From contig JAEUPJ010000028.1 of NCBI GenBank assembly GCA_016790285.1, positions 1 to 64,000 on the forward strand: DNA of 64,000 nucleotides, written 5' to 3'. The first letter of the stretch is position 1, and the number at the start of each line of letters is the position of its first letter. Source of the DNA: Roseateles sp. Lineage in GTDB: Bacteria > Pseudomonadota > Gammaproteobacteria > Burkholderiales > Burkholderiaceae_C. The position numbers and the translations under genes are program-made. The notes below the pieces were generated by a model. That model was not told where the DNA came from. It saw only the letters and a list, made by a program, of their open reading frames with translations, and ran no database searches. Positions 1 through 64,000 of the stretch are shown here, piece after piece.

Positions 1-922
1 GAGCGTCGTCTTCGGCCAGGATCCGGCGCTCGACGCGCTGGCCTCGGCGATCAAGATGGCGCGCTCGGGCCTGGGCAAGCCCGACAAGCCGATCGGCTCC
101 TTCCTCTTCAGCGGCCCGACCGGCGTCGGCAAGACCGAGGCCGCGCGCCAGCTCGCCTACATCCTGGGCATCGAGCTGATCCGCTTCGACATGAGCGAGT
201 ACATGGAGCGCCACGCGGTCAGCCGCCTGATCGGCGCGCCGCCGGGCTATGTCGGCTTCGACCAGGGCGGGTTGCTGACCGAGGCCATCAGCAAGAAGCC
301 GCACGCGGTGCTGCTGCTCGACGAGATCGAGAAGGCGCATCCGGACGTCTTCAACGTGCTGCTGCAGGTGATGGACCACGGGACCCTCACTGACAACAAC
401 GGGCGCAAGGCCGACTTCCGCAACGTCATCATCATCATGACGACGAACGCGGGCGCCGAGATCATGAACAAGGCCACCATCGGCTTCACCAACTCGCGCC
501 AGCAGGGCGACGAGATGGCCGACATCAAGCGTCTGTTCACGCCCGAGTTCCGCAACCGGCTGGACGCCATCGTGTCCTTCCGCCCGCTGGACGAGGAGAT
601 CATCCTGCGCGTGGTCGACAAGTTCCTGCTGCAACTGGAAAGCCAGCTGCAGGAGAAGAAGGTCGAGGTCAGCTTCTCGGACGCGCTGCGCAAGCAGCTG
701 GCCAAGAAGGGGTTCGACCCGCTCATGGGTGCCCGCCCGATGCAGCGCCTCATCCAGGACACCATCCGCCGTGCGCTGGCCGACGAGCTGCTCTTCGGCA
801 AGCTGGTCGATGGCGGTCGCCTGAGCGTGGACGTGGACGACAAGGGCGAAACGGTGCTGGACATCCAGCCCACGCCGCCCAAGGCCAACAAGCCCAAGCC
901 CGAGCCGGCGACGGCGGCCTGA
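1..922 (+). CDS. clpA: ATP-dependent Clp protease ATP-binding subunit ClpA (3' part)
   Basis: C-terminal part of the ClpA unfoldase, which feeds substrates to ClpP in the cytoplasm. The reading frame is open from base 2, so the gene begins outside the window. The second AAA+ module is present: Walker A (GPTGVGKT), Walker B (VLLLDEIEKAHPD), the sensor/arginine region (FTPEFRNRLDAI) and the ClpB D2-small domain (GARPMQRLI). The tail is a Pro/Lys/Ala-rich extension. Presence of D2 without a ClpB-style middle region, plus an AIKMARSGLG segment just before Walker A, favours ClpA over ClpB. ClpS usually lies upstream of clpA but would be outside the window. It ends at a TGA followed by a strong terminator. 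Confidence 0.95.
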   Translation, partial: SVVFGQDPALDALASAIKMARSGLGKPDKPIGSFLFSGPTGVGKTEAARQLAYILGIELIRFDMSEYMERHAVSRLIGAPPGYVGFDQGGLLTEAISKKPHAVLLLDEIEKAHPDVFNVLLQVMDHGTLTDNNGRKADFRNVIIIMTTNAGAEIMNKATIGFTNSRQQGDEMADIKRLFTPEFRNRLDAIVSFRPLDEEIILRVVDKFLLQLESQLQEKKVEVSFSDALRKQLAKKGFDPLMGARPMQRLIQDTIRRALADELLFGKLVDGGRLSVDVDDKGETVLDIQPTPPKANKPKPEPATAA

Positions 923-944
923 CCGGGGCCACCCGGTCACGAGC

Positions 945-968
945 GGGGGCGCTTCGGCGCCCCTCTTT
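945..968 (+). terminator. Rho-independent terminator after clpA
   Basis: A perfect 7-bp GC stem (GGGGCGC / GCGCCCC) closed by a TTCG tetraloop at 953-956 and followed by TCTTTC. A second small dyad (GACCGG...CCGGTC, 921-938) overlaps the clpA stop codon. It sits between the convergent clpA and mtfA genes and may serve both. Confidence 0.8.
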
Positions 969-977
969 CATGGCGCC

Positions 978-1757
978 TCAGGTGCTGGCGGGGTCCTGGC
1001 GGAAGAAGCCCGCCAGCAGCGCGTACATCGCCGGCTCTTCGCTCCGCATGGCCGCAGGCGCGACGAAGAACGCCTCCACGGCGACCGCGAAGAACTCCTC
1101 CACCGCTTCGGCGCCATAAGGGTCGATCAGGGTCGGCTCGCCGGCGTCCACGCGCTCGCAGAACCTGGCCCACTCGGCATCGATGACCTCGATCCAGCGT
1201 TCACGCTCGGCGGCCTCCAGCGGGGGCACGCCGTCGGCCAGGCCATCGCGCATGTCCATCACGTGGGCGAACTCGTGGATGACGACATTGAAGACCTCGT
1301 CCACCCCGAACTGCGCCGGGTCGTTGCTGACCGCGATGGCGTTCCAGCTCAGCATCAGCGGGCCGCCTTCCATGGCCTCGCCGGCGAGTTCCTCGTCGTA
1401 CTCGTGCACGACGCCGTCCTCGTCTTCATAACGGCGCTGGGCGACCACCTCGCCCTCGTGCATGACGATGCCGACGAAGCCGTCGTACCAGCCCAGGCCC
1501 AGCTTCAGCACGGGCAGGCAGGCCTGCGCCGCCACGGCGACAGCGACTTCGTCCGTTACCTCGAAGCCGTTCACGCCGTGAAACTCCTTGCGCTCCAGGA
1601 ACAGGCTGCACAGCCGGCGCAGCTCGGCCAGGTCGGCTTCGCTGCGCTGGGCGAGGAAGGGGTAGCGCAGCAGCGTCAGCTGCCACAGGGCGTCAGGGAT
1701 GGCGCGGCGCTCGACCGCGCGTCGCTCCCGCCAGTCCCGAAGCGCCTTCAGGATCAC
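978..1757 (-). CDS. mtfA: MtfA-like M90 zinc peptidase
   Basis: About 259 aa, close to E. coli MtfA (265 aa), a cytosolic zinc peptidase that binds the Mlc repressor in enterics. The HEFAH zinc motif lies at residues 161-165, with a downstream Glu-rich helix (EEFFAVAVEAFF) that would supply the third ligand. The reading frame is open much further upstream, but that part is antisense-like Arg/Pro/Gly sequence. I place the start at the GTG at 1757, giving the conserved N-terminus [12 protein letters not shown] and a GTGA overlap with the lpxH stop. It is the last gene of the five-gene minus-strand operon. The local substrate is unknown, as no Mlc homologue is visible. Confidence 0.88.
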   Translation of the reverse strand: MILKALRDWRERRAVERRAIPDALWQLTLLRYPFLAQRSEADLAELRRLCSLFLERKEFHGVNGFEVTDEVAVAVAAQACLPVLKLGLGWYDGFVGIVMHEGEVVAQRRYEDEDGVVHEYDEELAGEAMEGGPLMLSWNAIAVSNDPAQFGVDEVFNVVIHEFAHVMDMRDGLADGVPPLEAAERERWIEVIDAEWARFCERVDAGEPTLIDPYGAEAVEEFFAVAVEAFFVAPAAMRSEEPAMYALLAGFFRQDPAST

Positions 1758-2500
1758 AGCGACAGGCGCTGCAGGCCGGCGGCCGACAGCCGGATCACGT
1801 CGCCGCGGTGCGGCGCCGTGTCGAAATCCCAATCCGACAGCACCACGCGGCGCAGGCCGTCGCCGAGGTCGTGCTCGGCTGGGCGGTGGGTGTGGCCGTG
1901 GATCAGCGTCGCGGCGCCTGCCTCGCGCAGCAGGGCGCGGCAGGCATCGGCGTCCAGGTCGGTGGACATCAACTGGGCCGCCTGCGCCGCCCGGCTGCCC
2001 TCGCGCATCTGCCGCGCCAGCGCCTGGCGGGCGGCCAGCGGCTGGCCCAGCAACTGCGCCTGCCACTCGGGCGCCCGCACCTGCCGGCGAAAGGCCTGGT
2101 AGGCGGTGTCGTCCAGGCACTGGGCGTCGCCGTGCACGAGCAGCCAGCGCTGGCCGAAGGCGTCGAGCACGGTCGGGTCGGGCAGGGCGGTCATGCCGGT
2201 GTCGGCGAGCATGCCCTCGCCCACGAGGAAATCGCGGTTGCCGTGCATGAAGAACATTGCCTTGCGCGCAGCCGCATCACGCAGCAACTGCGTGACTTCG
2301 GCCTCGAAGGGTTCATGCCGGGCGTCGTCGCCCACCCAGACCTCGAAGATGTCGCCCAGCAGCAGCACGGCCTGGGCCGGCGTGTCGTCGAGGTGGCGCG
2401 CCAGTCGCGCCAGGGTGCCCGGCGTGCCCGGGCCCAGGTGCAGGTCCGACAACAGGTCGATGTGGACCCAGTGCGCCGGGGCCGCGAGCGTGGGGGTCAA
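1754..2500 (-). CDS. lpxH: UDP-2,3-diacylglucosamine diphosphatase
   Basis: Lipid A biosynthesis enzyme that hydrolyses UDP-2,3-diacylglucosamine to lipid X at the inner face of the cytoplasmic membrane. At 248 aa it has the usual length. All calcineurin-like metallophosphoesterase motifs are visible in order: [26 protein letters not shown] and HGHTHRP. The initiation codon is TTG at 2500, overlapping the ppiB TGA stop (TTGA); no better start exists before the SDLHLG motif. Translational coupling on both sides (ppiB upstream, mtfA downstream) suggests co-expression. Confidence 0.95.
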
Positions 2501-2997
2501 ATTTCCTTGGCTTCCTGGATGACGACGGCCTCGACCGGCACGTCAGCATGGCCGCCCGGGCCGCGGCCGGTCTTCACGCCGCCGATCTTGTCGACGATCT
2601 CGGTGCCTTCCACGACCTTGCCGAACACGGCGTAGCCCCAGCCCGAGGGCGACTCGGACTTGAAGTTCAGGAAATCGTTCTGAACGGTGTTGATGAAGAA
2701 CTGCGCCGTGGCCGAGTGCGGCGCGTTGGTGCGCGCCATGGCCAGGGTGTACTTCTCGTTGGTGAGGCCATTGTTGGCCTCGTTCTGGATGGGTGCCTCG
2801 GTGGGCTTCTGGTTCATCTTCTCGTCAAAGCCGCCGCCCTGGATCATGAAACCCTTGATGACGCGGTGGAAGATGGTGCCGTTGTAGTGGCCGCTGCGCA
2901 CGTACTGCAGGAAGTTGGCGGCCGACAGGGGCGCCTTGGCGTGGTCCAGCTCGATGACGATGCGGCCGTGGTTGGTGGTGAGTTCGATCTTGCTCAT
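2497..2997 (-). CDS. ppiB: Peptidyl-prolyl cis-trans isomerase B (cyclophilin)
   Basis: Cytoplasmic cyclophilin of 166 aa that catalyses prolyl isomerisation during folding. The cyclophilin core is clear: [19 protein letters not shown] and [11 protein letters not shown]. It lacks a signal peptide ([13 protein letters not shown]), unlike its upstream neighbour. Its ATG overlaps the stop of the preceding ppiA gene by 4 nt, and its own stop overlaps the lpxH start. The tandem of an exported and a cytosolic cyclophilin beside cysS and lpxH is a familiar betaproteobacterial arrangement. Confidence 0.95.
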
Positions 2998-3569
2998 TTT
3001 TCGACGGTTGCCTTGTTGATGATGATGGCGTTGACCGGCAGGTGCTGGTGCACCTGGTAGGCCGAGACGGGGGCCGTGCGGATCTTGTCGACGACGTCCA
3101 TGCCTTCGACGACCTGGCCGAACACCGCGTAGCCGGAGGCCGGATTGTCAGGCTGGCCGTCCAGCGGGATGTTGTCGGCCACGTTGATGAAGAACTGCGC
3201 GGTGGCGGAGTTGGGGTCGCCCGTGCGCGCCATGGCGATGCTGCCGCGGATGTTGGACAGGCCGTTGTGCGACTCCAGCGGGATGGGCGGCTTGGTGGGG
3301 CGGGGCTGCAGCACCTGGCCGTCACGCTTGGCGAGCCGGGCGTCGTAGCCGCCGGTCTGGATCATGAAGCCGTCGATCACGCGGTGGAAGACGACGCCGT
3401 TGTAGTGGCCGGCCTTCACGTACTGCAGGAAGTTCGCGACCGTCTTGGGCGCCTTCTCGGCATCGAGCTGGATGCGGATGTCGCCTTCGGTGGTCTGCAG
3501 CTTCACGACCTGGGCAGACACGCCCGCGGCGGCCAGCAGGGCGGCGAGGAAGAGAACAGGTTTTTTCAT
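2994..3569 (-). CDS. ppiA: Periplasmic peptidyl-prolyl cis-trans isomerase (cyclophilin)
   Basis: Exported cyclophilin of 191 aa. The N-terminus ([20 protein letters not shown]) is a typical Sec signal peptide with cleavage expected after VSA. The core contains [20 protein letters not shown] and [13 protein letters not shown]. The gene is the second of the minus-strand operon, 10 nt after the TPR gene stop, and overlaps ppiB by 4 nt. The ppiA name follows the periplasmic location; substrates are unknown. Confidence 0.92.
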
Positions 3570-3579
3570 GGCTTGGGGG

Positions 3580-4098
3580 TCAGCGGGGCTTGTTCAGGTC
3601 GGCGGTCAAGGCCAGCGTGCGGCTGATCTTGGCGGCCAGGGCGTCGCCCGGGGCGATGGAGACCTTCTGCGCATGCTGGTAGGCGCGCAGCGCCAGGCGC
3701 ACCAGCACGTCGCCGAGGTTCTCCTGGGCCTGAGCGTGGTCGGGTTGCACGCGCAGCGCCTGGTCCAGCGCGGCCTTGGCTTCGTCGAGCTCGCCCGCGG
3801 CGGCGTGCAGCACGGCCAGGTTGTTGTAGGGGTCGGCCAGGTCGGGGAAGTCCTGCGTGAGCCGCGTGAAGATGGCCTGGGCCTTGGCGCGCTCGCCGAG
3901 TTCCATGCGCATCACGCCCAGGGCGAAGCGCAGTTGCAGGTCGTCAGGTGTGCGGGTCAGGGCCTGTTCGACCTGGTCGACCGCCTGGGTCTTCTGGCCG
4001 GCCAGCCACAGGCGCTGGGCGGTGGCCACGTCGGTGGCGCGTGCGGGCAGCGCGGCCAGGGCGCCGAGCAGCGCGAGGGTGGGGAGGAGCAGGCGCAT
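3580..4098 (-). CDS. Exported TPR-repeat protein
   Basis: Protein of 172 aa with a signal peptide (MRLLLPTLALLGALAALPARA) followed by about three tetratricopeptide repeats; segments such as DPYNNLAVLHAAAGELDEA are consensus-like. TPRs form helical scaffolds for protein binding, so a periplasmic adaptor or assembly role is likely, but no specific function can be assigned. It is the first gene of the operon that continues into ppiA-ppiB-lpxH-mtfA, and it diverges from cysS across a 140-bp intergenic region that must hold both promoters. Confidence 0.8.
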   Translation of the reverse strand: MRLLLPTLALLGALAALPARATDVATAQRLWLAGQKTQAVDQVEQALTRTPDDLQLRFALGVMRMELGERAKAQAIFTRLTQDFPDLADPYNNLAVLHAAAGELDEAKAALDQALRVQPDHAQAQENLGDVLVRLALRAYQHAQKVSIAPGDALAAKISRTLALTADLNKPR

Positions 4099-4135
4099 GA
4101 GGGTTGGAGCGGGGAGCGGCGTCAGGGGTGGCCGC

Positions 4136-4141
4136 TATACT
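4136..4141 (+). promoter_or_regulatory. Candidate -10 element for cysS
   Basis: TATACT matches the sigma-70 -10 consensus at 5 of 6 positions, about 98 bp before the cysS ATG. No convincing -35 sits at the right spacing. Transcription from here would include the hairpin at 4157-4185 in the leader. Confidence 0.45.
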
Positions 4142-4156
4142 GAAATCATTCTATGA

Positions 4157-4191
4157 GCCCCGCCTGGCCGCCCCCGGTGCGGGGCTTCTTG
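4157..4191 (+). terminator. Terminator-like hairpin in the cysS leader
   Basis: GCCCCGC (4157-4163) pairs perfectly with GCGGGGC (4179-4185) around a 15-nt loop and is followed by a T-rich stretch (TTCTTGTT). No plus-strand gene ends upstream, because the neighbour on the left is divergent. The hairpin therefore lies between the candidate cysS promoter and the cysS start codon and could act as an attenuator. Confidence 0.5.
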
Positions 4192-4238
4192 TTGGTGGCT
4201 CGCGGCATCTCCCGGGCCCGCCTTTCGTCTTCTGTCCC

Positions 4239-5608
<1,370 letters not shown>

Positions 5609-5609
<1 letters not shown>

Positions 5610-6244
5610 TGGCGTCGGTCTCGGAAGTCGTCCCGGGGTACTGGGACGAGGCCTGCAAGCATCTGGTCAAGCGCGACCGGGTCATGAAGAAGCTCATCCC
5701 GCAGTTCGGCGAGGCCCGCCTGCAAAGCCGCGGCGACGCCTTCGCCACGCTGGCGCGCTCCATCGTCGGCCAGCAGATCTCGGTCAAGGCCGCGCAATCG
5801 GTCTGGACGCGCTGGGTGGCACTCGTGCCGAAGTTCCAGCCCGCCACGGTGCTGGGGCTGGGCGTGGAGGAGCAGCGCGCGGCCGGGCTTTCGGCGCGCA
5901 AGGTCGAGTACCTGCGCGACCTGGCGGAGCACTTCGCCTCGGGCCAGGTCCACGTGCGCCAATGGGCGCAGATGGACGACGAAGCCATCATCGAGGAGCT
6001 CGTCGCCATCCGCGGCATCGGCCGCTGGACGGCCGAGATGTTCCTGATCTTTCACCTGATGCGCCCCAACGTCATGCCGCTGGACGATGTCGGCCTGCTC
6101 AAGGGCATCAGCCTCAATTACTTCTCCGGCGAGCCTGTCTCCCGTGCCGAAGCCCGCGAAGTGGGCGACGCCTGGGCGCCGTACCGTTCCGTGGCCGTTT
6201 GGTACATTTGGCGAAGCCTCGATCCGCTACCTGTGGACTACTGA
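5609..6244 (+). CDS. DNA-3-methyladenine glycosylase (AlkA-like, HhH-GPD)
   Basis: Base-excision repair glycosylase of 211 aa. It has the helix-hairpin-helix element [18 protein letters not shown] followed by the GPD loop with catalytic Asp in [11 protein letters not shown]. It is shorter than E. coli AlkA because the N-terminal domain is reduced, as in many HhH-GPD glycosylases. The start and stop codons overlap cysS and accA by one base each. Removal of alkylated purines is expected from the family; exact substrate range cannot be read from sequence. Confidence 0.88.
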
Positions 6245-7215
6245 TGAGCAAAAAGCACTTTCTGGAATTCGAGCAGCCGATCGCTGAACTCGAGACCAAG
6301 ATCGAAGAACTGCGCTACGTGCAGAGCGAGTCGGCCGTCGACATCTCCGAGGAGATCGACCGCCTCTCCAAGAAGAGCCAGCAGCTGACCAAGGAGGTCT
6401 ACGCGAGCGTGGCGCCGTGGCAGGTCTACCAGATCGCCCGTCACCCGCAGCGCCCCCAGACGCTCGACTACTGCGCCGAAGTGTTCACCGAGTTCCAGGA
6501 ACTCCACGGTGACCGCCACTTCGCCGACGACCCCGCCATCGTGGGTGGCATCGCCCGCTTCAACGGCCAGGCCTGCATGGTCATCGGCCACCAGCGCGGG
6601 TCCGACGCCAAGGAGCGCACGCTGCGCAACTTCGGCATGCCGCGCCCGGAGGGCTACCGCAAGGCGCTGCGCCTGATGAAGCTGGCCGAGAAGTTCGGCC
6701 TGCCTGTCTTCACCTTCATCGACACCATGGGCGCCTACCCCGGCATCGGTGCCGAGGAGCGCGGCCAGAGCGAGGCCATCGGCCGCAACATCCTCGAGAT
6801 GGCGCAGCTCGAAGTGCCCATCATCGCCACCGTCATCGGTGAAGGCGGCTCGGGTGGGGCGCTCGCCATCGGCGTGGCTGACCAGGTCCTGATGCTGCAG
6901 TTCTCCGCCTACTCGGTCATCTCGCCGGAAGGCTGCGCCTCCATCCTCTGGAAGAGCAGCGAGCGCGCGTCCGACGCGGCCGACGCCCTGGGCATCACCG
7001 CCCACCGCCTCAAGGCCCTGGGCCTGATCGACAAGATCGTCAATGAGCCCGTCGGCGGCGCCCACCGCGACGCCAAGCAGATGGCGTCCAACCTCAAGCG
7101 TGCGCTCAGCGATGCGCTGCGCCAGGTCAGCGACCTGAAGACGCCCGAGCTGCTGGACCGCCGCTACGAGCGCCTGCAGGCGTATGGTCGATTCGGCGAC
7201 ACCAAGAACCGCTGA
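6244..7215 (+). CDS. accA: Acetyl-CoA carboxylase carboxyltransferase subunit alpha
   Basis: 323-aa alpha subunit of the ACC carboxyltransferase, which with AccD transfers CO2 from biotin to acetyl-CoA for fatty acid synthesis. Family landmarks include the N-terminal [18 protein letters not shown] helix, [18 protein letters not shown], and [15 protein letters not shown], which forms the oxyanion region. The ATG at 6244 overlaps the glycosylase stop. The 3' end overlaps the start of tilS by 32 nt, a neighbourhood (accA-tilS) also found in E. coli. Confidence 0.97.
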
Positions 7216-8500
7216 CCCCTCCGCCCCCGCCGTCGCCGTCGCGTTCAGCGGCGGGCTCGACTCCACGGCGCTGCTGCATGCCGTCACCCGCGCGGTGACG
7301 GGGCAGCGCGTAGTTGCCCTGCACGTCCACCACGGGTTGCTGCCCCAGGCCGATGACTGGGTGCGGCAGTGCGAGCGCGTGGCGAGCGGCTTAGGCGCCG
7401 GTTTTCAATGCACGCGGCTCGGCGGGCGGCCTGGCCCGGGTGAGAGCGTCGAAGCCTGGGCCCGCGCCGGGCGCCACCGCGCGCTGCACGACATGGCCGT
7501 GGCCGCTGGTGCCGACCTGCTGCTGTTGGCCCACCACCGGCGCGACCAGGCGGAAACCTTCCTGCTGCAGGCCCTGCGCGGCGCCGGCGTGGCCGGGCTC
7601 GCCGGCATGCCGCGGGCGCAGTGGCGCGGTGGCGTCTGCTGGGCGCGCCCCTGGCTGGCGCACCCGCGCGAAGCGATCCGGGCCTACGCCGAGCAGCACG
7701 CGCTGACGTGGATCGAAGACCCGAGCAACGCCGACACGCGCCTGGCCCGCAACCGGCTGCGCGAAGCGCTCTGGCCCGCCTTCGCCGCCGGCGAGCCCGG
7801 CCTGGCGCAGGCAGCGCGCTGGGCGCAAGAGGCCCATGCGCTTGCAGCTGAAGTGGCGGCGCAGGACCTCTCGAGCCTGGGCCACGCGCAGCGGCTCGAC
7901 CTGCCGGCCCTGTGGCTGCTGTCACCCGCGCGGCGCAGCAACGCGCTGCGGGCCTGGCTGGCGGCCCATGTGCCGGCGCCGGCCAGCCTGGTCGAGCGGC
8001 TGCTGACCGAATGGCGACCCGGCGCGACGCAGTCCTGGCCGGCACCCGGCGGCGAGCTGCACGCCTGGCGCGACGGGCTGCACTGGCAGCCGCGGGCCGT
8101 GCACCCGTCCAAGCCCACGCCGCTCGACCTGAGTCGCCTGGGACACCACCCCCAGCCCGGCTGGGGCGGGGCCTGGTGCGTCGAGCCCTCGGAGCGCGGC
8201 ATCGCCGCGGCGCGGCTGGCGCGCCTCACGCAGCGCCCGCGTGAGGGCGGCGAGCAGTTCCAGCGCGCGCCGGGCTCGGTGCCGCGCAGCCTGAAGAAGG
8301 CCTGCCAGGAAGCCGGCGTGCCGCCCTGGCGGCGCGACGGCCCGGTGCTGCTCGACGAGACGGGCGCGCTGATCGCTGTGGCCGGCCTGGGCATGGACGC
8401 CCGTGCCTTCGCCTCGCAAGATGAGCGGGGCTTGTCTCTCCGCTGGGTCGAGGACTCAGCCTTGCCGCAGAGCGAAGGCGACGGCGTGGCTGGCGCATAA
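7184..8500 (+). CDS. tilS: tRNA(Ile)-lysidine synthase
   Basis: Enzyme that converts C34 of the CAU-anticodon tRNA-Ile to lysidine, which is essential for reading AUA. The 438-aa protein has the PP-loop SGGLDS at residues 22-27, then [13 protein letters not shown] and [18 protein letters not shown]-terminal TilS domain follows ([20 protein letters not shown]). The ATG at 7184 lies inside accA; no other reasonable start occurs before the PP-loop. The stop codon overlaps a TAAAAT -10-like element for lysC. Confidence 0.93.
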
Positions 8501-8503
8501 AAT
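8498..8503 (+). promoter_or_regulatory. Candidate -10 element for lysC
   Basis: TAAAAT (5 of 6 to TATAAT) overlaps the tilS stop codon, about 58 bp before the lysC ATG. The remaining leader of roughly 50 nt contains only a short GGTTTGC/GCAAGCC dyad and is too short for a lysine riboswitch. Confidence 0.4.
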
Positions 8504-8560
8504 CAGGGGTTTGCGAGCAAGCCGTCCCGGCCGCTCGCGCTTCAGCCTTCGCTCAAACAC

Positions 8561-9835
8561 ATGGCTCTGATCGTCCACAAGTACGGCGGCACCTCGATGG
8601 GGTCCACCGATCGCATCCGCAACGTGGCCAAGCGCGTCGCCAAATGGGTGCGCGCCGGCCACCAGATGGTGGTCGTGCCCTCGGCGATGAGCGGCGAAAC
8701 CAACCGCCTGCTGAGCCTGGCCAAGGAACTGTCGCCGGCCAGCAGTTCGCCGGAAGTGAACCGCGAACTCGACATGATCGCCGCCACCGGCGAGCAGGTC
8801 TCGGTGGGCCTGCTGGCCATCGCGCTGCAGGCCGAGGGCGTCCCCTCCGTCAGCTACACCGGCTGGCAGGTGCCCGTGGCCACCGATTCGTCCTACACCA
8901 AGGCCCGCATCGAGAGCATCGACGACAAGCGCGTGCGCGCCGACCTGGCTGCCGGCAAGGTCGTCGTCATCGCGGGCTTTCAGGGCATCGACGCCGACAA
9001 CAACATCACCACCCTCGGCCGTGGCGGCTCCGACACCTCGGCCGTGGCCATTGCCGCGGCGATGAAGGCCGACGAGTGCCTCATCTACACCGACGTCGAC
9101 GGCGTCTACACGACCGACCCGCGCATCGTCCCCGAGGCGCGCCGCCTGCACACCATCAGCTTCGAAGAGATGCTGGAAATGGCGTCTCTGGGCAGCAAGA
9201 TCCTGCAGATCCGCTCGGTGGAGTTCGCCGGCAAGTACCGGGTGCCGCTGCGCGTGCTGTCCAGCTTCACGCCCTGGGACATCGACATCAACGAGGAAGC
9301 CAAGTCCGGCACCCTGATCAGTTTTGAAGAGGACGAAAAAATGGAACAAGCCGTCGTGTCGGGCATCGCCTTCAACCGTGACGAGGCCAAGGTGACGCTC
9401 CTGGGCGTGCCGGACAAGCCGGGCATCGCCTTCCAGATCCTGGGCCCGGTGGCCGAGGCCAACATCGACATCGACGTCATCATCCAGAACGTCTCCCACG
9501 ACGGCAAGACCGACTTCTCCTTCACCGTGCATCGCAACGACTACGCGCGCACGATGGAGCTGCTGCAGAACACGGTGGGCCCGGCCACCAACGCCGCCAA
9601 GGTCGCCGGCGACCCGAAGATCTGCAAGGTCTCCATCGTCGGCATCGGCATGCGCTCGCACGTGGGCGTGGCCAGCAAGATGTTCCGCGCGCTGTCGGAG
9701 GAGGGCATCAACATCCAGATGATCTCCACCAGCGAGATCAAGACCAGCGTGGTCATCGACGAGAAGTACATGGAGCTGGCCGTGCGCGCGCTGCACAAGG
9801 CCTTCGACCTCGACCAGGAAAACGCTGCGGCCTGA
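8561..9835 (+). CDS. lysC: Aspartate kinase
   Basis: 424-aa aspartokinase, the first step of the Lys/Thr/Met/DAP pathway. The kinase signature KYGGTSMG is at residues 7-14, and GRGGSDTSA and YTDVDGVYTTDPRIV follow in the catalytic domain. The C-terminal 160 residues hold two ACT domains (for example SIVGIGMRSHVGVASKMF), which normally bind Lys or Thr for feedback inhibition. It is a monofunctional enzyme with no homoserine dehydrogenase fusion. It is followed by tRNA-Ser. Confidence 0.97.
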   Translation: MALIVHKYGGTSMGSTDRIRNVAKRVAKWVRAGHQMVVVPSAMSGETNRLLSLAKELSPASSSPEVNRELDMIAATGEQVSVGLLAIALQAEGVPSVSYTGWQVPVATDSSYTKARIESIDDKRVRADLAAGKVVVIAGFQGIDADNNITTLGRGGSDTSAVAIAAAMKADECLIYTDVDGVYTTDPRIVPEARRLHTISFEEMLEMASLGSKILQIRSVEFAGKYRVPLRVLSSFTPWDIDINEEAKSGTLISFEEDEKMEQAVVSGIAFNRDEAKVTLLGVPDKPGIAFQILGPVAEANIDIDVIIQNVSHDGKTDFSFTVHRNDYARTMELLQNTVGPATNAAKVAGDPKICKVSIVGIGMRSHVGVASKMFRALSEEGINIQMISTSEIKTSVVIDEKYMELAVRALHKAFDLDQENAAA

Positions 9836-9884
9836 CTTTTTCAAAGAGGCCCCGCATTCCTGATATAGAATGCAGGGCTTCGCC

Positions 9885-9977
9885 GGAGTCGTGACCGAGT
9901 GGCCGAAGGTGCTCCCCTGCTAAGGGAGTATGTGGGCAAAACCTGCATCGAGGGTTCGAATCCCTCCGACTCCGCCA
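9885..9977 (+). tRNA. tRNA-Ser (anticodon GCU)
   Basis: 93-nt class II tRNA. The acceptor stem GGAGTCG (9885-9891) pairs with CGACTCC (9967-9973), the discriminator is G, and CCA is encoded (9975-9977). The anticodon stem is CTCCC/GGGAG with GCT at 9919-9921, reading AGC/AGU. The long variable arm and a GGTTCGAATCC T-arm confirm tRNA-Ser. A TAGAAT -10-like hexamer lies at 9866-9871. Confidence 0.97.
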
Positions 9978-9984
9978 AAACTTC

Positions 9985-10016
9985 AAAGCCCGTCCTCGTG
10001 ACGGGCTTTGTCGTTT
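9985..10016 (+). terminator. Terminator of tRNA-Ser
   Basis: Perfect 10-bp stem AAAGCCCGTC (9985-9994) / GACGGGCTTT (10000-10009) with a 5-nt loop, followed by GTCGTTTCT. It begins 7 nt after the encoded CCA. It may also stop fdhD transcription arriving on the other strand, since the stem is symmetric and flanked by A residues. Confidence 0.88.
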
Positions 10017-10066
10017 CTGGCGCTGGCGCCTGCCCAGGTGCCTCACCTGCGCGTCACCTGTGCCTC

Positions 10067-10858
10067 TCAGGCGTAGCGCGTCGCCCGCCCTTCGCGCACG
10101 AAGGCCCAGAGCTGCAGGCCCAGGCGCTGTGCGGTCTCGATGGCCAGGCTGCTCGGGGCCGACATGCAGGCCAGCAGGCCGACGCCGGCCATGGCCGTCT
10201 TGTGCACGAGCTCGAAGCTGGCGCGGCTGGACATCAGCACGAAGCCGCTGCGCGGGTCGTTGCCGCGGCGGGCGAGGGCGCCGCAGAGCTTGTCCAGTGC
10301 GTTGTGGCGGCCGATGTCCTCGCGCGCCAGGACCAACTCACCCGCCAGGCTGCACCAGGCCGCCGCGTGCAGGCCGCCGCAGCGGGCATTCATCACCTGC
10401 GCCGGGGCGAGGGCGGCGAGTGCCCGGTCCAGCGCGCCTGGCAAGAGGGTGGGGGCCTGCACGGGGGCGGGCTGCACAGCGCCCACCTGGGCCAGGCTCT
10501 CCAGCCCGCACAGCCCGCAACCCGTACGGCCGGCCAGCAACCGGCGGCGGGCCTTGAGCTGCTGTTCGCGGGCCGCCGTCACGCGCAGTGCGAGCTCGAT
10601 GCCGGTGGCTTGCTGGGTGATCTCGACGTCCAGCAGGTCGTGCCGGGCGCCGATCCAGCCCTCGCTGAGCGCAAAGCCGAGCGCAAAGTCCTCCAGGTCG
10701 GCCGGCGTGGCCAGCATGACGGCCTGCGAGACCTCGTTGACGGTCAGTGCCACGGGCACTTCGGTGGCCACCCATTCGTCAGCCTCGGCCCCGTGCGGGC
10801 GCAGCTTCAGCAGTGGTTCGGCCAGATCGGCTGGCGCATGGGCGTCGAAGGGGACCAT
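10067..10858 (-). CDS. fdhD: Formate dehydrogenase accessory sulfurtransferase FdhD
   Basis: 263-aa FdhD, which passes sulfur from IscS to the molybdenum cofactor of formate dehydrogenase in the cytoplasm. The sulfur-carrying CGLC motif lies at Cys114 and Cys117. REDIGRHNALDK and SSRASFELVHKTAMAG are the other conserved blocks. No formate dehydrogenase genes are present in this window, so its client must be elsewhere. It is followed upstream on the same strand by the Cache/CheW gene, with a 25-bp gap. Confidence 0.93.
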   Translation of the reverse strand: MVPFDAHAPADLAEPLLKLRPHGAEADEWVATEVPVALTVNEVSQAVMLATPADLEDFALGFALSEGWIGARHDLLDVEITQQATGIELALRVTAAREQQLKARRRLLAGRTGCGLCGLESLAQVGAVQPAPVQAPTLLPGALDRALAALAPAQVMNARCGGLHAAAWCSLAGELVLAREDIGRHNALDKLCGALARRGNDPRSGFVLMSSRASFELVHKTAMAGVGLLACMSAPSSLAIETAQRLGLQLWAFVREGRATRYA

Positions 10859-10883
10859 CCCGTCATCATAGGAGGGGCCTGGT

Positions 10884-13445
10884 TCACACCACAGGAAGCG
10901 CCTCGGGACCGGGCTCGATGTCCACGCCGATGTGCACCCACAGGTCTGCCGTGTTGAGCAGGGTCAGCATGCGGTGGTCTGTTCCTGGCGCGCCGCGCAC
11001 GAGCCGCACCCGCTGGCCGGGCGCGACGAGGGCCTGCGTCGCGGCGATGCTGAAGACCGGCCCCAGCGCCGCGACGCGCAGGGCCAGGGCCTGCCCGGCG
11101 GCGTTGCGGCAGATCAGCACGGGCGCTTCGTGGGCGTCGACGGCCTGGCCGAACAGGGCAACGCCCAGGTCCAGCACCGGCACCATGCGGCCCTCGTGCT
11201 GCAGCATGCCGACCAGCGCGCGCGGCGCGTTCGGCAGGGACGTCAGGCGCGGCTGCTCGAGCGCTTCGACGAGCACGCCAGCGGGCAGGCCCAGCCATTC
11301 GCCCCCGACGCTGAAGGCCGCGATGTCCAGGGTTTCCTCGCCGCCCAGTGCCGCAGGGGGGACGAAGGCAGTCTCCTCGCCGGCACCCTGGCGCGGCGCG
11401 CGCGGGCCTAGTGGCATCAGCAGCACGGCGGCGACGTCCTCGCTGCACGGTGCGTGGCCGCGCTTGTACTCGCGGTAGCCCTGGGACATGGCGATGCCGG
11501 CGGCGTAGACCGTGCCGTCGATCTCCAGTTCGTGGTGCAAGGTGTCGCCGGCACCGAGGCTGGCCAGCTCTGACGGTGACAGCGGCGCGCTCGTGCCCGC
11601 GGCCCAGCGTGGGTCGGAGCTGGCCACGACCCGACCGTCACGCGCGACGAAGAGTGCCGCGCCCGCCTGCGCCGGCAGCACGTCGCGCAGCATGGCGGCG
11701 AACTGCGGCTCGCCGTCAAAGACGATGGCGATGCCGCCCACGGTCTGCCCGGCGTGGTGCACGGGTGCGGCGTAGACATAGGTGGGGTGCCGGGCCGAGC
11801 CGGCGCTCGCGTACAGCGGGCTGGCCTCATGGCGCGAGACGACATGGCGCTCAGGGTCGCGCAGGTCCAGGGCCGCGGCCACCCAGGGGGCTGTGAGCGC
11901 CTGGCCGACGTGGTGCGCCTGGGCCGGGTCGGACACGGCCACGACGCGGCCCTGCAGGTCATAGACCAGCAGCAGCGAATAGACCGTGTAGAGCGCGTTG
12001 ATCTCCTGCAGCACCTGCTGTGCCTGCGCGGCCGCGGCACCCGCCTGCGGCGTGCGCTGGGCCGCGAGCGCGCGTTGCAGCCGCTCATCCAGCGCCCACC
12101 AGCGGCAGTCGTTGGCGCGCTCGTAGAGGTTGCGGTCCATGATGTCGATGGCCAGGCGGGCCTGGAACAGGGCGCCGTCGAAAACCGCCGCCAGCGCCGA
12201 GCCTTGCAACCGGGCGATCGCCTCCTCGAACACCTGGCGCAGCTGGCCGCCGGTGCGTTGCACTTCGTTGAGCAGCGTCGTCGCGAACCCACCGCCGGCC
12301 GGGCCCGCCGCGGCGCGCGCGTGGCTGCGCAGCTTGCCGTTCCAGAGCGTGCGCGCCAGGTTGCGCTGGATGCGGCGCGCCTCCAGCGGAATGCCCTGCA
12401 GCTCGGCGTCGAACAGTGCACGGGTGTCCAGCGCCTCGCCCAGGCGCCGCAGCTCTTCGCTGCGCGCGGGGTCCACATGCTCCTCGAACGCCCATTCCAG
12501 AGGCGTCAGCACGCAGGCGCGCCAGCCGGGCGGCCCCATGTAGCCTTCGTAGCCGCTCGCGCCGATGCAGGCGCACAGGAACTCCCGGCCCGCGAACATC
12601 AGCCGCTCGCCCTGCAGCGACAGCCTCGCCCCAGGCGGGACCTGCCACGCGTCCGAGGTTTGCAGCACGGTCTGGTCGGCATCCAGCAGGCAGATGACGG
12701 CGTGGTCGTCCTGGCCGTCGAGCAGCTGCCGGAAGATGGCCGCCATCTCGTCGGCCAGCCGGAAGGACAGGCACAGCAGCCCGATGACGCCGTCGCCGCT
12801 GCGCAGGGCGCGCGCGTAGACCAGGCTGGGGCGCCCGCCGCGCAGCGAGGTCGGGCCGTAGTGCTCGAAGTAGGGCGCGTCAGACGCCAGGGCCTGCGCG
12901 ACCCAGGGCTCGTGGCAGGCCGTGGCGGCGACAGCGTCGTCCAGTTGGGCCAGCACGGCGCCTTGCGGCGACAGCACGATGACGTCGTCGTAGACCGAGT
13001 ACTTGGCCGTGTAGGCCGCCAGGTGGCCTCGCAGCAGGGCCCGGCTGGCCGCGTGTTCCGGCGCGTCGGGCGATAGCGCTGCGTGCGCGCACAGCGGCCC
13101 GTCCGAGGCGAGGAAGCCCACGTCGGCCGTGCGTTCGAACAGGTTGCGCACGAGGATGTCGATGGCCACGCGCGCGCGGCCCTGGAGCTTCGCCAGCGCG
13201 TTGCTGCGCAGGCGGCGCGCGAGGCTGTCCAGCAGCGTGGTGGTCAGGTCGTGAAAGGCGGTGCGTGTGTCGGCAATGTCGGTCGCCGTGCCGCTCATCT
13301 GGCCGAGCAGCGCCAGGCTGTCCCACACGCCCTGCAACCGCAGCAGGGCCTCGCGGTTTTCTTCGACCAGCGCCATGCGCTTCAGGTAGGGGGCCACTTC
13401 AGCACTGAAGGGCAGGCCCCGGTGCCAGACGTTCTTGGTCAGCAT
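10884..13445 (-). CDS. Soluble two-Cache protein with C-terminal CheW domain
   Basis: About 853 aa. The C-terminal ~150 residues are a CheW-like coupling domain (FSVGGEWLGLP, VGMLQHEGRMVPVLDLG). The N-terminal 700 residues contain two related halves, each starting with a helix of the form AIDI-x-x-RNL(F/Y)ER-x-x-D and continuing into a Cache/PAS-like sensor fold (YSVYDDVIVLSPQGAVLAQ; YSLLLVYDLQGRVVAVS). I see no membrane segment, HAMP or methyl-accepting hairpin, so it looks like a cytosolic sensor attached directly to a CheW adaptor. The frame is open upstream, but the ATG at 13445 gives the first natural N-terminus (MLTKNVWHRGLPF); its ribosome binding site is weak. Function in chemotaxis signalling is inferred. 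Confidence 0.75.
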   Translation of the reverse strand: MLTKNVWHRGLPFSAEVAPYLKRMALVEENREALLRLQGVWDSLALLGQMSGTATDIADTRTAFHDLTTTLLDSLARRLRSNALAKLQGRARVAIDILVRNLFERTADVGFLASDGPLCAHAALSPDAPEHAASRALLRGHLAAYTAKYSVYDDVIVLSPQGAVLAQLDDAVAATACHEPWVAQALASDAPYFEHYGPTSLRGGRPSLVYARALRSGDGVIGLLCLSFRLADEMAAIFRQLLDGQDDHAVICLLDADQTVLQTSDAWQVPPGARLSLQGERLMFAGREFLCACIGASGYEGYMGPPGWRACVLTPLEWAFEEHVDPARSEELRRLGEALDTRALFDAELQGIPLEARRIQRNLARTLWNGKLRSHARAAAGPAGGGFATTLLNEVQRTGGQLRQVFEEAIARLQGSALAAVFDGALFQARLAIDIMDRNLYERANDCRWWALDERLQRALAAQRTPQAGAAAAQAQQVLQEINALYTVYSLLLVYDLQGRVVAVSDPAQAHHVGQALTAPWVAAALDLRDPERHVVSRHEASPLYASAGSARHPTYVYAAPVHHAGQTVGGIAIVFDGEPQFAAMLRDVLPAQAGAALFVARDGRVVASSDPRWAAGTSAPLSPSELASLGAGDTLHHELEIDGTVYAAGIAMSQGYREYKRGHAPCSEDVAAVLLMPLGPRAPRQGAGEETAFVPPAALGGEETLDIAAFSVGGEWLGLPAGVLVEALEQPRLTSLPNAPRALVGMLQHEGRMVPVLDLGVALFGQAVDAHEAPVLICRNAAGQALALRVAALGPVFSIAATQALVAPGQRVRLVRGAPGTDHRMLTLLNTADLWVHIGVDIEPGPEALPVV

Positions 13446-13825
13446 GCAGTTCTCGACAACGATTTCGTGGGCGACGCCCGAAACGGAGCGCACTCGCAAG
13501 GGGCATGCCCGCGCTGGCCGAGGGAGCAGGTGCGCCGCCAGCGCGCCCGTGAGCATGCCCTGCCGCCGTAACTGCAGGGAACCTGCCGAGGTGGTTTCGC
13601 GGCAGGGCTCCACGAATTGGTGCCTGACAAGCCCTGTGGTCGCCATCAACGCCCCACACAAAGACGCGGGCGCCCCGATCTGGGGCGGGCTTTGCGATGC
13701 GCAGGCGCCTCTGTTCACGCAGCAAGAAGCTTGCGTCTCGTACCGGCTCCTCCATTGCCCTTCGAGCCGGTTCCGGCGGGTTCTGGCGGACGTGTCCTGT
13801 ATGGCGCGCCCCGCTGCACGGCAGG
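13446..13825. other. 380-bp intergenic region with short dyads
   Basis: No coding gene is convincing here. Two dyads are visible: CCTGCCG-N11-CGGCAGG (13582-13606) and CGCCCC-GATCT-GGGGCG (13671-13687). The second is downstream of the DUF72 gene on its strand and might be a weak terminator, although no T-run follows. The first could be a regulatory site for the Cache/CheW gene. Confidence 0.4.
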
Positions 13826-14656
13826 CTAGCGCTCAGGTGGAGAGTCGAGCGCCAGGGCTTGCCGCAGCGCGACGGCCGCGGCTGGTGCCCGCTCCTTGGC
13901 GCCGCTGATGAAGAAGATGAACACGTCCCGCGCCGGCGCGGGGGCCGGCCCTGCGCCAGTGGCGGCTTCGATCAGGGGCAGGCCACTGGGCGCTTCGCCG
14001 CGAGCCCAGGCACGCGCGCAGGCCGCCAGCGCGGGGAACACCTCGGGGCGGCAGCCGGCCGGCTCCTCGGAGGCCGTGCGCATGATCCGCGCGTAGACGA
14101 GGTCCGCCGTCGGCTCGGCGATGAGTGGGTAGTCGTCCGATGCCGTGAGGACGGTGCCTACCTGAAAGCGGCGCGCCAGGGCCAGGTACTCGGGGCACCG
14201 GAAGCTGTCGTGGCGCACGTCCAGCACATGGCGCAGCGGCAGGCCCTCGAGTCGGGCGGGCAACAAGGCCAGGAAGGCGGCCAGGTCCGACGCATCGAAC
14301 CGGTGGGTGGGCGCCAGTTGCCACACGATGGGGCCGAGCTTGTCGCCCAGTTCGGCAATGCCGCTGTGCAGGAAGCGGTGGACCGAGTCGGCCCCCTCGG
14401 CGAGCACGCGGCGCTGTGTTGCGTAGCGGCTGGCCTTGAGCGAGAACTGAAAGCCGTCGGGCGTCTCGTCGCGCCATTTGGCGAAGGTCGCGGGCTTCTG
14501 CGTGCCGTAGTAGGTGCTGTTGATCTCGATGGCCGTCACTTGCCGGCTCGCGTAGTGAAGCTCGCGCGCCTGCGGCAGACCCGGCGGGTAGAAGGTCTCG
14601 CGCCAGGGCTCGAAGTTCCAGCCGCCGATGCCGACCCGGATGTCGCCTGCCTTCAT
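13826..14656 (-). CDS. DUF72 family protein
   Basis: 276-aa member of the DUF72 (YecE-like) family, TIM-barrel proteins of unknown biochemical function. Typical segments are RVGIGGWNFEPWRETFYP at the N-terminus, TAIEINSTYY, and the middle GPIVWQLAP. The ATG at 14656 is preceded by an AGGAGA ribosome binding site. It is transcribed divergently from the histidine kinase operon. Confidence 0.85.
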   Translation of the reverse strand: MKAGDIRVGIGGWNFEPWRETFYPPGLPQARELHYASRQVTAIEINSTYYGTQKPATFAKWRDETPDGFQFSLKASRYATQRRVLAEGADSVHRFLHSGIAELGDKLGPIVWQLAPTHRFDASDLAAFLALLPARLEGLPLRHVLDVRHDSFRCPEYLALARRFQVGTVLTASDDYPLIAEPTADLVYARIMRTASEEPAGCRPEVFPALAACARAWARGEAPSGLPLIEAATGAGPAPAPARDVFIFFISGAKERAPAAAVALRQALALDSPPER

Positions 14657-14731
14657 GCTGATTCTCCTGGATGGATATCCAGTCTAACGACGGCGTTGAC
14701 CGGACGGCAAGCGGAGGGTCGACTGGGGCAT

Positions 14732-14784
14732 ATGACCCATCTCCGCTGGGTCATTTCACCCAATATGGCCTGCCGGCGTATTGG
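14732..14784. promoter_or_regulatory. Two dyads, candidate upstream activating sites
   Basis: ATGACCCA (14732-14739) and TGGGTCAT (14747-14754) form a perfect 8-bp dyad with a 7-bp spacer. CCAATA (14760-14765) and TATTGG (14779-14784) form a second one with a 13-bp spacer. They lie about 90-140 bp upstream of a sigma-54-like promoter and upstream of a gene pair that includes an NtrC-type activator, so enhancer sites for that activator are likely. Confidence 0.5.
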
Positions 14785-14860
14785 CGGACTGGCGTCGAGA
14801 GATGAAAAAACATGTTGCTGGACAATCACTTGGCTTCTGGTCGGCGACCGAAGCCGGTGT

Positions 14861-14874
14861 GGCACGCCCGGTGC
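14861..14874 (+). promoter_or_regulatory. Candidate sigma-54 (-24/-12) promoter
   Basis: TGGCACG-CCCG-GTGC has GG (14861-14862) and GC (14873-14874) separated by exactly 10 bp and matches the consensus TGGCACG-N4-TTGC at all but one conserved position. Transcription would start near 14886, heading into the histidine kinase gene. Confidence 0.55.
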
Positions 14875-14928
14875 GTGCATTGAGCGTCGGCAGGCGCATT
14901 GGAGCGCCCGTCGCCTTGAGGAGTCGGC

Positions 14929-16434
14929 ATGAGCTGCCCCCTGATCCTGCTTGCGGCGCGTGCGCGGCTTCCTGCGCGCGGGCGGGATGCGAGCGGCCCG
15001 CGCGCGCAGGAGTGGCTACATTGCAGGGCAGTGCCACCCTTGCCTGAGGCGCGCGCCGTCATGCCCAAGCCCTGGACTGCCTTGTCGTCCCTCCGCGTGC
15101 CTCACGGTGCACCGCGCCTGGCGCTGACGCGGCTGTTCGCGGTCGTGGGCGCGTTGGCGATCGGGGCCTTCAGCGTGGCCATGGGTTTGTCGCTGTCGAG
15201 CTGGCTCGAGCAGCGCATGCTTGAGCGCGACGCCGCGCTCAGCCGGGACTTCCTGCAGAGCATTGCCGACATCCAGCACGTGGCGGTCTTCTTCGCCCGG
15301 CCCGATGGGGCGCCGGCGCCGCAGGTCGGCGAGTTCTTTGCCCACGTGGCCGCCATGCCCGACGTGCTGCGCGCCAATGTCTATGCGCCTGACCGGCGTG
15401 TGCTGTGGTCCAGCAATGTCGCACTCATCGGCCAGGTCTTCCCGGCCAACGACGAACTCGACGAGGCGCTGGAGGGCCAGGTCATCGTCAATGCCGAGCA
15501 GGGTGACACGTCGCACGAGAAGGCCGAACACGTCGGCTTGAATGCGGCGGTTCACCGCTACGTCGAGAACTACCTGCCGGTGTACGAGCCGCGCTCGCGC
15601 CGACTGATGGGTGTCATCGAGGTCTACCGGCGCCCGACGGCGCTTTTCGAATCCATTCGCGAAGGCCAGGTGCGCATCTGGGCTGGCGCGGCGGGTGGTG
15701 GCGTGTTCCTGTTTGCGGTGCTGGTGTGGTTCGTGCGGCGGACCGAGCGCGCCATGGCGGCGCAGCAGGCGCGCCTCGTGGAGGCCGAGGCCATGGGCAT
15801 GGTCGGCGAGATCTCGGCGGCCGTGGCGCACAGCATCCGCAACCCGCTGGGCTCCATCCGCAGTTCCGCGGAGCTGCAGTGCGAGCTGGGCCAGGACCCG
15901 CATGGCGTCCACGCGGAGGTCATGGGTCATGTCGACCGTATCGAGCATCTCGTGCGCAGCCTGCTGACCTTGGCCGCCGCGCCGGTGGACCATGGCGGGC
16001 AGGCTGACCTGGGCCAGGTGCTCGCCGAGGCCGCCGAGCGCTTCGCGCCGCAGTTGGCCGGCACCGACCGTCGATTCGACCGCGATCTGCCCGCGGGCTT
16101 GGGCACGGTGGCGGCCGACCCCGTGCTGCTGGCGCAGGTGGTCGACTCGCTGCTGACCAATGCCGCGGATGCGACCCGGGCTGGCCAGCAGGTCCGGCTG
16201 AGCGCCGGCCGACGGGGTGACGAGGCGTGGGTGGAAGTGGCTGACACCGGCGCCGGCATCGATGCACGTCAACTGGGCGATGTCTTCAAACCCTTCTTCA
16301 CCACCAAGCCCCGCGGCCTCGGCCTGGGCTTGAACCTCGTCAAGCGGCTGGTCGAGCGCCTGGGTGGCAGAGTCGACCTCGACAGCCGCCTGGGTGAAGG
16401 CACCCGCATCACCCTGCACCTTCCCTTGCGCTGA
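14929..16434 (+). CDS. Membrane sensor histidine kinase (NtrB-like)
   Basis: Sensor kinase paired with the following NtrC-type regulator. With the start at 14929 it is 501 aa: TM1 about 66-88, a periplasmic sensor domain of about 160 residues, TM2 about 250-269, an H-box with His301 (VAHSIRNPLGSIRSS), and an ATPase domain (ADTGAGID, FFTTKPRGLGLGLNLVKRL). The ATG at 14929 has a good GAGGAG site 5 nt upstream. The ATG at 15061 would give a more family-like 457-aa protein, and the 44 residues in between look non-conserved, so the start is uncertain. The gene ends 5 nt before the regulator start. Confidence 0.88.
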   Translation: MSCPLILLAARARLPARGRDASGPRAQEWLHCRAVPPLPEARAVMPKPWTALSSLRVPHGAPRLALTRLFAVVGALAIGAFSVAMGLSLSSWLEQRMLERDAALSRDFLQSIADIQHVAVFFARPDGAPAPQVGEFFAHVAAMPDVLRANVYAPDRRVLWSSNVALIGQVFPANDELDEALEGQVIVNAEQGDTSHEKAEHVGLNAAVHRYVENYLPVYEPRSRRLMGVIEVYRRPTALFESIREGQVRIWAGAAGGGVFLFAVLVWFVRRTERAMAAQQARLVEAEAMGMVGEISAAVAHSIRNPLGSIRSSAELQCELGQDPHGVHAEVMGHVDRIEHLVRSLLTLAAAPVDHGGQADLGQVLAEAAERFAPQLAGTDRRFDRDLPAGLGTVAADPVLLAQVVDSLLTNAADATRAGQQVRLSAGRRGDEAWVEVADTGAGIDARQLGDVFKPFFTTKPRGLGLGLNLVKRLVERLGGRVDLDSRLGEGTRITLHLPLR

Positions 16435-16439
16435 CCCCC

Positions 16440-17891
16440 ATGCCCGAACGCCCCTCTTCCAACCCGCCCGCCGGCCCCTCGGGCGGCGGCCGTGCCGTGC
16501 TCATCATCGACGACGAGGCCACGCTCGGCCGCAACATTGCGACCTACCTGGGCCGGCTGGGCTGGGAGGCGCTGTGGGTGGCATCCGCCGAGGCGGGGCT
16601 GCAGCGACTGCCGGAATTCCGGCCCGATGTGATCCTGCTCGACCACAACCTGCCGGGCGCCAGCGGCCTGGAGGCGCTGCCCCGGCTGCTCGCGGCCGAG
16701 CCGGCGGCCCAGGTGGTGCTCATGACCGGGCACGGCTCCATCGACCTGGCCGTGTCTGCCATGAAGCTGGGCGCGGCGGACTACCTTGCCAAGCCACTGG
16801 CGCTGTCCGAGCTGAGGTTGTTGCTGGAGCGCCTGCTGGGCCAGCATCGGCTCGCCCGGGCGGTGGACTACTACCGCGGCCGTGTCGCCGACGGCAGCGG
16901 GCTGGACAAGCTGCTCGGGGCCTCGGCGCCGATGCAGGCGCTGCGCGAGCGCATCGCGATGCTGATCGAGGCCGAACGCGCGCTGGTCGACGGCGATGCG
17001 CCGACCGTGCTCATCCACGGCGAGACCGGCACCGGCAAGGAACTGGTGGCGCGGGCACTGCATTTCGGCGGTGCACGCGCACAGGCGCCTTTCGTGGAGC
17101 TCAACTGCGGCGCGCTGCCGCAGCAGCTCGTCGAGGCCGAGCTGTTCGGCTACGAGCGCGGGGCCTTCACCGACGCCCGTGAACGCAAGACCGGGCTGGT
17201 GGAGGCCGCGCAGGACGGCACGCTCTTCCTCGATGAAATCGGCGAGGCGGACGCGGGCACGCAGGTCAAGCTGCTCAAGCTGCTGGAAGACAGGCGCTTT
17301 CGCCGCCTGGGCAGCTCACGCGAGCTGCAGGTCAACGTGCGCATCGTCGCGGCGACGCACCGCTCGCTGGAGCAGATGGTGAGGGAAGGGCGCTTCCGTG
17401 CGGACTTGTACTTCCGCCTGCGCATCGTCGAGTTGAGCGTGCCGCCGCTGCGCGAACGGGGTGACGACGTGCTCCAGTTGGCCGCGCATTTCCTCTCGCA
17501 CCACGCACAGCGCTACCGCCGCGCGGCGCCCCGCCTGGACGAGGAAGCGCTGGCCCTGCTGCGCAGGCACGCCTGGCCCGGCAATGTGCGCGAGCTGCGC
17601 AACGCGATGGAGCAGGCCCTGCTGCTGGCGCGCGGCGCCGACATCGGCCGGCGCGAGCTGGCCTTCCTGGACCTGGACGCCCGCTCGGCGCCGGCAGCCA
17701 GCGGCTTGCCGGAATCGCTCAACCTGGAGCAGCACGAGCGCGCCCTCATCAACGCGGCGCTGGAGCGCAGCGGTGGCAATGTCACGCAGGGTGCCCGGCT
17801 GCTGGGCATCAGCCGCGACACCCTGCGCTACCGGCTGGAGCGCCATGGCCTGGCCACCGAGGGCGCGCCCACGCGCCCGGGTGGCCTGTAG
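16440..17891 (+). CDS. Sigma-54-dependent response regulator (NtrC family)
   Basis: 483-aa regulator. The receiver domain has LIIDDE and phosphoacceptor Asp68 (ILLDHNLPGASG). The AAA+ domain has Walker A GETGTGKE, GALPQQLVEAELFGYERG, and Walker B LFLDEIGE. The C-terminus is a Fis-type HTH (GGNVTQGARLLGISRDTLRYRL). The sigma-54 contact loop reads GAFTDA (241-246) rather than GAFTGA, a known natural variant. It would activate sigma-54 promoters, plausibly including the one at 14861 upstream of its own kinase. Its target genes cannot be named. Confidence 0.93.
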   Translation: MPERPSSNPPAGPSGGGRAVLIIDDEATLGRNIATYLGRLGWEALWVASAEAGLQRLPEFRPDVILLDHNLPGASGLEALPRLLAAEPAAQVVLMTGHGSIDLAVSAMKLGAADYLAKPLALSELRLLLERLLGQHRLARAVDYYRGRVADGSGLDKLLGASAPMQALRERIAMLIEAERALVDGDAPTVLIHGETGTGKELVARALHFGGARAQAPFVELNCGALPQQLVEAELFGYERGAFTDARERKTGLVEAAQDGTLFLDEIGEADAGTQVKLLKLLEDRRFRRLGSSRELQVNVRIVAATHRSLEQMVREGRFRADLYFRLRIVELSVPPLRERGDDVLQLAAHFLSHHAQRYRRAAPRLDEEALALLRRHAWPGNVRELRNAMEQALLLARGADIGRRELAFLDLDARSAPAASGLPESLNLEQHERALINAALERSGGNVTQGARLLGISRDTLRYRLERHGLATEGAPTRPGGL

Positions 17892-17894
17892 GCA

Positions 17895-19574
17895 TCACAT
17901 GCCCGCGTAGTTCGGGCCGCCACCGCCTTCGGGCGTGACCCAGACGATGTTCTGCGTCGGGTCCTTGATGTCGCAGGTCTTGCAGTGCACGCAGTTCTGC
18001 GCGTTGATCTGCAGCCGCTGGCCGCCGCCCTCGTTGGGCACGAACTCGTACACGCCGGCCGGGCAGTAGCGGCTCTCGGGGCCCGCGTACTTCGCCAGGT
18101 TGACCTGCACCGGCACCGCGTCGCTCTTGAGCGTGAGGTGGGCGGGCTGGTTCTCCTCGTGGTTGGTGTTGGAGATGAACACCGAGGAGAGGCGGTCGAA
18201 GGTCAGCTTGCCGTCGGGCTTGGGGTAGGCGATGGGCTGGCACTCGGCCGCCGGGCGCAGCGAGGCGTGGTCGGGCTTGTGGTTGTGCAGGGTCCACGGG
18301 GGGCTGGCGATGCCGAGCTTGGGCAGCAACCACTGCTCGATGCCGGTCATCAGCTGGCCGGTCGTCTTGCCCTTCTTGAACCACAGCTTGAAGTTGCGCG
18401 TCTGCTGCAGTTCCTCGTTCAGCCAGCTCGTCTCGAAGGCCGCCGGGTAGGCACTGAGCTCGTCCTGTGCGCGGCCCGCCTCCAGGGCCGGGGCGAGGGC
18501 TTCGGCGCAGAGCATGCCGCTCTTGATGGCCGCGTGGCTGCCCTTGATGCGCGCGGCGTTCAGGAAGCCGGCGTCGCAGCCGATGAGGGCGCCGCCTGGG
18601 AAGACCGTCTTGGGCAGGGCCTGCGGCGTGCCGTTGTTGATGGCGCGGGCACCGTAGCCGATGCGCTTGCCGCCCTCGATGTGGGCGCGGATGGCGGGGT
18701 GGGCCTTCCAGCGCTGCATTTCCTCGAAGGGGCTCAGGTAGGGGTTGTCGTAGTCCAGGCCGATGACGAAGCCGAGCGTGACCTTGTTGTCCGCCAGGTG
18801 GTAGAGGAAGCCACCGCCGAAGGTGTCGCCCTCCATCGGCCAGCCGGCCGTGTGCACGACCTTGCCGGGCTGGGCCTTGTCCGCCGGGATCTCCCACAGC
18901 TCCTTGATGCCGATGGCGTAGGTCTGCGTGTCCTTGCCCTCGCTCAGCTTGTACTTGGCGAGCAACTGCTTGCCCAGGTGGCCGCGCGCGCCTTCGGCGA
19001 AGACGGTGTACTTGCCCAGCAGCTCCATGCCGAGCTGGAAATGGTCGGTCGGCTCGCCGTCCTTGCCCAGGCCCATGTTGCCGGTGGCCACGCCCTTGAC
19101 GCGGCCCTGCTCGTCATAGAGCACCTCGGCGGCGGCGAAGCCGGGGAAGATCTCGATGCCCAGGGCTTCGGCCTGGCCGGCCAGCCACTTGACGACGTCC
19201 GACAGGCTGATGACGTAGCACCCCTCGTTGTGGAAGTTGCGCGGCACGAGCCAGTCGGCCATGCGGGTGCTGCCCTGTTCGGTCATCAGCAGGATGTCGT
19301 CACCCGTGACGGCCTGATTCAGCGGCGCGCCGAGTTCCTTCCAGTTGGGCAGCAACTCGGTCAGCGCGCGCGGGTCCATCACGGCGCCCGACAGGATGTG
19401 CGCGCCCGGCTCCGACCCCTTTTCCAGCACCACGATGTTGGCGTCTGGCTTGAGCTGCTTGAGCCGGATGGCCGTGGCCAGGCCGCCGGGGCCGCCGCCG
19501 ACGATGACCACGTCGTACTCCATGGACTCGCGGGGGCCGAACTGGGCCAGGATTTCTTCGGACGTCATGGGCAA
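17895..19574 (-). CDS. Electron transfer flavoprotein-ubiquinone oxidoreductase
   Basis: 559-aa ETF-QO, a membrane-associated flavoprotein that passes electrons from ETF (fatty acid and amino acid oxidation) to ubiquinone. The FAD dinucleotide motif VIVGGGPGGLATA is near residue 25. The C-terminal 4Fe-4S domain contains RYCPAGVYEF and NCVHCKTCDIKDP, supplying four Cys. Length matches the family. It is convergent with the response regulator, with only 3 bp between them, and is not adjacent to etfAB. Confidence 0.96.
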   Translation of the reverse strand: MPMTSEEILAQFGPRESMEYDVVIVGGGPGGLATAIRLKQLKPDANIVVLEKGSEPGAHILSGAVMDPRALTELLPNWKELGAPLNQAVTGDDILLMTEQGSTRMADWLVPRNFHNEGCYVISLSDVVKWLAGQAEALGIEIFPGFAAAEVLYDEQGRVKGVATGNMGLGKDGEPTDHFQLGMELLGKYTVFAEGARGHLGKQLLAKYKLSEGKDTQTYAIGIKELWEIPADKAQPGKVVHTAGWPMEGDTFGGGFLYHLADNKVTLGFVIGLDYDNPYLSPFEEMQRWKAHPAIRAHIEGGKRIGYGARAINNGTPQALPKTVFPGGALIGCDAGFLNAARIKGSHAAIKSGMLCAEALAPALEAGRAQDELSAYPAAFETSWLNEELQQTRNFKLWFKKGKTTGQLMTGIEQWLLPKLGIASPPWTLHNHKPDHASLRPAAECQPIAYPKPDGKLTFDRLSSVFISNTNHEENQPAHLTLKSDAVPVQVNLAKYAGPESRYCPAGVYEFVPNEGGGQRLQINAQNCVHCKTCDIKDPTQNIVWVTPEGGGGPNYAGM

Positions 19575-19700
19575 GTCTCCAGCAGCATTGAATTGCGCGC
19601 GATTCTAGAGAGGCTGGAGCGGGAATCGAACGGTCGTGCTTTTTTAGTGCCCCTGCTCTAGGCCGCTAGGATGGCCGGGGTTCAATCACAAGGCAGTCAC

Positions 19701-20483
19701 ATGAGCTACTCCATCAATCTCGAGGGCCGCGTGGCCCTGGTCACCGGGGCCTCCAGCGGCTTGGGCGCGCAGTTCGCCCGCACGCTGTCGAAGGCCGGCG
19801 CCTGCGTCGTGCTGGCCGGGCGACGCATCGAGCGGCTGAAGGACCTGCGCGCCGAGATCGAGGGCAACGGTGGCGACGCCCACGTGGTGCAGCTCGACGT
19901 CACCGACGTGGCCAGCATCAAGGCGGCCGTGGCGCATGCCGAGACGGAAGTCGGCACGCTGGACATCCTGATCAACAACTCCGGCGTCTCCACCACCCAG
20001 CGCCTGACCGACGTCACCGAGAACGACTACGACTACGTGATGGACACCAACACGCGCGGCGCGTTCTTCGTCGCGCAGGAGGTGGGCAAGCGCATGCTGG
20101 CCCGCGCGCGCGGCTCGGCGCCGGGCACCTTCATCGGCGGGCGCATCGTCAACGTGGCCTCGATGGCGGGCCTGCGGGTGCTCAGCCAGATCGGCGTGTA
20201 CGCCATGAGCAAGGCCGCCGTCGTCCACATGACGCGCGCGATGGCGCTGGAGTGGGGCAAGTACGGCATCAACGTGAACGCCATCTGCCCGGGCTACATC
20301 GACACCGAGATCAACCACCACCACTGGGGTACCGAGCAGGGCAGGAAGCTCATCGACCTGCTGCCGCGCAAACGCGTGGGCCAGCCGCAGGACCTGGACA
20401 CGGCGCTGCTGATGCTGTGCGCCAACGAGAGCCACTTCATCAACGGCGCGGTCATCCAGGCGGACGACGGCTTTGGAGTCTGA
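19701..20483 (+). CDS. SDR family oxidoreductase
   Basis: 260-aa classical short-chain dehydrogenase. NAD(P) motif TGASSGLG (15-22), NNSG, catalytic Ser154 (NVASMAG), Tyr167 and Lys171 (YAMSK). The ATG at 19701 is preceded by an AAGGCAG site; an in-frame ATG ten codons upstream lacks one. The substrate is unknown. The following yceH-like and thioesterase genes are on the same strand with 6-nt spacing and an overlap, so the three probably form an operon, perhaps in acyl metabolism near ETF-QO. Confidence 0.9.
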   Translation: MSYSINLEGRVALVTGASSGLGAQFARTLSKAGACVVLAGRRIERLKDLRAEIEGNGGDAHVVQLDVTDVASIKAAVAHAETEVGTLDILINNSGVSTTQRLTDVTENDYDYVMDTNTRGAFFVAQEVGKRMLARARGSAPGTFIGGRIVNVASMAGLRVLSQIGVYAMSKAAVVHMTRAMALEWGKYGINVNAICPGYIDTEINHHHWGTEQGRKLIDLLPRKRVGQPQDLDTALLMLCANESHFINGAVIQADDGFGV

Positions 20484-20489
20484 GCGCGC

Positions 20490-21113
20490 ATGAGCCGTCG
20501 AGACCTGACCCCCTTGGAGGCCCGCGTGCTGGCGGTCCTTGTCGAGAAGGAGCACACCGTGCCCGACAGCTACCCGCTGTCGGCGAACGCGCTCACCGCT
20601 GGCTGCAACCAGAAGACGGCACGCGACCCGGTGATGGACGTGCCCGAGGCCGAGGTGCTCGCGACCGTCGAGGAGCTCAAGAGCCTCTCACTCGTGAACA
20701 CCGTCAGCGGCAGCCGCGTGCTGCGCTACGAGCACAACTTCGCCCGCGGCATGGGCCTGCCGGGGGCTGCGGTGGCACTGCTGACCCAGCTCATGCTGCG
20801 CGGCCCGCAGACGGCTGCCGAGCTGCGCCAGAACACCGAGCGGCTGCACCGCTTCGCCGATGTATCTTCGGTGGAAGGCTTCCTGGAGGAGCTCGCGGCG
20901 CGCGAGCAGCCCATGGCCATCAAGCTCCCCAAGGCGCCGGGCGCGCGCGAGGCCCGCTGGGCTCACCTGCTGTGCGGGCCGGTGGCGTCGGTCGAGCAGG
21001 CCGCCGCCGTGGCCCAGCCGCGCGACGAGGAGGTCGCCTTGCTTCGAGCCGAGGTGGCTTCTCTGCGCCAGCTCGTCAACCGCATCGCTGCCGAACTGGG
21101 CATCCAGCCATGA
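20490..21113 (+). CDS. YceH family (DUF480) protein
   Basis: 207-aa protein of the YceH/DUF480 family, built of tandem winged-helix domains. Family blocks are visible: LTPLEARVLAVLVEKE, TVPDSYPLSANALTAGCNQKT, and a C-terminal coiled coil (EVALLRAEVASLRQLVNR). Biochemical function is unknown. Its stop overlaps the ATG of the thioesterase gene. Confidence 0.9.
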   Translation: MSRRDLTPLEARVLAVLVEKEHTVPDSYPLSANALTAGCNQKTARDPVMDVPEAEVLATVEELKSLSLVNTVSGSRVLRYEHNFARGMGLPGAAVALLTQLMLRGPQTAAELRQNTERLHRFADVSSVEGFLEELAAREQPMAIKLPKAPGAREARWAHLLCGPVASVEQAAAVAQPRDEEVALLRAEVASLRQLVNRIAAELGIQP

Positions 21114-21529
21114 GGTATGTCGTCCCCGCGGAGAAGAAGCTGACCTTCGAGCTGCGCATCCAGATGCGCTGGGGCGACATGGACGCCATGGGCCACATCA
21201 ACAACACGCTCTACTTCCGCTATCTCGAGATGGCGCGGGTGGACTGGCTCGCGTCCATCGGCGCGCCACCCAACCCGGGCGGGCAGGGCCCGGTCATCGT
21301 GAACGCTTTCTGCAATTTCTACCGGCAGCTGAAGGCGCCGGGTGAGGTGCTCGCCAAGCACTACGTCAGCGACCCCGGCCGCACGAGCTTCGAGACCTGG
21401 ATCACCCTGGAGCGCCCCGAGGAGCCGGGCGTCATCTACGCCGAGGGCGGCGCCACCACGCTGTGGTTCGACGCCCAGACCGACAAGGCCATTGCCTTGC
21501 CGGACTGGGTGCGCGCCATCGTCAGCTGA
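21110..21529 (+). CDS. 4HBT-type acyl-CoA thioesterase
   Basis: 139-aa hot-dog-fold thioesterase of the YbgC/FadM type. The W-G-D-x-D-x-x-G-H signature lies at residues 21-29 (WGDMDAMGHINN), followed by YFRYLEMAR. The ATG is in the ATGA overlap with the yceH-like stop, which fixes the start. It probably hydrolyses acyl-CoA thioesters in the cytoplasm; chain length is not predictable. Confidence 0.88.
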   Translation: MRYVVPAEKKLTFELRIQMRWGDMDAMGHINNTLYFRYLEMARVDWLASIGAPPNPGGQGPVIVNAFCNFYRQLKAPGEVLAKHYVSDPGRTSFETWITLERPEEPGVIYAEGGATTLWFDAQTDKAIALPDWVRAIVS

Positions 21530-21543
21530 GGGTCTTGCGCTGA

Positions 21544-24237
<2,694 letters not shown>

Positions 24238-24357
24238 GGTGAGCGCTCCGTGTTTCGCGCGAGTCTAGGCACGGTGCCGCGCGCTGCCGGTGTCCACCCG
24301 TGCTTTCGTCTCGCCCGCGCCACGGCCGCATTCTCAGGATTAGGGGCAAGACGTCAT

Positions 24358-24380
24358 CTGCGCTCTGTCATGATGCGCAG
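24358..24380. promoter_or_regulatory. Dyad in the receptor/cyanophycinase intergenic region
   Basis: CTGCGC (24358-24363) and GCGCAG (24375-24380) form a perfect 6-bp dyad with an 11-bp spacer between the two divergent genes. It lies just before the AAGGAGG ribosome binding site (24388-24394) of the exported cyanophycinase and could be an operator. Confidence 0.35.
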
Positions 24381-24403
24381 TCTCACCAAGGAGGGTTGTG
24401 GGC

Positions 24404-25882
24404 ATGAGGGCATGGATCTGGGCCGGTGTGGCGGCAATGGCGGTGGCCATGGGCGTACAGGCGGCTCCCGCGACGACGGCGCCCGCGGCGAGCGCGCCGC
24501 AGGTTTTGAAGCTGCTGCGCCCGGCGCCTGCGGCCTCCAGCCCCAAGGCCGCTCCTGCGGCGCCTGCCAAGGCCACAACGCCGGCCTCGGCCACGACGGG
24601 TGCGCTGCAGCCCCTGCCGGAGGCCGACCCCGCTGCGATCCGCGGTTACGCCGTGCCCATTGGCGGGGCTCTCAAGGCCGACAACGAGGAGGTCTGGCAG
24701 CGCATCGTGCAGCTGGCCGGCGGCAAGGGGGCACGCTTCGTCGTTTTCGGCACGGCCAGCGAAGATCCCGAAGCCAGCGCCAAGCAGGTGGTGGACCTGC
24801 TGCAGCGCCGCGGCGCGGTGGCCGAAGCCCTGCCCGTGGCGCCCAAGTTCCTGTGGGTGGACCTGAACAAGGTCGTGCGCGACCCCGCCCTCATCGCCAA
24901 GGTCAAGGCGGCCAAGGGCATCTTCTTCACCGGCGGCGTGCAGGAGCGCATCGTCGACGTACTGCAGCCTGGCGGCCAGAGCACGCCCATGCTGGAGGCC
25001 ATCTGGGACGTCTACCGCAAGGGCGGCGTCGTGGCGGGCACGTCGGCCGGCGCGGCCATCATGAGCACCATCATGTTCCGCGACGCGCCCAGCGTCGTGA
25101 ACATCCTCAAGGGCCGCTTTGCCGACGGCAAGCAGGTCGACCGCGGCCTGGGCTTCGTCGGCCCGCACCTGTTCGTCGACCAGCACTTCCTCAAGCGCGG
25201 GCGCTTCGGCCGCATGATCCCGCTGATGATGGCCAAGGGCTACAAGCTGGGCCTGGGCGTGGACGAGAACACGGCGGCCATCATCCGCGGCGACGAGATC
25301 GAGGTCATCGGGGACCGCGGTTGCATGATCGTGGACCTGACCGAAGCGCGCAGCGACCCGACGCTCGGCGCCTTCAACGTGCAGGGGGCGCGGCTGTCCT
25401 ACCTGGAGCATGGCGACCGCTATCACATGCGCGCCCGCTCCACCACGCCGTCCGCGCCCAAGCTGCGCGGCGACCTGCACGACGCCGAGTCGCCGAGCTT
25501 CAAGCCCTACTACACCGACGACTTCTTCCACCTCGACATGCTGGGCGACTCGACCATCTCCGGCGCCATGAGCCGGCTGATCGACAGCGTACGCAAGGAG
25601 GTCAAGGGCCTGGCCTTCGACGTGCTGCCGCGCCCCAACGACCCGCTGGCCGAACTGGGCTTCCTGTTCCGCCTCTACAAGGGCTCGGACTCGCTGGGCT
25701 GGAGCACCGAGGAGTTCGGTGGCGAGCAGTTCACCGTGACCAACCTGTACCTGGACATCACCCCGGTGCGGCTGCCCATGCCGCTGTACGGCGGCTGGGC
25801 GGGGCCGGCGAAGGCCTCTCCACCCGGGGCTTCAGGGGCCACGTCGGCAGCGCCACCGGCCTCTGCGCCGTCGGGCCAGTAG
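24404..25882 (+). CDS. Exported cyanophycinase-like S51 peptidase
   Basis: 492-aa serine peptidase. The start is the ATG at 24404, 9 nt after AAGGAGG; a GTG two codons earlier is too close. A signal peptide (ends VQAAPA) is followed by an Ala/Pro-rich linker to residue 75. The S51 core has the nucleophile Ser214 in GTSAGAA, preceded by FFTGGVQ. The length exceeds intracellular CphB (about 270 aa) and resembles secreted cyanophycinases. It would cut cyanophycin (Asp-Arg polymer) to beta-Asp-Arg dipeptides outside the cytoplasm. A different beta-aspartyl peptide substrate remains possible. Confidence 0.85.
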   Translation: MRAWIWAGVAAMAVAMGVQAAPATTAPAASAPQVLKLLRPAPAASSPKAAPAAPAKATTPASATTGALQPLPEADPAAIRGYAVPIGGALKADNEEVWQRIVQLAGGKGARFVVFGTASEDPEASAKQVVDLLQRRGAVAEALPVAPKFLWVDLNKVVRDPALIAKVKAAKGIFFTGGVQERIVDVLQPGGQSTPMLEAIWDVYRKGGVVAGTSAGAAIMSTIMFRDAPSVVNILKGRFADGKQVDRGLGFVGPHLFVDQHFLKRGRFGRMIPLMMAKGYKLGLGVDENTAAIIRGDEIEVIGDRGCMIVDLTEARSDPTLGAFNVQGARLSYLEHGDRYHMRARSTTPSAPKLRGDLHDAESPSFKPYYTDDFFHLDMLGDSTISGAMSRLIDSVRKEVKGLAFDVLPRPNDPLAELGFLFRLYKGSDSLGWSTEEFGGEQFTVTNLYLDITPVRLPMPLYGGWAGPAKASPPGASGATSAAPPASAPSGQ

Positions 25883-25942
25883 CGGCAGCGCCAGCCAAGC
25901 CCACACCTGGTCACACCCGTTGCATGCCTCGGGCCTGACCCG

Positions 25943-27226
25943 GTGTCGAAAAGCCGTCCGGCCTGCCAAGATGGCAGGCCAGTGACCCACGCCTGTTCCG
26001 CGTCCATCTTGCCCAGCACCTCACAAGCCGGCACCGTCATCGTCATCGGCGGCGCGCTGAAGTCCGACAGCGACGCGGTCTGGCAGCGCATCGTCGACGA
26101 AGCCGGTGGGCCGGGGGCGCCCATCGCCGTCTTCCCGACCGCGGCCTACGAGCCCGAGCGCATCGCCGCGCAGATCGTCGCGTCGCTCAACCGCTGTGGG
26201 GCCCGGGCGGAGTCTGTGCCACTGGCGCCGCATCTGGAAGGTGTGGACCTGCAGGCCACGCTCCACGACCCCGCGCTCATCGCCCGCGTGGCGGCGTCCC
26301 GCGCGGTGTTCTTCTCGGGTGGTGCCCAGGAGTACCTTGTCGACACGCTGCAGCCCGACGGGCGCGACACACCGATGCTCGCCGCCATCCGCGCTGTTTT
26401 CGCTGCAGGGGGCGTCATCGCCGGCACGAGCGCCGGCGCCGCGGTGATGAGCCGGCTGATGTTCCGCGACGCCATGGACAACCTGGCGGTGCTGCGCGGC
26501 CAGTGGCGCGCCGGGCAGGAGTACGACCGGGGCTTCGGCTTCGTGGTGCCTGACCTGCTGGTGGACCAGCACTTCCTCAAGCGCGGGCGCATCGGCCGCC
26601 TGCTGCCGGCCATGCGGCGCCTGGGCTACCGCTTCGGCCTGGGCGTGGACGAGAACGCGGCCGTGGTCATCAAGGGGCCTTCCTTGGAGGTCATCGGCGG
26701 CAGCGGCGCGGTGCTCGTGGACCTGCGCGAAGCCTCACAGGACGACGCGCTGCCGGCCTTCAACCTGCGCGATGCGCGGCTGAGCTACCTGGACCACGGC
26801 GACCGCCACGACCTGGCCACCGGTGAAACCACGCCCGCCGCGTCCAAGCTCTGCGAGCCGCGCATCGAGCCGATGGCGCCAGGGTTCGCGCCCTTGCGCC
26901 AGTCCGAGCGCTACTTCCTGGACATCCTCGGCGACGGCTGCATCCTGGCGGCCCTGGTGCAGTTGCTGGAAGGTGCACACGACGAGGTGCACGGCCTGGC
27001 CTACCGTGCCAAGCCGCGAGCCGGCGAAGCGCTGGCGGACATCGGTTTCGAGTTCTGCCTGCGCCGCGGGCCGGGCCTGGTGGGCTGGCGAAGCGCGGCC
27101 CGTGGCTGCGAGGACCACACCGTGCTCGGTGCCTGGCTGGATGTCGTGCCCGTGCGCGTGGCGCATCCGCTGTTCACGCCGCTCGCCGCCGAGAGCCCGC
27201 GCATGGTGGAATCAGCGGCTGGCTAG
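25943..27226 (+). CDS. Second cyanophycinase-like S51 peptidase
   Basis: Paralogue of the preceding gene, up to 427 aa. The two share IGGALK, the WQRIV segment, FF(T/S)GG, GTSAGAA (Ser163 here), a long DQHFLKRGR-(F/I)-GR block, GLGVDEN, and R(L)SYL-(E/D)-HGDR. It lacks a recognisable signal peptide, so it may act in the cytoplasm. The first in-frame starts are GTG at 25943 and GTG at 25982; neither has a clear ribosome binding site, so the N-terminus is uncertain. It lies 60 bp after the first gene and is likely co-transcribed. Confidence 0.82.
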   Translation: MSKSRPACQDGRPVTHACSASILPSTSQAGTVIVIGGALKSDSDAVWQRIVDEAGGPGAPIAVFPTAAYEPERIAAQIVASLNRCGARAESVPLAPHLEGVDLQATLHDPALIARVAASRAVFFSGGAQEYLVDTLQPDGRDTPMLAAIRAVFAAGGVIAGTSAGAAVMSRLMFRDAMDNLAVLRGQWRAGQEYDRGFGFVVPDLLVDQHFLKRGRIGRLLPAMRRLGYRFGLGVDENAAVVIKGPSLEVIGGSGAVLVDLREASQDDALPAFNLRDARLSYLDHGDRHDLATGETTPAASKLCEPRIEPMAPGFAPLRQSERYFLDILGDGCILAALVQLLEGAHDEVHGLAYRAKPRAGEALADIGFEFCLRRGPGLVGWRSAARGCEDHTVLGAWLDVVPVRVAHPLFTPLAAESPRMVESAAG

Positions 27227-27266
27227 CGGCTCCTCCCTTGCCGCAGCCTTCTTTTGCGGAGACAAC

Positions 27267-27671
27267 ATGAACAAGTCAATTTGTGCGTTGGCCGCGCTCA
27301 TTGCCACTGCGGCCGTGCATGCCGCCGACGTGGGGGTATCCATCCAGGTCGGTCAGCCGGGCTTTTATGGGCGCATCGACATCGGCCAAGCGCCGCCGGC
27401 CGTCGTGCGTGCCGAGCCCGTGTGGGTGCAGCGACGGCCGGTGCACGTCGAGCCCGTGTACATGCGCATCCCGCCTGGCCATCAGAAGAACTGGGCCAAG
27501 CACTGCGCGCGCTACAACGCCTGCGGCGTGCCGGTGTATTTCGTCCGTGAGGATTGGTACCAGGAGCGCTACGGGCGGATGGAGGCGCAGGAGGCGCGCG
27601 GGCCTGACAAGGAGCATGGCAAGGGGCACGGCCGCGGGCATGGCAAAGGCAAGGAGCGCGAGCGCGACTGA
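27267..27671 (+). CDS. Exported small basic protein, unknown function
   Basis: 134 aa with a signal peptide (MNKSICALAALIATAAVHA). The mature part contains VSIQVGQPGFYGRIDIGQ and PPGHQKNWAKHCARYNACG, with two Cys that could form a disulfide, then a Lys/Gly/His-rich tail (KEHGKGHGRGHGKGK). Similar short proteins with a GxPGFYGRI segment and basic tails occur in betaproteobacteria without known function. The ATG follows a GGAGAC site. The tail could bind metal or nucleic acid, which is speculation. Confidence 0.75.
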   Translation: MNKSICALAALIATAAVHAADVGVSIQVGQPGFYGRIDIGQAPPAVVRAEPVWVQRRPVHVEPVYMRIPPGHQKNWAKHCARYNACGVPVYFVREDWYQERYGRMEAQEARGPDKEHGKGHGRGHGKGKERERD

Positions 27672-27689
27672 TCCGCGCATCGGCCGCGA

Positions 27690-27695
27690 CACAAT
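27690..27695 (+). promoter_or_regulatory. -10-like CACAAT just before the ybaK-like start
   Basis: CACAATCGCGG is followed 7 nt after the hexamer by the ATG at 27703. Nearly the same sequence stands before the gene at 46755. If this is a real -10 element, the transcript would be leaderless or nearly so. Confidence 0.35.
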
Positions 27696-27702
27696 CGCGG
27701 GC

Positions 27703-28206
27703 ATGGCAGAACTCAAATCCCGCCCTGAAGGCTTCCAGCGCGTCAGCGCGGCCCTGGCCGCCCGCGCCCACCCGCACGCCCCGCTCTGGCTGGACGTGGC
27801 CGCCCGCACCGCCCAGGAGGCGGCCGACGCCCTCGGCGTCACGCTGGGCCAGATCGCCAAGTCGGTCGTGTTCCGGCGCAAGGCCGATGACACCGCCGTG
27901 CTGGTCATCACGTCGGGCGACAAGCGCGTGGACGAGGCCAGGCTCAAGCCCCACACCGGGCCGCTGGGCCGCGCCGATGCCGACTACGTCAAGGCGCGCA
28001 CCGGCTTTTCCATCGGCGGCGTGTCGCCCGCGGGCTTCGCGCCGGCCGACGGGATGGCGCCGCCGCAGCTGTTCATCGACCGCGAGCTGTTCCGTTTCGA
28101 CGTCATCTGGGCTGCAGCCGGGCATCCGAACGGCGTCTTCAAGCTGACACCGGCCGAGCTGGAGCAGCTCACCGGTGCGCCGGTCATCGACGTGGTGCAG
28201 GCATGA
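27703..28206 (+). CDS. YbaK/EbsC family aminoacyl-tRNA deacylase
   Basis: 167-aa protein of the YbaK/ProX-like editing domain family, which hydrolyses mischarged aminoacyl-tRNA. Conserved elements include GVTLGQIAKSVVFR with the active-site Lys, then GDKRVDEARL and a GFSIGGVSPAGF glycine-rich loop. Which misacylated tRNA it edits cannot be told from sequence. No ribosome binding site is visible before the ATG. The stop overlaps the DUF1289 start (ATGA). Confidence 0.88.
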   Translation: MAELKSRPEGFQRVSAALAARAHPHAPLWLDVAARTAQEAADALGVTLGQIAKSVVFRRKADDTAVLVITSGDKRVDEARLKPHTGPLGRADADYVKARTGFSIGGVSPAGFAPADGMAPPQLFIDRELFRFDVIWAAAGHPNGVFKLTPAELEQLTGAPVIDVVQA

Positions 28207-28430
28207 CCGCGCCCGTGGCCTCACCCTGCGTGAACGTCTGTGAGATGGACCCCGCCACCGGCTGGTGCCGGGGCTGCGCGCGGCGCCTGGACGAGATCGC
28301 CGGCTGGGGCAGCGCCCCCGAGGCCCTGCGCCAGCGCGTCGCGGTGCAGCTGCCGGCACGGCGCGCCGAGATGCAGCGCCTGGGCCTGTGGCTGGGCCCG
28401 GCCAACGCACCGCAGGAGCACGCGCCATGA
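28203..28430 (+). CDS. DUF1289 family protein
   Basis: 75-aa DUF1289 (YdhL-like) protein with the family's Cys pattern SPCVNVC-x8-WCRGCARRLDEIAGW, four cysteines suited to binding a metal or Fe-S centre. Function unknown. It overlaps both neighbours by 4 nt and is clearly part of an operon with the ybaK-like and DsbA-like genes. Confidence 0.88.
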   Translation: MTAPVASPCVNVCEMDPATGWCRGCARRLDEIAGWGSAPEALRQRVAVQLPARRAEMQRLGLWLGPANAPQEHAP

Positions 28431-29086
28431 AGCAGCTGACCTTCTACTTCGACCCCATCTCGCCCTACGCCGCCCTCGGGTTCGAGGCGCTGCCGGAGGT
28501 GCTGGCCGGACACAGCGTGGAGGTGGTGTACCGGCCCATCCTGTTCGCTGCGCTGCTGCAGGCCCTCGGTCAGAAGGGCCCGGCCGAGATCGAGGCCAAG
28601 CGGCGCTGGACCTTCCGCCAGGTCGCCTGGCTGGCCCACACCCAGGGCGTGGTGCTGGACCCGCCGGCGCAGCATCCCTTCAACCCGCTGCCGCTGCTGC
28701 GGCTGGCCTGGGCCTGCGCGGCGCCCGAGGGGCAGCCGGGGGACACGCCCGGGCGCTGGGTGGTGGAGCAGCTCTTTCATCATGTCTGGCGGGGCGCCGG
28801 CGCCGATGCGAACGACCCTGCGCGCCTGGCTGCGCTGGCCGAACGCCTCGCGCCACCGCAGGACCCGGCGAGTGATGCCGTCAAGCAGCGGCTGCGCAGC
28901 GAGACCGAGGCCGCGCTCGGCCTGGGCGTCTTCGGTGTGCCGACGGTGGCTTTCGAGGGCCGGCTCTTCTGGGGGCAGGACGCGCTGCCGATGCTGCGCG
29001 CCGCGCTCGACGGCGACCCGTGGTTTCGCAGCGGGGCCTGGGAGTCGGCCGCGCAGCCGCGCCCCGGCGTGACGCGAAAACACTGA
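28427..29086 (+). CDS. DsbA-family / HCCA isomerase-like oxidoreductase
   Basis: 219-aa thioredoxin-fold protein of the DsbA/2-hydroxychromene-2-carboxylate isomerase family. It begins LTFYFDPISPYAALGFEAL, where the usual CxxC is replaced by SPY, as in HCCA isomerases and kappa-class GSTs. GVFGVPTVAFEGRLFWGQD near the C-terminus is the cis-Pro region. It probably acts as a glutathione-dependent isomerase rather than a disulfide oxidase; substrate unknown. Confidence 0.85.
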   Translation: MKQLTFYFDPISPYAALGFEALPEVLAGHSVEVVYRPILFAALLQALGQKGPAEIEAKRRWTFRQVAWLAHTQGVVLDPPAQHPFNPLPLLRLAWACAAPEGQPGDTPGRWVVEQLFHHVWRGAGADANDPARLAALAERLAPPQDPASDAVKQRLRSETEAALGLGVFGVPTVAFEGRLFWGQDALPMLRAALDGDPWFRSGAWESAAQPRPGVTRKH

Positions 29087-29121
29087 CACCGGCAGTCTCG
29101 GGATTTACCCGCGAGGGGTAC

Positions 29122-29187
29122 TTTCTCCCACATTGAGAAATGCTGACTGCGGGTTCCTGCGGAGTTTGTCAGTCTCGATTCAGACTG
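29122..29187. promoter_or_regulatory. Two dyads upstream of the MHS transporter
   Basis: TTTCTC-N7-GAGAAA (29122-29140) and CAGTCT-N6-AGACTG (29170-29187) are perfect 6-bp dyads in the 185-bp intergenic region before the transporter. Either could be an operator; no regulator lies next to them except the LacI gene downstream, whose own palindrome is different. Confidence 0.4.
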
Positions 29188-29271
29188 GCGTCAGAACACG
29201 GTCAGAGGTCGTGTGAATAGTCACGGCAAGGGAAGCCTCTGGGGCGGCCCGACAACTGACGGAGACTTTTC

Positions 29272-30951
29272 ATGGCAACTGCGACTTCGACGGCCGCCGC
29301 GCCGATGACCAAAGAGGAGAAGAAGGTCATCTTCGCCTCCTCGCTGGGCACGGTGTTCGAGTGGTACGACTTCTATCTCTACGGCTCGCTGGCACCCATC
29401 ATCGCCAAGCAGTTCTTCGCGGGCCTGGACCCGCAGGCCGCGTTCATCGCCTCGCTGATGGCCTTCGCCGCCGGCTTCATCGTGCGCCCGTTCGGCGCGC
29501 TGGTGTTCGGCCGCCTGGGCGACATGATCGGTCGCAAGTACACCTTCCTCGTCACCATCCTGATCATGGGCCTGTCGACGTTCATCGTCGGCGTGCTGCC
29601 CACCTACGCCACCATCGGCGCGGCCGCACCGGTCATCCTGGTCGGCCTGCGGCTGCTGCAGGGCCTGGCCCTGGGCGGTGAATACGGCGGTGCCGCCACC
29701 TACGTGGCCGAGCACGCGCCGCACGGCAAGCGTGGCGCCTACACGTCCTGGATCCAGACGACCGCGACGCTGGGCCTGTTCCTGTCGCTGATGGTCATCC
29801 TGGGCACCCGCACTGCGCTGGGTGAGAAGGACTTCGGCGACTGGGGCTGGCGTGTTCCGTTCATCGTGTCCATCCTGCTGCTGGGCATCTCGGTGTGGAT
29901 CCGCCTGTCGATGAACGAGTCGCCGGCCTTCCAGAAGATGAAGGCCGAGGGCAAGACCTCCAAGGCGCCGCTCTCCGAGTCCTTCGGCCAGTGGAAGAAC
30001 CTGAAGATCGTGCTGCTGGCGCTGTTCGGCCTGGTCGCGGGTCAGGGCGTGGTCTGGTACTCCGGCCAGTTCTACGCGCTGTTCTTCCTGACGTCGGTGC
30101 TGAAGGTCGAAGCCTCGGCGGCCAACATCTGGATCGCGATCTCGCTGATCCTGGGCACGCCGTTCTTCGTCGTGTTCGGCACGCTGTCCGACAAGATCGG
30201 CCGCAAGCCCATCATCATGGCCGGCCTGCTGCTCGCCGCGCTGACCTACTTCCCGCTGTTCAAGGCCCTGACCGAGGCGGCCAACCCCGACCTCGCCAAG
30301 GCCCAGGCCACGTCCAAGGTCACGCTGAGCACGAACATGGCCAGCTGCTCCTTCCAGGGCAGCCCGCTGGCTCGTGAAGTGGACTTCACCAGCGCCTGCG
30401 ACATCGCCAAGCGCGCCCTGGCCCAGTCGTCCGCTTCGTCCGAGACCGTCGAGGCCGCAGCCGGTGCACCCACCGTGGTGCGCGTGGGTGAGAAGGAGAT
30501 CGCCGTCCCGACGGCCTCCAAGCTGACCGAGCACAAGTTCGACGAAGCCAGCACCAAGGCCATCGCTGCCTTCAAGAAGGAACTGGGCGACGCGATGAAG
30601 GCCGCCGGCTACCCGGCAAAGGCTGACATGGCCAAGGCCAACGTGCCCATGGTCATCGGCATCCTGTTCATCCTGGTGCTCTACGTGACCATGGTGTACG
30701 GCCCGATCGCCGCCATGCTGGTGGAGATGTTCCCGACCCGCATCCGCTACACCTCCATGAGCCTGCCGTACCACATCGGTAACGGCTGGTTCGGCGGCAT
30801 GCTGCCCTCCATCACGTTCGCGATGGTGGCCCAGAACGGCAACATCTACCACGGCCTGTGGTACCCGATCGTCATCGCCGTCATGAGCTTCGTGATCGGC
30901 CTGCTGTTCGTCCGCGAGACCAAGGACGTGGACATCTACGCCAAGGACTGA
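29272..30951 (+). CDS. MFS transporter, metabolite:H+ symporter (MHS) family
   Basis: 559-aa inner-membrane transporter of the KgtP/ProP/ShiA type. The MHS signature FEWYDFYLYGSLA is at the N-terminus, the loop 2-3 motif FGRLGDMIGRKY follows, and GLRLLQGLALGGEYGGA is in TM4-5. Usual MHS proteins have about 430-440 residues; the excess is a hydrophilic insert of roughly 120 residues (about 330-455) with two Cys, between SDKIGRKP-containing and PMVIGILFILVLY segments. Substrate not predictable, likely an organic acid or osmolyte. The ATG at 29272 is preceded by CGGAGAC. Confidence 0.9.
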   Translation: MATATSTAAAPMTKEEKKVIFASSLGTVFEWYDFYLYGSLAPIIAKQFFAGLDPQAAFIASLMAFAAGFIVRPFGALVFGRLGDMIGRKYTFLVTILIMGLSTFIVGVLPTYATIGAAAPVILVGLRLLQGLALGGEYGGAATYVAEHAPHGKRGAYTSWIQTTATLGLFLSLMVILGTRTALGEKDFGDWGWRVPFIVSILLLGISVWIRLSMNESPAFQKMKAEGKTSKAPLSESFGQWKNLKIVLLALFGLVAGQGVVWYSGQFYALFFLTSVLKVEASAANIWIAISLILGTPFFVVFGTLSDKIGRKPIIMAGLLLAALTYFPLFKALTEAANPDLAKAQATSKVTLSTNMASCSFQGSPLAREVDFTSACDIAKRALAQSSASSETVEAAAGAPTVVRVGEKEIAVPTASKLTEHKFDEASTKAIAAFKKELGDAMKAAGYPAKADMAKANVPMVIGILFILVLYVTMVYGPIAAMLVEMFPTRIRYTSMSLPYHIGNGWFGGMLPSITFAMVAQNGNIYHGLWYPIVIAVMSFVIGLLFVRETKDVDIYAKD

Positions 30952-31016
30952 GGCTGCACCGAGGACAGGCCCTGCGGCCTGTCCGACGGCTGCCGCCGCT
31001 TGGCGTGAAAGTTCGT

Positions 31017-31046
31017 GAAGGCCGGCGCATGCCGGCCTTTCTTCAT
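31017..31046 (+). terminator. Terminator after the MHS transporter
   Basis: GAAGGCCGGC (31017-31026) and GCCGGCCTTTC (31031-31041) form a strong stem with a 4-nt GCAT loop and a T-rich tail. A second hairpin, GACAGGCC/GGCCTGTC (30964-30983), without T-run, lies between it and the stop codon. Confidence 0.75.
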
Positions 31047-31104
31047 TGGGGACACCCGGTTACCCCGCTTGTGGCGGGCTGCCGGGCCTGCGACGATTTG
31101 CCGG

Positions 31105-32172
31105 ATGGCCAAATCGAAAAGTTCTCCCCAGGCGCCCGAGGGCGGCGCCACCGAACAGCGCCGCCTGCAGATGGTCGACATCGCCCGCCTGGCCGGCGTG
31201 TCCGTCTCCACCGTGTCACGTGCCTTGAACGGCAGCGAACTCGTCAATGCCGAGACGCGCCAGCGCGTGGCCGAGCTGGCCCGTTCGCTCAACTACTCCA
31301 TCAACTTCGGCGCCCGCAACCTGCGGCTGCAGGAGAACAAGACGGTGGCCGTCGTGGTGCCGTTCGACGCCAAGTCGCGCCAGCACATCTCCGACCCCTT
31401 CTTCCTGTCCATCGTCGGCTCCATTGCCGACGCGCTCACCGACCGTGGCTACGACATGCTGCTGTCCCGCGTGGACGCCGAGCACCTCGACCTTGCCTCG
31501 CACTGGTTTGACTCGGGCAAGGCCATCGGGGTGATCCTGATCGGCCAGTGGCGCCATCACGACCAGCTCAACGAGATGGCCGCGCGCAAGCTCCCGCTCG
31601 TGGTGTGGGGCGGCGAGATGCCGCAGCAGCTCTATTGCAGCGTCGGTGGCGACAACGTGCTCGGCGGGCTCCTCGCGACACGGCACCTGCTCACCCTCGG
31701 GCGCAAACGCATCGCCTTCATCGGTGATGCCCAGCTGCCGGAGGTCTGGCTGCGTCGCCAGGGCTATGTGCAGGCACTGTCTGAAGCCGGCTTGCAGGCC
31801 GACCCGGCGCTGGAGCTGGCCGCGCCTTTCGAGCCCAGCGTGGCCACGGCCATCGTGCGGGACTTCTGCGTGGCGCAGCGTGACTTCGATGCCGTCGTCT
31901 GCTGCAGCGACGTGCTGGCCTTGCTCACCATGCAGGCGCTGCGCAACGTGGGCCGCAGCGTGCCGCGGGATGTGGCGCTGGTCGGCTACGACGACATGCC
32001 GCTGGCGGCCTACTGCGACCCGCCGCTCACCACCGTCCACCAACCTGTCGCCGAGGCGGGCGCCGAGCTCGTCGAGGCGCTGCTCGGGCAGTTGCGCGGC
32101 GAGCGCGCCGGCCCGCGCACCATGCCGGTCTACCTGAAGCTGCGCCAAAGCGCGCCCGACGTGCTCCCCTGA
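31105..32172 (+). CDS. LacI family transcriptional regulator of sucrose locus
   Basis: 355-aa LacI/GalR repressor. The N-terminal HTH and hinge are VDIARLAGVSVSTVSRALNG and the periplasmic-binding-protein-like effector domain follows (GVILIGQW, FIGDAQLPEVWLRRQGY, ALVGYDDMPLAAYCDPPLTTV). The frame opens 30 codons upstream, but the ATG at 31105 gives a family-like start. It stands 241 bp before the TonB receptor, fructokinase, symporter and sucrose phosphorylase genes, so sucrose, fructose or glucose-1-phosphate is the likely inducer. A perfect LacI-type palindrome lies in that gap. Confidence 0.92.
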   Translation: MAKSKSSPQAPEGGATEQRRLQMVDIARLAGVSVSTVSRALNGSELVNAETRQRVAELARSLNYSINFGARNLRLQENKTVAVVVPFDAKSRQHISDPFFLSIVGSIADALTDRGYDMLLSRVDAEHLDLASHWFDSGKAIGVILIGQWRHHDQLNEMAARKLPLVVWGGEMPQQLYCSVGGDNVLGGLLATRHLLTLGRKRIAFIGDAQLPEVWLRRQGYVQALSEAGLQADPALELAAPFEPSVATAIVRDFCVAQRDFDAVVCCSDVLALLTMQALRNVGRSVPRDVALVGYDDMPLAAYCDPPLTTVHQPVAEAGAELVEALLGQLRGERAGPRTMPVYLKLRQSAPDVLP

Positions 32173-32284
32173 GCCGCGTCGCGGTGGCTGGCCTGCGCAG
32201 CAACACGGCGAAGAGAGTTGCTTATCGTTTTCAAGACGTTTTGGCCAGTGGTTTTCGTGTTCGATGCCTAATGGCTTCTACTGA

Positions 32285-32302
32285 ATTGCAATCGATTGCA
32301 AT
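32285..32302. promoter_or_regulatory. Perfect 18-bp LacI-type operator
   Basis: ATTGCAATCGATTGCAAT is a perfect palindrome centred on CG, the hallmark of LacI/GalR operators. It stands 112 bp before the TonB receptor start and 113 bp after the regulator stop. I saw no second copy in the window. Binding would repress the receptor-to-phosphorylase operon. Confidence 0.8.
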
Positions 32303-32413
32303 GGCGACGCAACTCGCGCAGAATCACGCCACGGACGACGGGACCGCCATGGCGGCTCCAGCGCCGCACCGCCTCGCAGAAGGCCCCGAATACCGGCAAC
32401 CAGGAGACAACGC

Positions 32414-34723
32414 ATGCCCCGCTTCCACTCGCACGCCCTTCGCCACCACGCCCTCGCGGTCGCCGCGCTCACGCTGATGAGCGCCGGCGCCCAGGCCCAG
32501 GAGGCTGCAGCTGCGGCTGACAAGGCCGACAAGTCCGACGGCCTCAAGCTCGACGCCGTCGTCGTCACCGGCACTTCCACCGCCAAGTCCAAGATGCGCA
32601 CCAGCGTGGCCATCTCGACGATCGAGAGCGAAGGCGTCACCGCCGTCACCGCCGCCAGCGCCACCGATGTGCTGCGCGCCGTGCCGGGCATCCGCGCGGA
32701 GGCCAGCGGTGGCGAGTCCAACGCCAACGTCGCCGTGCGCGGCATCCCTGTCTCGGCCGGCGGCGCCCGCTACATCCAGTTCCAGGAAGACGGCCTGCCC
32801 GTGCTGCAGTTCGGCGACATCGCCTTCGCCACGCCCGACACCTGGATGCGCGCTGACGCCGCCTTCGAGCGGCTGGAAGTGGTGCGCGGCGGCTCGGCCT
32901 CCACGCTGGCCACCGGCGCGCCGGGCGGCATCATCAACTTCATCAACAAGACCGGCCTGGAGCAGGGCGGCAGCATCCAGCTGACCAAGGGCCTGGACTT
33001 CGACCAGACCCGGGTCGACTACGGCTACGGCGGTCGCCTGGCCCCCAAGACGCGCTTCTACATCGGTGGCTTCTACCGCGTGGGCGACGGCGGCCGCAAG
33101 GGTGCCGATGGCACCGAGAACGGCGGCCAGATCCGCGGCAACGTGACGTTCGAGCTCTCGGGCAAGGACTACGTGCGCTTCAGCTTCAAGCACCTGGACG
33201 ACCACACGCCCACCTTCATGCCTACGCCGGTTCGCTACGTGAACGGCAGCATCCAGGAGATCCCGGGGCTGGATCCGCGCCGCACGGCCTTCTACAACGC
33301 CGGCTGGCCGCTGGACAACACGCTGACCAACACCAACGGCCGCGCCACCAGCAACATCCGCGACGGCCTCTCGGCCAAGAGCGACGCCTTCGGCGCCGAC
33401 GTGAGCCTGGACGCCGGCGGCGGCTTCCGGCTGCAGAACAAGTTCTCCTGGAGCAAGAACAGCGGCCGCTTCATCGGCATCTTCCCGGGCGACGATGTGG
33501 CCGCGGCCCCGGCCGGCACCACCATCGCCACCGGCCCCGATGCCGGCAAGACCTACACCGGCAACAAGTTCACCGCCGTGGTCTTCAACACCAAGGTCGA
33601 CGACGCCGGCCTGCTGGCCAACGACCTGAAGTTCTCCCGGGAGTTCGACCTCGGCGCCGGCACCCGCGTGAGCGCCGTGGCGGGCCTCTATACCTCGGTG
33701 CAGAAGCTCGACCTGACGTGGAACTTCAACCAGTACTCGCTGTCGGCCGACGAGAGCGGCGCCAGGCTGCTCAACGTGCCGGGTGTCACCAACGGCGCGC
33801 CGGGCTTCGGCGGCTGCTGCAGCAACACCCAGGACAGCAAGTACACGACGAACGCGCCCTACCTGGTGCTGAACCTCGACTCGGGCCCCTTCTCGGGCGA
33901 CTTCAGCCTGCGCCGCGACAACAACAAGGCCAGCGGCAGCTACTACCAGTCCAACGCGGGCGTCGCCTACGACCTGGGCAAGCCCAACCTCATCGACTAT
34001 GACTTCGGCCGCACCTCCTACTCGCTGGGTGGCAACTACCAGCTGAACAAGGACCTGTCCGTCTTCGCCCGCTACTCCGACGGCGCGGCCTACAACGCCG
34101 ACCGCATCACCTTCTTCAACAACCCCAACCTCGTCAACGGCAAGAGCTCGACGATCCCCGTCAACAAGGTCAAGCAGACCGAAGTGGGCGTGAAGCTGCG
34201 CGGCAATGGCTACAGCCTGTTCGCGACGCTGTTCGACGCCAAGACCGATGAGGTCAACGTCGACGTCACGACCACGCCCATCGTCGCCAAGGCCAACAGC
34301 TACCGCAGCAAGGGCCTGGAGCTCGAAGGTTCGGCGCACTTCGGCCTGGTCAGCCTGCTGGGCGGCCTGACCTACACCGACGCCAAGCAGGCGGACGGCC
34401 GCGCCCCGAAGCGCCAGGCCAAGTTCGTCTACCAGCTCACCCCGACGCTGAACTTCAGCGACGAGCTGACCGCGGGCGTGGGCATCGTGGGCACCAGCAA
34501 GAGCCAGGACGACGGCCCGAGCGGCCCGTTGACGATCACGCTGCCGGCCTACACGGTGGTCAATGCCTTCGTCAGCTACAGCCTCACGCCGAAGGCCACG
34601 CTCACGCTGGCGGCGAACAACCTCTTCAACGAGATCGCCTACACCGAGAGCAACGACGGCCGCGGCGCGGCGCGGGCCTACACCGGCCGCACCGTCAAGG
34701 CCAGCATCCGCTACAACTTCTGA
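32414..34723 (+). CDS. TonB-dependent receptor, probable sucrose transporter
   Basis: 769-aa outer-membrane receptor with signal peptide (ends AGAQAQ), a TonB-box-like LDAVVVTGT, plug domain (VLRAVPGIRAEASGGESN, RLEVVRGGSASTLATGAPGG) and a barrel ending in Phe (IRYNF). The SuxA-type receptors of Xanthomonas carry out high-affinity sucrose uptake in equivalent loci. Position directly downstream of a LacI operator and 11 bp before fructokinase supports sucrose as substrate. It is unlike the receptor at 21544 in size and plug sequence. Confidence 0.88.
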   Translation: MPRFHSHALRHHALAVAALTLMSAGAQAQEAAAAADKADKSDGLKLDAVVVTGTSTAKSKMRTSVAISTIESEGVTAVTAASATDVLRAVPGIRAEASGGESNANVAVRGIPVSAGGARYIQFQEDGLPVLQFGDIAFATPDTWMRADAAFERLEVVRGGSASTLATGAPGGIINFINKTGLEQGGSIQLTKGLDFDQTRVDYGYGGRLAPKTRFYIGGFYRVGDGGRKGADGTENGGQIRGNVTFELSGKDYVRFSFKHLDDHTPTFMPTPVRYVNGSIQEIPGLDPRRTAFYNAGWPLDNTLTNTNGRATSNIRDGLSAKSDAFGADVSLDAGGGFRLQNKFSWSKNSGRFIGIFPGDDVAAAPAGTTIATGPDAGKTYTGNKFTAVVFNTKVDDAGLLANDLKFSREFDLGAGTRVSAVAGLYTSVQKLDLTWNFNQYSLSADESGARLLNVPGVTNGAPGFGGCCSNTQDSKYTTNAPYLVLNLDSGPFSGDFSLRRDNNKASGSYYQSNAGVAYDLGKPNLIDYDFGRTSYSLGGNYQLNKDLSVFARYSDGAAYNADRITFFNNPNLVNGKSSTIPVNKVKQTEVGVKLRGNGYSLFATLFDAKTDEVNVDVTTTPIVAKANSYRSKGLELEGSAHFGLVSLLGGLTYTDAKQADGRAPKRQAKFVYQLTPTLNFSDELTAGVGIVGTSKSQDDGPSGPLTITLPAYTVVNAFVSYSLTPKATLTLAANNLFNEIAYTESNDGRGAARAYTGRTVKASIRYNF

Positions 34724-34734
34724 GCCCAGCGGCC

Positions 34735-35625
34735 ATGCCCAGCCTGGTCCTCGTGATCGGCGAGGCCCTCGTGGATGAATTCCACGACGGCCACGTCGCG
34801 GGCGGTGCGCCCTTCAACGTGGCGCGCTCGCTCGCGGCGCTGCGTGCGCCGGTGCGCTTTGCCAGCCGCATCGGCGAGGACGATGCCGCCGGCCGTCTCG
34901 TGCTCGACAGCGCGGTGCGTTTCGGCCTGGACGTGGGCGGCATCCAGCGTGATGCCACCCGCGCCACGGGCCGCGTCAGCGTGCATGAAGAGGGCGGCGG
35001 CCACCGCTTCGAGATCCACGGCGACGCCGCGTGGGACCACCTGCACCCGATCGACGTGGCCAGCGCTGGCATCGTCTACTTCGGCAGCCTGGCGCAGCGC
35101 CATCCGGTCTCGCGCGCGGCGATCCGCTCAGCCGTCAAGCGGGCGGCCGCCCCGGTGCTGCTCGACCTGAACCTGCGCCCCGGCACCGACACGCCGGCGC
35201 TGGCGGCCGAGTCGCTGATGCTGGCCGACTGGGTCAAGATCAACGAGGACGAACTCGAGCGACTGCTTGGCTGGTTCGAGCCGGACGTGCCCGCGTTGAT
35301 GGCGCGCTTCGCGGTGCAACGCCTCGTCGTGACGCGCGGTGAGGCGGGCTATGCGCTCTACGGTGAGCGCGGCGCGCTGCTCGCCAGCGGGGCCGGCGAG
35401 GCCCAGCCAGCCTTCGTCGACAGCGTCGGCGCAGGCGACAGCTTCACGGCCATGCTGCTGGCCGGCCTGTCACTGCAGCGTGAGCTCGCAGCCACGCTGC
35501 AGCTCGCCAACCGCTTCGCCGCGATGATCTGCGGCGTCCGCGGGCCGCTCCCCGGCGACCCCGCCGCGCTGGCCGTCTGGCGCGAAGCCCTGCACGCACT
35601 GCCCCCTGAAGAGGCTCGCGCATGA
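34735..35625 (+). CDS. Fructokinase (PfkB family carbohydrate kinase)
   Basis: 296-aa ribokinase-family kinase. The N-terminal GGAPFNVARSLAALRAPV and C-terminal GAGDSFTAMLLAGL (with the catalytic Asp and anion hole) are diagnostic. It would phosphorylate the fructose freed by sucrose phosphorylase encoded two genes downstream. The stop overlaps the symporter ATG by 4 nt (ATGA). Confidence 0.9.
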   Translation: MPSLVLVIGEALVDEFHDGHVAGGAPFNVARSLAALRAPVRFASRIGEDDAAGRLVLDSAVRFGLDVGGIQRDATRATGRVSVHEEGGGHRFEIHGDAAWDHLHPIDVASAGIVYFGSLAQRHPVSRAAIRSAVKRAAAPVLLDLNLRPGTDTPALAAESLMLADWVKINEDELERLLGWFEPDVPALMARFAVQRLVVTRGEAGYALYGERGALLASGAGEAQPAFVDSVGAGDSFTAMLLAGLSLQRELAATLQLANRFAAMICGVRGPLPGDPAALAVWREALHALPPEEARA

Positions 35626-36926
35626 ACAAGCCCCACCTGTCGTTCACGCAGATCGTGAACATGAACGTCGGCTTCCTCGGCATCCAGTTCAGCTTCGGCC
35701 TGCAGCAGGCCAACATGAGCCCGATCTACCAGATGCTCGGCGCCGAGGGCAAGGACCTGCCCTACCTGTGGCTCGCCGGGCCCATCACCGGCCTGCTGGT
35801 GCAGCCGCTGATCGGCGCCATGAGCGACCGCACGACGCACCGCCGGGGGCGGCGCACGCCGTACTTCCTGATCGGCGCGCTGCTGTGCTCGCTGGGCCTG
35901 CTGGCCATGCCCTTCAGCCCCGCGCTGTGGTTCGCGGCGGGCCTGCTGTGGATCCTGGACGCCGCCAACAACGTGACGATGGAGCCCTACCGCGCCTACG
36001 TCAGCGACCGCCTGCGCGAGGAGCAGCACGCGGCCGGCTTTCTCACGCAGGCCTCCTTCACAGGCCTGGCGCAGACGCTGGCCTACCTCACGCCCAGCCT
36101 GCTCGTGTTCTTGGGCATGAACAAGGACGCGCTCGGGGCCAACGGCATCCCGGTGGTGACCACGCTGGCCTTCATCGTCGGCGCGGTGCTGTCATTCACG
36201 ACGGTGTGGTGGTCGGTGCGCAAGGTGCCGGAGCTGCCCCTGCCGGCCGAGGAAGTCGCCCGGCTGCGCGCGCTGCCGCGCGGCATGGGCCCGGCGCTCG
36301 CCGAGATCTGGAGCGCCATCCGCGAGATGCCCGTGACGATGCGTCGCCTGTGGTGGATGGCGCTCTTCCAGTGGTACGGAATGATGTGCTACTGGATCTA
36401 CATCGTCCCCACGCTGGCCGCGACGGTCTTCGGCACGGACGACCCGCACAGCGCGGGCTTTCGCGACGCGGCGCTGCTCAATGGCCAGGTCGGCGGCTTC
36501 TACAACGCCGTGGCCTTCGTTGCCGCCTTCGCGATGGTGCCCTTCACCAAGCGCCTCGGCGCGAAATGGGTGCACGCCTTCGCGCTGTTCGCCGCCGCGG
36601 CGGGCATGTGGGCGCTGCCGGGCATCCGCAGCGAGGGCTGGCTGCTGTTCCTGCCGATGGTCGGCATCGGCCTGGCCTGGGGTTCCATCATGGGCAACCC
36701 CTACGTGCTGCTGGCCGGCAGCATCCCGCCGGAGCGGGCCGGGGTCTACATGGGCATCTTCAACATGTTCATCGTCATCCCCATGCTGATCCAGGCCGTC
36801 ACCCTGCCGCTGTTCTACGACGGCCTGCTGGGCGGCCGCCCCGAGAACGTCATCCGATTGGCCGGTGTGCTGCTGGCCCTGGCGGCGCTGTGCGTGCTGC
36901 GCGTTCGTACCGAGAAAGCATCATGA
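35622..36926 (+). CDS. GPH/SUT-type sugar:cation symporter
   Basis: 434-aa inner-membrane MFS protein with 12 predicted TM segments. Features of the sucrose-transporter branch include GLQQANMSPIYQMLGA in TM1, the loop RTTHRRGRRTPYFLIGA and NNVTMEPYRAYVSD. Homologues in Xanthomonas (SuxC) and plants move sucrose with protons. It is sandwiched by 4-nt overlaps between fructokinase and sucrose phosphorylase. Confidence 0.9.
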   Translation: MNKPHLSFTQIVNMNVGFLGIQFSFGLQQANMSPIYQMLGAEGKDLPYLWLAGPITGLLVQPLIGAMSDRTTHRRGRRTPYFLIGALLCSLGLLAMPFSPALWFAAGLLWILDAANNVTMEPYRAYVSDRLREEQHAAGFLTQASFTGLAQTLAYLTPSLLVFLGMNKDALGANGIPVVTTLAFIVGAVLSFTTVWWSVRKVPELPLPAEEVARLRALPRGMGPALAEIWSAIREMPVTMRRLWWMALFQWYGMMCYWIYIVPTLAATVFGTDDPHSAGFRDAALLNGQVGGFYNAVAFVAAFAMVPFTKRLGAKWVHAFALFAAAAGMWALPGIRSEGWLLFLPMVGIGLAWGSIMGNPYVLLAGSIPPERAGVYMGIFNMFIVIPMLIQAVTLPLFYDGLLGGRPENVIRLAGVLLALAALCVLRVRTEKAS

Positions 36927-38419
36927 AGAACCAAGTCCAGCTCATCACCTACGTGGATCGTCTGGGCGGCCAACGTGACGGCGCCGACCTGGCGCGCCTG
37001 AAGCGGCTGCTGTCCGAGCCGGGTGCGCCCCTGGCCGGCGTGTTCGGCGGCGTGCACCTGCTGCCCTTCTTCCACGCCATCGACGGCGCCGATGCCGGCT
37101 TCGACCCCATCGACCACACCCAGGTCGACCCGCGCCTGGGCGGGTGGGACGACATCAAGTCGCTCACCGAGGTGGTGGACGTCATGGCCGACGTCATCGT
37201 CAACCACATGTCCAGCGAGTCGCCGCAGTTCCTGGACTACTCCGAGAAGGGCGACGCCTCGGCCTTCGCGGGGCTCTTCCTGACGCTGGATGCCGTCTTC
37301 CCGAACGGCGCGACCGAGCGCGACCTGCTGGCCGTCTACCGCCCGCGCCCCGGCCTGCCGCTGACCTACGCCACGCTCAAGAACGGCGAGCGCCGCATCC
37401 TCTGGACCACTTTCACCGCCGCGCAGATCGACATCGCCGTGCACCACCCGCAGGGCCGGGCCTACCTCGCCGGCATCCTGCGCACCTTCGCCGACAACGG
37501 CATCCGCATGGTGCGGCTGGATGCGGTCGGCTACGCCATCAAGAAGGCGGGCCACAGCTGCTTCATGATGCCCGAGACCTTCGACTTCATCGGCGAGTTC
37601 GCGGGCGAGGCGAGGGCGCTGGGCATCGAGGTGCTGGTGGAGATCCACGCCTACTACCAGCGCCAGATCGAGATCGCCGCCAAGGTCGACTGGGTCTATG
37701 ACTTCGCGCTGCCGCCGCTGGTGCTGCACGCGTTCAACTTCCGCACGGCCGCGGCGCTCAAGCGCTGGGTGGCCATCCGCCCGACCAACGCGCTGACCGT
37801 GCTCGACACGCACGACGGCATCGGCATCATCGACATCGGCGCTGACGCGAGCGACCGCGCCGCCTACCCCGGCCTGGTGCCGCCACAGGAGCTCGACGAG
37901 CTGGTGGAGCGCATCCACGCCGCCAGCCAGGGCGAGAGCCGCAAAGCCACGGGTGCGGCCGCCAGCAACCTCGACCTCTACCAGGTCAACTGCACCTTCT
38001 TCGATGCGATGGGCCGCGACGAGACGGCCTACCTGCTGGGCCGCGCCATCCAGTTCTTCCTGCCCGGCGTGCCGCAGGTGTATTACGTGGGCCTGCTCGC
38101 CGGCCACAACGACATGGAACTGCTCGCCCGCAGCCAGGTCGGCCGCGACATCAACCGCCACCACTACACCGAGGCCGAGATCGCGAGCGACTGCCGCCGC
38201 CCGGTGGTGCAGCGGCTGATCGAGCTGATCCGCCTGCGCAACGGCCACGCGGCCTTCCAAGGTGACTTCGCGCTCATCGCCAGCGCCGACACCGTGCTGC
38301 AGCTGCGCTGGACGCAAGGCGCGGCCTGGGCCGAGCTGCGTGTCGACTTCGCGAGCCTCTCGCACGCGCTGACCTACAGCGCCGCCGACGGTACGGCGTG
38401 CGCCTTCGCCTTCAGTTGA
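36923..38419 (+). CDS. Sucrose phosphorylase (GH13_18)
   Basis: 498-aa cytoplasmic enzyme that converts sucrose and phosphate to glucose-1-phosphate and fructose. Catalytic residues line up with the Bifidobacterium enzyme: nucleophile Asp200 (RLDAVGYAIKK), acid/base Glu240 (VEIHAYY), transition-state Asp298 (LDTHDGIG); spacings of 40 and 98 residues match exactly. The ATG at 36923 overlaps the symporter stop. Many proteobacterial sux loci carry amylosucrase instead, so this is the phosphorolytic version of the locus. Related GH13_18 members act on glucosylglycerate or sucrose-6-phosphate; context favours sucrose. Confidence 0.93.
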   Translation: MKNQVQLITYVDRLGGQRDGADLARLKRLLSEPGAPLAGVFGGVHLLPFFHAIDGADAGFDPIDHTQVDPRLGGWDDIKSLTEVVDVMADVIVNHMSSESPQFLDYSEKGDASAFAGLFLTLDAVFPNGATERDLLAVYRPRPGLPLTYATLKNGERRILWTTFTAAQIDIAVHHPQGRAYLAGILRTFADNGIRMVRLDAVGYAIKKAGHSCFMMPETFDFIGEFAGEARALGIEVLVEIHAYYQRQIEIAAKVDWVYDFALPPLVLHAFNFRTAAALKRWVAIRPTNALTVLDTHDGIGIIDIGADASDRAAYPGLVPPQELDELVERIHAASQGESRKATGAAASNLDLYQVNCTFFDAMGRDETAYLLGRAIQFFLPGVPQVYYVGLLAGHNDMELLARSQVGRDINRHHYTEAEIASDCRRPVVQRLIELIRLRNGHAAFQGDFALIASADTVLQLRWTQGAAWAELRVDFASLSHALTYSAADGTACAFAFS

Positions 38420-38474
38420 GCGTCAGCCTCGGCCTGCAGAATCCACCGCAGTTTCAAACTGTGGAGAACCAAGC

Positions 38475-38684
38475 ATGTGGAAGTTGATCGTGGGCTTCAT
38501 CGCCTTTGCCGCGCTGGCACTGTTCATCCTGACCAAGAGCGGCGGCGACATCGACCTGAGCGGCGAGAAGCACGATGTGACGGGCGGCCATGAGGCGTCC
38601 CCTGCCGCGTCGGCGGCGGCATCTGCCGCTGTGACCGCCGCAGTCGACGCCGCCTCCGCCCCCGCTTCCGCAGCGTCTCAGTGA
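38475..38684 (+). CDS. Small single-pass membrane protein, unknown
   Basis: 69 aa with one TM helix (MWKLIVGFIAFAALALFIL), a short acidic segment and an Ala/Ser-rich tail. A GGAG site precedes the ATG by 8 nt, and a CAGTTT-C-AAACTG dyad (38449-38461) lies just upstream. The 3' end overlaps the convergent histidine kinase stop by 7 bp. No homology recognised. Confidence 0.65.
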   Translation: MWKLIVGFIAFAALALFILTKSGGDIDLSGEKHDVTGGHEASPAASAAASAAVTAAVDAASAPASAASQ

Positions 38685-40303
38685 ACGGGCGACGGCCCTG
38701 AGGGGTCGGTGCTGCCGCGCTGAGGCGCCACCAGCGGCAGGCGCATCAGCATCTGCGTGCCCTGGCCGGGCGCCGACCTCACCTCGATCTGCCCGCCCAG
38801 CACGTTGGTGACGATGCTGTGCACGATGTGCATGCCCAGTCCCGAGCCGCCGGTGCCGAGCTTGGTCGTGAAGAAGGGGTCGAAGATGCGGCGGCGAACT
38901 GACTCGTCCATGCCGCGGCCGTCATCGCTGACGGTCAGCTCCACCTCGCCTGACTCCACCGGCAGGCAGCGCACCACGACCCGCCCGTGCTCCAGCCCCT
39001 CGAAGGCGTGCAGCAGGGCGTTCATCAGCAGGTTGGTGAGCACCTGGCCGAGGGCGCCGGGGTAGCTGTTCATCATCACGCCGCGGCACAGGTCGGTGTC
39101 GATCATGTAGGGCGTGTGCTTGAAGCTCGGCTCGACCATCACGAGCACGTCTTCCACGACCTTGGCGAGCTCGAAATCGCGGCGCAGGTCCGCCGTCTGG
39201 TCGATGGCGACCTGCTTGAAGTCGCGCACCAGGTCGGCGGCCTTCTGCACATTGCGCTGCAGGATGTCCTGGCCGCGGCGCGTGTCGCGCGCGAGTTCTT
39301 CCAGCGTGCTGCGGCGCAGTTGCGCGGCCCCGCTGAGCATGGACTCCAGCTGCTTGTAGCGGTCGTCCAGCGCCGACACCACCGTCAGCGCATTGCCCAG
39401 CGGCGTGTTCAGCTCGTGGGCCACCCCGGCCACGAGCCGGCCGAGGGAGGCCAGCTTCTCGGACTCCACCAGCTCGCGCTGCGCCTTCTGCAGCGTGTCC
39501 AGCGCCTCGTGAAGCTCCGCGTTGCTGGCCGTGAGTTCGGCCGTGCGCTGGGCCACGGTCCCTTCCAGGTTCAGGTTGTGCTGGCGCAAGGCCTCGAAGG
39601 CCGACAGCAGCGCCTGGCGCATGCGCTCCATCGCCATGCCCACGCGGGCGATCTCGTCGGCGCCGCCCACGCGCAGGGGCTGCTCCAGCCGCCCGGCGGC
39701 CAGGGCCTCCGCGGCGCTGGTGAGTTCGGTCATGGGCCGCAGCACATAGCGCTGCAGCACCCACAGCATCAACACGAGCGACAGGGTGAGCGTCAGCCCG
39801 CTGCGCCACACCGTGCGCCACACCTCGGCCTGCTTGGCCTGCAGCAGCGGCGCGGCACTCATGCGCACCGTCAGCTTGGCGATCTCGCGCCCGTCGCGCT
39901 GGATGGGGCGGGTCTGGCTGAGCACGAGGTCGTTGTCGACCTGCTCGCCGGGCCGCTGCTGCGACAGGAAGGGCGCCGACGAGGCCGGCTCGATGACCTG
40001 CACCGACACGAAGCGCGGATCGTCCATCTGGGCCTTGACCATCGGGTCGGCCAGGTCCGGCGAAACCTGCCACACGGGCTCGGCGAGCGACAGCGCCATC
40101 ACTTCGGTGGCACGCGCCAGGTCGCGCTTGAGGTCGTCCATGGCCGTGGCCCGCGTCTTCTGGCCGTCGTACAGCAGCACGGCCGTCGTCGGCAGCAGCA
40201 GGCCCAGCAACAGCGCCAGCACCACCGCGAAGGTGAGCGAATTGCGCTGCCAGCCGAACGAGTGCCCGGTTGACTGGGGCGTTGGGATGGCGGACGACGG
40301 CAA
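38678..40303 (-). CDS. Orphan membrane sensor histidine kinase
   Basis: 541 aa. TM1 near residues 25-45, an extracytoplasmic domain of about 120 residues, TM2 near 165-185, a HAMP region, a coiled coil, an H-box VAGVAHELNTPLGN and an ATPase domain (VSDDGRGMDESVRRRIFDPFFTTK, GSGLGMHIVHSIV). It starts with TTG at 40303, supported by an AGGAGA site. No response regulator is adjacent. The extended coiled coil before the H-box resembles kinases of the type that add a TPR- or PAS-independent signal input. Confidence 0.88.
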   Translation of the reverse strand: MPSSAIPTPQSTGHSFGWQRNSLTFAVVLALLLGLLLPTTAVLLYDGQKTRATAMDDLKRDLARATEVMALSLAEPVWQVSPDLADPMVKAQMDDPRFVSVQVIEPASSAPFLSQQRPGEQVDNDLVLSQTRPIQRDGREIAKLTVRMSAAPLLQAKQAEVWRTVWRSGLTLTLSLVLMLWVLQRYVLRPMTELTSAAEALAAGRLEQPLRVGGADEIARVGMAMERMRQALLSAFEALRQHNLNLEGTVAQRTAELTASNAELHEALDTLQKAQRELVESEKLASLGRLVAGVAHELNTPLGNALTVVSALDDRYKQLESMLSGAAQLRRSTLEELARDTRRGQDILQRNVQKAADLVRDFKQVAIDQTADLRRDFELAKVVEDVLVMVEPSFKHTPYMIDTDLCRGVMMNSYPGALGQVLTNLLMNALLHAFEGLEHGRVVVRCLPVESGEVELTVSDDGRGMDESVRRRIFDPFFTTKLGTGGSGLGMHIVHSIVTNVLGGQIEVRSAPGQGTQMLMRLPLVAPQRGSTDPSGPSPVH

Positions 40304-40382
40304 ATCGGCTCTCCTGCGTCAGGGCCTGCGGCGGGGCAGACCGAGTGTAGGGCCGGCAAAACCGGTGCAATTGCGCATTCAC

Positions 40383-40404
40383 ACCCGGCCGAGGCCGGGT
40401 TTTT
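40383..40404 (+). terminator. Terminator-like hairpin in the livK-like leader
   Basis: ACCCGGCC and GGCCGGGT (40383-40400) form a tight stem (CGAG loop if the last pair opens) followed directly by TTTT. The gene on the left is divergent, so no plus-strand transcript ends here. It therefore lies in the leader of the binding-protein gene or terminates a short RNA. Confidence 0.6.
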
Positions 40405-40496
40405 CCCGGGGCGATGGCCCTCCTGAGTACTGGGGAGGTGGCCTCACAATCCGCCGCCTGATACGCGCCTTGGGGCGCTTGGCCTGGAGAAAAACA

Positions 40497-41612
40497 GTGA
40501 AGCGTTGGGTTGGGCTGGCGGCATTGTTCGCTGCATGCATCAGTTCGAATGGCGCGTTCGCACAGAACACGCTGCGCATCGGCATGGTCGCGGGTTTCAC
40601 GGGGCCGGTCGCCGGCATCGTGCAGGAGAGCGCCGAGGGCGCGAAGCTGTATTTCGATGCCGTGAATGCCCAAGGCGGCATCAAGGGCCAGAACGTCGAG
40701 CTCGTCACGCAGGACGACAAGTACGACCCCGCGACGGCTGTCGCCGCCGCCAAGTCGCTCGCCGGCCAGGGTGTGCTCGCGCTGATGCTCAGCCGTGGCA
40801 CCGGCCCGACCGAGGCCATGCTGCCCGTGCTCAAGGACAACAAGCTGCCGCTGATCGCTCCCGCCACGGGTGCGGCCAACCTGCGCGACCCCGTGCAGCC
40901 CTGGGTCTATCACCTGCGGGCCAGCTACCAGAAGGAGGCCGAGCGCGCGGTCAAGCACCTGGCCAGCATTGGCGTGAAGCGCATCACCATCGTGCAGGTG
41001 AACGACCCGTTCGGCAACGACGCCGGCAAGGGCGCGATCAAGGGCCTGGACGACATGAAGCTGCGCGCGCTGTCGCACCTGCGCTTTGACCGCAACAAGC
41101 CCGACCTCGCCCCCACCATGCAGGCCATCACCAAGGCCGGCATCGAGGCCATCGTGCTGATCGGCCCGGCGTACGCGGTGGTCGAGGGCGTCAACGCGTT
41201 GCGCGCTGCGGGCTCGACGGCGCACGTCGCCACCCTGTCCAACAATGCGTCCAGCGACTTCGTCAAGCAGCTCGGCGAGAACGCCCGCGGCATCGTCGTC
41301 ACGCAGCTCTTCCCCTACGAGCGGTCCACCGCCAACCCGATGGTGCGAGAGGCGCTGGGCCTGGCCAAGGCCGCGGGCCGGGGCGAGCTGACGCCCGCGC
41401 AGCTCGAGGGCTTTGCCGCCGCCAAGCTCATCGTCGAGACGCTCAAGAAGGTCAACGGCAAGGACATCACGCGCGAGGGCTTCGTCAAGGCGCTGGACGG
41501 CGCGCGGGTCGACCTTGGCGGCCTGCAGGTGCACTACACCGACAAGGACCACAACGGCCTGGAGTTCACCGACGTGTCCATCGTGGGGCCTGACGGCAAG
41601 TTCTGGCGGTGA
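40497..41612 (+). CDS. ABC transporter substrate-binding protein (LivK-like)
   Basis: 371-aa periplasmic binding protein of the branched-chain amino acid type. Signal peptide KRWVGLAALFAACISSNGAFA, then IGMVAGFTGPVAGIVQE, VAAAKSLAGQGVLALM and a C-terminal lobe. The GTG at 40497 follows GGAGA at a 6-nt spacing. No permease or ATPase genes adjoin, so it is an orphan; such lone binding proteins are numerous in Burkholderiales. Ligand unknown. It is followed by the hairpin-rich repeat. Confidence 0.9.
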   Translation: MKRWVGLAALFAACISSNGAFAQNTLRIGMVAGFTGPVAGIVQESAEGAKLYFDAVNAQGGIKGQNVELVTQDDKYDPATAVAAAKSLAGQGVLALMLSRGTGPTEAMLPVLKDNKLPLIAPATGAANLRDPVQPWVYHLRASYQKEAERAVKHLASIGVKRITIVQVNDPFGNDAGKGAIKGLDDMKLRALSHLRFDRNKPDLAPTMQAITKAGIEAIVLIGPAYAVVEGVNALRAAGSTAHVATLSNNASSDFVKQLGENARGIVVTQLFPYERSTANPMVREALGLAKAAGRGELTPAQLEGFAAAKLIVETLKKVNGKDITREGFVKALDGARVDLGGLQVHYTDKDHNGLEFTDVSIVGPDGKFWR

Positions 41613-41626
41613 CGGACGATCCCGTA

Positions 41627-41722
41627 CCGGCTGTGCCGGCCCCCTCAAGGGGGCGCTCGCGGCGGACCGGCTAAGCCGGATCCGCGCAAGCTGCGCGAAG
41701 GTCAGCCGCGCTGCGCCGGCTG
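41627..41722. repeat. Cluster of five inverted repeats (REP-like)
   Basis: Five perfect or near-perfect hairpins lie back to back: CCGGC/GCCGG (41627-41639), GCCCCC-TCAA-GGGGGC (41639-41654), CGGACCGGC/GCCGGATCCG (41663-41684), CGCGCA/TGCGCG (41683-41697) and CAGCCG/CGGCTG (41703-41722). The block follows the livK-like stop and precedes the SDR gene by about 90 bp. It may terminate the first gene and looks like an extragenic palindromic repeat, but no second copy is in the window. Confidence 0.6.
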
Positions 41723-41809
41723 CGTCGGGGCGGGGGCTTCTGGGCGACGAGAGTCGCGCGATGATGCGGCGTGCGGTGCACGGCCGCATTTTTGTTTGTG
41801 GAGCGAGTG

Positions 41810-42598
41810 ATGGACCTTGGGCTGAAGGGGCGCTGGGCGCTGGTGTGCGCAGCGAGCAAGGGGTTGGGGCGCGGCTGCGCCGAGGCGCTGGTGGGGGAGG
41901 GCGTGAACGTCGTCATCACCGCGCGCGGGGAGGCTGACCTGCTGGCCACGGCCGAGGCGTTGCGGGGGCTCAACCCTGGCGTGCAGGTGCGCGTCGTGGT
42001 GGGCGACATCGCCACGGCCGCAGGCCGCGAGGCGGCGCTGGCCGCCTGCCCGCAGGTCGACATCCTGATCAACAACGCTGGCGGCCCGCCGCCGGGCGAC
42101 TTCCGCGACTGGGGGCGCGAGCAGTGGCTCGCGGCGCTGGACGCCAACATGCTGGCGCCCATCGAGCTGATCAAGGCGACAGTGGACGGCATGGCCGCGC
42201 GCGGTTTCGGGCGCATCGTCAACATCACCTCGGGCGCGGTGAAGGCACCCATCGACGTGCTGGGCCTGTCCAATGGCGCGCGATCCGGGTTGACGGGCTT
42301 CGTGGCCGGCGTGGCGCGCCAGCCGCGCCTGGCCGGCGCCAACGTGACCCTCAACAACCTGCTGCCAGGCGCCTTCGACACCGATCGCCTGCGCAAGACG
42401 CTCGCGGCCGGTGCCGCCAAGGCGGGGCAGCCCGTCGATGACGTGGCCGCGCGCCGGCGCGCCGGCATTCCCGCCCAGCGCTTCGGCACGGCCGCCGAGT
42501 TCGGCGCCATCTGCGCCATGCTGTGCAGTGCGCAGGCCGGCTACCTGACCGGCCAGAACATCCTGCTCGACGGCGGCAGCTACCCCGGGACCTTCTGA
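41810..42598 (+). CDS. Atypical SDR family oxidoreductase lacking the YxxxK pair
   Basis: 262 aa. The cofactor motif is ASKGLGRG and NNAGG is present, with Ser in NITSGAV. Where classical SDRs have Y-x-x-x-K the sequence reads LSNGARSG. The variant resembles the LSNxxR subgroup of FabG-like SDRs, so catalysis by the usual Tyr/Lys is doubtful. The ATG follows GGAG at 6-nt spacing. The stop overlaps the acylase start by one base (TGATG). Confidence 0.85.
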   Translation: MDLGLKGRWALVCAASKGLGRGCAEALVGEGVNVVITARGEADLLATAEALRGLNPGVQVRVVVGDIATAAGREAALAACPQVDILINNAGGPPPGDFRDWGREQWLAALDANMLAPIELIKATVDGMAARGFGRIVNITSGAVKAPIDVLGLSNGARSGLTGFVAGVARQPRLAGANVTLNNLLPGAFDTDRLRKTLAAGAAKAGQPVDDVAARRRAGIPAQRFGTAAEFGAICAMLCSAQAGYLTGQNILLDGGSYPGTF

Positions 42599-44958
42599 TG
42601 ACGTGGCTCAAACGCATCCTGGGCGGCGTGCTGCTGCTGATCGCCGTGCTCGCGCTCGTGATCTGGCTGGCGCTGCGTGGCAGCCTGGCCCAGCTCGACG
42701 GCGAGCGCGTGCTGCCCGCGCTCACGGCGCCCGTGGAGGCCCAGCGCGACGCGCGCGGCTACCTCACCGTCACGGCCGAGACCCGGCTGGACGCGGCGCG
42801 TGCCTTGGGCTTCGTGCATGCGCAGGAGCGCTTCTTCCAGATGGACCTCATGCGTCGCAACGCGGCGGGTGAGCTGTCGGCGCTGGTCGGGGCCAAGGCG
42901 CTGCCGCTGGACAAGTCGCGTCGCATGCACCGCTTCCGCCACCGTGCCGAGCTGGGCATCGCCACGCTGCCGGCGGACGAGCGCGCGCTGCTGGACGCCT
43001 ATGTGAGCGGCGTCAATGCCGGCCTGGCCGCGCTCGGCAGCCGCCCGCCCGAGTACCTGTTGCTGCGCCAGCAGCCCCAGCCCTGGGTCGCGGCCGACAC
43101 GGTGCTCGTCGCCTACGGCATGTACCTCGACCTGCAGGGCGCGCAAGGCCGCGACGACATCGCCATGGGCCTGCTGCACGACGCCGTACCGGCCGACTGG
43201 TACGCCTTCCTGACCCAGCACAGCCCCGACTGGCAGGCCGCGATGGACGACAGCCGCGTGGCCGCCGTGCCGCTGCCCGCCGGCCCGCTGCCCGACGCGC
43301 TGCGCACCACACGCACCGCCTGCCGCGACTGCAGCCTGCGTGACGCGCGGGACATCGGCAGCAACAACTTCGCCGTCTCGGCCGCGCATGGCAGCGACAA
43401 CCGCGCCCTCGTCGCCGATGACATGCACCTGGGCCTGCGCACGCCCGGCACCTGGTTCAAGGCCCGCATGCGCTGGAAGGACGGCGCGGGCAGCCATGAC
43501 GTGGCCGGCGTCACGCTGCCCGGCGCGCCGCTCCTGGTCGTCGGCAGCAACGGTCGGGTCGCCTGGGGCTTCACCAACACGACGTCGGACTGGGCGGACG
43601 TCATCCGCCTCAAGCTCAACGCCGCGGGCACGCACTACGCGGCGGGTGGCGTGGAGAAGCCGCTGCAGCGCGCCGTCGAGCGCATCGAGGTGGCGGGCGA
43701 GGCGGCGGTGGACCACGTCGTGCTCGAGAGCGAATGGGGGCCGGTGCTGCCGCAGAAGGCACCGGCCGGGCAGGCGTACGCGCTGCGCTGGGTGGCGCAC
43801 GACCGCGAGGGCATGAACCTGCGCCTGATGCACATGGAGACGGCCGCCAACGTCGACGACGCCGTGCAGCTCGCGGCGGGCGCGGGCATGCCGGCACAGA
43901 ACCTCGTGGTGGCCGACGCCACCGGCCGCATCGCCTGGACGGTGATCGGCGCCATGCCGCGCCGCGTGGGCGTGGACGACATGGACCTCCCGCAGGACTG
44001 GAGCGATGGCCGCACCCGCTGGCAGGGCTACCTGCCCGCTGCCGAGCAGCCCCGCATCGTCGACCCCGCCGACGGGCGGCTGTGGACCGCCAATTCACGC
44101 ATGGTGGGCGGCGAGGCGATGAAGCTGCTGGGCAATGGCGGCTGGGACGTCGGCGCGCGCGGCCAGCAGATCCGGGACGCGCTGCGCGCGCAGGATCGCC
44201 TGGATGAGGCCGGCCTGCACGCCATCCAGCTCGACCACCGTGCGCTCTTTCTCCAGCGCTGGCGCCAGCTGCTGCTCACGCAGGTGCTCACGCCCGAATT
44301 CGTGGCCGCCAACGGCCTGGCGGACTACCGCGCCGCGATCGAGAAGAGCGCCGACGCCGCGCGGCCTGATGCGGTCGGCTACCTGCTGCTGCGAGAGTTC
44401 CGCCTGCAGGCCCTCAAGACGCTGTTCGCGCCGCTGGCCGGCCTGCTCGAAGCGCAGGGGGTCAAGCTGAGCGACCTGAAGATGGTGCCCGAGACCCCCG
44501 GCTGGGCGCTGATCCAGGCGGCACGCCCGGACACGCTGCCCGCGGGCGTCAAGAGCTGGGCAGAGCTGCTGCAGAGCGCCGTGCTGGACAGCCGCCAGGC
44601 GCTGCTGGACAAGCATGGCAGCCTGGCTGCCGCCACCTGGGGCGCTGACAACCCGACGAGCATGCGCCACCCGCTGAGCGCCGCGGTGCCGGCCTTGTCG
44701 GGTTGGCTCGACCAGGCCTCGCAGGGCATGGCCGGTGACAGCCACATGCCCCGCGTGCACAACCACGGGCATGGCCAGAGCGAGCGCATGGTCGTCGCGC
44801 CTGGCCACGAGGAGCGCGGCATCCTCGTCATCCCGGGCGGGCAGAGCGGCCACCCGATGTCGCCGTTCTACCGTGGCGACCACGCGGCCTGGCTGGCCGG
44901 CGAGCCGCTGCCCTTCCTGCCGGGCGAGCCGGCGCACCGGCTCGTGCTGCGCCCCTGA
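42598..44958 (+). CDS. Penicillin acylase family Ntn-hydrolase
   Basis: 786 aa, a self-processing amidase of the penicillin G/V, cephalosporin and AHL acylase family. An N-terminal TM helix (GVLLLIAVLALVIWLAL) anchors it. The alpha chain has ALGFVHAQERFFQMDLMRR. The autocatalytic Ser255 (DIGSNNFAV) would become the N-terminus of the beta chain, and the C-terminus has HMPRVHNHGHGQSERMVV. Possible substrates are beta-lactams, acyl-homoserine lactones or other acylamides; this cannot be decided from sequence. It is coupled to the upstream SDR gene. Confidence 0.9.
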   Translation: MTWLKRILGGVLLLIAVLALVIWLALRGSLAQLDGERVLPALTAPVEAQRDARGYLTVTAETRLDAARALGFVHAQERFFQMDLMRRNAAGELSALVGAKALPLDKSRRMHRFRHRAELGIATLPADERALLDAYVSGVNAGLAALGSRPPEYLLLRQQPQPWVAADTVLVAYGMYLDLQGAQGRDDIAMGLLHDAVPADWYAFLTQHSPDWQAAMDDSRVAAVPLPAGPLPDALRTTRTACRDCSLRDARDIGSNNFAVSAAHGSDNRALVADDMHLGLRTPGTWFKARMRWKDGAGSHDVAGVTLPGAPLLVVGSNGRVAWGFTNTTSDWADVIRLKLNAAGTHYAAGGVEKPLQRAVERIEVAGEAAVDHVVLESEWGPVLPQKAPAGQAYALRWVAHDREGMNLRLMHMETAANVDDAVQLAAGAGMPAQNLVVADATGRIAWTVIGAMPRRVGVDDMDLPQDWSDGRTRWQGYLPAAEQPRIVDPADGRLWTANSRMVGGEAMKLLGNGGWDVGARGQQIRDALRAQDRLDEAGLHAIQLDHRALFLQRWRQLLLTQVLTPEFVAANGLADYRAAIEKSADAARPDAVGYLLLREFRLQALKTLFAPLAGLLEAQGVKLSDLKMVPETPGWALIQAARPDTLPAGVKSWAELLQSAVLDSRQALLDKHGSLAAATWGADNPTSMRHPLSAAVPALSGWLDQASQGMAGDSHMPRVHNHGHGQSERMVVAPGHEERGILVIPGGQSGHPMSPFYRGDHAAWLAGEPLPFLPGEPAHRLVLRP

Positions 44959-45053
44959 TCCCGGCGACACCAGTCCGGTGGGCTGAGGATGCGCGCGATG
45001 GCGGCCGCTGGGCACAATCCGGTGCTCTGCGAGAACTCTGGAGGATGAAAGAG

Positions 45054-46001
45054 ATGAACAAATTCCTGTGGGCACTGGCGACGGCGGGCCTGGCGACATC
45101 GATGGGCGCGCATGCGCAAGACGCGGGCTCCACCGTCGAGAAGTGCAGCAAGAAGATGGGCGTGCTGGCCGTGGCCGAACCCCAGCACGGCTGGAACCAC
45201 CTGTCGCAGTACGGCCTGGGCTCCCCGGCCTCGCTGTTGCGCATGATGGTGCAGCAGTCGGGCTGCTTTGACGTCGTCGAGCGCGGCCAGGCCATGCAGA
45301 ACATCCAGCAGGAGCGCTCGCTCGCTGCCGCCGGCGAAATGCGCCAGGAATCCAACATCGGCAAAGGCCAGATGCAGGCTGCCGACTTCGTCATGACGCC
45401 CAACGTGCAGATCGGCGCCAACACCAGCGGCGGCGTCGGCGGCTTCCTGGGCGGCAAGCTCGGCATCATCGGCGCCATCGCCGGCGGCCTGAAGTTCAAG
45501 GACGCCTCCACCAGCCTGTTGCTGGCCGACGTGCGCTCCAGCATCCAGGTGGCCGCGGCCGAGGGCAAGGCCAGCAAGACGGACTTCTCCATCGGCGGCT
45601 GGGGCTTCGGCGGTGGTGCGGTGGGCGGCGCAGGCGGCTACACCAGCACGGCCGAGGGCAAGCTGATCGCTGCGAGCTTTCTGGACAACTACAACAAGAT
45701 CGTCCTGGCCATCCGCGACCAGGAGAGCCTGATCCGCACCAGCAGCGCCTCGGGCGACTCCAACGCGGCCGGCTCCACGCAGGCCGGCGCCCCGATCCCG
45801 GCGGGCCAGATGCTGGCGGCCAAGATCTCCAACGTGAAGGCCTATGCCAGCCCCTCGCGCGACAGCAAGGTCATCGCGACGCTGAACCGCAGCGACGAAC
45901 TCGTCGCCACCGGCGAGGTGAAGGACGGCTTCGTGAAGGTGGACGCCGCCAACTTCAGCGGCTGGGTGCAGCGCACGCTCGTCGCGCCCATCGGCCGCTG
46001 A
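45054..46001 (+). CDS. Exported CsgG-like protein with C-terminal SH3 domain
   Basis: 315 aa with signal peptide (ends GAHAQD). The middle part resembles CsgG/HfaB-type proteins: a regulatory [35 protein letters not shown], a Gly-rich segment and [15 protein letters not shown]. The C-terminal 65 residues look like a bacterial SH3 domain ([24 protein letters not shown]). The start is the second ATG at 45054, 9 nt after GGAGG; the first ATG at 45045 is too close. CsgG forms outer-membrane pores for curli, but this protein lacks the lipobox Cys, so a soluble periplasmic role is likelier. Confidence 0.75.
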
Positions 46002-46009
46002 GCACCGTG

Positions 46010-46735
46010 ATGAAAGTCGCCCTGGTTACCGGCGCCGGTTCGGGCATCGGCCGCGCCGTCGCCCGGGCGCTCGCGCGCGACGGCTGGACGCTCGCGCTCA
46101 TGGGGCGCCGCGAGGCGCCGCTGCGCGAGACGCTGCCTGACGCACTGGTCCTGCCGGCCGATGTCTGCGACGAGGCCCAGGTCGACGCCGCCTTTGCCAC
46201 GCTGCGCGAGCGCCTCGGCCGGCTGGACCTGCTCTTCAACAATGCCGGCATCAGCGCCATCGGTGTGCCCATCGACGAGTTGTCCGTGGCCCAGTGGCGC
46301 GCCGTGGTGGACACCAACCTCACCGGCAGCTTCCTGTGCGCCCGGGCGGCCTTCGCGCTGATGAAGTCGCAGACGCCGCGGGGCGGGCGCATCATCAACA
46401 ACGGCTCCATCTCGGCCCATGCGCCGCGGCCGTTCTCGGCGCCGTACACCGCCACCAAGCACGCCATCACGGGCCTGACGAAGTCGCTCAGCCTTGACGG
46501 CCGCGCCTTCGACATCGCCTGCGGCCAGATCGACATCGGCAATGCCGCGACAGAGATGACCGAGAAGATGGCCCGCGGCGTGACGCAGGCCGACGGCCGC
46601 CTGGCGGTGGAGCCGCGCATGGACGTGGAGGACGTGGCGCGGGCCGTCGCCTACATGGCCAGCCTGCCGCTGTCGGCCAACGTGCAGACCATGACCGTCA
46701 TGGCCACGAGCATGCCTTTCGTCGGCCGGGGCTGA
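46010..46735 (+). CDS. SDR family oxidoreductase
   Basis: 241-aa classical short-chain dehydrogenase with [12 protein letters not shown], Ser in NGSISAH and YTATK. The frame also offers a GTG one codon earlier. Substrate unknown. It follows the CsgG-like gene by 8 bp. Confidence 0.9.
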
Positions 46736-46742
46736 GCCCGGC

Positions 46743-46748
46743 CACAAT
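46743..46748 (+). promoter_or_regulatory. -10-like CACAAT before the 46755 gene
   Basis: CACAATCGCGGCATG: the hexamer ends 6 nt before the ATG, so a transcript would begin at or near the A of the start codon. The motif repeats the CACAATCGCGG before the ybaK-like gene at 27703. Confidence 0.35.
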
Positions 46749-46754
46749 CGCGGC

Positions 46755-47030
46755 ATGAAGTTGTTCCGCTCGCTGGTCCGCCTCCTGGCGGTCATCGCCG
46801 GGGCCATCGTCGGCCTCGGTCTCTTCCTCGTCGCCGTGCTGGCGTTCGTCGTGTTCCTGCTGGTGCGCCTGCTCACGGGCCGCAAGCCGGACCTGCAGTT
46901 CCGCGTCAACAAAAACCCCTGGGCCGGCCGCAAGGAGCCGGCTGGCGAGGTGGTGGACGTGGAAGCCCGCGAGGTGCGCGACCCGGCCGACGCCGCACCG
47001 CTCCCCCTGCGCGCGCCTGACCGGCGCTGA
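46755..47030 (+). CDS. Small membrane protein, unknown
   Basis: 91 aa. One long hydrophobic segment (residues about 9-40, VIAGAIVGLGLFLVAVLAFV) is followed by a basic and then an acidic tail (EVVDVEAREVRDP). No homology recognised. No ribosome binding site precedes the ATG; a -10-like CACAAT stands immediately before it. It is convergent with the lipoprotein gene, with a single base between the stops. Confidence 0.65.
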   Translation: MKLFRSLVRLLAVIAGAIVGLGLFLVAVLAFVVFLLVRLLTGRKPDLQFRVNKNPWAGRKEPAGEVVDVEAREVRDPADAAPLPLRAPDRR

Positions 47031-47031
47031 G

Positions 47032-47721
47032 CTACTTCAGCTCGACCGGCCCGTACCAGGTATGGGCTGACGCCCGGTTGTTGTCGCTGTCGGTCATGAC
47101 GGCCATGGACAGCAGCGGCCCGGGCGCCTCACCGAAGGCCAGGCGGAAGTCGGCCGCCAGGTCGCGACGGTGCTCGCGCCAGCGGCGCAGCTCCGCCGGG
47201 CCGGAGTCGACGACGATCTTGCGGATGCGGTCGCTGCGCGGGTTGATGACGACGGTGCCGACCGGCAGCTTGCTGTCCCAGACGTACATCAGCGTCGCGT
47301 AGGGCGGCGCCTCGCCCGTGAGGGCCTGGGCCAGCTCGAACTTCATGCGCGTGCGCATCGGCAGGGAGTCCACGTCGCCACCAAAGCCGAAGATCACCCG
47401 CGCCACGGCGTCCTCGTGGTCCACCTCCGACACATTCGCGCCCGGAATCAGCTGTTGCACCCACCACGAGAACTGCACTTCGCCGACGGTCGCGAGCGCC
47501 GGGTCCAGCTTCTTGCGCCAGATGCTGGCCGAGCGCTGCGACGAGGCCTCCAGCGCGGGGCGGCCGTCTTTCTCGCTCCAGGCGTAGCGGGTGAGGGACT
47601 TGCCGGGCAGGGCCAGCGGTTGCCAGCCGTCAGCGGCCGCGGGCGGCGGCGGGACGGGGGTGGCGCACCCGGCCAGCACGGCCAGTGCGGTCACTGCGCA
47701 AAGGGAAAACAGACGGCGCAT
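47032..47721 (-). CDS. DUF3047 lipoprotein
   Basis: 229-aa lipoprotein of the DUF3047 family with lipobox VLAGCATP. Characteristic blocks are VGEVQFSWWVQQLIPGANVS, DAVARVIFGFGGD and TLMYVWDSKLPVGTVV. Function unknown. The ATG at 47721 shares a base with the rsgA stop; upstream TTG/GTG codons in frame are less likely starts. It is the last gene of the four-gene minus-strand operon. Confidence 0.85.
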   Translation of the reverse strand: MRRLFSLCAVTALAVLAGCATPVPPPPAAADGWQPLALPGKSLTRYAWSEKDGRPALEASSQRSASIWRKKLDPALATVGEVQFSWWVQQLIPGANVSEVDHEDAVARVIFGFGGDVDSLPMRTRMKFELAQALTGEAPPYATLMYVWDSKLPVGTVVINPRSDRIRKIVVDSGPAELRRWREHRRDLAADFRLAFGEAPGPLLSMAVMTDSDNNRASAHTWYGPVELK

Positions 47722-48626
47722 CACCAAGTCTTGCGTTGGAGTTCTTCAAGGATCTCACCGTAGATGCGGTAGCGGCTGGCGTTGATCAAGCCCTTGTCGA
47801 CCGCCGCGCGCACGCCGCAGCCGGGTTCGTGAATATGTGAACAGTTGTGGAAGCGGCAGTCGGCGTGGTCGCGCAGGTCGGGCATGTAGCGCCAGAGCTG
47901 GGCCGCGTCGATCTGGCGCAGGCCGAACTCCTGGAAGCCCGGGGAGTCGATCAGCGCCGTGGTGCGCGTGGGGTCGGTCCAGTACCACTGGGTCGTCGTC
48001 GTCGTGTGGCGCCCGGAATTGAGCGCCTGGGAGATCTCGCCCACCTGCGCCTGCGCGTCCTGCACCAGCAGGTTGATGAGGGTGCTCTTGCCGGTGCCGC
48101 TCGGGCCCATCACGAAGCTGCGCTGCCCGGCGAGCCAGGCCTGCAGCGTGGCGCGGGAGCCCACCGGGTCGGCCTTCAGGGCGACCTCGAACATCGTCAG
48201 CCCCATGGCGCGGTAGGGCGCCAGCCGCTCACGGGCTGCGTCGGTGCCGGGGAGGTCGGTCTTGTTCAGGGCGATGGCCGCGCGGATGCCGGCCGATTCG
48301 GCAGAGATCAGCGCCCGCGCCAGTTGCGATTCGCTGAACACGGGCTCCACGGCCACCAGCACCAGCAACTGGTCCAGGTTGGCGGCGAAGCTCTTGGTCT
48401 TCCACTCGTCCTGGCGGAAGAGCAAGTTGCGCCGCGGCTCCACGGCCTCGATGACGCCCTCGTCGGCGCTGGCTTCGGCGAAGCGCACCTGGTCGCCCAC
48501 CACGGCGTCGCTCTTCTTGCCCCGAGGGTGGCAGACGAAGCGCTTGCCGTCGGCGTCTTCCACGATGTAGTGGCGGCCGTGACCGCGCACGACCAGGCCC
48601 AGGTCCAGGTTGCTGAAACGGCTCAT
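47721..48626 (-). CDS. rsgA: Ribosome small subunit GTPase RsgA
   Basis: 301-aa circularly permuted GTPase that acts late in 30S assembly. OB-fold N-terminus, then G4 (NKTDL), G1 (GPSGTGKSTLINLL) and G3 (DSPGFQEFGL) in permuted order, and the Zn knuckle C-x-F-H-N-C-S-H. It overlaps phhB by 4 nt and the lipoprotein start by one base. Confidence 0.95.
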   Translation of the reverse strand: MSRFSNLDLGLVVRGHGRHYIVEDADGKRFVCHPRGKKSDAVVGDQVRFAEASADEGVIEAVEPRRNLLFRQDEWKTKSFAANLDQLLVLVAVEPVFSESQLARALISAESAGIRAAIALNKTDLPGTDAARERLAPYRAMGLTMFEVALKADPVGSRATLQAWLAGQRSFVMGPSGTGKSTLINLLVQDAQAQVGEISQALNSGRHTTTTTQWYWTDPTRTTALIDSPGFQEFGLRQIDAAQLWRYMPDLRDHADCRFHNCSHIHEPGCGVRAAVDKGLINASRYRIYGEILEELQRKTW

Positions 48627-48958
48627 CCGCCGCTGGCTTCCGGCAGCGCGCTGACCTGCGCGGCGCAGATGGCGTCGTTCAGCGTCAGTCCGCCGCGTGA
48701 ATGCGTCGTGTAGCTGACGGTGCAGGCGTCGTAGCCCACCAGCATCTCGGGGTGGTGGTCCTGCGCGTGGGCGATGTCGGCCACCGCGTTGACGAAGGCC
48801 ATCACCTGGTAGAAGTTGGCGAAGCCGAAACGCCGCCCGATGAGCTTGTTCTCCGGGTCGGGCGTCCAGCCGGGCAGGGCGGCCAGCACGCGGGCGCGCG
48901 AGGCGGCGTCCAGCAGCGGGGCCTTGGGGTCACAGTGGGCGAGCAGCAGGTCGGTCAT
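48623..48958 (-). CDS. phhB: Pterin-4a-carbinolamine dehydratase
   Basis: 111-aa PCD/DCoH family enzyme that recycles the pterin cofactor of phenylalanine hydroxylase. The signature is GWTPDPENKLIGRRFGFANFYQ in part and HHPEM. No phenylalanine hydroxylase is seen nearby, so a folate-recycling or other role is also possible. It overlaps the M48 peptidase stop and rsgA start by 4 nt. Confidence 0.92.
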   Translation of the reverse strand: MTDLLLAHCDPKAPLLDAASRARVLAALPGWTPDPENKLIGRRFGFANFYQVMAFVNAVADIAHAQDHHPEMLVGYDACTVSYTTHSRGGLTLNDAICAAQVSALPEASGG

Positions 48959-50226
48959 GAGGCGAGCGCTGCGAGACGTTCGGCAGCAGGTGGGTGGGAG
49001 TAGTAGAAGCGGGCGTAGACCGGGTCGGGCGTGAGCGTGCCGGCGTTGTCTTCGTGCAGCTTGAGCAGGGCCGAGGACAGGTCCGGGCCGCTGGCCTGGG
49101 CGCGGGCGTAGGCGTCGGCCTGGAACTCGTCGCGCCGCGAGAAGTGGCTGGCCAGCGGCGTCACGAAGAAGCCGAACACGGGGCCCGCGAGCAGGAACAG
49201 CATCAGGGCGAGCGCGTCGTTGGGCGCACCGAGGTTGGGCGCCACGCCCAGGCCCAGGTAGAAGGCCGGCTGCTGCGCCAGCCAGCCCAGTAGCGCGAAG
49301 CCCGCCAGGCTCATCGCGAACATCAGCACGATGCGCTTGGTGATGTGGCGGTGCTTGAAGTGGCCGAGTTCATGGGCGAGCACGGCTTCGACCTCGGCGC
49401 CGTTGAGCTTGGCCAGCAGGGTGTCGAAGAACACCACGCGCTTGGCCGGGCCGAAGCCGCTGAAGTAGGCATTGCCATGCGCAGAGCGGCGGCTGCCGTC
49501 CATGACGAACAGCCCCTTGGCCGAGAAGCCGCAGCGCGACATCAAGCGCTCCACGCGTTCCTTCAGCGCCGCATCGGTCAGCGGCTCGAACTTGTTGAAC
49601 AGCGGCGCGATGACGGTCGGGTAGATCACCATCACCAACAGGTTGAACCCCATCCAGGCGCCCCAGGCCCACAGCCACCAGCGCGGGCCGGCCGCACCCA
49701 TCAGCCACAGGATGAGCGCCACGATGGGCAGGCCGAGCAGCGCCCCCACCAGCACGCCCTTGAGCATGTCGGCCACGAACAGCCTGAGCGTCGTGTGGTT
49801 GAAGCCGAAGGCCTGCTCGATGCGGAACGTCGACCACAGCTCCCAGGGCAGGTCCAGCAGCGAGCCCAGCAGCACGAACAGGGCGATCAGCCCGAGCTGG
49901 TATCCCATGGGCTGCCAGGCTTCAGGCAGGGCCTGCGAGGCCGCCAGCGCCCAGCCGTTGATGAGATTGAGCCCCCCCAGCAGTGTCCAGCCCAGCAGCA
50001 CGGCGGCGTTGAAGGCCAGGGCCAGCAGGCCGAAGCGCGCGCGGGCGACCGTGTAGTCGGCCGCCTTCTGGTGGGCCGAGAGCGTCACGCTGCCGGCGAA
50101 CGCCGCAGGCACCTCGCCGCGGTGCGTGGCCACATGGCGGATCTGGCGCGAGGCCAGCCAGAACTTGACGAGGGTCGAGGCCGCCAGAGCCAGGGCGAAC
50201 GCGAGGGACAACAGCGTGGGAGACAT
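48955..50226 (-). CDS. M48 family membrane metallopeptidase (Ste24-like)
   Basis: 423-aa integral-membrane zinc peptidase of the CAAX-protease-1/Ste24 type. Zn motif HELGH in VLAHELGHFKHRH, and the downstream Glu in RRDEFQADAYA. Several TM segments precede it. It is first in the operon with phhB, rsgA and the lipoprotein. It is divergent from orn with a 50-bp gap. Confidence 0.93.
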   Translation of the reverse strand: MSPTLLSLAFALALAASTLVKFWLASRQIRHVATHRGEVPAAFAGSVTLSAHQKAADYTVARARFGLLALAFNAAVLLGWTLLGGLNLINGWALAASQALPEAWQPMGYQLGLIALFVLLGSLLDLPWELWSTFRIEQAFGFNHTTLRLFVADMLKGVLVGALLGLPIVALILWLMGAAGPRWWLWAWGAWMGFNLLVMVIYPTVIAPLFNKFEPLTDAALKERVERLMSRCGFSAKGLFVMDGSRRSAHGNAYFSGFGPAKRVVFFDTLLAKLNGAEVEAVLAHELGHFKHRHITKRIVLMFAMSLAGFALLGWLAQQPAFYLGLGVAPNLGAPNDALALMLFLLAGPVFGFFVTPLASHFSRRDEFQADAYARAQASGPDLSSALLKLHEDNAGTLTPDPVYARFYYSHPPAAERLAALAS

Positions 50227-50276
50227 GGGGCAGAGTTTAGGCTGCGAGAATTTGCCCTCTTTAGCGTGAGCCCACC

Positions 50277-50834
50277 ATGTCCGACACCCTTGCCCCGAGC
50301 GACAACAACCTGATCTGGATCGACCTGGAAATGACCGGCCTGTATCCGGACACGGACCGCATCATCGAGATCGCCGTCGTCGTCACCGACCCGATGCTGG
50401 AAAAGCGCGTGGAAGGCCCCGTCTTTGCCGTGCACCAGAGCGATGCGACGCTGGACGGCATGGACGCCTGGAACAAGGGCACCCATGGCCGCAGCGGCCT
50501 GATCGACCGCGTGAAGGCTTCCACCATCTCCGAGGCCGAGGCGGCCGCCCAGACCATCGCCTTCCTGAAGCAGTACGTGCCCAAGGGCAAGAGCCCCATG
50601 TGCGGCAACAGCATCTGCCAGGACCGCCGCTTCCTGGCCAACTACATGCCGGAGCTGGAGAGCTTCTTCCACTACCGCAACCTCGACGTCTCCACGCTCA
50701 AGGAACTGGCCAAGCGCTGGAAGCCCGCCGCGCTGGAAGGCTTCAAGAAGGCCCAGGCCCACACGGCGCTGGCCGACATCCACGAGTCCATCGACGAACT
50801 GGTGCACTACCGGGCGAACTTCCTGGCGCTGTAA
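50277..50834 (+). CDS. orn: Oligoribonuclease
   Basis: 185-aa 3'-5' exonuclease that degrades diribonucleotides such as pGpG, important for c-di-GMP turnover. DEDDh motifs are [20 protein letters not shown] and [11 protein letters not shown]. Length matches the family. It ends TAA and is followed with no gap by pabB in the same reading frame. Confidence 0.96.
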
Positions 50835-52592
50835 TTGATCCAGGCTGCGTTCGACTTCCCGCGCCACCCGCTCGCCCGGGACGACGGGGAGCGGCTGCGC
50901 GGCCTGTGGCGCACGCCGCCCGCGCGCTGGCTGCGCGCGACCAGCGCGGGCGAGGTGAAGCCCGTCATCGCGCAGGCCGAAGCGGCCGCACGGGCGGGGG
51001 CGTGGGTGCTGGGCGGCATGCGGTACGAAGCCGCGGCCGCGCTCGACCCGGCGCTGAGTGGCCATCCTGCCGCGGCGCCGCTGGCGGAGTTCGCCGTCTA
51101 CGACACCGCCCCCGAGCCCTGGCCCGAGGCAGCGCCTGCCTGGACCGGCCTGCTCGGCTGGCACGACGCCGAGCCCGAGGCCAGCGCCGCCATCGAGCGC
51201 ATCCGCGAGTACATCCGCGCAGGAGACTGCTACCAGGTCAACCTCACGACGCGGCTGCGTGCCCAGACACCCGGCCTCGATCCGGCGCAGCTCTTTTTCG
51301 CGCTGCATGCCAGCCAGCCCGGCGGCTTCTGCCTCTTCCTTCGCGAGGCGGGCGTGGCCAGCGTGTCGCCCGAGCTGTTCTTTGACTGGCGTCCCGTGCC
51401 CGGCGCCAAGGCCAGCTGGCTGCTGGCTGCGCAGCCCATGAAGGGCACCGCGCCTCGCGGCCGCGACCGCGTCGAGGACGAAGCCGCACAGGCGCACCTG
51501 CGCACCAGCGAGAAGGAGCGGGCCGAGAACCTGATGATCGTGGACCTGCTTCGCAACGACCTCAGCCGCGTCGCCCAGCTGGGCACGGTGCGGGTGCCGC
51601 GGCTGTTCGAGCTGCATGCCCTGCCGACCGTCTGGCAGATGACGTCCACCGTCACCGCCGTCAGCCGCCCGGGGCTGACGCTGGCCGATGCCTTCGCGGC
51701 GCTCTTCCCCTGCGGTTCGGTCACGGGGGCTCCCAAGGTGCGGGCCATGCAGGTCATCCGCGAACTGGAGGCGTCGCCGCGCGGCTGGTACTGCGGGGCG
51801 CTGGGCTTGATCCAGCCGGGGGGCGTCGCCACCTTCAACGTGCCCATCCGCACGGTCGAGTTCGACGGTGAGCGCCTGATGGCCGGCCTGGGCAGTGCCA
51901 TCACGCTGGACAGCGAGCCGGCGGCCGAGATCGCCGAATGGCGCGCCAAGTCGCGCTTCCTGGCGCGCGCCGAGGCCCCCGTGGCGGCCTTGGAGACGCT
52001 GCGCCTGGAGAGCGGCGCCGCGGTGCGGGGCGATGCACACCTGGCTCGCATGCAGCGCACGGCGCGGCATTTCGGGTTGCGCTTCTCGCTTGCCGAGGCC
52101 AAGGCCCACCTTCGCGACGTGGCGGCGCAACACCCCGACGGAGCCTGGCGCCTTCGCCTGACCTGCGATGCCGACGGGCGCCTGGAGCACACGCTGGCGC
52201 CTTTCGCACCGACGGCTGCGCCCGTGCGGCTCGCGCTGGCCAAGCATTCGATCGCCACCTGCGGCGCGGGCGCCGAGTTCCTCGCCCACAAGACGACGCG
52301 CCGCGAGGCCTACGCCGGCTTCGACAAGGCCGCCGATGTCTTTGACGTCATCCTCTGGAACGAGGCCGGCGAGCTGACCGAGTGCAGCTTCGGCAACCTG
52401 GCGGTGCTGCTGGATGGGCAGTGGCTCACGCCGCCCCTGTCGGCCGGGCTGCTGCCAGGCGTCATGCGCGCCGAACTGCTGGCGCAGGGGCGCATCCGCG
52501 AGGCAGCGTTGCCCAAGGCCGTGCTGGCCCGCGCGCAGGGCCTGGCCTTCTTCAACAGCCTGCGTGGCTGGCTAGCTGCCGAGCTGGCGTAG
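50835..52592 (+). CDS. Bifunctional aminodeoxychorismate synthase I / lyase (PabB-PabC)
   Basis: 585-aa fusion for p-aminobenzoate synthesis in folate biosynthesis. Residues 1-about 375 are the chorismate-binding PabB part (GDCYQVNLTTR, AQPMKGTAPRG, ENLMIVDLLRND, PCGSVTGAPKVRAMQ). The rest is a PabC-like fold-IV PLP lyase (HKTTRRE, ELTECSFGNLAV, LLPGVMRAELL). The start is TTG immediately after the orn TAA, in the same frame, so orn and pabB are separated only by that stop codon. Confidence 0.9.
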   Translation: MIQAAFDFPRHPLARDDGERLRGLWRTPPARWLRATSAGEVKPVIAQAEAAARAGAWVLGGMRYEAAAALDPALSGHPAAAPLAEFAVYDTAPEPWPEAAPAWTGLLGWHDAEPEASAAIERIREYIRAGDCYQVNLTTRLRAQTPGLDPAQLFFALHASQPGGFCLFLREAGVASVSPELFFDWRPVPGAKASWLLAAQPMKGTAPRGRDRVEDEAAQAHLRTSEKERAENLMIVDLLRNDLSRVAQLGTVRVPRLFELHALPTVWQMTSTVTAVSRPGLTLADAFAALFPCGSVTGAPKVRAMQVIRELEASPRGWYCGALGLIQPGGVATFNVPIRTVEFDGERLMAGLGSAITLDSEPAAEIAEWRAKSRFLARAEAPVAALETLRLESGAAVRGDAHLARMQRTARHFGLRFSLAEAKAHLRDVAAQHPDGAWRLRLTCDADGRLEHTLAPFAPTAAPVRLALAKHSIATCGAGAEFLAHKTTRREAYAGFDKAADVFDVILWNEAGELTECSFGNLAVLLDGQWLTPPLSAGLLPGVMRAELLAQGRIREAALPKAVLARAQGLAFFNSLRGWLAAELA

Positions 52593-53096
52593 CGCGCGCA
52601 TCAGCGCCATGCCGTCGGCATCGGGCCGGGCGGGCAGCTTGGTGTAGACCGCGCTGTCGGCGGTGCGCGCAAGGAACCCTTGGGTGACCAGGTCTCGGCG
52701 CAGCGTGCAGTGGTCGCCGAAGGCATGCCAAGCGTTCAGGATCTGGTTCACCTCGCTCTCGCGGTACGGGCGCTTGGCGTCGAAGCGCATCCACAGGCCC
52801 CACAGCGCCAGGAACTGCATCGAGCGCTTGGCCGGCAGGCGCGTGAGGCGCCCTTGGGGATCGAACTGGTGCAGCGTGCGGCGCACGAGCTCGCTCACCG
52901 GCTGGGGTGGCGACGCGGCGGGCGCGGGTGGCCGCGCCGTGAGCGTCTGCAGGTTGCGGTGCCCGGCGGCGCGGGCGACCATGTTCAGCAGCGTCTGGTG
53001 GCCGGGCGTGTCAGGATGGGCGAGCAGCTGCGTGCGCAGCGACTTGGCGAACGCGGACAAGTCGTCCACGACAAGGGGAAGGGCATCACGGGGCAC
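52572..53096 (-). CDS. DUF2087 family protein
   Basis: About 174 aa. The C-terminal half matches DUF2087: LTRLPAKRSMQFLALWGLW, then the RPYRESEVNQILNAWH and HCTLRRDLVTQGFL segments, a winged-helix-like arrangement. Function unknown; DUF2087 often accompanies regulatory domains. The GTG at 53096 follows GGAG at 7-nt spacing and is preferred over an ATG 8 codons upstream. The 3' end overlaps pabB by 21 bp (convergent). Confidence 0.82.
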   Translation of the reverse strand: MPRDALPLVVDDLSAFAKSLRTQLLAHPDTPGHQTLLNMVARAAGHRNLQTLTARPPAPAASPPQPVSELVRRTLHQFDPQGRLTRLPAKRSMQFLALWGLWMRFDAKRPYRESEVNQILNAWHAFGDHCTLRRDLVTQGFLARTADSAVYTKLPARPDADGMALMRALRQLGS

Positions 53097-53282
53097 GGTG
53101 GAACTCCATGCGCACGCCAACAGGGAAGGGCTGGGCTCGCCGACTTGCAGCCAAGGCGCACGCGAAGGTTCACACGTGGTCAGAGGCGATTGCGTGGCAG
53201 GTTCAGCTCACGGCGGGTGCCGTGCGGCAAGGCCTGGGTGTCTGCCGACCCGGGCTGCCAGTGTGCCAGACCTCCCCAATAT

Positions 53283-53311
53283 TTGGTGAAAACCCTGATC
53301 CGTGCTAGAGT
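53283..53311 (+). promoter_or_regulatory. Candidate sigma-70 promoter of the DEAD-box gene
   Basis: TTGGTG (53283-53288) and TAGAGT (53306-53311) are separated by 17 bp, and TGC directly before the -10 gives an extended -10. A start near 53318 leaves a leader of about 290 nt. Confidence 0.55.
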
Positions 53312-53321
53312 CTTGGCTTCG

Positions 53322-53339
53322 CCTGGGGTGCGCCCCAGG
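53322..53339 (+). other. Leader hairpin of the DEAD-box gene
   Basis: CCTGGGG-TGCG-CCCCAGG is a perfect 7-bp stem with a 4-nt loop near the predicted transcript 5' end. It has no T-run, so it is more likely a stabilising or regulatory structure than a terminator. Confidence 0.5.
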
Positions 53340-53606
53340 TGTTCAACGTCTCCTCTGACCTCGTTCGATCCACGCACTCTGCACTGGGCATCGAACTCCG
53401 AACACGGATCGGTCGGCGGCGATGAAGCCGTCGCTTTGACTGACTGTTCCCCCGCGCCGCACCCGGGCTGCTGTAACAAGCCCGAGCCGCACGACGCGAG
53501 CTGATCTATCTCCCAGCGACTTGATGATGTCCCGAAGGGCTTTTCACGCCCCTCGGCGCTGCGCGTTTGCCTGCGCGGCGTGATTGAACGAACGAAAGTA
53601 GAAGTC

Positions 53607-55301
53607 ATGAGTTTCGATACCCTGGGCCTGAGCCCCGTCGTGCTGCAAGCCGTCAAGGATTCCGGCTACGAGACCGCCACCGAGGTGCAAGCCCAAGCCA
53701 TTCCCGCCGCCATCGCGAACAAGGACCTGATGGTCTCGTCGCGCACCGGCTCGGGCAAGACGGCCGCCTTCATCCTGCCGGCCCTCGAAAAGATCCTCGC
53801 CGCCCGCGGCGACAACACCAAGCGCCGTGAAAAGGGCGTCATCTACGGCCCCAAGATCCTGGTCCTGGCGCCCACCCGTGAACTGGCCATGCAGGTGGCC
53901 AAGGCCGCCCAGACCTACGGCCGCTTCATCCAGGGCCTGAAGGTCGCGACGGTGCTGGGCGGCATGCCCTACCCGCTGCAGATCCGCCAGCTGACCGGCC
54001 CGCTGGACATCCTCATCGCCACCCCCGGCCGCCTGATCGACCACATCAACTCCGGCAAGTGCGTCCTGAGCAATGTCGAGATGCTGGTGCTCGACGAAGC
54101 CGACCGCATGCTGGACATGGGCTTCATCGACGACATCAACATGATCGCCGGCAACACGCCCGCCGAGCGCCAGACCGTCATGTTCAGCGCGACCTTCGCC
54201 GGCCACGTCGGCCGCCTGGCTCAGCAGCTGCTGAAGGACCCGCAGCGCATCGAAGTGGCGTCGCACACCGACACCCACGAGAACATCGAGCAGCGCCTGC
54301 ACTGGGCCGACAACCCCCACCACAAGGACCAACTGCTGGAAGCCATCCTGGCCCAGCCGGAGCTGGACCAGGCCGTCGTCTTCACCAGCACGCAGCGCGA
54401 CGCCGACTGGCTCGCCGAGCGCCTGGCCGAGATCGGCCATGCCGTGGCCCCGCTGCATGGCGCCATGCCCCAGGGCAAGCGCAACCGCGTGCTGATGGGC
54501 CTGCGTCGCGGTGACCTGAAGGTGCTGGTTGCCACCGACGTCGCCGCCCGCGGCATCGACGTGCCCACCATCAGCCACGTCATCAATTACGGCCTGCCGA
54601 TGAAGGCCGAGGACTATGTCCACCGCATCGGCCGCACCGGCCGTGCCGGCCGCCAGGGCCTGGCGATCACGCTGGGCCTGCGTGAAGACGTCAGCATGAT
54701 CCGCCGCATCCAGCAGTTCACGACGCAGACGATCCCGGTTCAGCAGATCGCCGGCCTGGAGCCCAAGACCCAGGAACCGCGCATCTTCCCGCCGCGCCCG
54801 GCGGGTTCCTTCGACGACCGCGGCCCGCGTGGCCACTTCGGTGGCGGCCGCCCGGGCTTCGGCAACAAGCCGTTCCGCCGTGAAGACGGCGGTCGCCCGC
54901 AGCACGGTGGTGGCAAGCCTTTCGGTGACCGCGGCTTCGCCCCGCGCAACGAAGGCTTCCAGCCGCGTGGTGCTGACGAGCGTGGCTTTGCACCGCGTGG
55001 TGCTGATGACCGCGGCTTCCAGCCCCGTGACGACCGCGGTTTTGCGCCCCGCGCCGACCGTGGCTTCGTGCCGCGTGATGACCGTGGCTTCCAGCCGCGC
55101 GAAGAACGCGGTTTCCAGCCGCGTGACGACCGTGGCTTCCAGCCGCGTGGCGACCGCCCCTTCAACGCGGGCGGCAAGCCCGCCTTCGCCGGCAAGCCGG
55201 CGTTCGGCGGCAAGCCCAGCTTCGGCGGCGGTGACCGCCCGGCCTTCGGCGGTGAGCGTCGCGGCCCGGCCGGTCCGCGCAAGGGTGGCTTCGGCCGCTG
55301 A
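53607..55301 (+). CDS. DEAD-box ATP-dependent RNA helicase (RhlE-like)
   Basis: 564 aa. Q motif region, motif I SRTGSGKT, PTRELA, TPGR, DEAD, SAT, and the second RecA domain with VATDVAARGIDVP and HRIGRTGRAG. The C-terminal 150 residues are a low-complexity RGG-like tail with about a dozen copies of (D)RGF-x-PR and then Gly/Lys/Pro/Phe repeats (GGKPAFAGKPAF). Such tails bind RNA and may promote condensates. The ATG at 53607 gives MSFDTLGLS; a GTG nine codons upstream is less likely. Confidence 0.93.
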   Translation: MSFDTLGLSPVVLQAVKDSGYETATEVQAQAIPAAIANKDLMVSSRTGSGKTAAFILPALEKILAARGDNTKRREKGVIYGPKILVLAPTRELAMQVAKAAQTYGRFIQGLKVATVLGGMPYPLQIRQLTGPLDILIATPGRLIDHINSGKCVLSNVEMLVLDEADRMLDMGFIDDINMIAGNTPAERQTVMFSATFAGHVGRLAQQLLKDPQRIEVASHTDTHENIEQRLHWADNPHHKDQLLEAILAQPELDQAVVFTSTQRDADWLAERLAEIGHAVAPLHGAMPQGKRNRVLMGLRRGDLKVLVATDVAARGIDVPTISHVINYGLPMKAEDYVHRIGRTGRAGRQGLAITLGLREDVSMIRRIQQFTTQTIPVQQIAGLEPKTQEPRIFPPRPAGSFDDRGPRGHFGGGRPGFGNKPFRREDGGRPQHGGGKPFGDRGFAPRNEGFQPRGADERGFAPRGADDRGFQPRDDRGFAPRADRGFVPRDDRGFQPREERGFQPRDDRGFQPRGDRPFNAGGKPAFAGKPAFGGKPSFGGGDRPAFGGERRGPAGPRKGGFGR

Positions 55302-55335
55302 ATCCGCGCTGCCGGCGCGCCTGCAGTGATGAAAG

Positions 55336-55369
55336 AAAGCCCTGTTGCCGTGAGGTGCAGGGCTTTTTT
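55336..55369 (+). terminator. Terminator after the DEAD-box helicase
   Basis: AAAGCCCTG (55336-55344) pairs with CAGGGCTTT (55358-55366), followed by further Ts (TTTTTT in all). It lies between the helicase and the convergent MCP gene. Confidence 0.85.
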
Positions 55370-55376
55370 GCGTCCG

Positions 55377-56918
55377 TCAGGCCATGCCGACCTGGTAGCC
55401 CGACACGGCCGCCTCCAGGCCCTGGGTGCGCTCGTTCAGCGTGGCCGCGGCCCCTGCACTCTGCTCGACGAGCGCGGCGTTCTCCTGCGTGAAGCGGTCC
55501 AGCGCCGCGACCGCCTGGCTCACCTGGCCGATGCCCACGCTCTGCTCGTTCGTCGCCGAGGTGATGGTGCCGATGAGGTGGTGCACATGGCCCGCCTTGG
55601 CCACGATCTCCTGCATGACCGCACCGGCCTCGCGCACGCGCACCGTGCCCGATGCCACCTGGGCCACGGAGGCCTTGATCAGCCCCTCGATCTCCTGGGC
55701 CGCCGCGGCCGTGCGCTGCGACAGCGAGCGCACCTCCGAGGCCACGACGCTGAAGCCCCGGCCTTCACTGCCGGCGCGCGCCGCCTCGATGGACGCATTG
55801 AGCGCCAGGATGTTCGTCTGGAAGGCGATCGCGTTGATCAGCCCGACGATGTCCGAGATGCGCCTGGAGGCGTCGTTGATCTCGTCCATGGTCGCCACGG
55901 CCAGCGTCACGGCTTCGCCGGCGCGGCTGGCGGCCTGCGAGGTCGTCTCGGCCAGTTCGCAGGCCTGGCGCGACGTCTGGGCGGTGTGCCGGGCCGCGGC
56001 CGTGATCTGCTCGACGCTGGCCGCCGTCTGCTGCAGGCTGCCCGCGGCCGACTCGGTGCGGCGTTGCAGGTGAGCGTTGCCGCTGGCGATCTCCTCGCTG
56101 CCGTCGCGCACGGCGGCGCAGTTGCGCTGGATGTGCCGCACCAGGCCGGCGAGCTTGTCGAAGAACTGGTTGAGCTCGCTGGACAGCGGGTCGAGTTCGG
56201 CCACGGCGCTCGGTAGCCGCCGCGTGAGGTCGCTGTTGCCGGCGTTGAGCGAGCGTGTCGCCTCGGTCAGGCGGCGGATGGGCGCAATGATGGCGCGGAA
56301 GGTGAGCAGGCCCGTGGCGATCAGGGTCGCGACCACCGCGGCGGCGAGGCCCAGCGCCCGGGTGCGCATGGACGAGGTCAGCGCCTCGGTCGCCGCGACC
56401 TGGGCGGCGATGTCGTCGCCGATGGCCGACGTCACCGCGGCTAGCAGGGTCTCCAGCCGCTCGAAGGCGGTGTCGAAGGCGTCGGCGCGCTGCGCCTGCG
56501 GGGAGGCAGTGGCCAGATACTGAACGAGGGCGAGCGCCTCGCTGCGGTACTGGCGCGCCTCCAGCGCTGCGGCCCCGATGGCGGCCCGGGCCTTGGGGCC
56601 GAGGTCGGCCGCGGCGAGGGCGTCGAGCCGTTCGACGAAGGCGTTGGCGGTGTCGGTGGCGGCCTGCTGCGCCTGGGCCAGGGCCGAGGAGTCACCCTGC
56701 AGCGCGGTCAGGCGCGCCTGCAGCACGTCGCCACGCACGGTGTCGTGCAGCATGTCCACGTCGCCGGCGAGATGCACCAGCGTCGTGTGGTTGGCCGCTT
56801 GCTGCAGGGCGCCGACAGAGCGGCTCAAGTTCCACCAGGACTGCGCGGCGACCAGGGTCACCGCAGCTGCGGCCACGCCGCACAGGATGGAAAGACGGGT
56901 CCGGATGCTGGCTTTCAT
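55377..56918 (-). CDS. Methyl-accepting chemotaxis protein
   Basis: 513 aa. TM1 near residues 10-27, an extracytoplasmic four-helix-bundle-like domain of about 160 residues, TM2 near 190-210, HAMP ([17 protein letters not shown]), and a methyl-accepting coiled coil with the conserved tip ([20 protein letters not shown], then [19 protein letters not shown]). There is no C-terminal CheR pentapeptide. Ligand unknown. A GAGGAG site precedes the ATG. Confidence 0.93.
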
Positions 56919-57101
56919 CGACGCTCCTCAGGGCTCCCCGGCGGGGAATGGGCGCGATTGCAGCGGGGCAGACATCCCTTGTTGTCGGGAAGTGACGAAC
57001 CGTGAAAGCCGGGGCACGAAGCAGCGTTTGTGGTCCTCCAGTGGCCGGCACCAAGATGGGGACTGCTTGCGCGGGCGCTGCTGTCGTGCTTTCAGCCGCG
57101 C

Positions 57102-57743
57102 TCAGTAGGCGGCGGTGAAACGCGCGCGGCGGTACTGCGGGCTTTCCACCTCGGCCACGATGGCGGCGGCCAGGTCCTTCACGCTGATGCGGCTCTCGCC
57201 CTTGGCGTCCACCACGGGCGATTCGGTTCCGAGACGGTAGCGGCCCGTGCGCTCACCCGGCTCGAGGTGGATGGCCGGTGAGACGAAGGTCCAGTCAAGC
57301 GTGGTCTGGTCGGCGCGCAGCCGGGTCAGCACCTCGCGGGCGGCGAGGGCGCCTTGCTTCCATTCCGCCGGGAAGGCGGGCGAATCGACCAACTGCTGGC
57401 CCGGCGCGATGAAGAGGCTCCCGGCGCCGCCGACCACGAGCAGGCGCACACCGGCGGCGCGGGCCGCGTCCGCGATGCGCTGGCTGCCACGCAGGAAGTC
57501 GTCGTGCAGGTTGGGGTTGGTCCAGCCGGCGTTGAAGGCGCTGACGACGGCGTCCACGCCGGCGAGTTGCGCGGCCAGGTCGTCCGCGTTCAGCACGTCC
57601 ACGGCGCGGGTCTCCAGGCCCGGGCGAGGCGCGACCTTGGTGGCGTCGCGCTGCAGGGCGCGGACTTCATGGCCGCGGTCGAGCAGCTCGTCGAGGAGGG
57701 CGGTGCCGACGAAGCCGGTGGCGCCGATGAGGGCGATCTTCAT
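57102..57743 (-). CDS. NAD(P)-binding NmrA/SDR-like protein
   Basis: 213-aa atypical SDR with N-terminal ALIGATGFVGTALLDELL and a GGAGSLF segment; related to YwnB/RrgB-like and NmrA-type proteins that sense or reduce with NAD(P)H. The ATG at 57743 is chosen over an open frame further upstream. It is divergent from a LysR regulator 100 bp away and probably its target. Confidence 0.87.
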   Translation of the reverse strand: MKIALIGATGFVGTALLDELLDRGHEVRALQRDATKVAPRPGLETRAVDVLNADDLAAQLAGVDAVVSAFNAGWTNPNLHDDFLRGSQRIADAARAAGVRLLVVGGAGSLFIAPGQQLVDSPAFPAEWKQGALAAREVLTRLRADQTTLDWTFVSPAIHLEPGERTGRYRLGTESPVVDAKGESRISVKDLAAAIVAEVESPQYRRARFTAAY

Positions 57744-57772
57744 GGAGGTTCTCCAACAGTGGTTTGGGTTGC

Positions 57773-57784
57773 GAAGAATTCTTC
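57773..57784. promoter_or_regulatory. Palindrome between NmrA-like and LysR genes
   Basis: GAAGAATTCTTC is a perfect 12-bp palindrome in the 100-bp divergent intergenic region. It may be part of a LysR binding site, although it lacks the T-N11-A spacing. Confidence 0.4.
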
Positions 57785-57843
57785 CTCCTTCATGATGGTG
57801 TGATAAGTCGGTCAAAATGGACTTCACTGTTTAGAAGAACTTC

Positions 57844-58719
57844 ATGCTCGACCAACTCAAACGCATGGGCGTGCTGGCGGCGGTGGTGCGCCAGGGCAGC
57901 TTTGCCGCCGCCGCCCGGCAGCTGCGCACCAGCACGTCGGCCGTCAGCCAGCAGATCCGGGCGCTCGAGCAGGACATGGGCGTGACCCTGCTGCACCGCT
58001 CCACCCGCAAGCTCAGCCTCACGCCGGCCGGCGAGCGCTTTCACGTCGGCTGCGCGGCCATGGTGGCGGCGGCCGAATCCGCCCAGGCCCAGCTGCAGCA
58101 GCTGCGCGACGCGCCCGAGGGCGAGCTGCGCATCGCCATGACCGTGGGTTTCGCCCGCCAGCTCGGGCCGGTGCTGGCGCCGCTGCTGGCCGCCCACCCG
58201 GGCCTGCGGCTGCACCTGCAGGTGGAGGACGGCTTCACCGACCTCGTCGCCCACCGCATCGACCTGGCCATCCGCTTCGGCCGTCTGCCGGACAGCGCCT
58301 GGGTCGCCCAGCGGCTGGGCACGCTGCGCACCGGGCTCTATGCCGCGCCCGCCTACCTGGCCCAGCAAGGCGTACCCACCTCGCCCGAGGCCCTGCAGGC
58401 GGCCGACTGGCTGATGCTGCAGGACGGCACCGACACGCCGCGCACATTGCCCGGCGTCAACCTCACCATCCGTCCGCGCTACACGAGCAACAACCAGCTC
58501 AGCCTGCAGCAGCTCTGCGAGGCGGGCCTGGGCCTGGCCTTGCTGGGCGACGAGGACGTGGCCGAATCGGTCGCTGCCGGCCGGCTGCTCAAGCTGAGCT
58601 CGGCAGTGACCTGGCCCGACCTGCCAGTCTGGGCCCTGACGCCCCAGCGCGACACGCAGCCGGCCAAGGTGCGGCATGCGATCAGCGCGCTCAAGGCCCA
58701 CCTGGAGGCCCAGGCATGA
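57844..58719 (+). CDS. LysR family transcriptional regulator
   Basis: 291 aa. N-terminal winged HTH (FAAAARQLRTSTSAVSQQIRALE, LLHRSTRKLSLT) and a substrate-binding domain. It belongs to the branch with VAHRIDLAIRFGRLPDS. It likely controls the divergent NmrA-like gene. The stop overlaps the next ATG by 4 nt. Confidence 0.92.
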   Translation: MLDQLKRMGVLAAVVRQGSFAAAARQLRTSTSAVSQQIRALEQDMGVTLLHRSTRKLSLTPAGERFHVGCAAMVAAAESAQAQLQQLRDAPEGELRIAMTVGFARQLGPVLAPLLAAHPGLRLHLQVEDGFTDLVAHRIDLAIRFGRLPDSAWVAQRLGTLRTGLYAAPAYLAQQGVPTSPEALQAADWLMLQDGTDTPRTLPGVNLTIRPRYTSNNQLSLQQLCEAGLGLALLGDEDVAESVAAGRLLKLSSAVTWPDLPVWALTPQRDTQPAKVRHAISALKAHLEAQA

Positions 58720-59309
58720 CGCGCCAGACCGGCACCCTCGCCCAGTGGGACGATGCCAAGGGCTATGGCTTCATCACGCCCGACGGCGGCGGGCCCAAGG
58801 TGTTCGTGCACGTCAAGGCCTTCGGGCTGCGCCCGCACCGGCCGTTCGTGGGTGAGCGGCTGAGCTACCGCGAGGGCGCCGACGCCCAGGGCAAGCGCCG
58901 CGCGCAGGACGTGCAGGGCCTGGCCCGGCGGGCACCGGCGCCCAAGCCCGCCGCGCGGGACGACAGCCTCGTGCTCCTGCTCGTGCCCGCCTTTGCAGCC
59001 TGGGTGCTGGCCTGCCACGTGCTGTGGGGCCTGCCGAACTGGCTCTGGGGTGCCTACTCCGCGCTCAGCATGGCGACCTTCATCGTCTACGCGCTGGACA
59101 AGCGCGCGGCGTCGCGGGGTGACTGGCGGGTGGCTGAAAACACATTGCATGTGCTCGCCCTGGCGGGCGGCTGGCCGGGTGCCCTGCTGGCCCAGCACAC
59201 CTTGCGCCACAAGAGCAGCAAGGCGTCGTTTCGCCGCGTCTACTGGGCGACCGTGGTGCTCAACGTCGGCGCGTTCGTCGCGGTGTTCACGCCGCTGCTG
59301 AAAACCTGA
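58716..59309 (+). CDS. Cold-shock domain / DUF1294 membrane protein
   Basis: 197 aa. Residues 1-70 are a cold-shock OB fold (GTLAQWDDAKGYGFITPDGG, VFVHVKAF), joined by a Pro/Ala linker to a DUF1294 membrane domain with about three TM helices and the ALDKRAA, WRVAENTLHVLALAGGWPG signature. This fusion is recurrent in proteobacteria; function unknown. It is coupled to the LysR gene by overlap, and its 3' end overlaps the hydratase gene by 23 bp. Confidence 0.88.
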   Translation: MTRQTGTLAQWDDAKGYGFITPDGGGPKVFVHVKAFGLRPHRPFVGERLSYREGADAQGKRRAQDVQGLARRAPAPKPAARDDSLVLLLVPAFAAWVLACHVLWGLPNWLWGAYSALSMATFIVYALDKRAASRGDWRVAENTLHVLALAGGWPGALLAQHTLRHKSSKASFRRVYWATVVLNVGAFVAVFTPLLKT

Positions 59310-60018
59310 ACTCGCCCAGGCCCTCGATGGCCAGCGTGCCTTGCGCGGCGCCCGGGCAGGCGTGCAGGCCGCCCCAGGCCCCCGTCGTCACCACCGTACC
59401 GGCCTTGACCGTGTCGCCATGGCGCGTGGCGTGTTGCAGCCAGGCTGCCAGCACGCCGGCCGGGTTGGCCAGCGAGTGCCCGCCGCGCCGGGTGATCTCG
59501 GGCTGGCCGTCCAGGGCCAGGCGCCAGCCGGCCTGGGCCCAGTCCAGGGGGCGCCAGGGCTGCCACGCTCCGAGCAGCAGACCGGCGTTGGATTGGAAGT
59601 CCGCCATGCGCAGCAGCGCCGGTGCGTCCATGCCCTGGCGCCAGCGCGAGGCGACGCACTCGACGGCGATGCACATGGCGTCGACGGCGCCGGCCGGCAG
59701 CGGGCCCCGGGCCTCGGCAGGCGAGATGTCCCGGCCCAGGCGCAGCGCCACTTCGGCCTCCACACCCAGCAGGGGAGCCATCACGACGGGCGACACCGGG
59801 GAATGGCTGAACGGGCCCTGCGGCCCGGCGCCGCCCGACTTCCACCGCGTGGCCGGCCAGCCCAGCGCGGCCACGACGCCGTCGTGCACGGCATAGGCGT
59901 CTGCCTCGGTCTGCACGGTGGCGGCCCAGGCGTCGGCGTCCAGGCAGGAGGCGCTGCGGTGGGCCTGCGCCAGGGCGGCGGCCAGGTCGGCGAGCTTGGC
60001 GGGGGCGGTGTGCGTCAT
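59287..60018 (-). CDS. 2-keto-4-pentenoate hydratase-like protein (FAH family)
   Basis: 243 aa of the fumarylacetoacetase/MhpD family. The segments AEVALRLGRDIS, IAVECVASRW, and the end GGLHACPGAAQGTLAIEGLG are family-like. Fold-mates hydrate 2-keto-pentenoates in aromatic meta-cleavage or decarboxylate oxalocrotonate. No other catabolic genes adjoin, though a LigB-type dioxygenase lies 0.8 kb away. The ATG at 60018 is chosen over an upstream open frame. Confidence 0.82.
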   Translation of the reverse strand: MTHTAPAKLADLAAALAQAHRSASCLDADAWAATVQTEADAYAVHDGVVAALGWPATRWKSGGAGPQGPFSHSPVSPVVMAPLLGVEAEVALRLGRDISPAEARGPLPAGAVDAMCIAVECVASRWRQGMDAPALLRMADFQSNAGLLLGAWQPWRPLDWAQAGWRLALDGQPEITRRGGHSLANPAGVLAAWLQHATRHGDTVKAGTVVTTGAWGGLHACPGAAQGTLAIEGLGEFRFSAAA

Positions 60019-60072
60019 CCCGCCAGTGTCGTGCACCCAAGGGGCGGCAATGCCGCGACCGCGTGAGCGTTT

Positions 60073-60095
60073 GCCCCCCCGCGGTGAAGGGGGGC
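60073..60095. repeat. GC-rich inverted repeat
   Basis: GCCCCCC (60073-60079) and GGGGGGC (60089-60095) with a 9-nt loop, in the gap between the hydratase-like and PEP-CTERM genes. No T-run follows. Confidence 0.4.
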
Positions 60096-60162
60096 GGGGA
60101 ACCGATGGGTTCCGGTGGGTACTACCGCAGCAGTTACTCAACCGTCACCTGGAGTTCCTGCC

Positions 60163-60780
60163 ATGAAAGCGATCCGAACCTTCCTGCTGGCTCTGGCCGC
60201 GCTCGCGGCCCAGGCGGGGCTGTCCACCGCTCTGGCGGCCCCGTTGCGCTTCACGTTCTATGACTGCGGGGCCTACGCCGACTGCAAGACGACGCCGCCG
60301 ACCGTGCTGGCGCAGTTCGTCACGCCTGGCACGGTGATGGCGCCGGCCGTGCCGCCCGCGGGCACGCGCACGCCCGCGGAGGCTGTGAACGTCCAGCAGC
60401 AACTGGCGGGCAGCTGGGACGACCTGGGGCTCATCACCTTCAACCAGAACGGCTTCATCGGCAGCCAGTTCCTGTTCGAAAACCTGCAGGGCGCGTCCGG
60501 CCAGACCTATTCGCCGGTCATGAGCATCGCGCCGGCCTTCGTGCAGGCGCTGGAGCTGGTGTGGGACCTGGGCACCTACACGGGCCTGGGCGTCGTGAAC
60601 TGCTACAACGTCAACTGCAGCATCACCACCACGATCCGCGCCTACTCGATGCTCGTCGTGGACCGGTGGACGCCCAACACCAACACGGTGCCGGAACCCC
60701 AGGGCGCGGCGCTGGCACTGGCCGCACTCGCCCTGGCGGCGGCCGCGCCGCGCCGCCGTGGCCGCGCGGCGCAGGCCTGA
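60163..60780 (+). CDS. PEP-CTERM sorting domain protein
   Basis: 205-aa exported protein. Signal peptide ending ALAAP, then a beta-rich domain with Cys pairs (FYDCGAYADC, NCYNVNC), and a C-terminal VPEPQ motif followed by a hydrophobic stretch and an Arg cluster (PRRRGR). That tripartite tail is the PEP-CTERM signal cut by exosortase, usually for surface or exopolysaccharide-linked proteins. No exosortase is in the window. A GGAG site precedes the ATG by 8 nt. Confidence 0.82.
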   Translation: MKAIRTFLLALAALAAQAGLSTALAAPLRFTFYDCGAYADCKTTPPTVLAQFVTPGTVMAPAVPPAGTRTPAEAVNVQQQLAGSWDDLGLITFNQNGFIGSQFLFENLQGASGQTYSPVMSIAPAFVQALELVWDLGTYTGLGVVNCYNVNCSITTTIRAYSMLVVDRWTPNTNTVPEPQGAALALAALALAAAAPRRRGRAAQA

Positions 60781-61575
60781 TCAGCCGAAGCGAAAGCTCG
60801 ATGCCGTCACGCCCCCGAGGTACTCGGTCTCGTGATAGTTGCAGAGGGCGTCGTCCTGCTCGGCGGCCCCGGCGGCCACCATCAGCGGCAGCAGGTGTTC
60901 CTCCCGGGCGTGCGCCTGCCGCGCGGCGGGCGCCTGGGCCCAGGCCTTGAGCCGTTCGGCGCGGCCCGCGGGTGAGGGCAGGGCACCTTGCAGCCAGGCA
61001 TCGAAGGCGATGGACGGCGCGCGGCCCGCACCGCTGAACATCAGCGACAGGTTGTGGAAGCTGAAGCCGCTGCCCAGGATGAGCACGCCCTCGTCGCGCA
61101 GCGGGGCCAGGGCGCGGCCCAGGGCCAGGTGCTCTGCCGGGTCCAGCCCGCGGCGCAGGGAAAGCTGCACGACGGGGATCTGGGCGTCGGGGTACATCGG
61201 GGCCAGGGTGCAGAAGGCGCCGTGGTCGAAGCCGCGGGTCGCGTTGCGCGCCGCGGGTAGCCCGGCCGCCTCAATGAGCGCGACCACACGCTCGGCCAGC
61301 ACCGGGTCGCCCGGGGCCGGGTAGACCACCTTGTAGGTGTGGGGCGGGAAGCCCCCGTAGTCGTAGAGCATGCCCGGGCGGGGCGCCGTCATCACGGTGA
61401 ACGCCGGCTCCTCCCAGTGGGCCGAGATCATCACGATGGCCTTCGGGGCCTCGGGCAGCGTGGCCGGCAGCGCCTTGAGCGAGGCTTCGAGCTGTGCATG
61501 TCCCCGGCGGAAGTCGCCATCCATCCAGGGCCAGGGGCCGCCGCCGTGCGAGAGGAAGAAGGTGGGCTGTCTCAT
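60781..61575 (-). CDS. LigB-type extradiol dioxygenase (YgiD/DODA-like)
   Basis: 264-aa class III extradiol ring-cleavage dioxygenase. His in FFLSHGGGPWPWMDG and SAHWEEP, and the FDHGAFCTLAPMYPD block, fit the Fe/Zn site. YgiD and plant DODA cleave L-DOPA; the natural substrate here is unknown. It is convergent with the PEP-CTERM gene with adjacent stops. Confidence 0.9.
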   Translation of the reverse strand: MRQPTFFLSHGGGPWPWMDGDFRRGHAQLEASLKALPATLPEAPKAIVMISAHWEEPAFTVMTAPRPGMLYDYGGFPPHTYKVVYPAPGDPVLAERVVALIEAAGLPAARNATRGFDHGAFCTLAPMYPDAQIPVVQLSLRRGLDPAEHLALGRALAPLRDEGVLILGSGFSFHNLSLMFSGAGRAPSIAFDAWLQGALPSPAGRAERLKAWAQAPAARQAHAREEHLLPLMVAAGAAEQDDALCNYHETEYLGGVTASSFRFG

Positions 61576-61660
61576 GATGAGCGCCAGCTTAGGCCCGCGT
61601 CCCCGGTCGGGGGTTCAACGCCTCCGCCGCCAGCGCTCAAAGCGGCTGAACGGTGACCGC

Positions 61661-61666
61661 GATAAT
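61661..61666 (+). promoter_or_regulatory. -10-like GATAAT before the kleisin gene
   Basis: GATAAT (5 of 6 to consensus) ends 9 nt before the ATG at 61676. A start near 61673 would make the operon mRNA almost leaderless, consistent with the absence of a Shine-Dalgarno sequence. Confidence 0.4.
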
Positions 61667-61675
61667 CCGCCCCCC

Positions 61676-62983
61676 ATGCAGATCCTGCCCCCCGATACCG
61701 ACGACGCCCAGCGCCCCGACCGCGTGGAGGACTACTTCCGCGACGGCGCGGCGCCGAACGAGGCGCTGCTGTGGTGGCAGCTGGAGCGCCAGGACGCCCT
61801 GCAGGCCGCCTTGCGGGCGCTGTTCCAGGGCCCGGCGGGCCTGACGCGGCTGCGGCTGTGGGTGTTCCTGGAGCTGATGGCGCTGCGCGAGTCGCGCCTG
61901 ACCCGAGAGGCGCTGAACCAGGCCTTCCATGTGCTGCGCGACGAAGTGCTGGACAGCGTCCTCAAGCGCCTGCGCGAGGCCGAGCTGCTGGCCTGGGACG
62001 CCACCGCCCAGACCTATGCCGTCACGCCCCTGGCCCAGCAGGTCGTGGGCCTGTTGCAGCCCCTCACGCAGGAACAGGCCCCCGACGGCGACCTCGCCTC
62101 GCTGCTGGCCGGCGTGGCCGGCGCCCACCAGCTCGGCACCCTGCAGCCCGCGCAGCTGCAGCACCTGCTGGCCCAGCTCTCGCGGCTGTACGACGAGTTC
62201 GCCGACGCCATCGCCAGCGGCAGCGAGTTCGCGCTGCGCCGCGCCCGCACGCGCTTCGAGAAGGCGCTGACGCTGGTGGACCGCGCGGGCGAGGCCCTGG
62301 GCGCCATCATTGCCCAGGCCGAGTCAGCCGGCGACGCCCGCTTGGAGCGCCTGGCGCGCGAGCTGGGTTTGGCCCAGGCGCGGCTGCTGGCCATGGCCAG
62401 CCAGTTCAACCGCGCGCTGCAGCAGGCCGACCGCCAGCGCGTGACGCTCGGCTCCACCGGCATCACCACCACCGACGTGCGCCGCTGGCTGCAGAGCCAG
62501 GGCGACCTGGCCGGGCTGCTGGGCGGCGGCTGGCTGCGCCCCGTGCACCCGGTGCTGGTGGCCCAGCGCGACCTGGTCGACACGACCGAGGCCGAGTTCG
62601 AGCGCGACCGCCCCGTCGTGGCTGATGCCGCCGCGCTGCCGCAAGGCCAGGCCGCGCCCCCGGGCGAGCTGGCCGTGCTGCAGCTGCCGCCCGAGATGGG
62701 CCAGATGCAGGCCCTGCTCAACGCCTGGACGGCGGCCGGCACCACCGAGCCGCAAGACCTCGCGCCGGCCGTGCTCGGCGGCAGCTACGCCCGCGCCGCC
62801 TACCGCGCCCAGCTGTTGCCGCTGCTGGGCGACCCGCAGGCCCGCCACCTCAAGGGCGCCACGGGCGACATGGCGCGCCAGCCTTGGAGCGTGCGCTGGT
62901 CGGCCGAGCAAGGCGAAGTCGACGACGAGTTCATCAAGTGGATGAGCCGCGGCGTCCTTACCCCTGAATCACCTACCCCATGA
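61676..62983 (+). CDS. Kleisin-like condensin subunit (MksF/JetA-like)
   Basis: 435 aa. Helix-rich protein with an N-terminal winged-helix-like region (TRLRLWVFLELMALRESRLTR cut short here by length), long Ala/Leu/Arg helices, and a C-terminal segment ending DDEFIKWMSRGVL. Alone it shows no enzyme motif; the call rests on gene order (435-aa helical protein, 226-aa kite, P-loop ATPase) typical of MksFEB or JetABC. The ATG lacks a ribosome binding site. The stop overlaps the next start (ATGA). Confidence 0.7.
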   Translation: MQILPPDTDDAQRPDRVEDYFRDGAAPNEALLWWQLERQDALQAALRALFQGPAGLTRLRLWVFLELMALRESRLTREALNQAFHVLRDEVLDSVLKRLREAELLAWDATAQTYAVTPLAQQVVGLLQPLTQEQAPDGDLASLLAGVAGAHQLGTLQPAQLQHLLAQLSRLYDEFADAIASGSEFALRRARTRFEKALTLVDRAGEALGAIIAQAESAGDARLERLARELGLAQARLLAMASQFNRALQQADRQRVTLGSTGITTTDVRRWLQSQGDLAGLLGGGWLRPVHPVLVAQRDLVDTTEAEFERDRPVVADAAALPQGQAAPPGELAVLQLPPEMGQMQALLNAWTAAGTTEPQDLAPAVLGGSYARAAYRAQLLPLLGDPQARHLKGATGDMARQPWSVRWSAEQGEVDDEFIKWMSRGVLTPESPTP

Positions 62984-63660
62984 GCCCACTCGACGACGCC
63001 CAGCAACTCGCCGCGCAACTGCTGGCCCGGCGCTGGCTGCCGCGCAGCCACCCCCTCGTGAAGCGCGCGCTGATCGACACCGAGCTCTGGAACGCCCTCG
63101 GCGCGCGGCTGGCCGGCGTCGGCCTGCAGCTGGTGGACAACGTGCATGCCGACCACATCGCCGTGGCCCTGCTGCGCCCGGCCGAGAGCGCCGTGTTCGG
63201 CGAGACGGGGCTGGCGGCCAACAACAACCTGGACCTGCCGCGGGACGGCGTGGCGCTGCTGGTGGTGCTGTGGAGCCTCATCGTGCTGCCCAAGCGCCAG
63301 CGCCAGGTGGCGCGCAGCGACGCCATCCATGCCGGCCAGGGCGAGATGTTCGCCACCGACAAGCCCATGCCGCAGGCCGCCAGCGTGTCGCCGCTGATCA
63401 GCTACCGCAGCCTGCTGGCCGACTTCGGCGACCAGCTCGGCAAGAAGCTGCGCCTGGACACCAACCTCAAGCTGCTGGAGCGCCACGGCTTCATCACGCG
63501 CCGGGGCGAGGACATCGCCGAGGGCCCGCTGCTGGACCTGCTGATCGACTACGACCTGCTCGCGCCCCGCATCCTGGACGGTGCCCTGGGCGACGTGCTC
63601 GCCCGCGCCGGCCACCCGCTGCCGCGGCCGCAGGAAGAACAACAAGACATTGACGACTGA
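62980..63660 (+). CDS. Kite-like condensin subunit (MksE/JetB-like)
   Basis: 226 aa with tandem winged-helix character, resembling MksE or DUF4194 (JetB) proteins: LWNALGARLAGVGLQLVDN, then YRSLLADFGDQLGKKLRLDT and a small acidic C-terminus. It overlaps the kleisin-like gene by 4 nt and ends 2 nt before the ATPase gene. In MukBEF/MksBEF/Wadjet complexes the kite dimer holds the kleisin. Confidence 0.72.
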   Translation: MSPLDDAQQLAAQLLARRWLPRSHPLVKRALIDTELWNALGARLAGVGLQLVDNVHADHIAVALLRPAESAVFGETGLAANNNLDLPRDGVALLVVLWSLIVLPKRQRQVARSDAIHAGQGEMFATDKPMPQAASVSPLISYRSLLADFGDQLGKKLRLDTNLKLLERHGFITRRGEDIAEGPLLDLLIDYDLLAPRILDGALGDVLARAGHPLPRPQEEQQDIDD

Positions 63661-63662
63661 AG

Positions 63663-64000
63663 ATGTTCCACCTGCAATCGCTTGAACTGCTGCACTGGGA
63701 CTACTGCCAGCGCGTGACGCTGCCGCTGGACGGCGCCATCATCACCATCGCCGGCCCCAACGGCTCGGGCAAGACCACGCTGCTGGACGCCATGCGCACG
63801 CTGCTGGGCCTGGAGTGCTCGGGCGGCCGCACCTACAAGACCTACGCCCGCCACGCCAACGCCGAGACGGCCTGGCTGCGCGCCCTCGTGGACAACCGCC
63901 CGCGCTCGCGCCAGAACAGCAGCCGGCCCTTTGCGTCATCGCTGCTGTACGCCGACCAGGTCACGCTGGCCTGCCGCATCGAGCGCCACGGCGGCGACTG
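63663..64000 (+). CDS. SMC-like ATPase, 5' part (MksB/JetC-like)
   Basis: First 112 codons of a P-loop ATPase running off the window. The N-terminus FHLQSLELLHWDYCQRVTL is the usual SMC/SbcC-type beta strand pair, and Walker A is GPNGSGKTTLLDAMRTLLG. The segment LECSGGRTYKTYARH resembles the region after Walker A in MksB and JetC. Coiled coils and the signature motif should lie beyond 64000. Confidence 0.8.
   Translation, partial: MFHLQSLELLHWDYCQRVTLPLDGAIITIAGPNGSGKTTLLDAMRTLLGLECSGGRTYKTYARHANAETAWLRALVDNRPRSRQNSSRPFASSLLYADQVTLACRIERHGGD

Follow-up and report, generated by a model that had tools for sequence, protein, structure and literature searches.

Does the operon that crosses the right-hand edge of the window, the 64,000-nucleotide stretch of DNA analysed here, belong to a plasmid-defence system of the Wadjet type, to the MksBEF chromosome condensins, or to a derivative of either? 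Three coupled genes encode an SMC–kleisin–kite complex, and the initial annotation left the choice between MksBEF and Wadjet to a TOPRIM nuclease gene (JetD/MksG) that was expected to the right of position 64000. The choice was well put and the deciding gene has answered it: a thioesterase gene adjoins the SMC gene instead, searches of the genome for JetD are negative, and the locus is not a complete Wadjet system, yet it belongs to a family in which a JetD-type gene is found in 25 of 101 loci. The best explanation, to which we give a probability of roughly 60%, is a divergent Wadjet core (JetABC without JetD) that would have turned into a nuclease-free complex and, by analogy, probably has an accessory role on the chromosome.

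The window comprises positions 1-64000 of contig C19 (114,053 bases), which is part of a 5.88 Mb genome assembled in 107 contigs and 95.11% complete. The SMC gene, still open at 64000, ends at position 66479 of this contig and encodes a full protein of 938 aa, within the 900-1,100 aa that had been anticipated. The kite gene overlaps the kleisin gene by 4 bases, and the length of the kleisin-like protein is counted from the ATG at 61676, its frame being already open from an ATG at 61370. The ORF list and the full ATPase read on the contig confirm the three coupled reading frames (Table 1). A gene for a 4HBT-type thioesterase lies directly downstream, its start overlapping the end of the SMC gene by 8 bases, and is followed by a sigma-70-type factor and by an ORF that we take to resemble AhpD. 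On the upstream side, genes of the same cluster as the neighbouring LigB-type dioxygenase occur in the neighbourhood of 20 of the 101 loci.

Table 1. Positions of the operon and of features named in the text (window coordinates, unless a locus or genome handle is given)
Feature	Position	Strand	Basis or remark
LigB-type dioxygenase gene, just upstream of operon	60781-61575	-	opposite strand to operon
Kleisin-like subunit (JetA/MksF/MukF-like), 435 aa	61676..62983	+	ORF, 40-row alignment, AlphaFold model
Kite-like subunit (JetB/MksE-like), 226 aa	62980..63660	+	ORF, structure model
SMC ATPase start, Walker A GPNGSGKTT at residues 31-39	63663..64000	+	ORF, SMC_N
SMC and JetD-type gene	L090:1-7451
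Gap between kite and SMC genes	L102:2142-7985
GNAT-type acetyltransferase gene between kite and SMC	L140:8390-8926
Separate JetD pieces directly after SMC	L089, about 92 to 470 bases after SMC stop
Separate JetD pieces directly after SMC	G010:C2:330665-331125
obg-group loci	L136, L139-L142, L146, L150-L155		operon downstream of obg; other genes between in some
Half-length SMC on Variovorax sp. RA8 plasmid, with neighbours	L208:940-6561

Outside the window's genome, 79 of 80 loci have relatives of the kleisin and kite genes upstream of the SMC gene, and since these loci share the order, the kleisin–kite–SMC arrangement is not due to chance. In the exception, L090, neither of the two genes was found in the 3.4 kb of contig ahead of SMC; at L083, the start of the contig cuts the kleisin gene. 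In a few loci the operon itself is interrupted. The kite and SMC genes of L102 are about 5.8 kb apart, with a transposase-like gene in between that we liken to the ISL3 type, and those of L140 are separated by an acetyltransferase gene. Called genes inside the operon are also present in L139, L154 and L155.

The ATPase had been proposed to be of the SMC type, and its full sequence agrees with this. It passes the SMC_N model (53.4 bits, cut-off 40) as well as AAA_29 and AAA_21, and remains below the cut-off of the MukB N-terminal Pfam model (19.0 versus 23 bits) and far under that of SMC_prok_B (60.9 versus 567.35 bits). In addition to Walker A, the protein contains the signature EASGGQQ (residues 834-840), a Walker B motif FVFIDEP from residue 861 and the stretch LTTPITHN (892-899), all four of which are invariant in an alignment of 41 SMC rows. 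Two arms, recognised by composition only, contain 5.4% and 5.2% Pro+Gly compared to 11-15% in the other parts of the protein, and the middle stretch 415-587 matches the Smc chain 4rsj (E 5.7e-5), presumably a hinge structure. The predicted architecture is that of an SMC ATPase with Walker A, signature and Walker B motifs and two long arms around a hinge. JetC is the best PADLOC model (E 1.5e-24), with its best stretch over arms and hinge, and further matching models include mad3 (1.1e-19) and LmuB (5e-14); the JetC similarity lies partly over the arms, where coiled coils can match by composition.

For the two smaller subunits, the assignments made earlier are supported by predicted structures. 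The kleisin AlphaFold model was built from 40 rows (mean pLDDT 79.9), and its first four PDB matches are 7nz2_C1 from MukBEF-MatP (E 1.8e-4), 8q72_E from JetABCD (1.2e-3), 3rpu from MukE-MukF (5.5e-3) and 9qe1 from Wadjet-II (0.10), with low Foldseek TM-scores of 0.12-0.17 and with the kleisin identity of the matched chains judged from their length. The best of these, to the MukBEF and JetABCD chains, point to a kleisin fold in the model, though at a TM-score of only 0.15-0.17. The kite model is of low confidence (mean pLDDT only 65.5), and its three top-ranking PDB matches come from JetABC structures (8as8_C and 8dk1_E/F; E 5.2e-6 to 3.8e-5, TM 0.33-0.36); these chains are taken as JetB by their length and suggest a tandem winged helix (kite) fold. 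Neither of the two outcomes that the initial annotation had named as refuting was obtained: the ATPase has its signature motif and two arms low in Pro and Gly, and the kleisin model finds MukBEF and JetABCD chains first.

The suspected divergence from well-known types proved to be real. The window kleisin scores over the cut-off of no Pfam family and has no match at all to DUF3375, and the window kite reaches 15.7 bits with DUF4194 against a cut-off of 32.7. Among the profiles that the initial annotation had named as checks, DUF3375 failed and MukB fell below its cut-off, but DUF4194 does match 31 of 41 kites of the family at E up to 0.1, with a best value of 2.4e-6. PADLOC models of JetA and JetB gave no match to the window kleisin or kite at E up to 10, and a PADLOC scan of 40 kleisins at E 0.01 returned no JetA model, its matches being to LeoA in eight, JetC in one and HTH_IX in one. 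Profiles of the kleisin and kite alignments, searched against PDB sequences, were uninformative.

Compared to known systems, the operon is closest in layout to Wadjet (JetABCD, also named MksBEFG or EptABCD), which has the same order of kleisin, kite, SMC and TOPRIM nuclease. The operon's SMC can be aligned over its full length to the SMCs from 13 loci of the DUF3375 type with a probability of 99.5% (hhalign), although it is shorter, with 938 aa versus 1107-1223 aa at uncurated starts, and both the kite and the kleisin model match chains of JetABC entries, whereas the proteins themselves lack a PADLOC JetA or JetB match. In the same comparison the kleisin, kite and JetD remained under 2.5% probability (kleisin 0.4%), with a similar result in a narrower run; this negative is weak, because the sets are small, the starts uncurated and the subunits assigned by position, and because JetD was missed despite its model matches. 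A JetD-sized ORF is present in 9 of the 13 loci by a crude rule. Wadjet type I is defined by a JetA with DUF3375 and a JetB with DUF4194, which the window proteins do not show at the Pfam cut-offs. For types II and III, no JetA or JetB model matches the window kleisin or kite, nor does any JetA model match the 40 kleisins; the type III subunits are named in PADLOC (PMC12645576). A JetD encoded together with the complex, which Wadjet requires, is missing at the window locus but found in other family members.

MukBEF resembles the complex in that the best PDB match of the kleisin model is a chain of a MukBEF entry, but the operon SMC scores below the MukB N-terminal cut-off, and a separate Smc frame and ScpA are kept in the genome. 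An SMC ATPase, a kleisin and a kite are also combined in Smc-ScpAB, yet the window's genome has its own Smc-like open frame (1293 aa) besides ScpA. A replacement of Smc-ScpAB by the operon was rejected: ScpA is found in all 105 near-complete family genomes (115 of all 120), and the separate Smc frame is long.

Clustering of the called genes in relatives revealed a further gene on the strand of SMC, coding for about 390 aa and placed immediately behind it. PADLOC JetD models match six of six scanned members, with a best E per protein of 2.5e-7 to 3.4e-16, and two of the six pass the DUF2399 cut-off. Residue E260 and the motif D309-x-D311-P-A-G, which we regard as TOPRIM motifs, are invariant in 21 aligned members, and by its sequence the fourth gene of the relatives is a predicted JetD-type TOPRIM gene. 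When the DNA downstream of SMC (about 8 kb at most) was scanned in six frames with the JetD profile, two of the 25 JetD genes proved to be cut by contig ends; JetD is in pieces in one locus (L089) and absent in 73, and two loci (L036 and L063) have too little DNA after SMC to be judged. At the window locus, neither JetD nor fragments of it were found in the 5.5 kb after SMC, with the contig read to 72000, and three profile searches did not find JetD in the 95% complete assembly. JetD_C was negative in this genome, as was DUF2399, which counts little as no control genome matched it. With JetD found neither beside the operon nor in the genome, the locus is not a complete Wadjet, and the idea of a nuclease just past the window was rejected.

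Absence of JetD is common in the wider samples. Among the 21 genomes with SMC in the family sample, an intact adjoining JetD is present in three (G004, G024 and G062) and pieces in one (G010), and the remaining 17, the window's included, gave no JetD match among the best first-look candidates, to which the genome searches are confined (15 of 78 in this sample). Assembly gaps are not the cause in G007, since this genome is a single complete contig. Weaker JetD matches were obtained in G012 and G049, which have no full-length SMC. Among the 38 genomes with the kleisin in the order sample, JetD is at the locus in six (one cut by a contig end) and a remnant of 49 positions was found in G295, and G191 and G292 have a JetD match but no kleisin match. 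The separate pieces in L089 and G010 fit a nuclease gene that is decaying. That another effector takes the place of JetD behind SMC was considered and rejected, as the genes that follow fall in different clusters in different clades; the thioesterase was identified by a scan, and those elsewhere read to us as a transcription regulator, a transporter and a diguanylate cyclase.

A scan of genome contigs for the SMC family confirmed 108 places; 80 of them were retained, and 20 more distant loci were added by choice rather than at random, with the three genes present in all of them. The closest SMC relatives are from two metagenome-assembled genomes labelled Methylotenera sp. and Burkholderiales (97% identity), followed by Roseateles puraquae (96%) and several Pelomonas (92-95%). 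A full-length SMC is present in 21 of the 120 genomes of the window's family, with five more matches that are weak or partial. With the kleisin profile, 38 of 250 genomes sampled from the order are positive, the window's genome among them, and 6 of 398 from the phylum, none of them outside the class. A limited search of the open-access literature, with few subscription papers, yielded no description of this divergent Wadjet-like family or of repeated JetD loss, and a search by genus name gave nothing relevant among the matches listed.

The history of JetD was followed on a quick SMC tree of 64 rows with a midpoint root and some long branches, from which same-state near-duplicates, L036 and L063 were left out. 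JetD presence takes at least 14 changes on this tree, 13 of which are forced by the starred branches, and a single origin on the midpoint-rooted tree needs 17 losses, also after collapsing branches under 80. Shuffled labels give 16.7 changes on average, and because 32 of 500 shuffles are as low as observed, JetD presence is barely clustered, so that losses and regains may be mixed. Four JetD-bearing rows form the sister clade of the window row (L009), and both halves of the tree contain rows with JetD. The distances between JetDs follow those between the SMCs (Mantel r 0.91 for 21 of the 25 JetDs, with 0 of 2000 permutations as high; 0.95 once the three most distant JetDs are removed), and JetD has therefore travelled with the operon.

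The DNA around the gene points the same way. In 11 of 14 aligned pairs of loci with and without JetD, the same DNA lies on both sides of the gap, which in some of these pairs is larger or filled with other DNA. Counted from the SMC stop, the flank resumes at +1170 in L047 versus -6 in the JetD-less L103, at 1174 in L057, from Roseateles saccharophilus DSM 654, versus -2 in the window contig, at 1226 in L048 versus 25 in L051, at 1344 in L108 versus 68 in L083, and at 1221 in L101 versus 27 in L106. The pairs L107/L092 and L137/L138 have no downstream match, and that of L090/L089 lies only inside JetD. In the window's lineage, the JetD gene is missing between flanks that are common to its JetD-bearing relatives. 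As the JetD and SMC distances agree and 11 of the 14 pairs share both flanks, JetD is probably ancestral and was repeatedly deleted; we infer the direction from these data, as changes on a midpoint-rooted tree cannot alone separate gain from loss.

The genes that remain are under constraint. In pairs of 86-98.5% amino-acid identity, taken from the window protein and the genome-contig loci with odd-length pairs, saturated pairs and distant loci left out, the median dN/dS without JetD is 0.112 for SMC (209 pairs), 0.116 for the kleisin (80) and 0.123 for the kite (179), compared to 0.158 (28), 0.154 (14) and 0.233 (14) with JetD. That relaxed selection is not seen in JetD-less complexes is the only conclusion drawn from this comparison, since the pairs lack independence and those without JetD are slightly more diverged. 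Low dN/dS and conserved motifs together show that the JetD-less complex is kept by purifying selection. Columns fully conserved in JetD-bearing rows but below 60% in the others number zero in the kleisin, zero in the kite and two in SMC (11 versus 29 or 30 rows); as no kleisin or kite column separates the two states, no change of job is apparent in the sequences of the JetD-less complex. The JetD-less rows include tree groups of 12 and 15. One JetD-less group consists of 12 of the 20 distant loci, and has obg and a polyprenyl synthetase gene upstream in 12 of 12 and genes of the ribosomal L21 and L27 clusters in 9 of 12 each. In our judgement, such a fixed housekeeping setting is unusual for a defence island.

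In the mechanism that we favour, the ancestor very probably carried a JetD-type TOPRIM nuclease as its fourth gene, which would have been lost in the window's lineage. JetABC would form a ring, hydrolyse ATP and extrude DNA loops like other SMC complexes, and without JetD, circles that are reeled in could not be cut. Preservation of an intact motor without the cutting gene suggests another job for the cell; since no cutting would take place, the selected effect would lie in DNA folding or segregation, and the complex most likely acts as an accessory chromosome organiser alongside the normal Smc-ScpAB, a role that has been reported for Pseudomonas aeruginosa MksBEF. The latter is described as living beside SMC (PMC7485682), and has been proposed to come from Wadjet by loss of JetD, with MukBEF as another possible descendant (PMC10586767). 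The idea for MksBEF is already in print, and the present family shows the JetD-loss step many times, with closely related pairs told apart by the nuclease gene (such as L048/L051 and L108/L083) and with broken intermediates, so that an idea on deep evolution becomes a bench comparison of the same DNA motor with and without its nuclease. More tentatively, and at somewhat less than even odds, JetD would be an optional accessory throughout this family, JetABC having a selected chromosome function of its own that works without JetD. Lineages would have passed from a cutting, anti-plasmid state to a non-cutting, housekeeping one through deletion of JetD, on a dozen occasions or more. If this is true, defence and chromosome organisation are alternative states of a single machine instead of separate families. 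In Cupriavidus necator H16, deletion of a putative type III Wadjet left transformation efficiency and plasmid stability unchanged under the conditions tested (PMC12645576), and a Wadjet-like operon therefore need not show a plasmid effect.

The same observations could be read differently. The complex may still act against plasmids without cutting, with JetABC wrapping or compacting small circles and lowering their expression or inheritance, or handing them to an unrelated nuclease. Complete relatives do look like Wadjet, and JetABC columns hardly differ between loci with and without JetD, but no one gene cluster replaces JetD after SMC and no JetD-type protein was found in the window's genome; we consider this reading unlikely. 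It is still less probable that the locus is simply a member of the published P. aeruginosa MksBEF family, to the point of being barely credible. Both are three-subunit, nuclease-free relatives of Wadjet, compared by description only, but the kleisin here matches neither DUF3375 nor a JetA model, its profile probability against the 13 DUF3375 kleisins is very low (a weak test, as the kite and JetD pairs were missed too), and the present family holds JetD-bearing and JetD-less members, some of them very close pairs, side by side.

Turning the order of events around, a three-gene complex might be ancestral and JetD added several times, and the minimum of 14 changes for a barely clustered trait would leave the direction unfixed. 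The JetDs are, however, one alignable family in one position, their distances, which are only compared, follow those of SMC, JetD-bearing rows stand in both halves of the tree, and JetD fragments or a remnant are found where the gene would be expected, all of which makes repeated gain improbable. Decay of the operon as a whole, with the nuclease lost and the three genes drifting towards disappearance, is slightly more improbable again. Most genomes of the family sample are without the system, JetD is in pieces in L089 and G010, the half-length SMC of a Variovorax plasmid adjoins an IS1071 transposase gene, and a transposase-like gene sits in the L102 operon; against this, dN/dS is low in JetD-less pairs, the ATPase motifs are invariant in a mostly JetD-less alignment, and JetD-less groups of 12 and 15 rows persist in the tree. 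Loss of JetD from a Wadjet ancestor, followed by retention of the core, remains the preferred account.

A phage- or plasmid-borne system was rejected as well. At E 1e-5 the kleisin matches none of 72,556 plasmid records and none of 50,697 phage records, and viral contigs yielded neither SMC nor JetD in pattern-based scans. SMC has three partial matches in plasmids, of which one is remote and two are half-length, the latter being the only close copies and coming from two Variovorax records. On the plasmid of Variovorax sp. RA8, the half-length SMC gene is preceded by an IS1071-family transposase gene and followed by a gene for a hypothetical protein of about 393 aa, which is the size of JetD, and by xseA/xseB.
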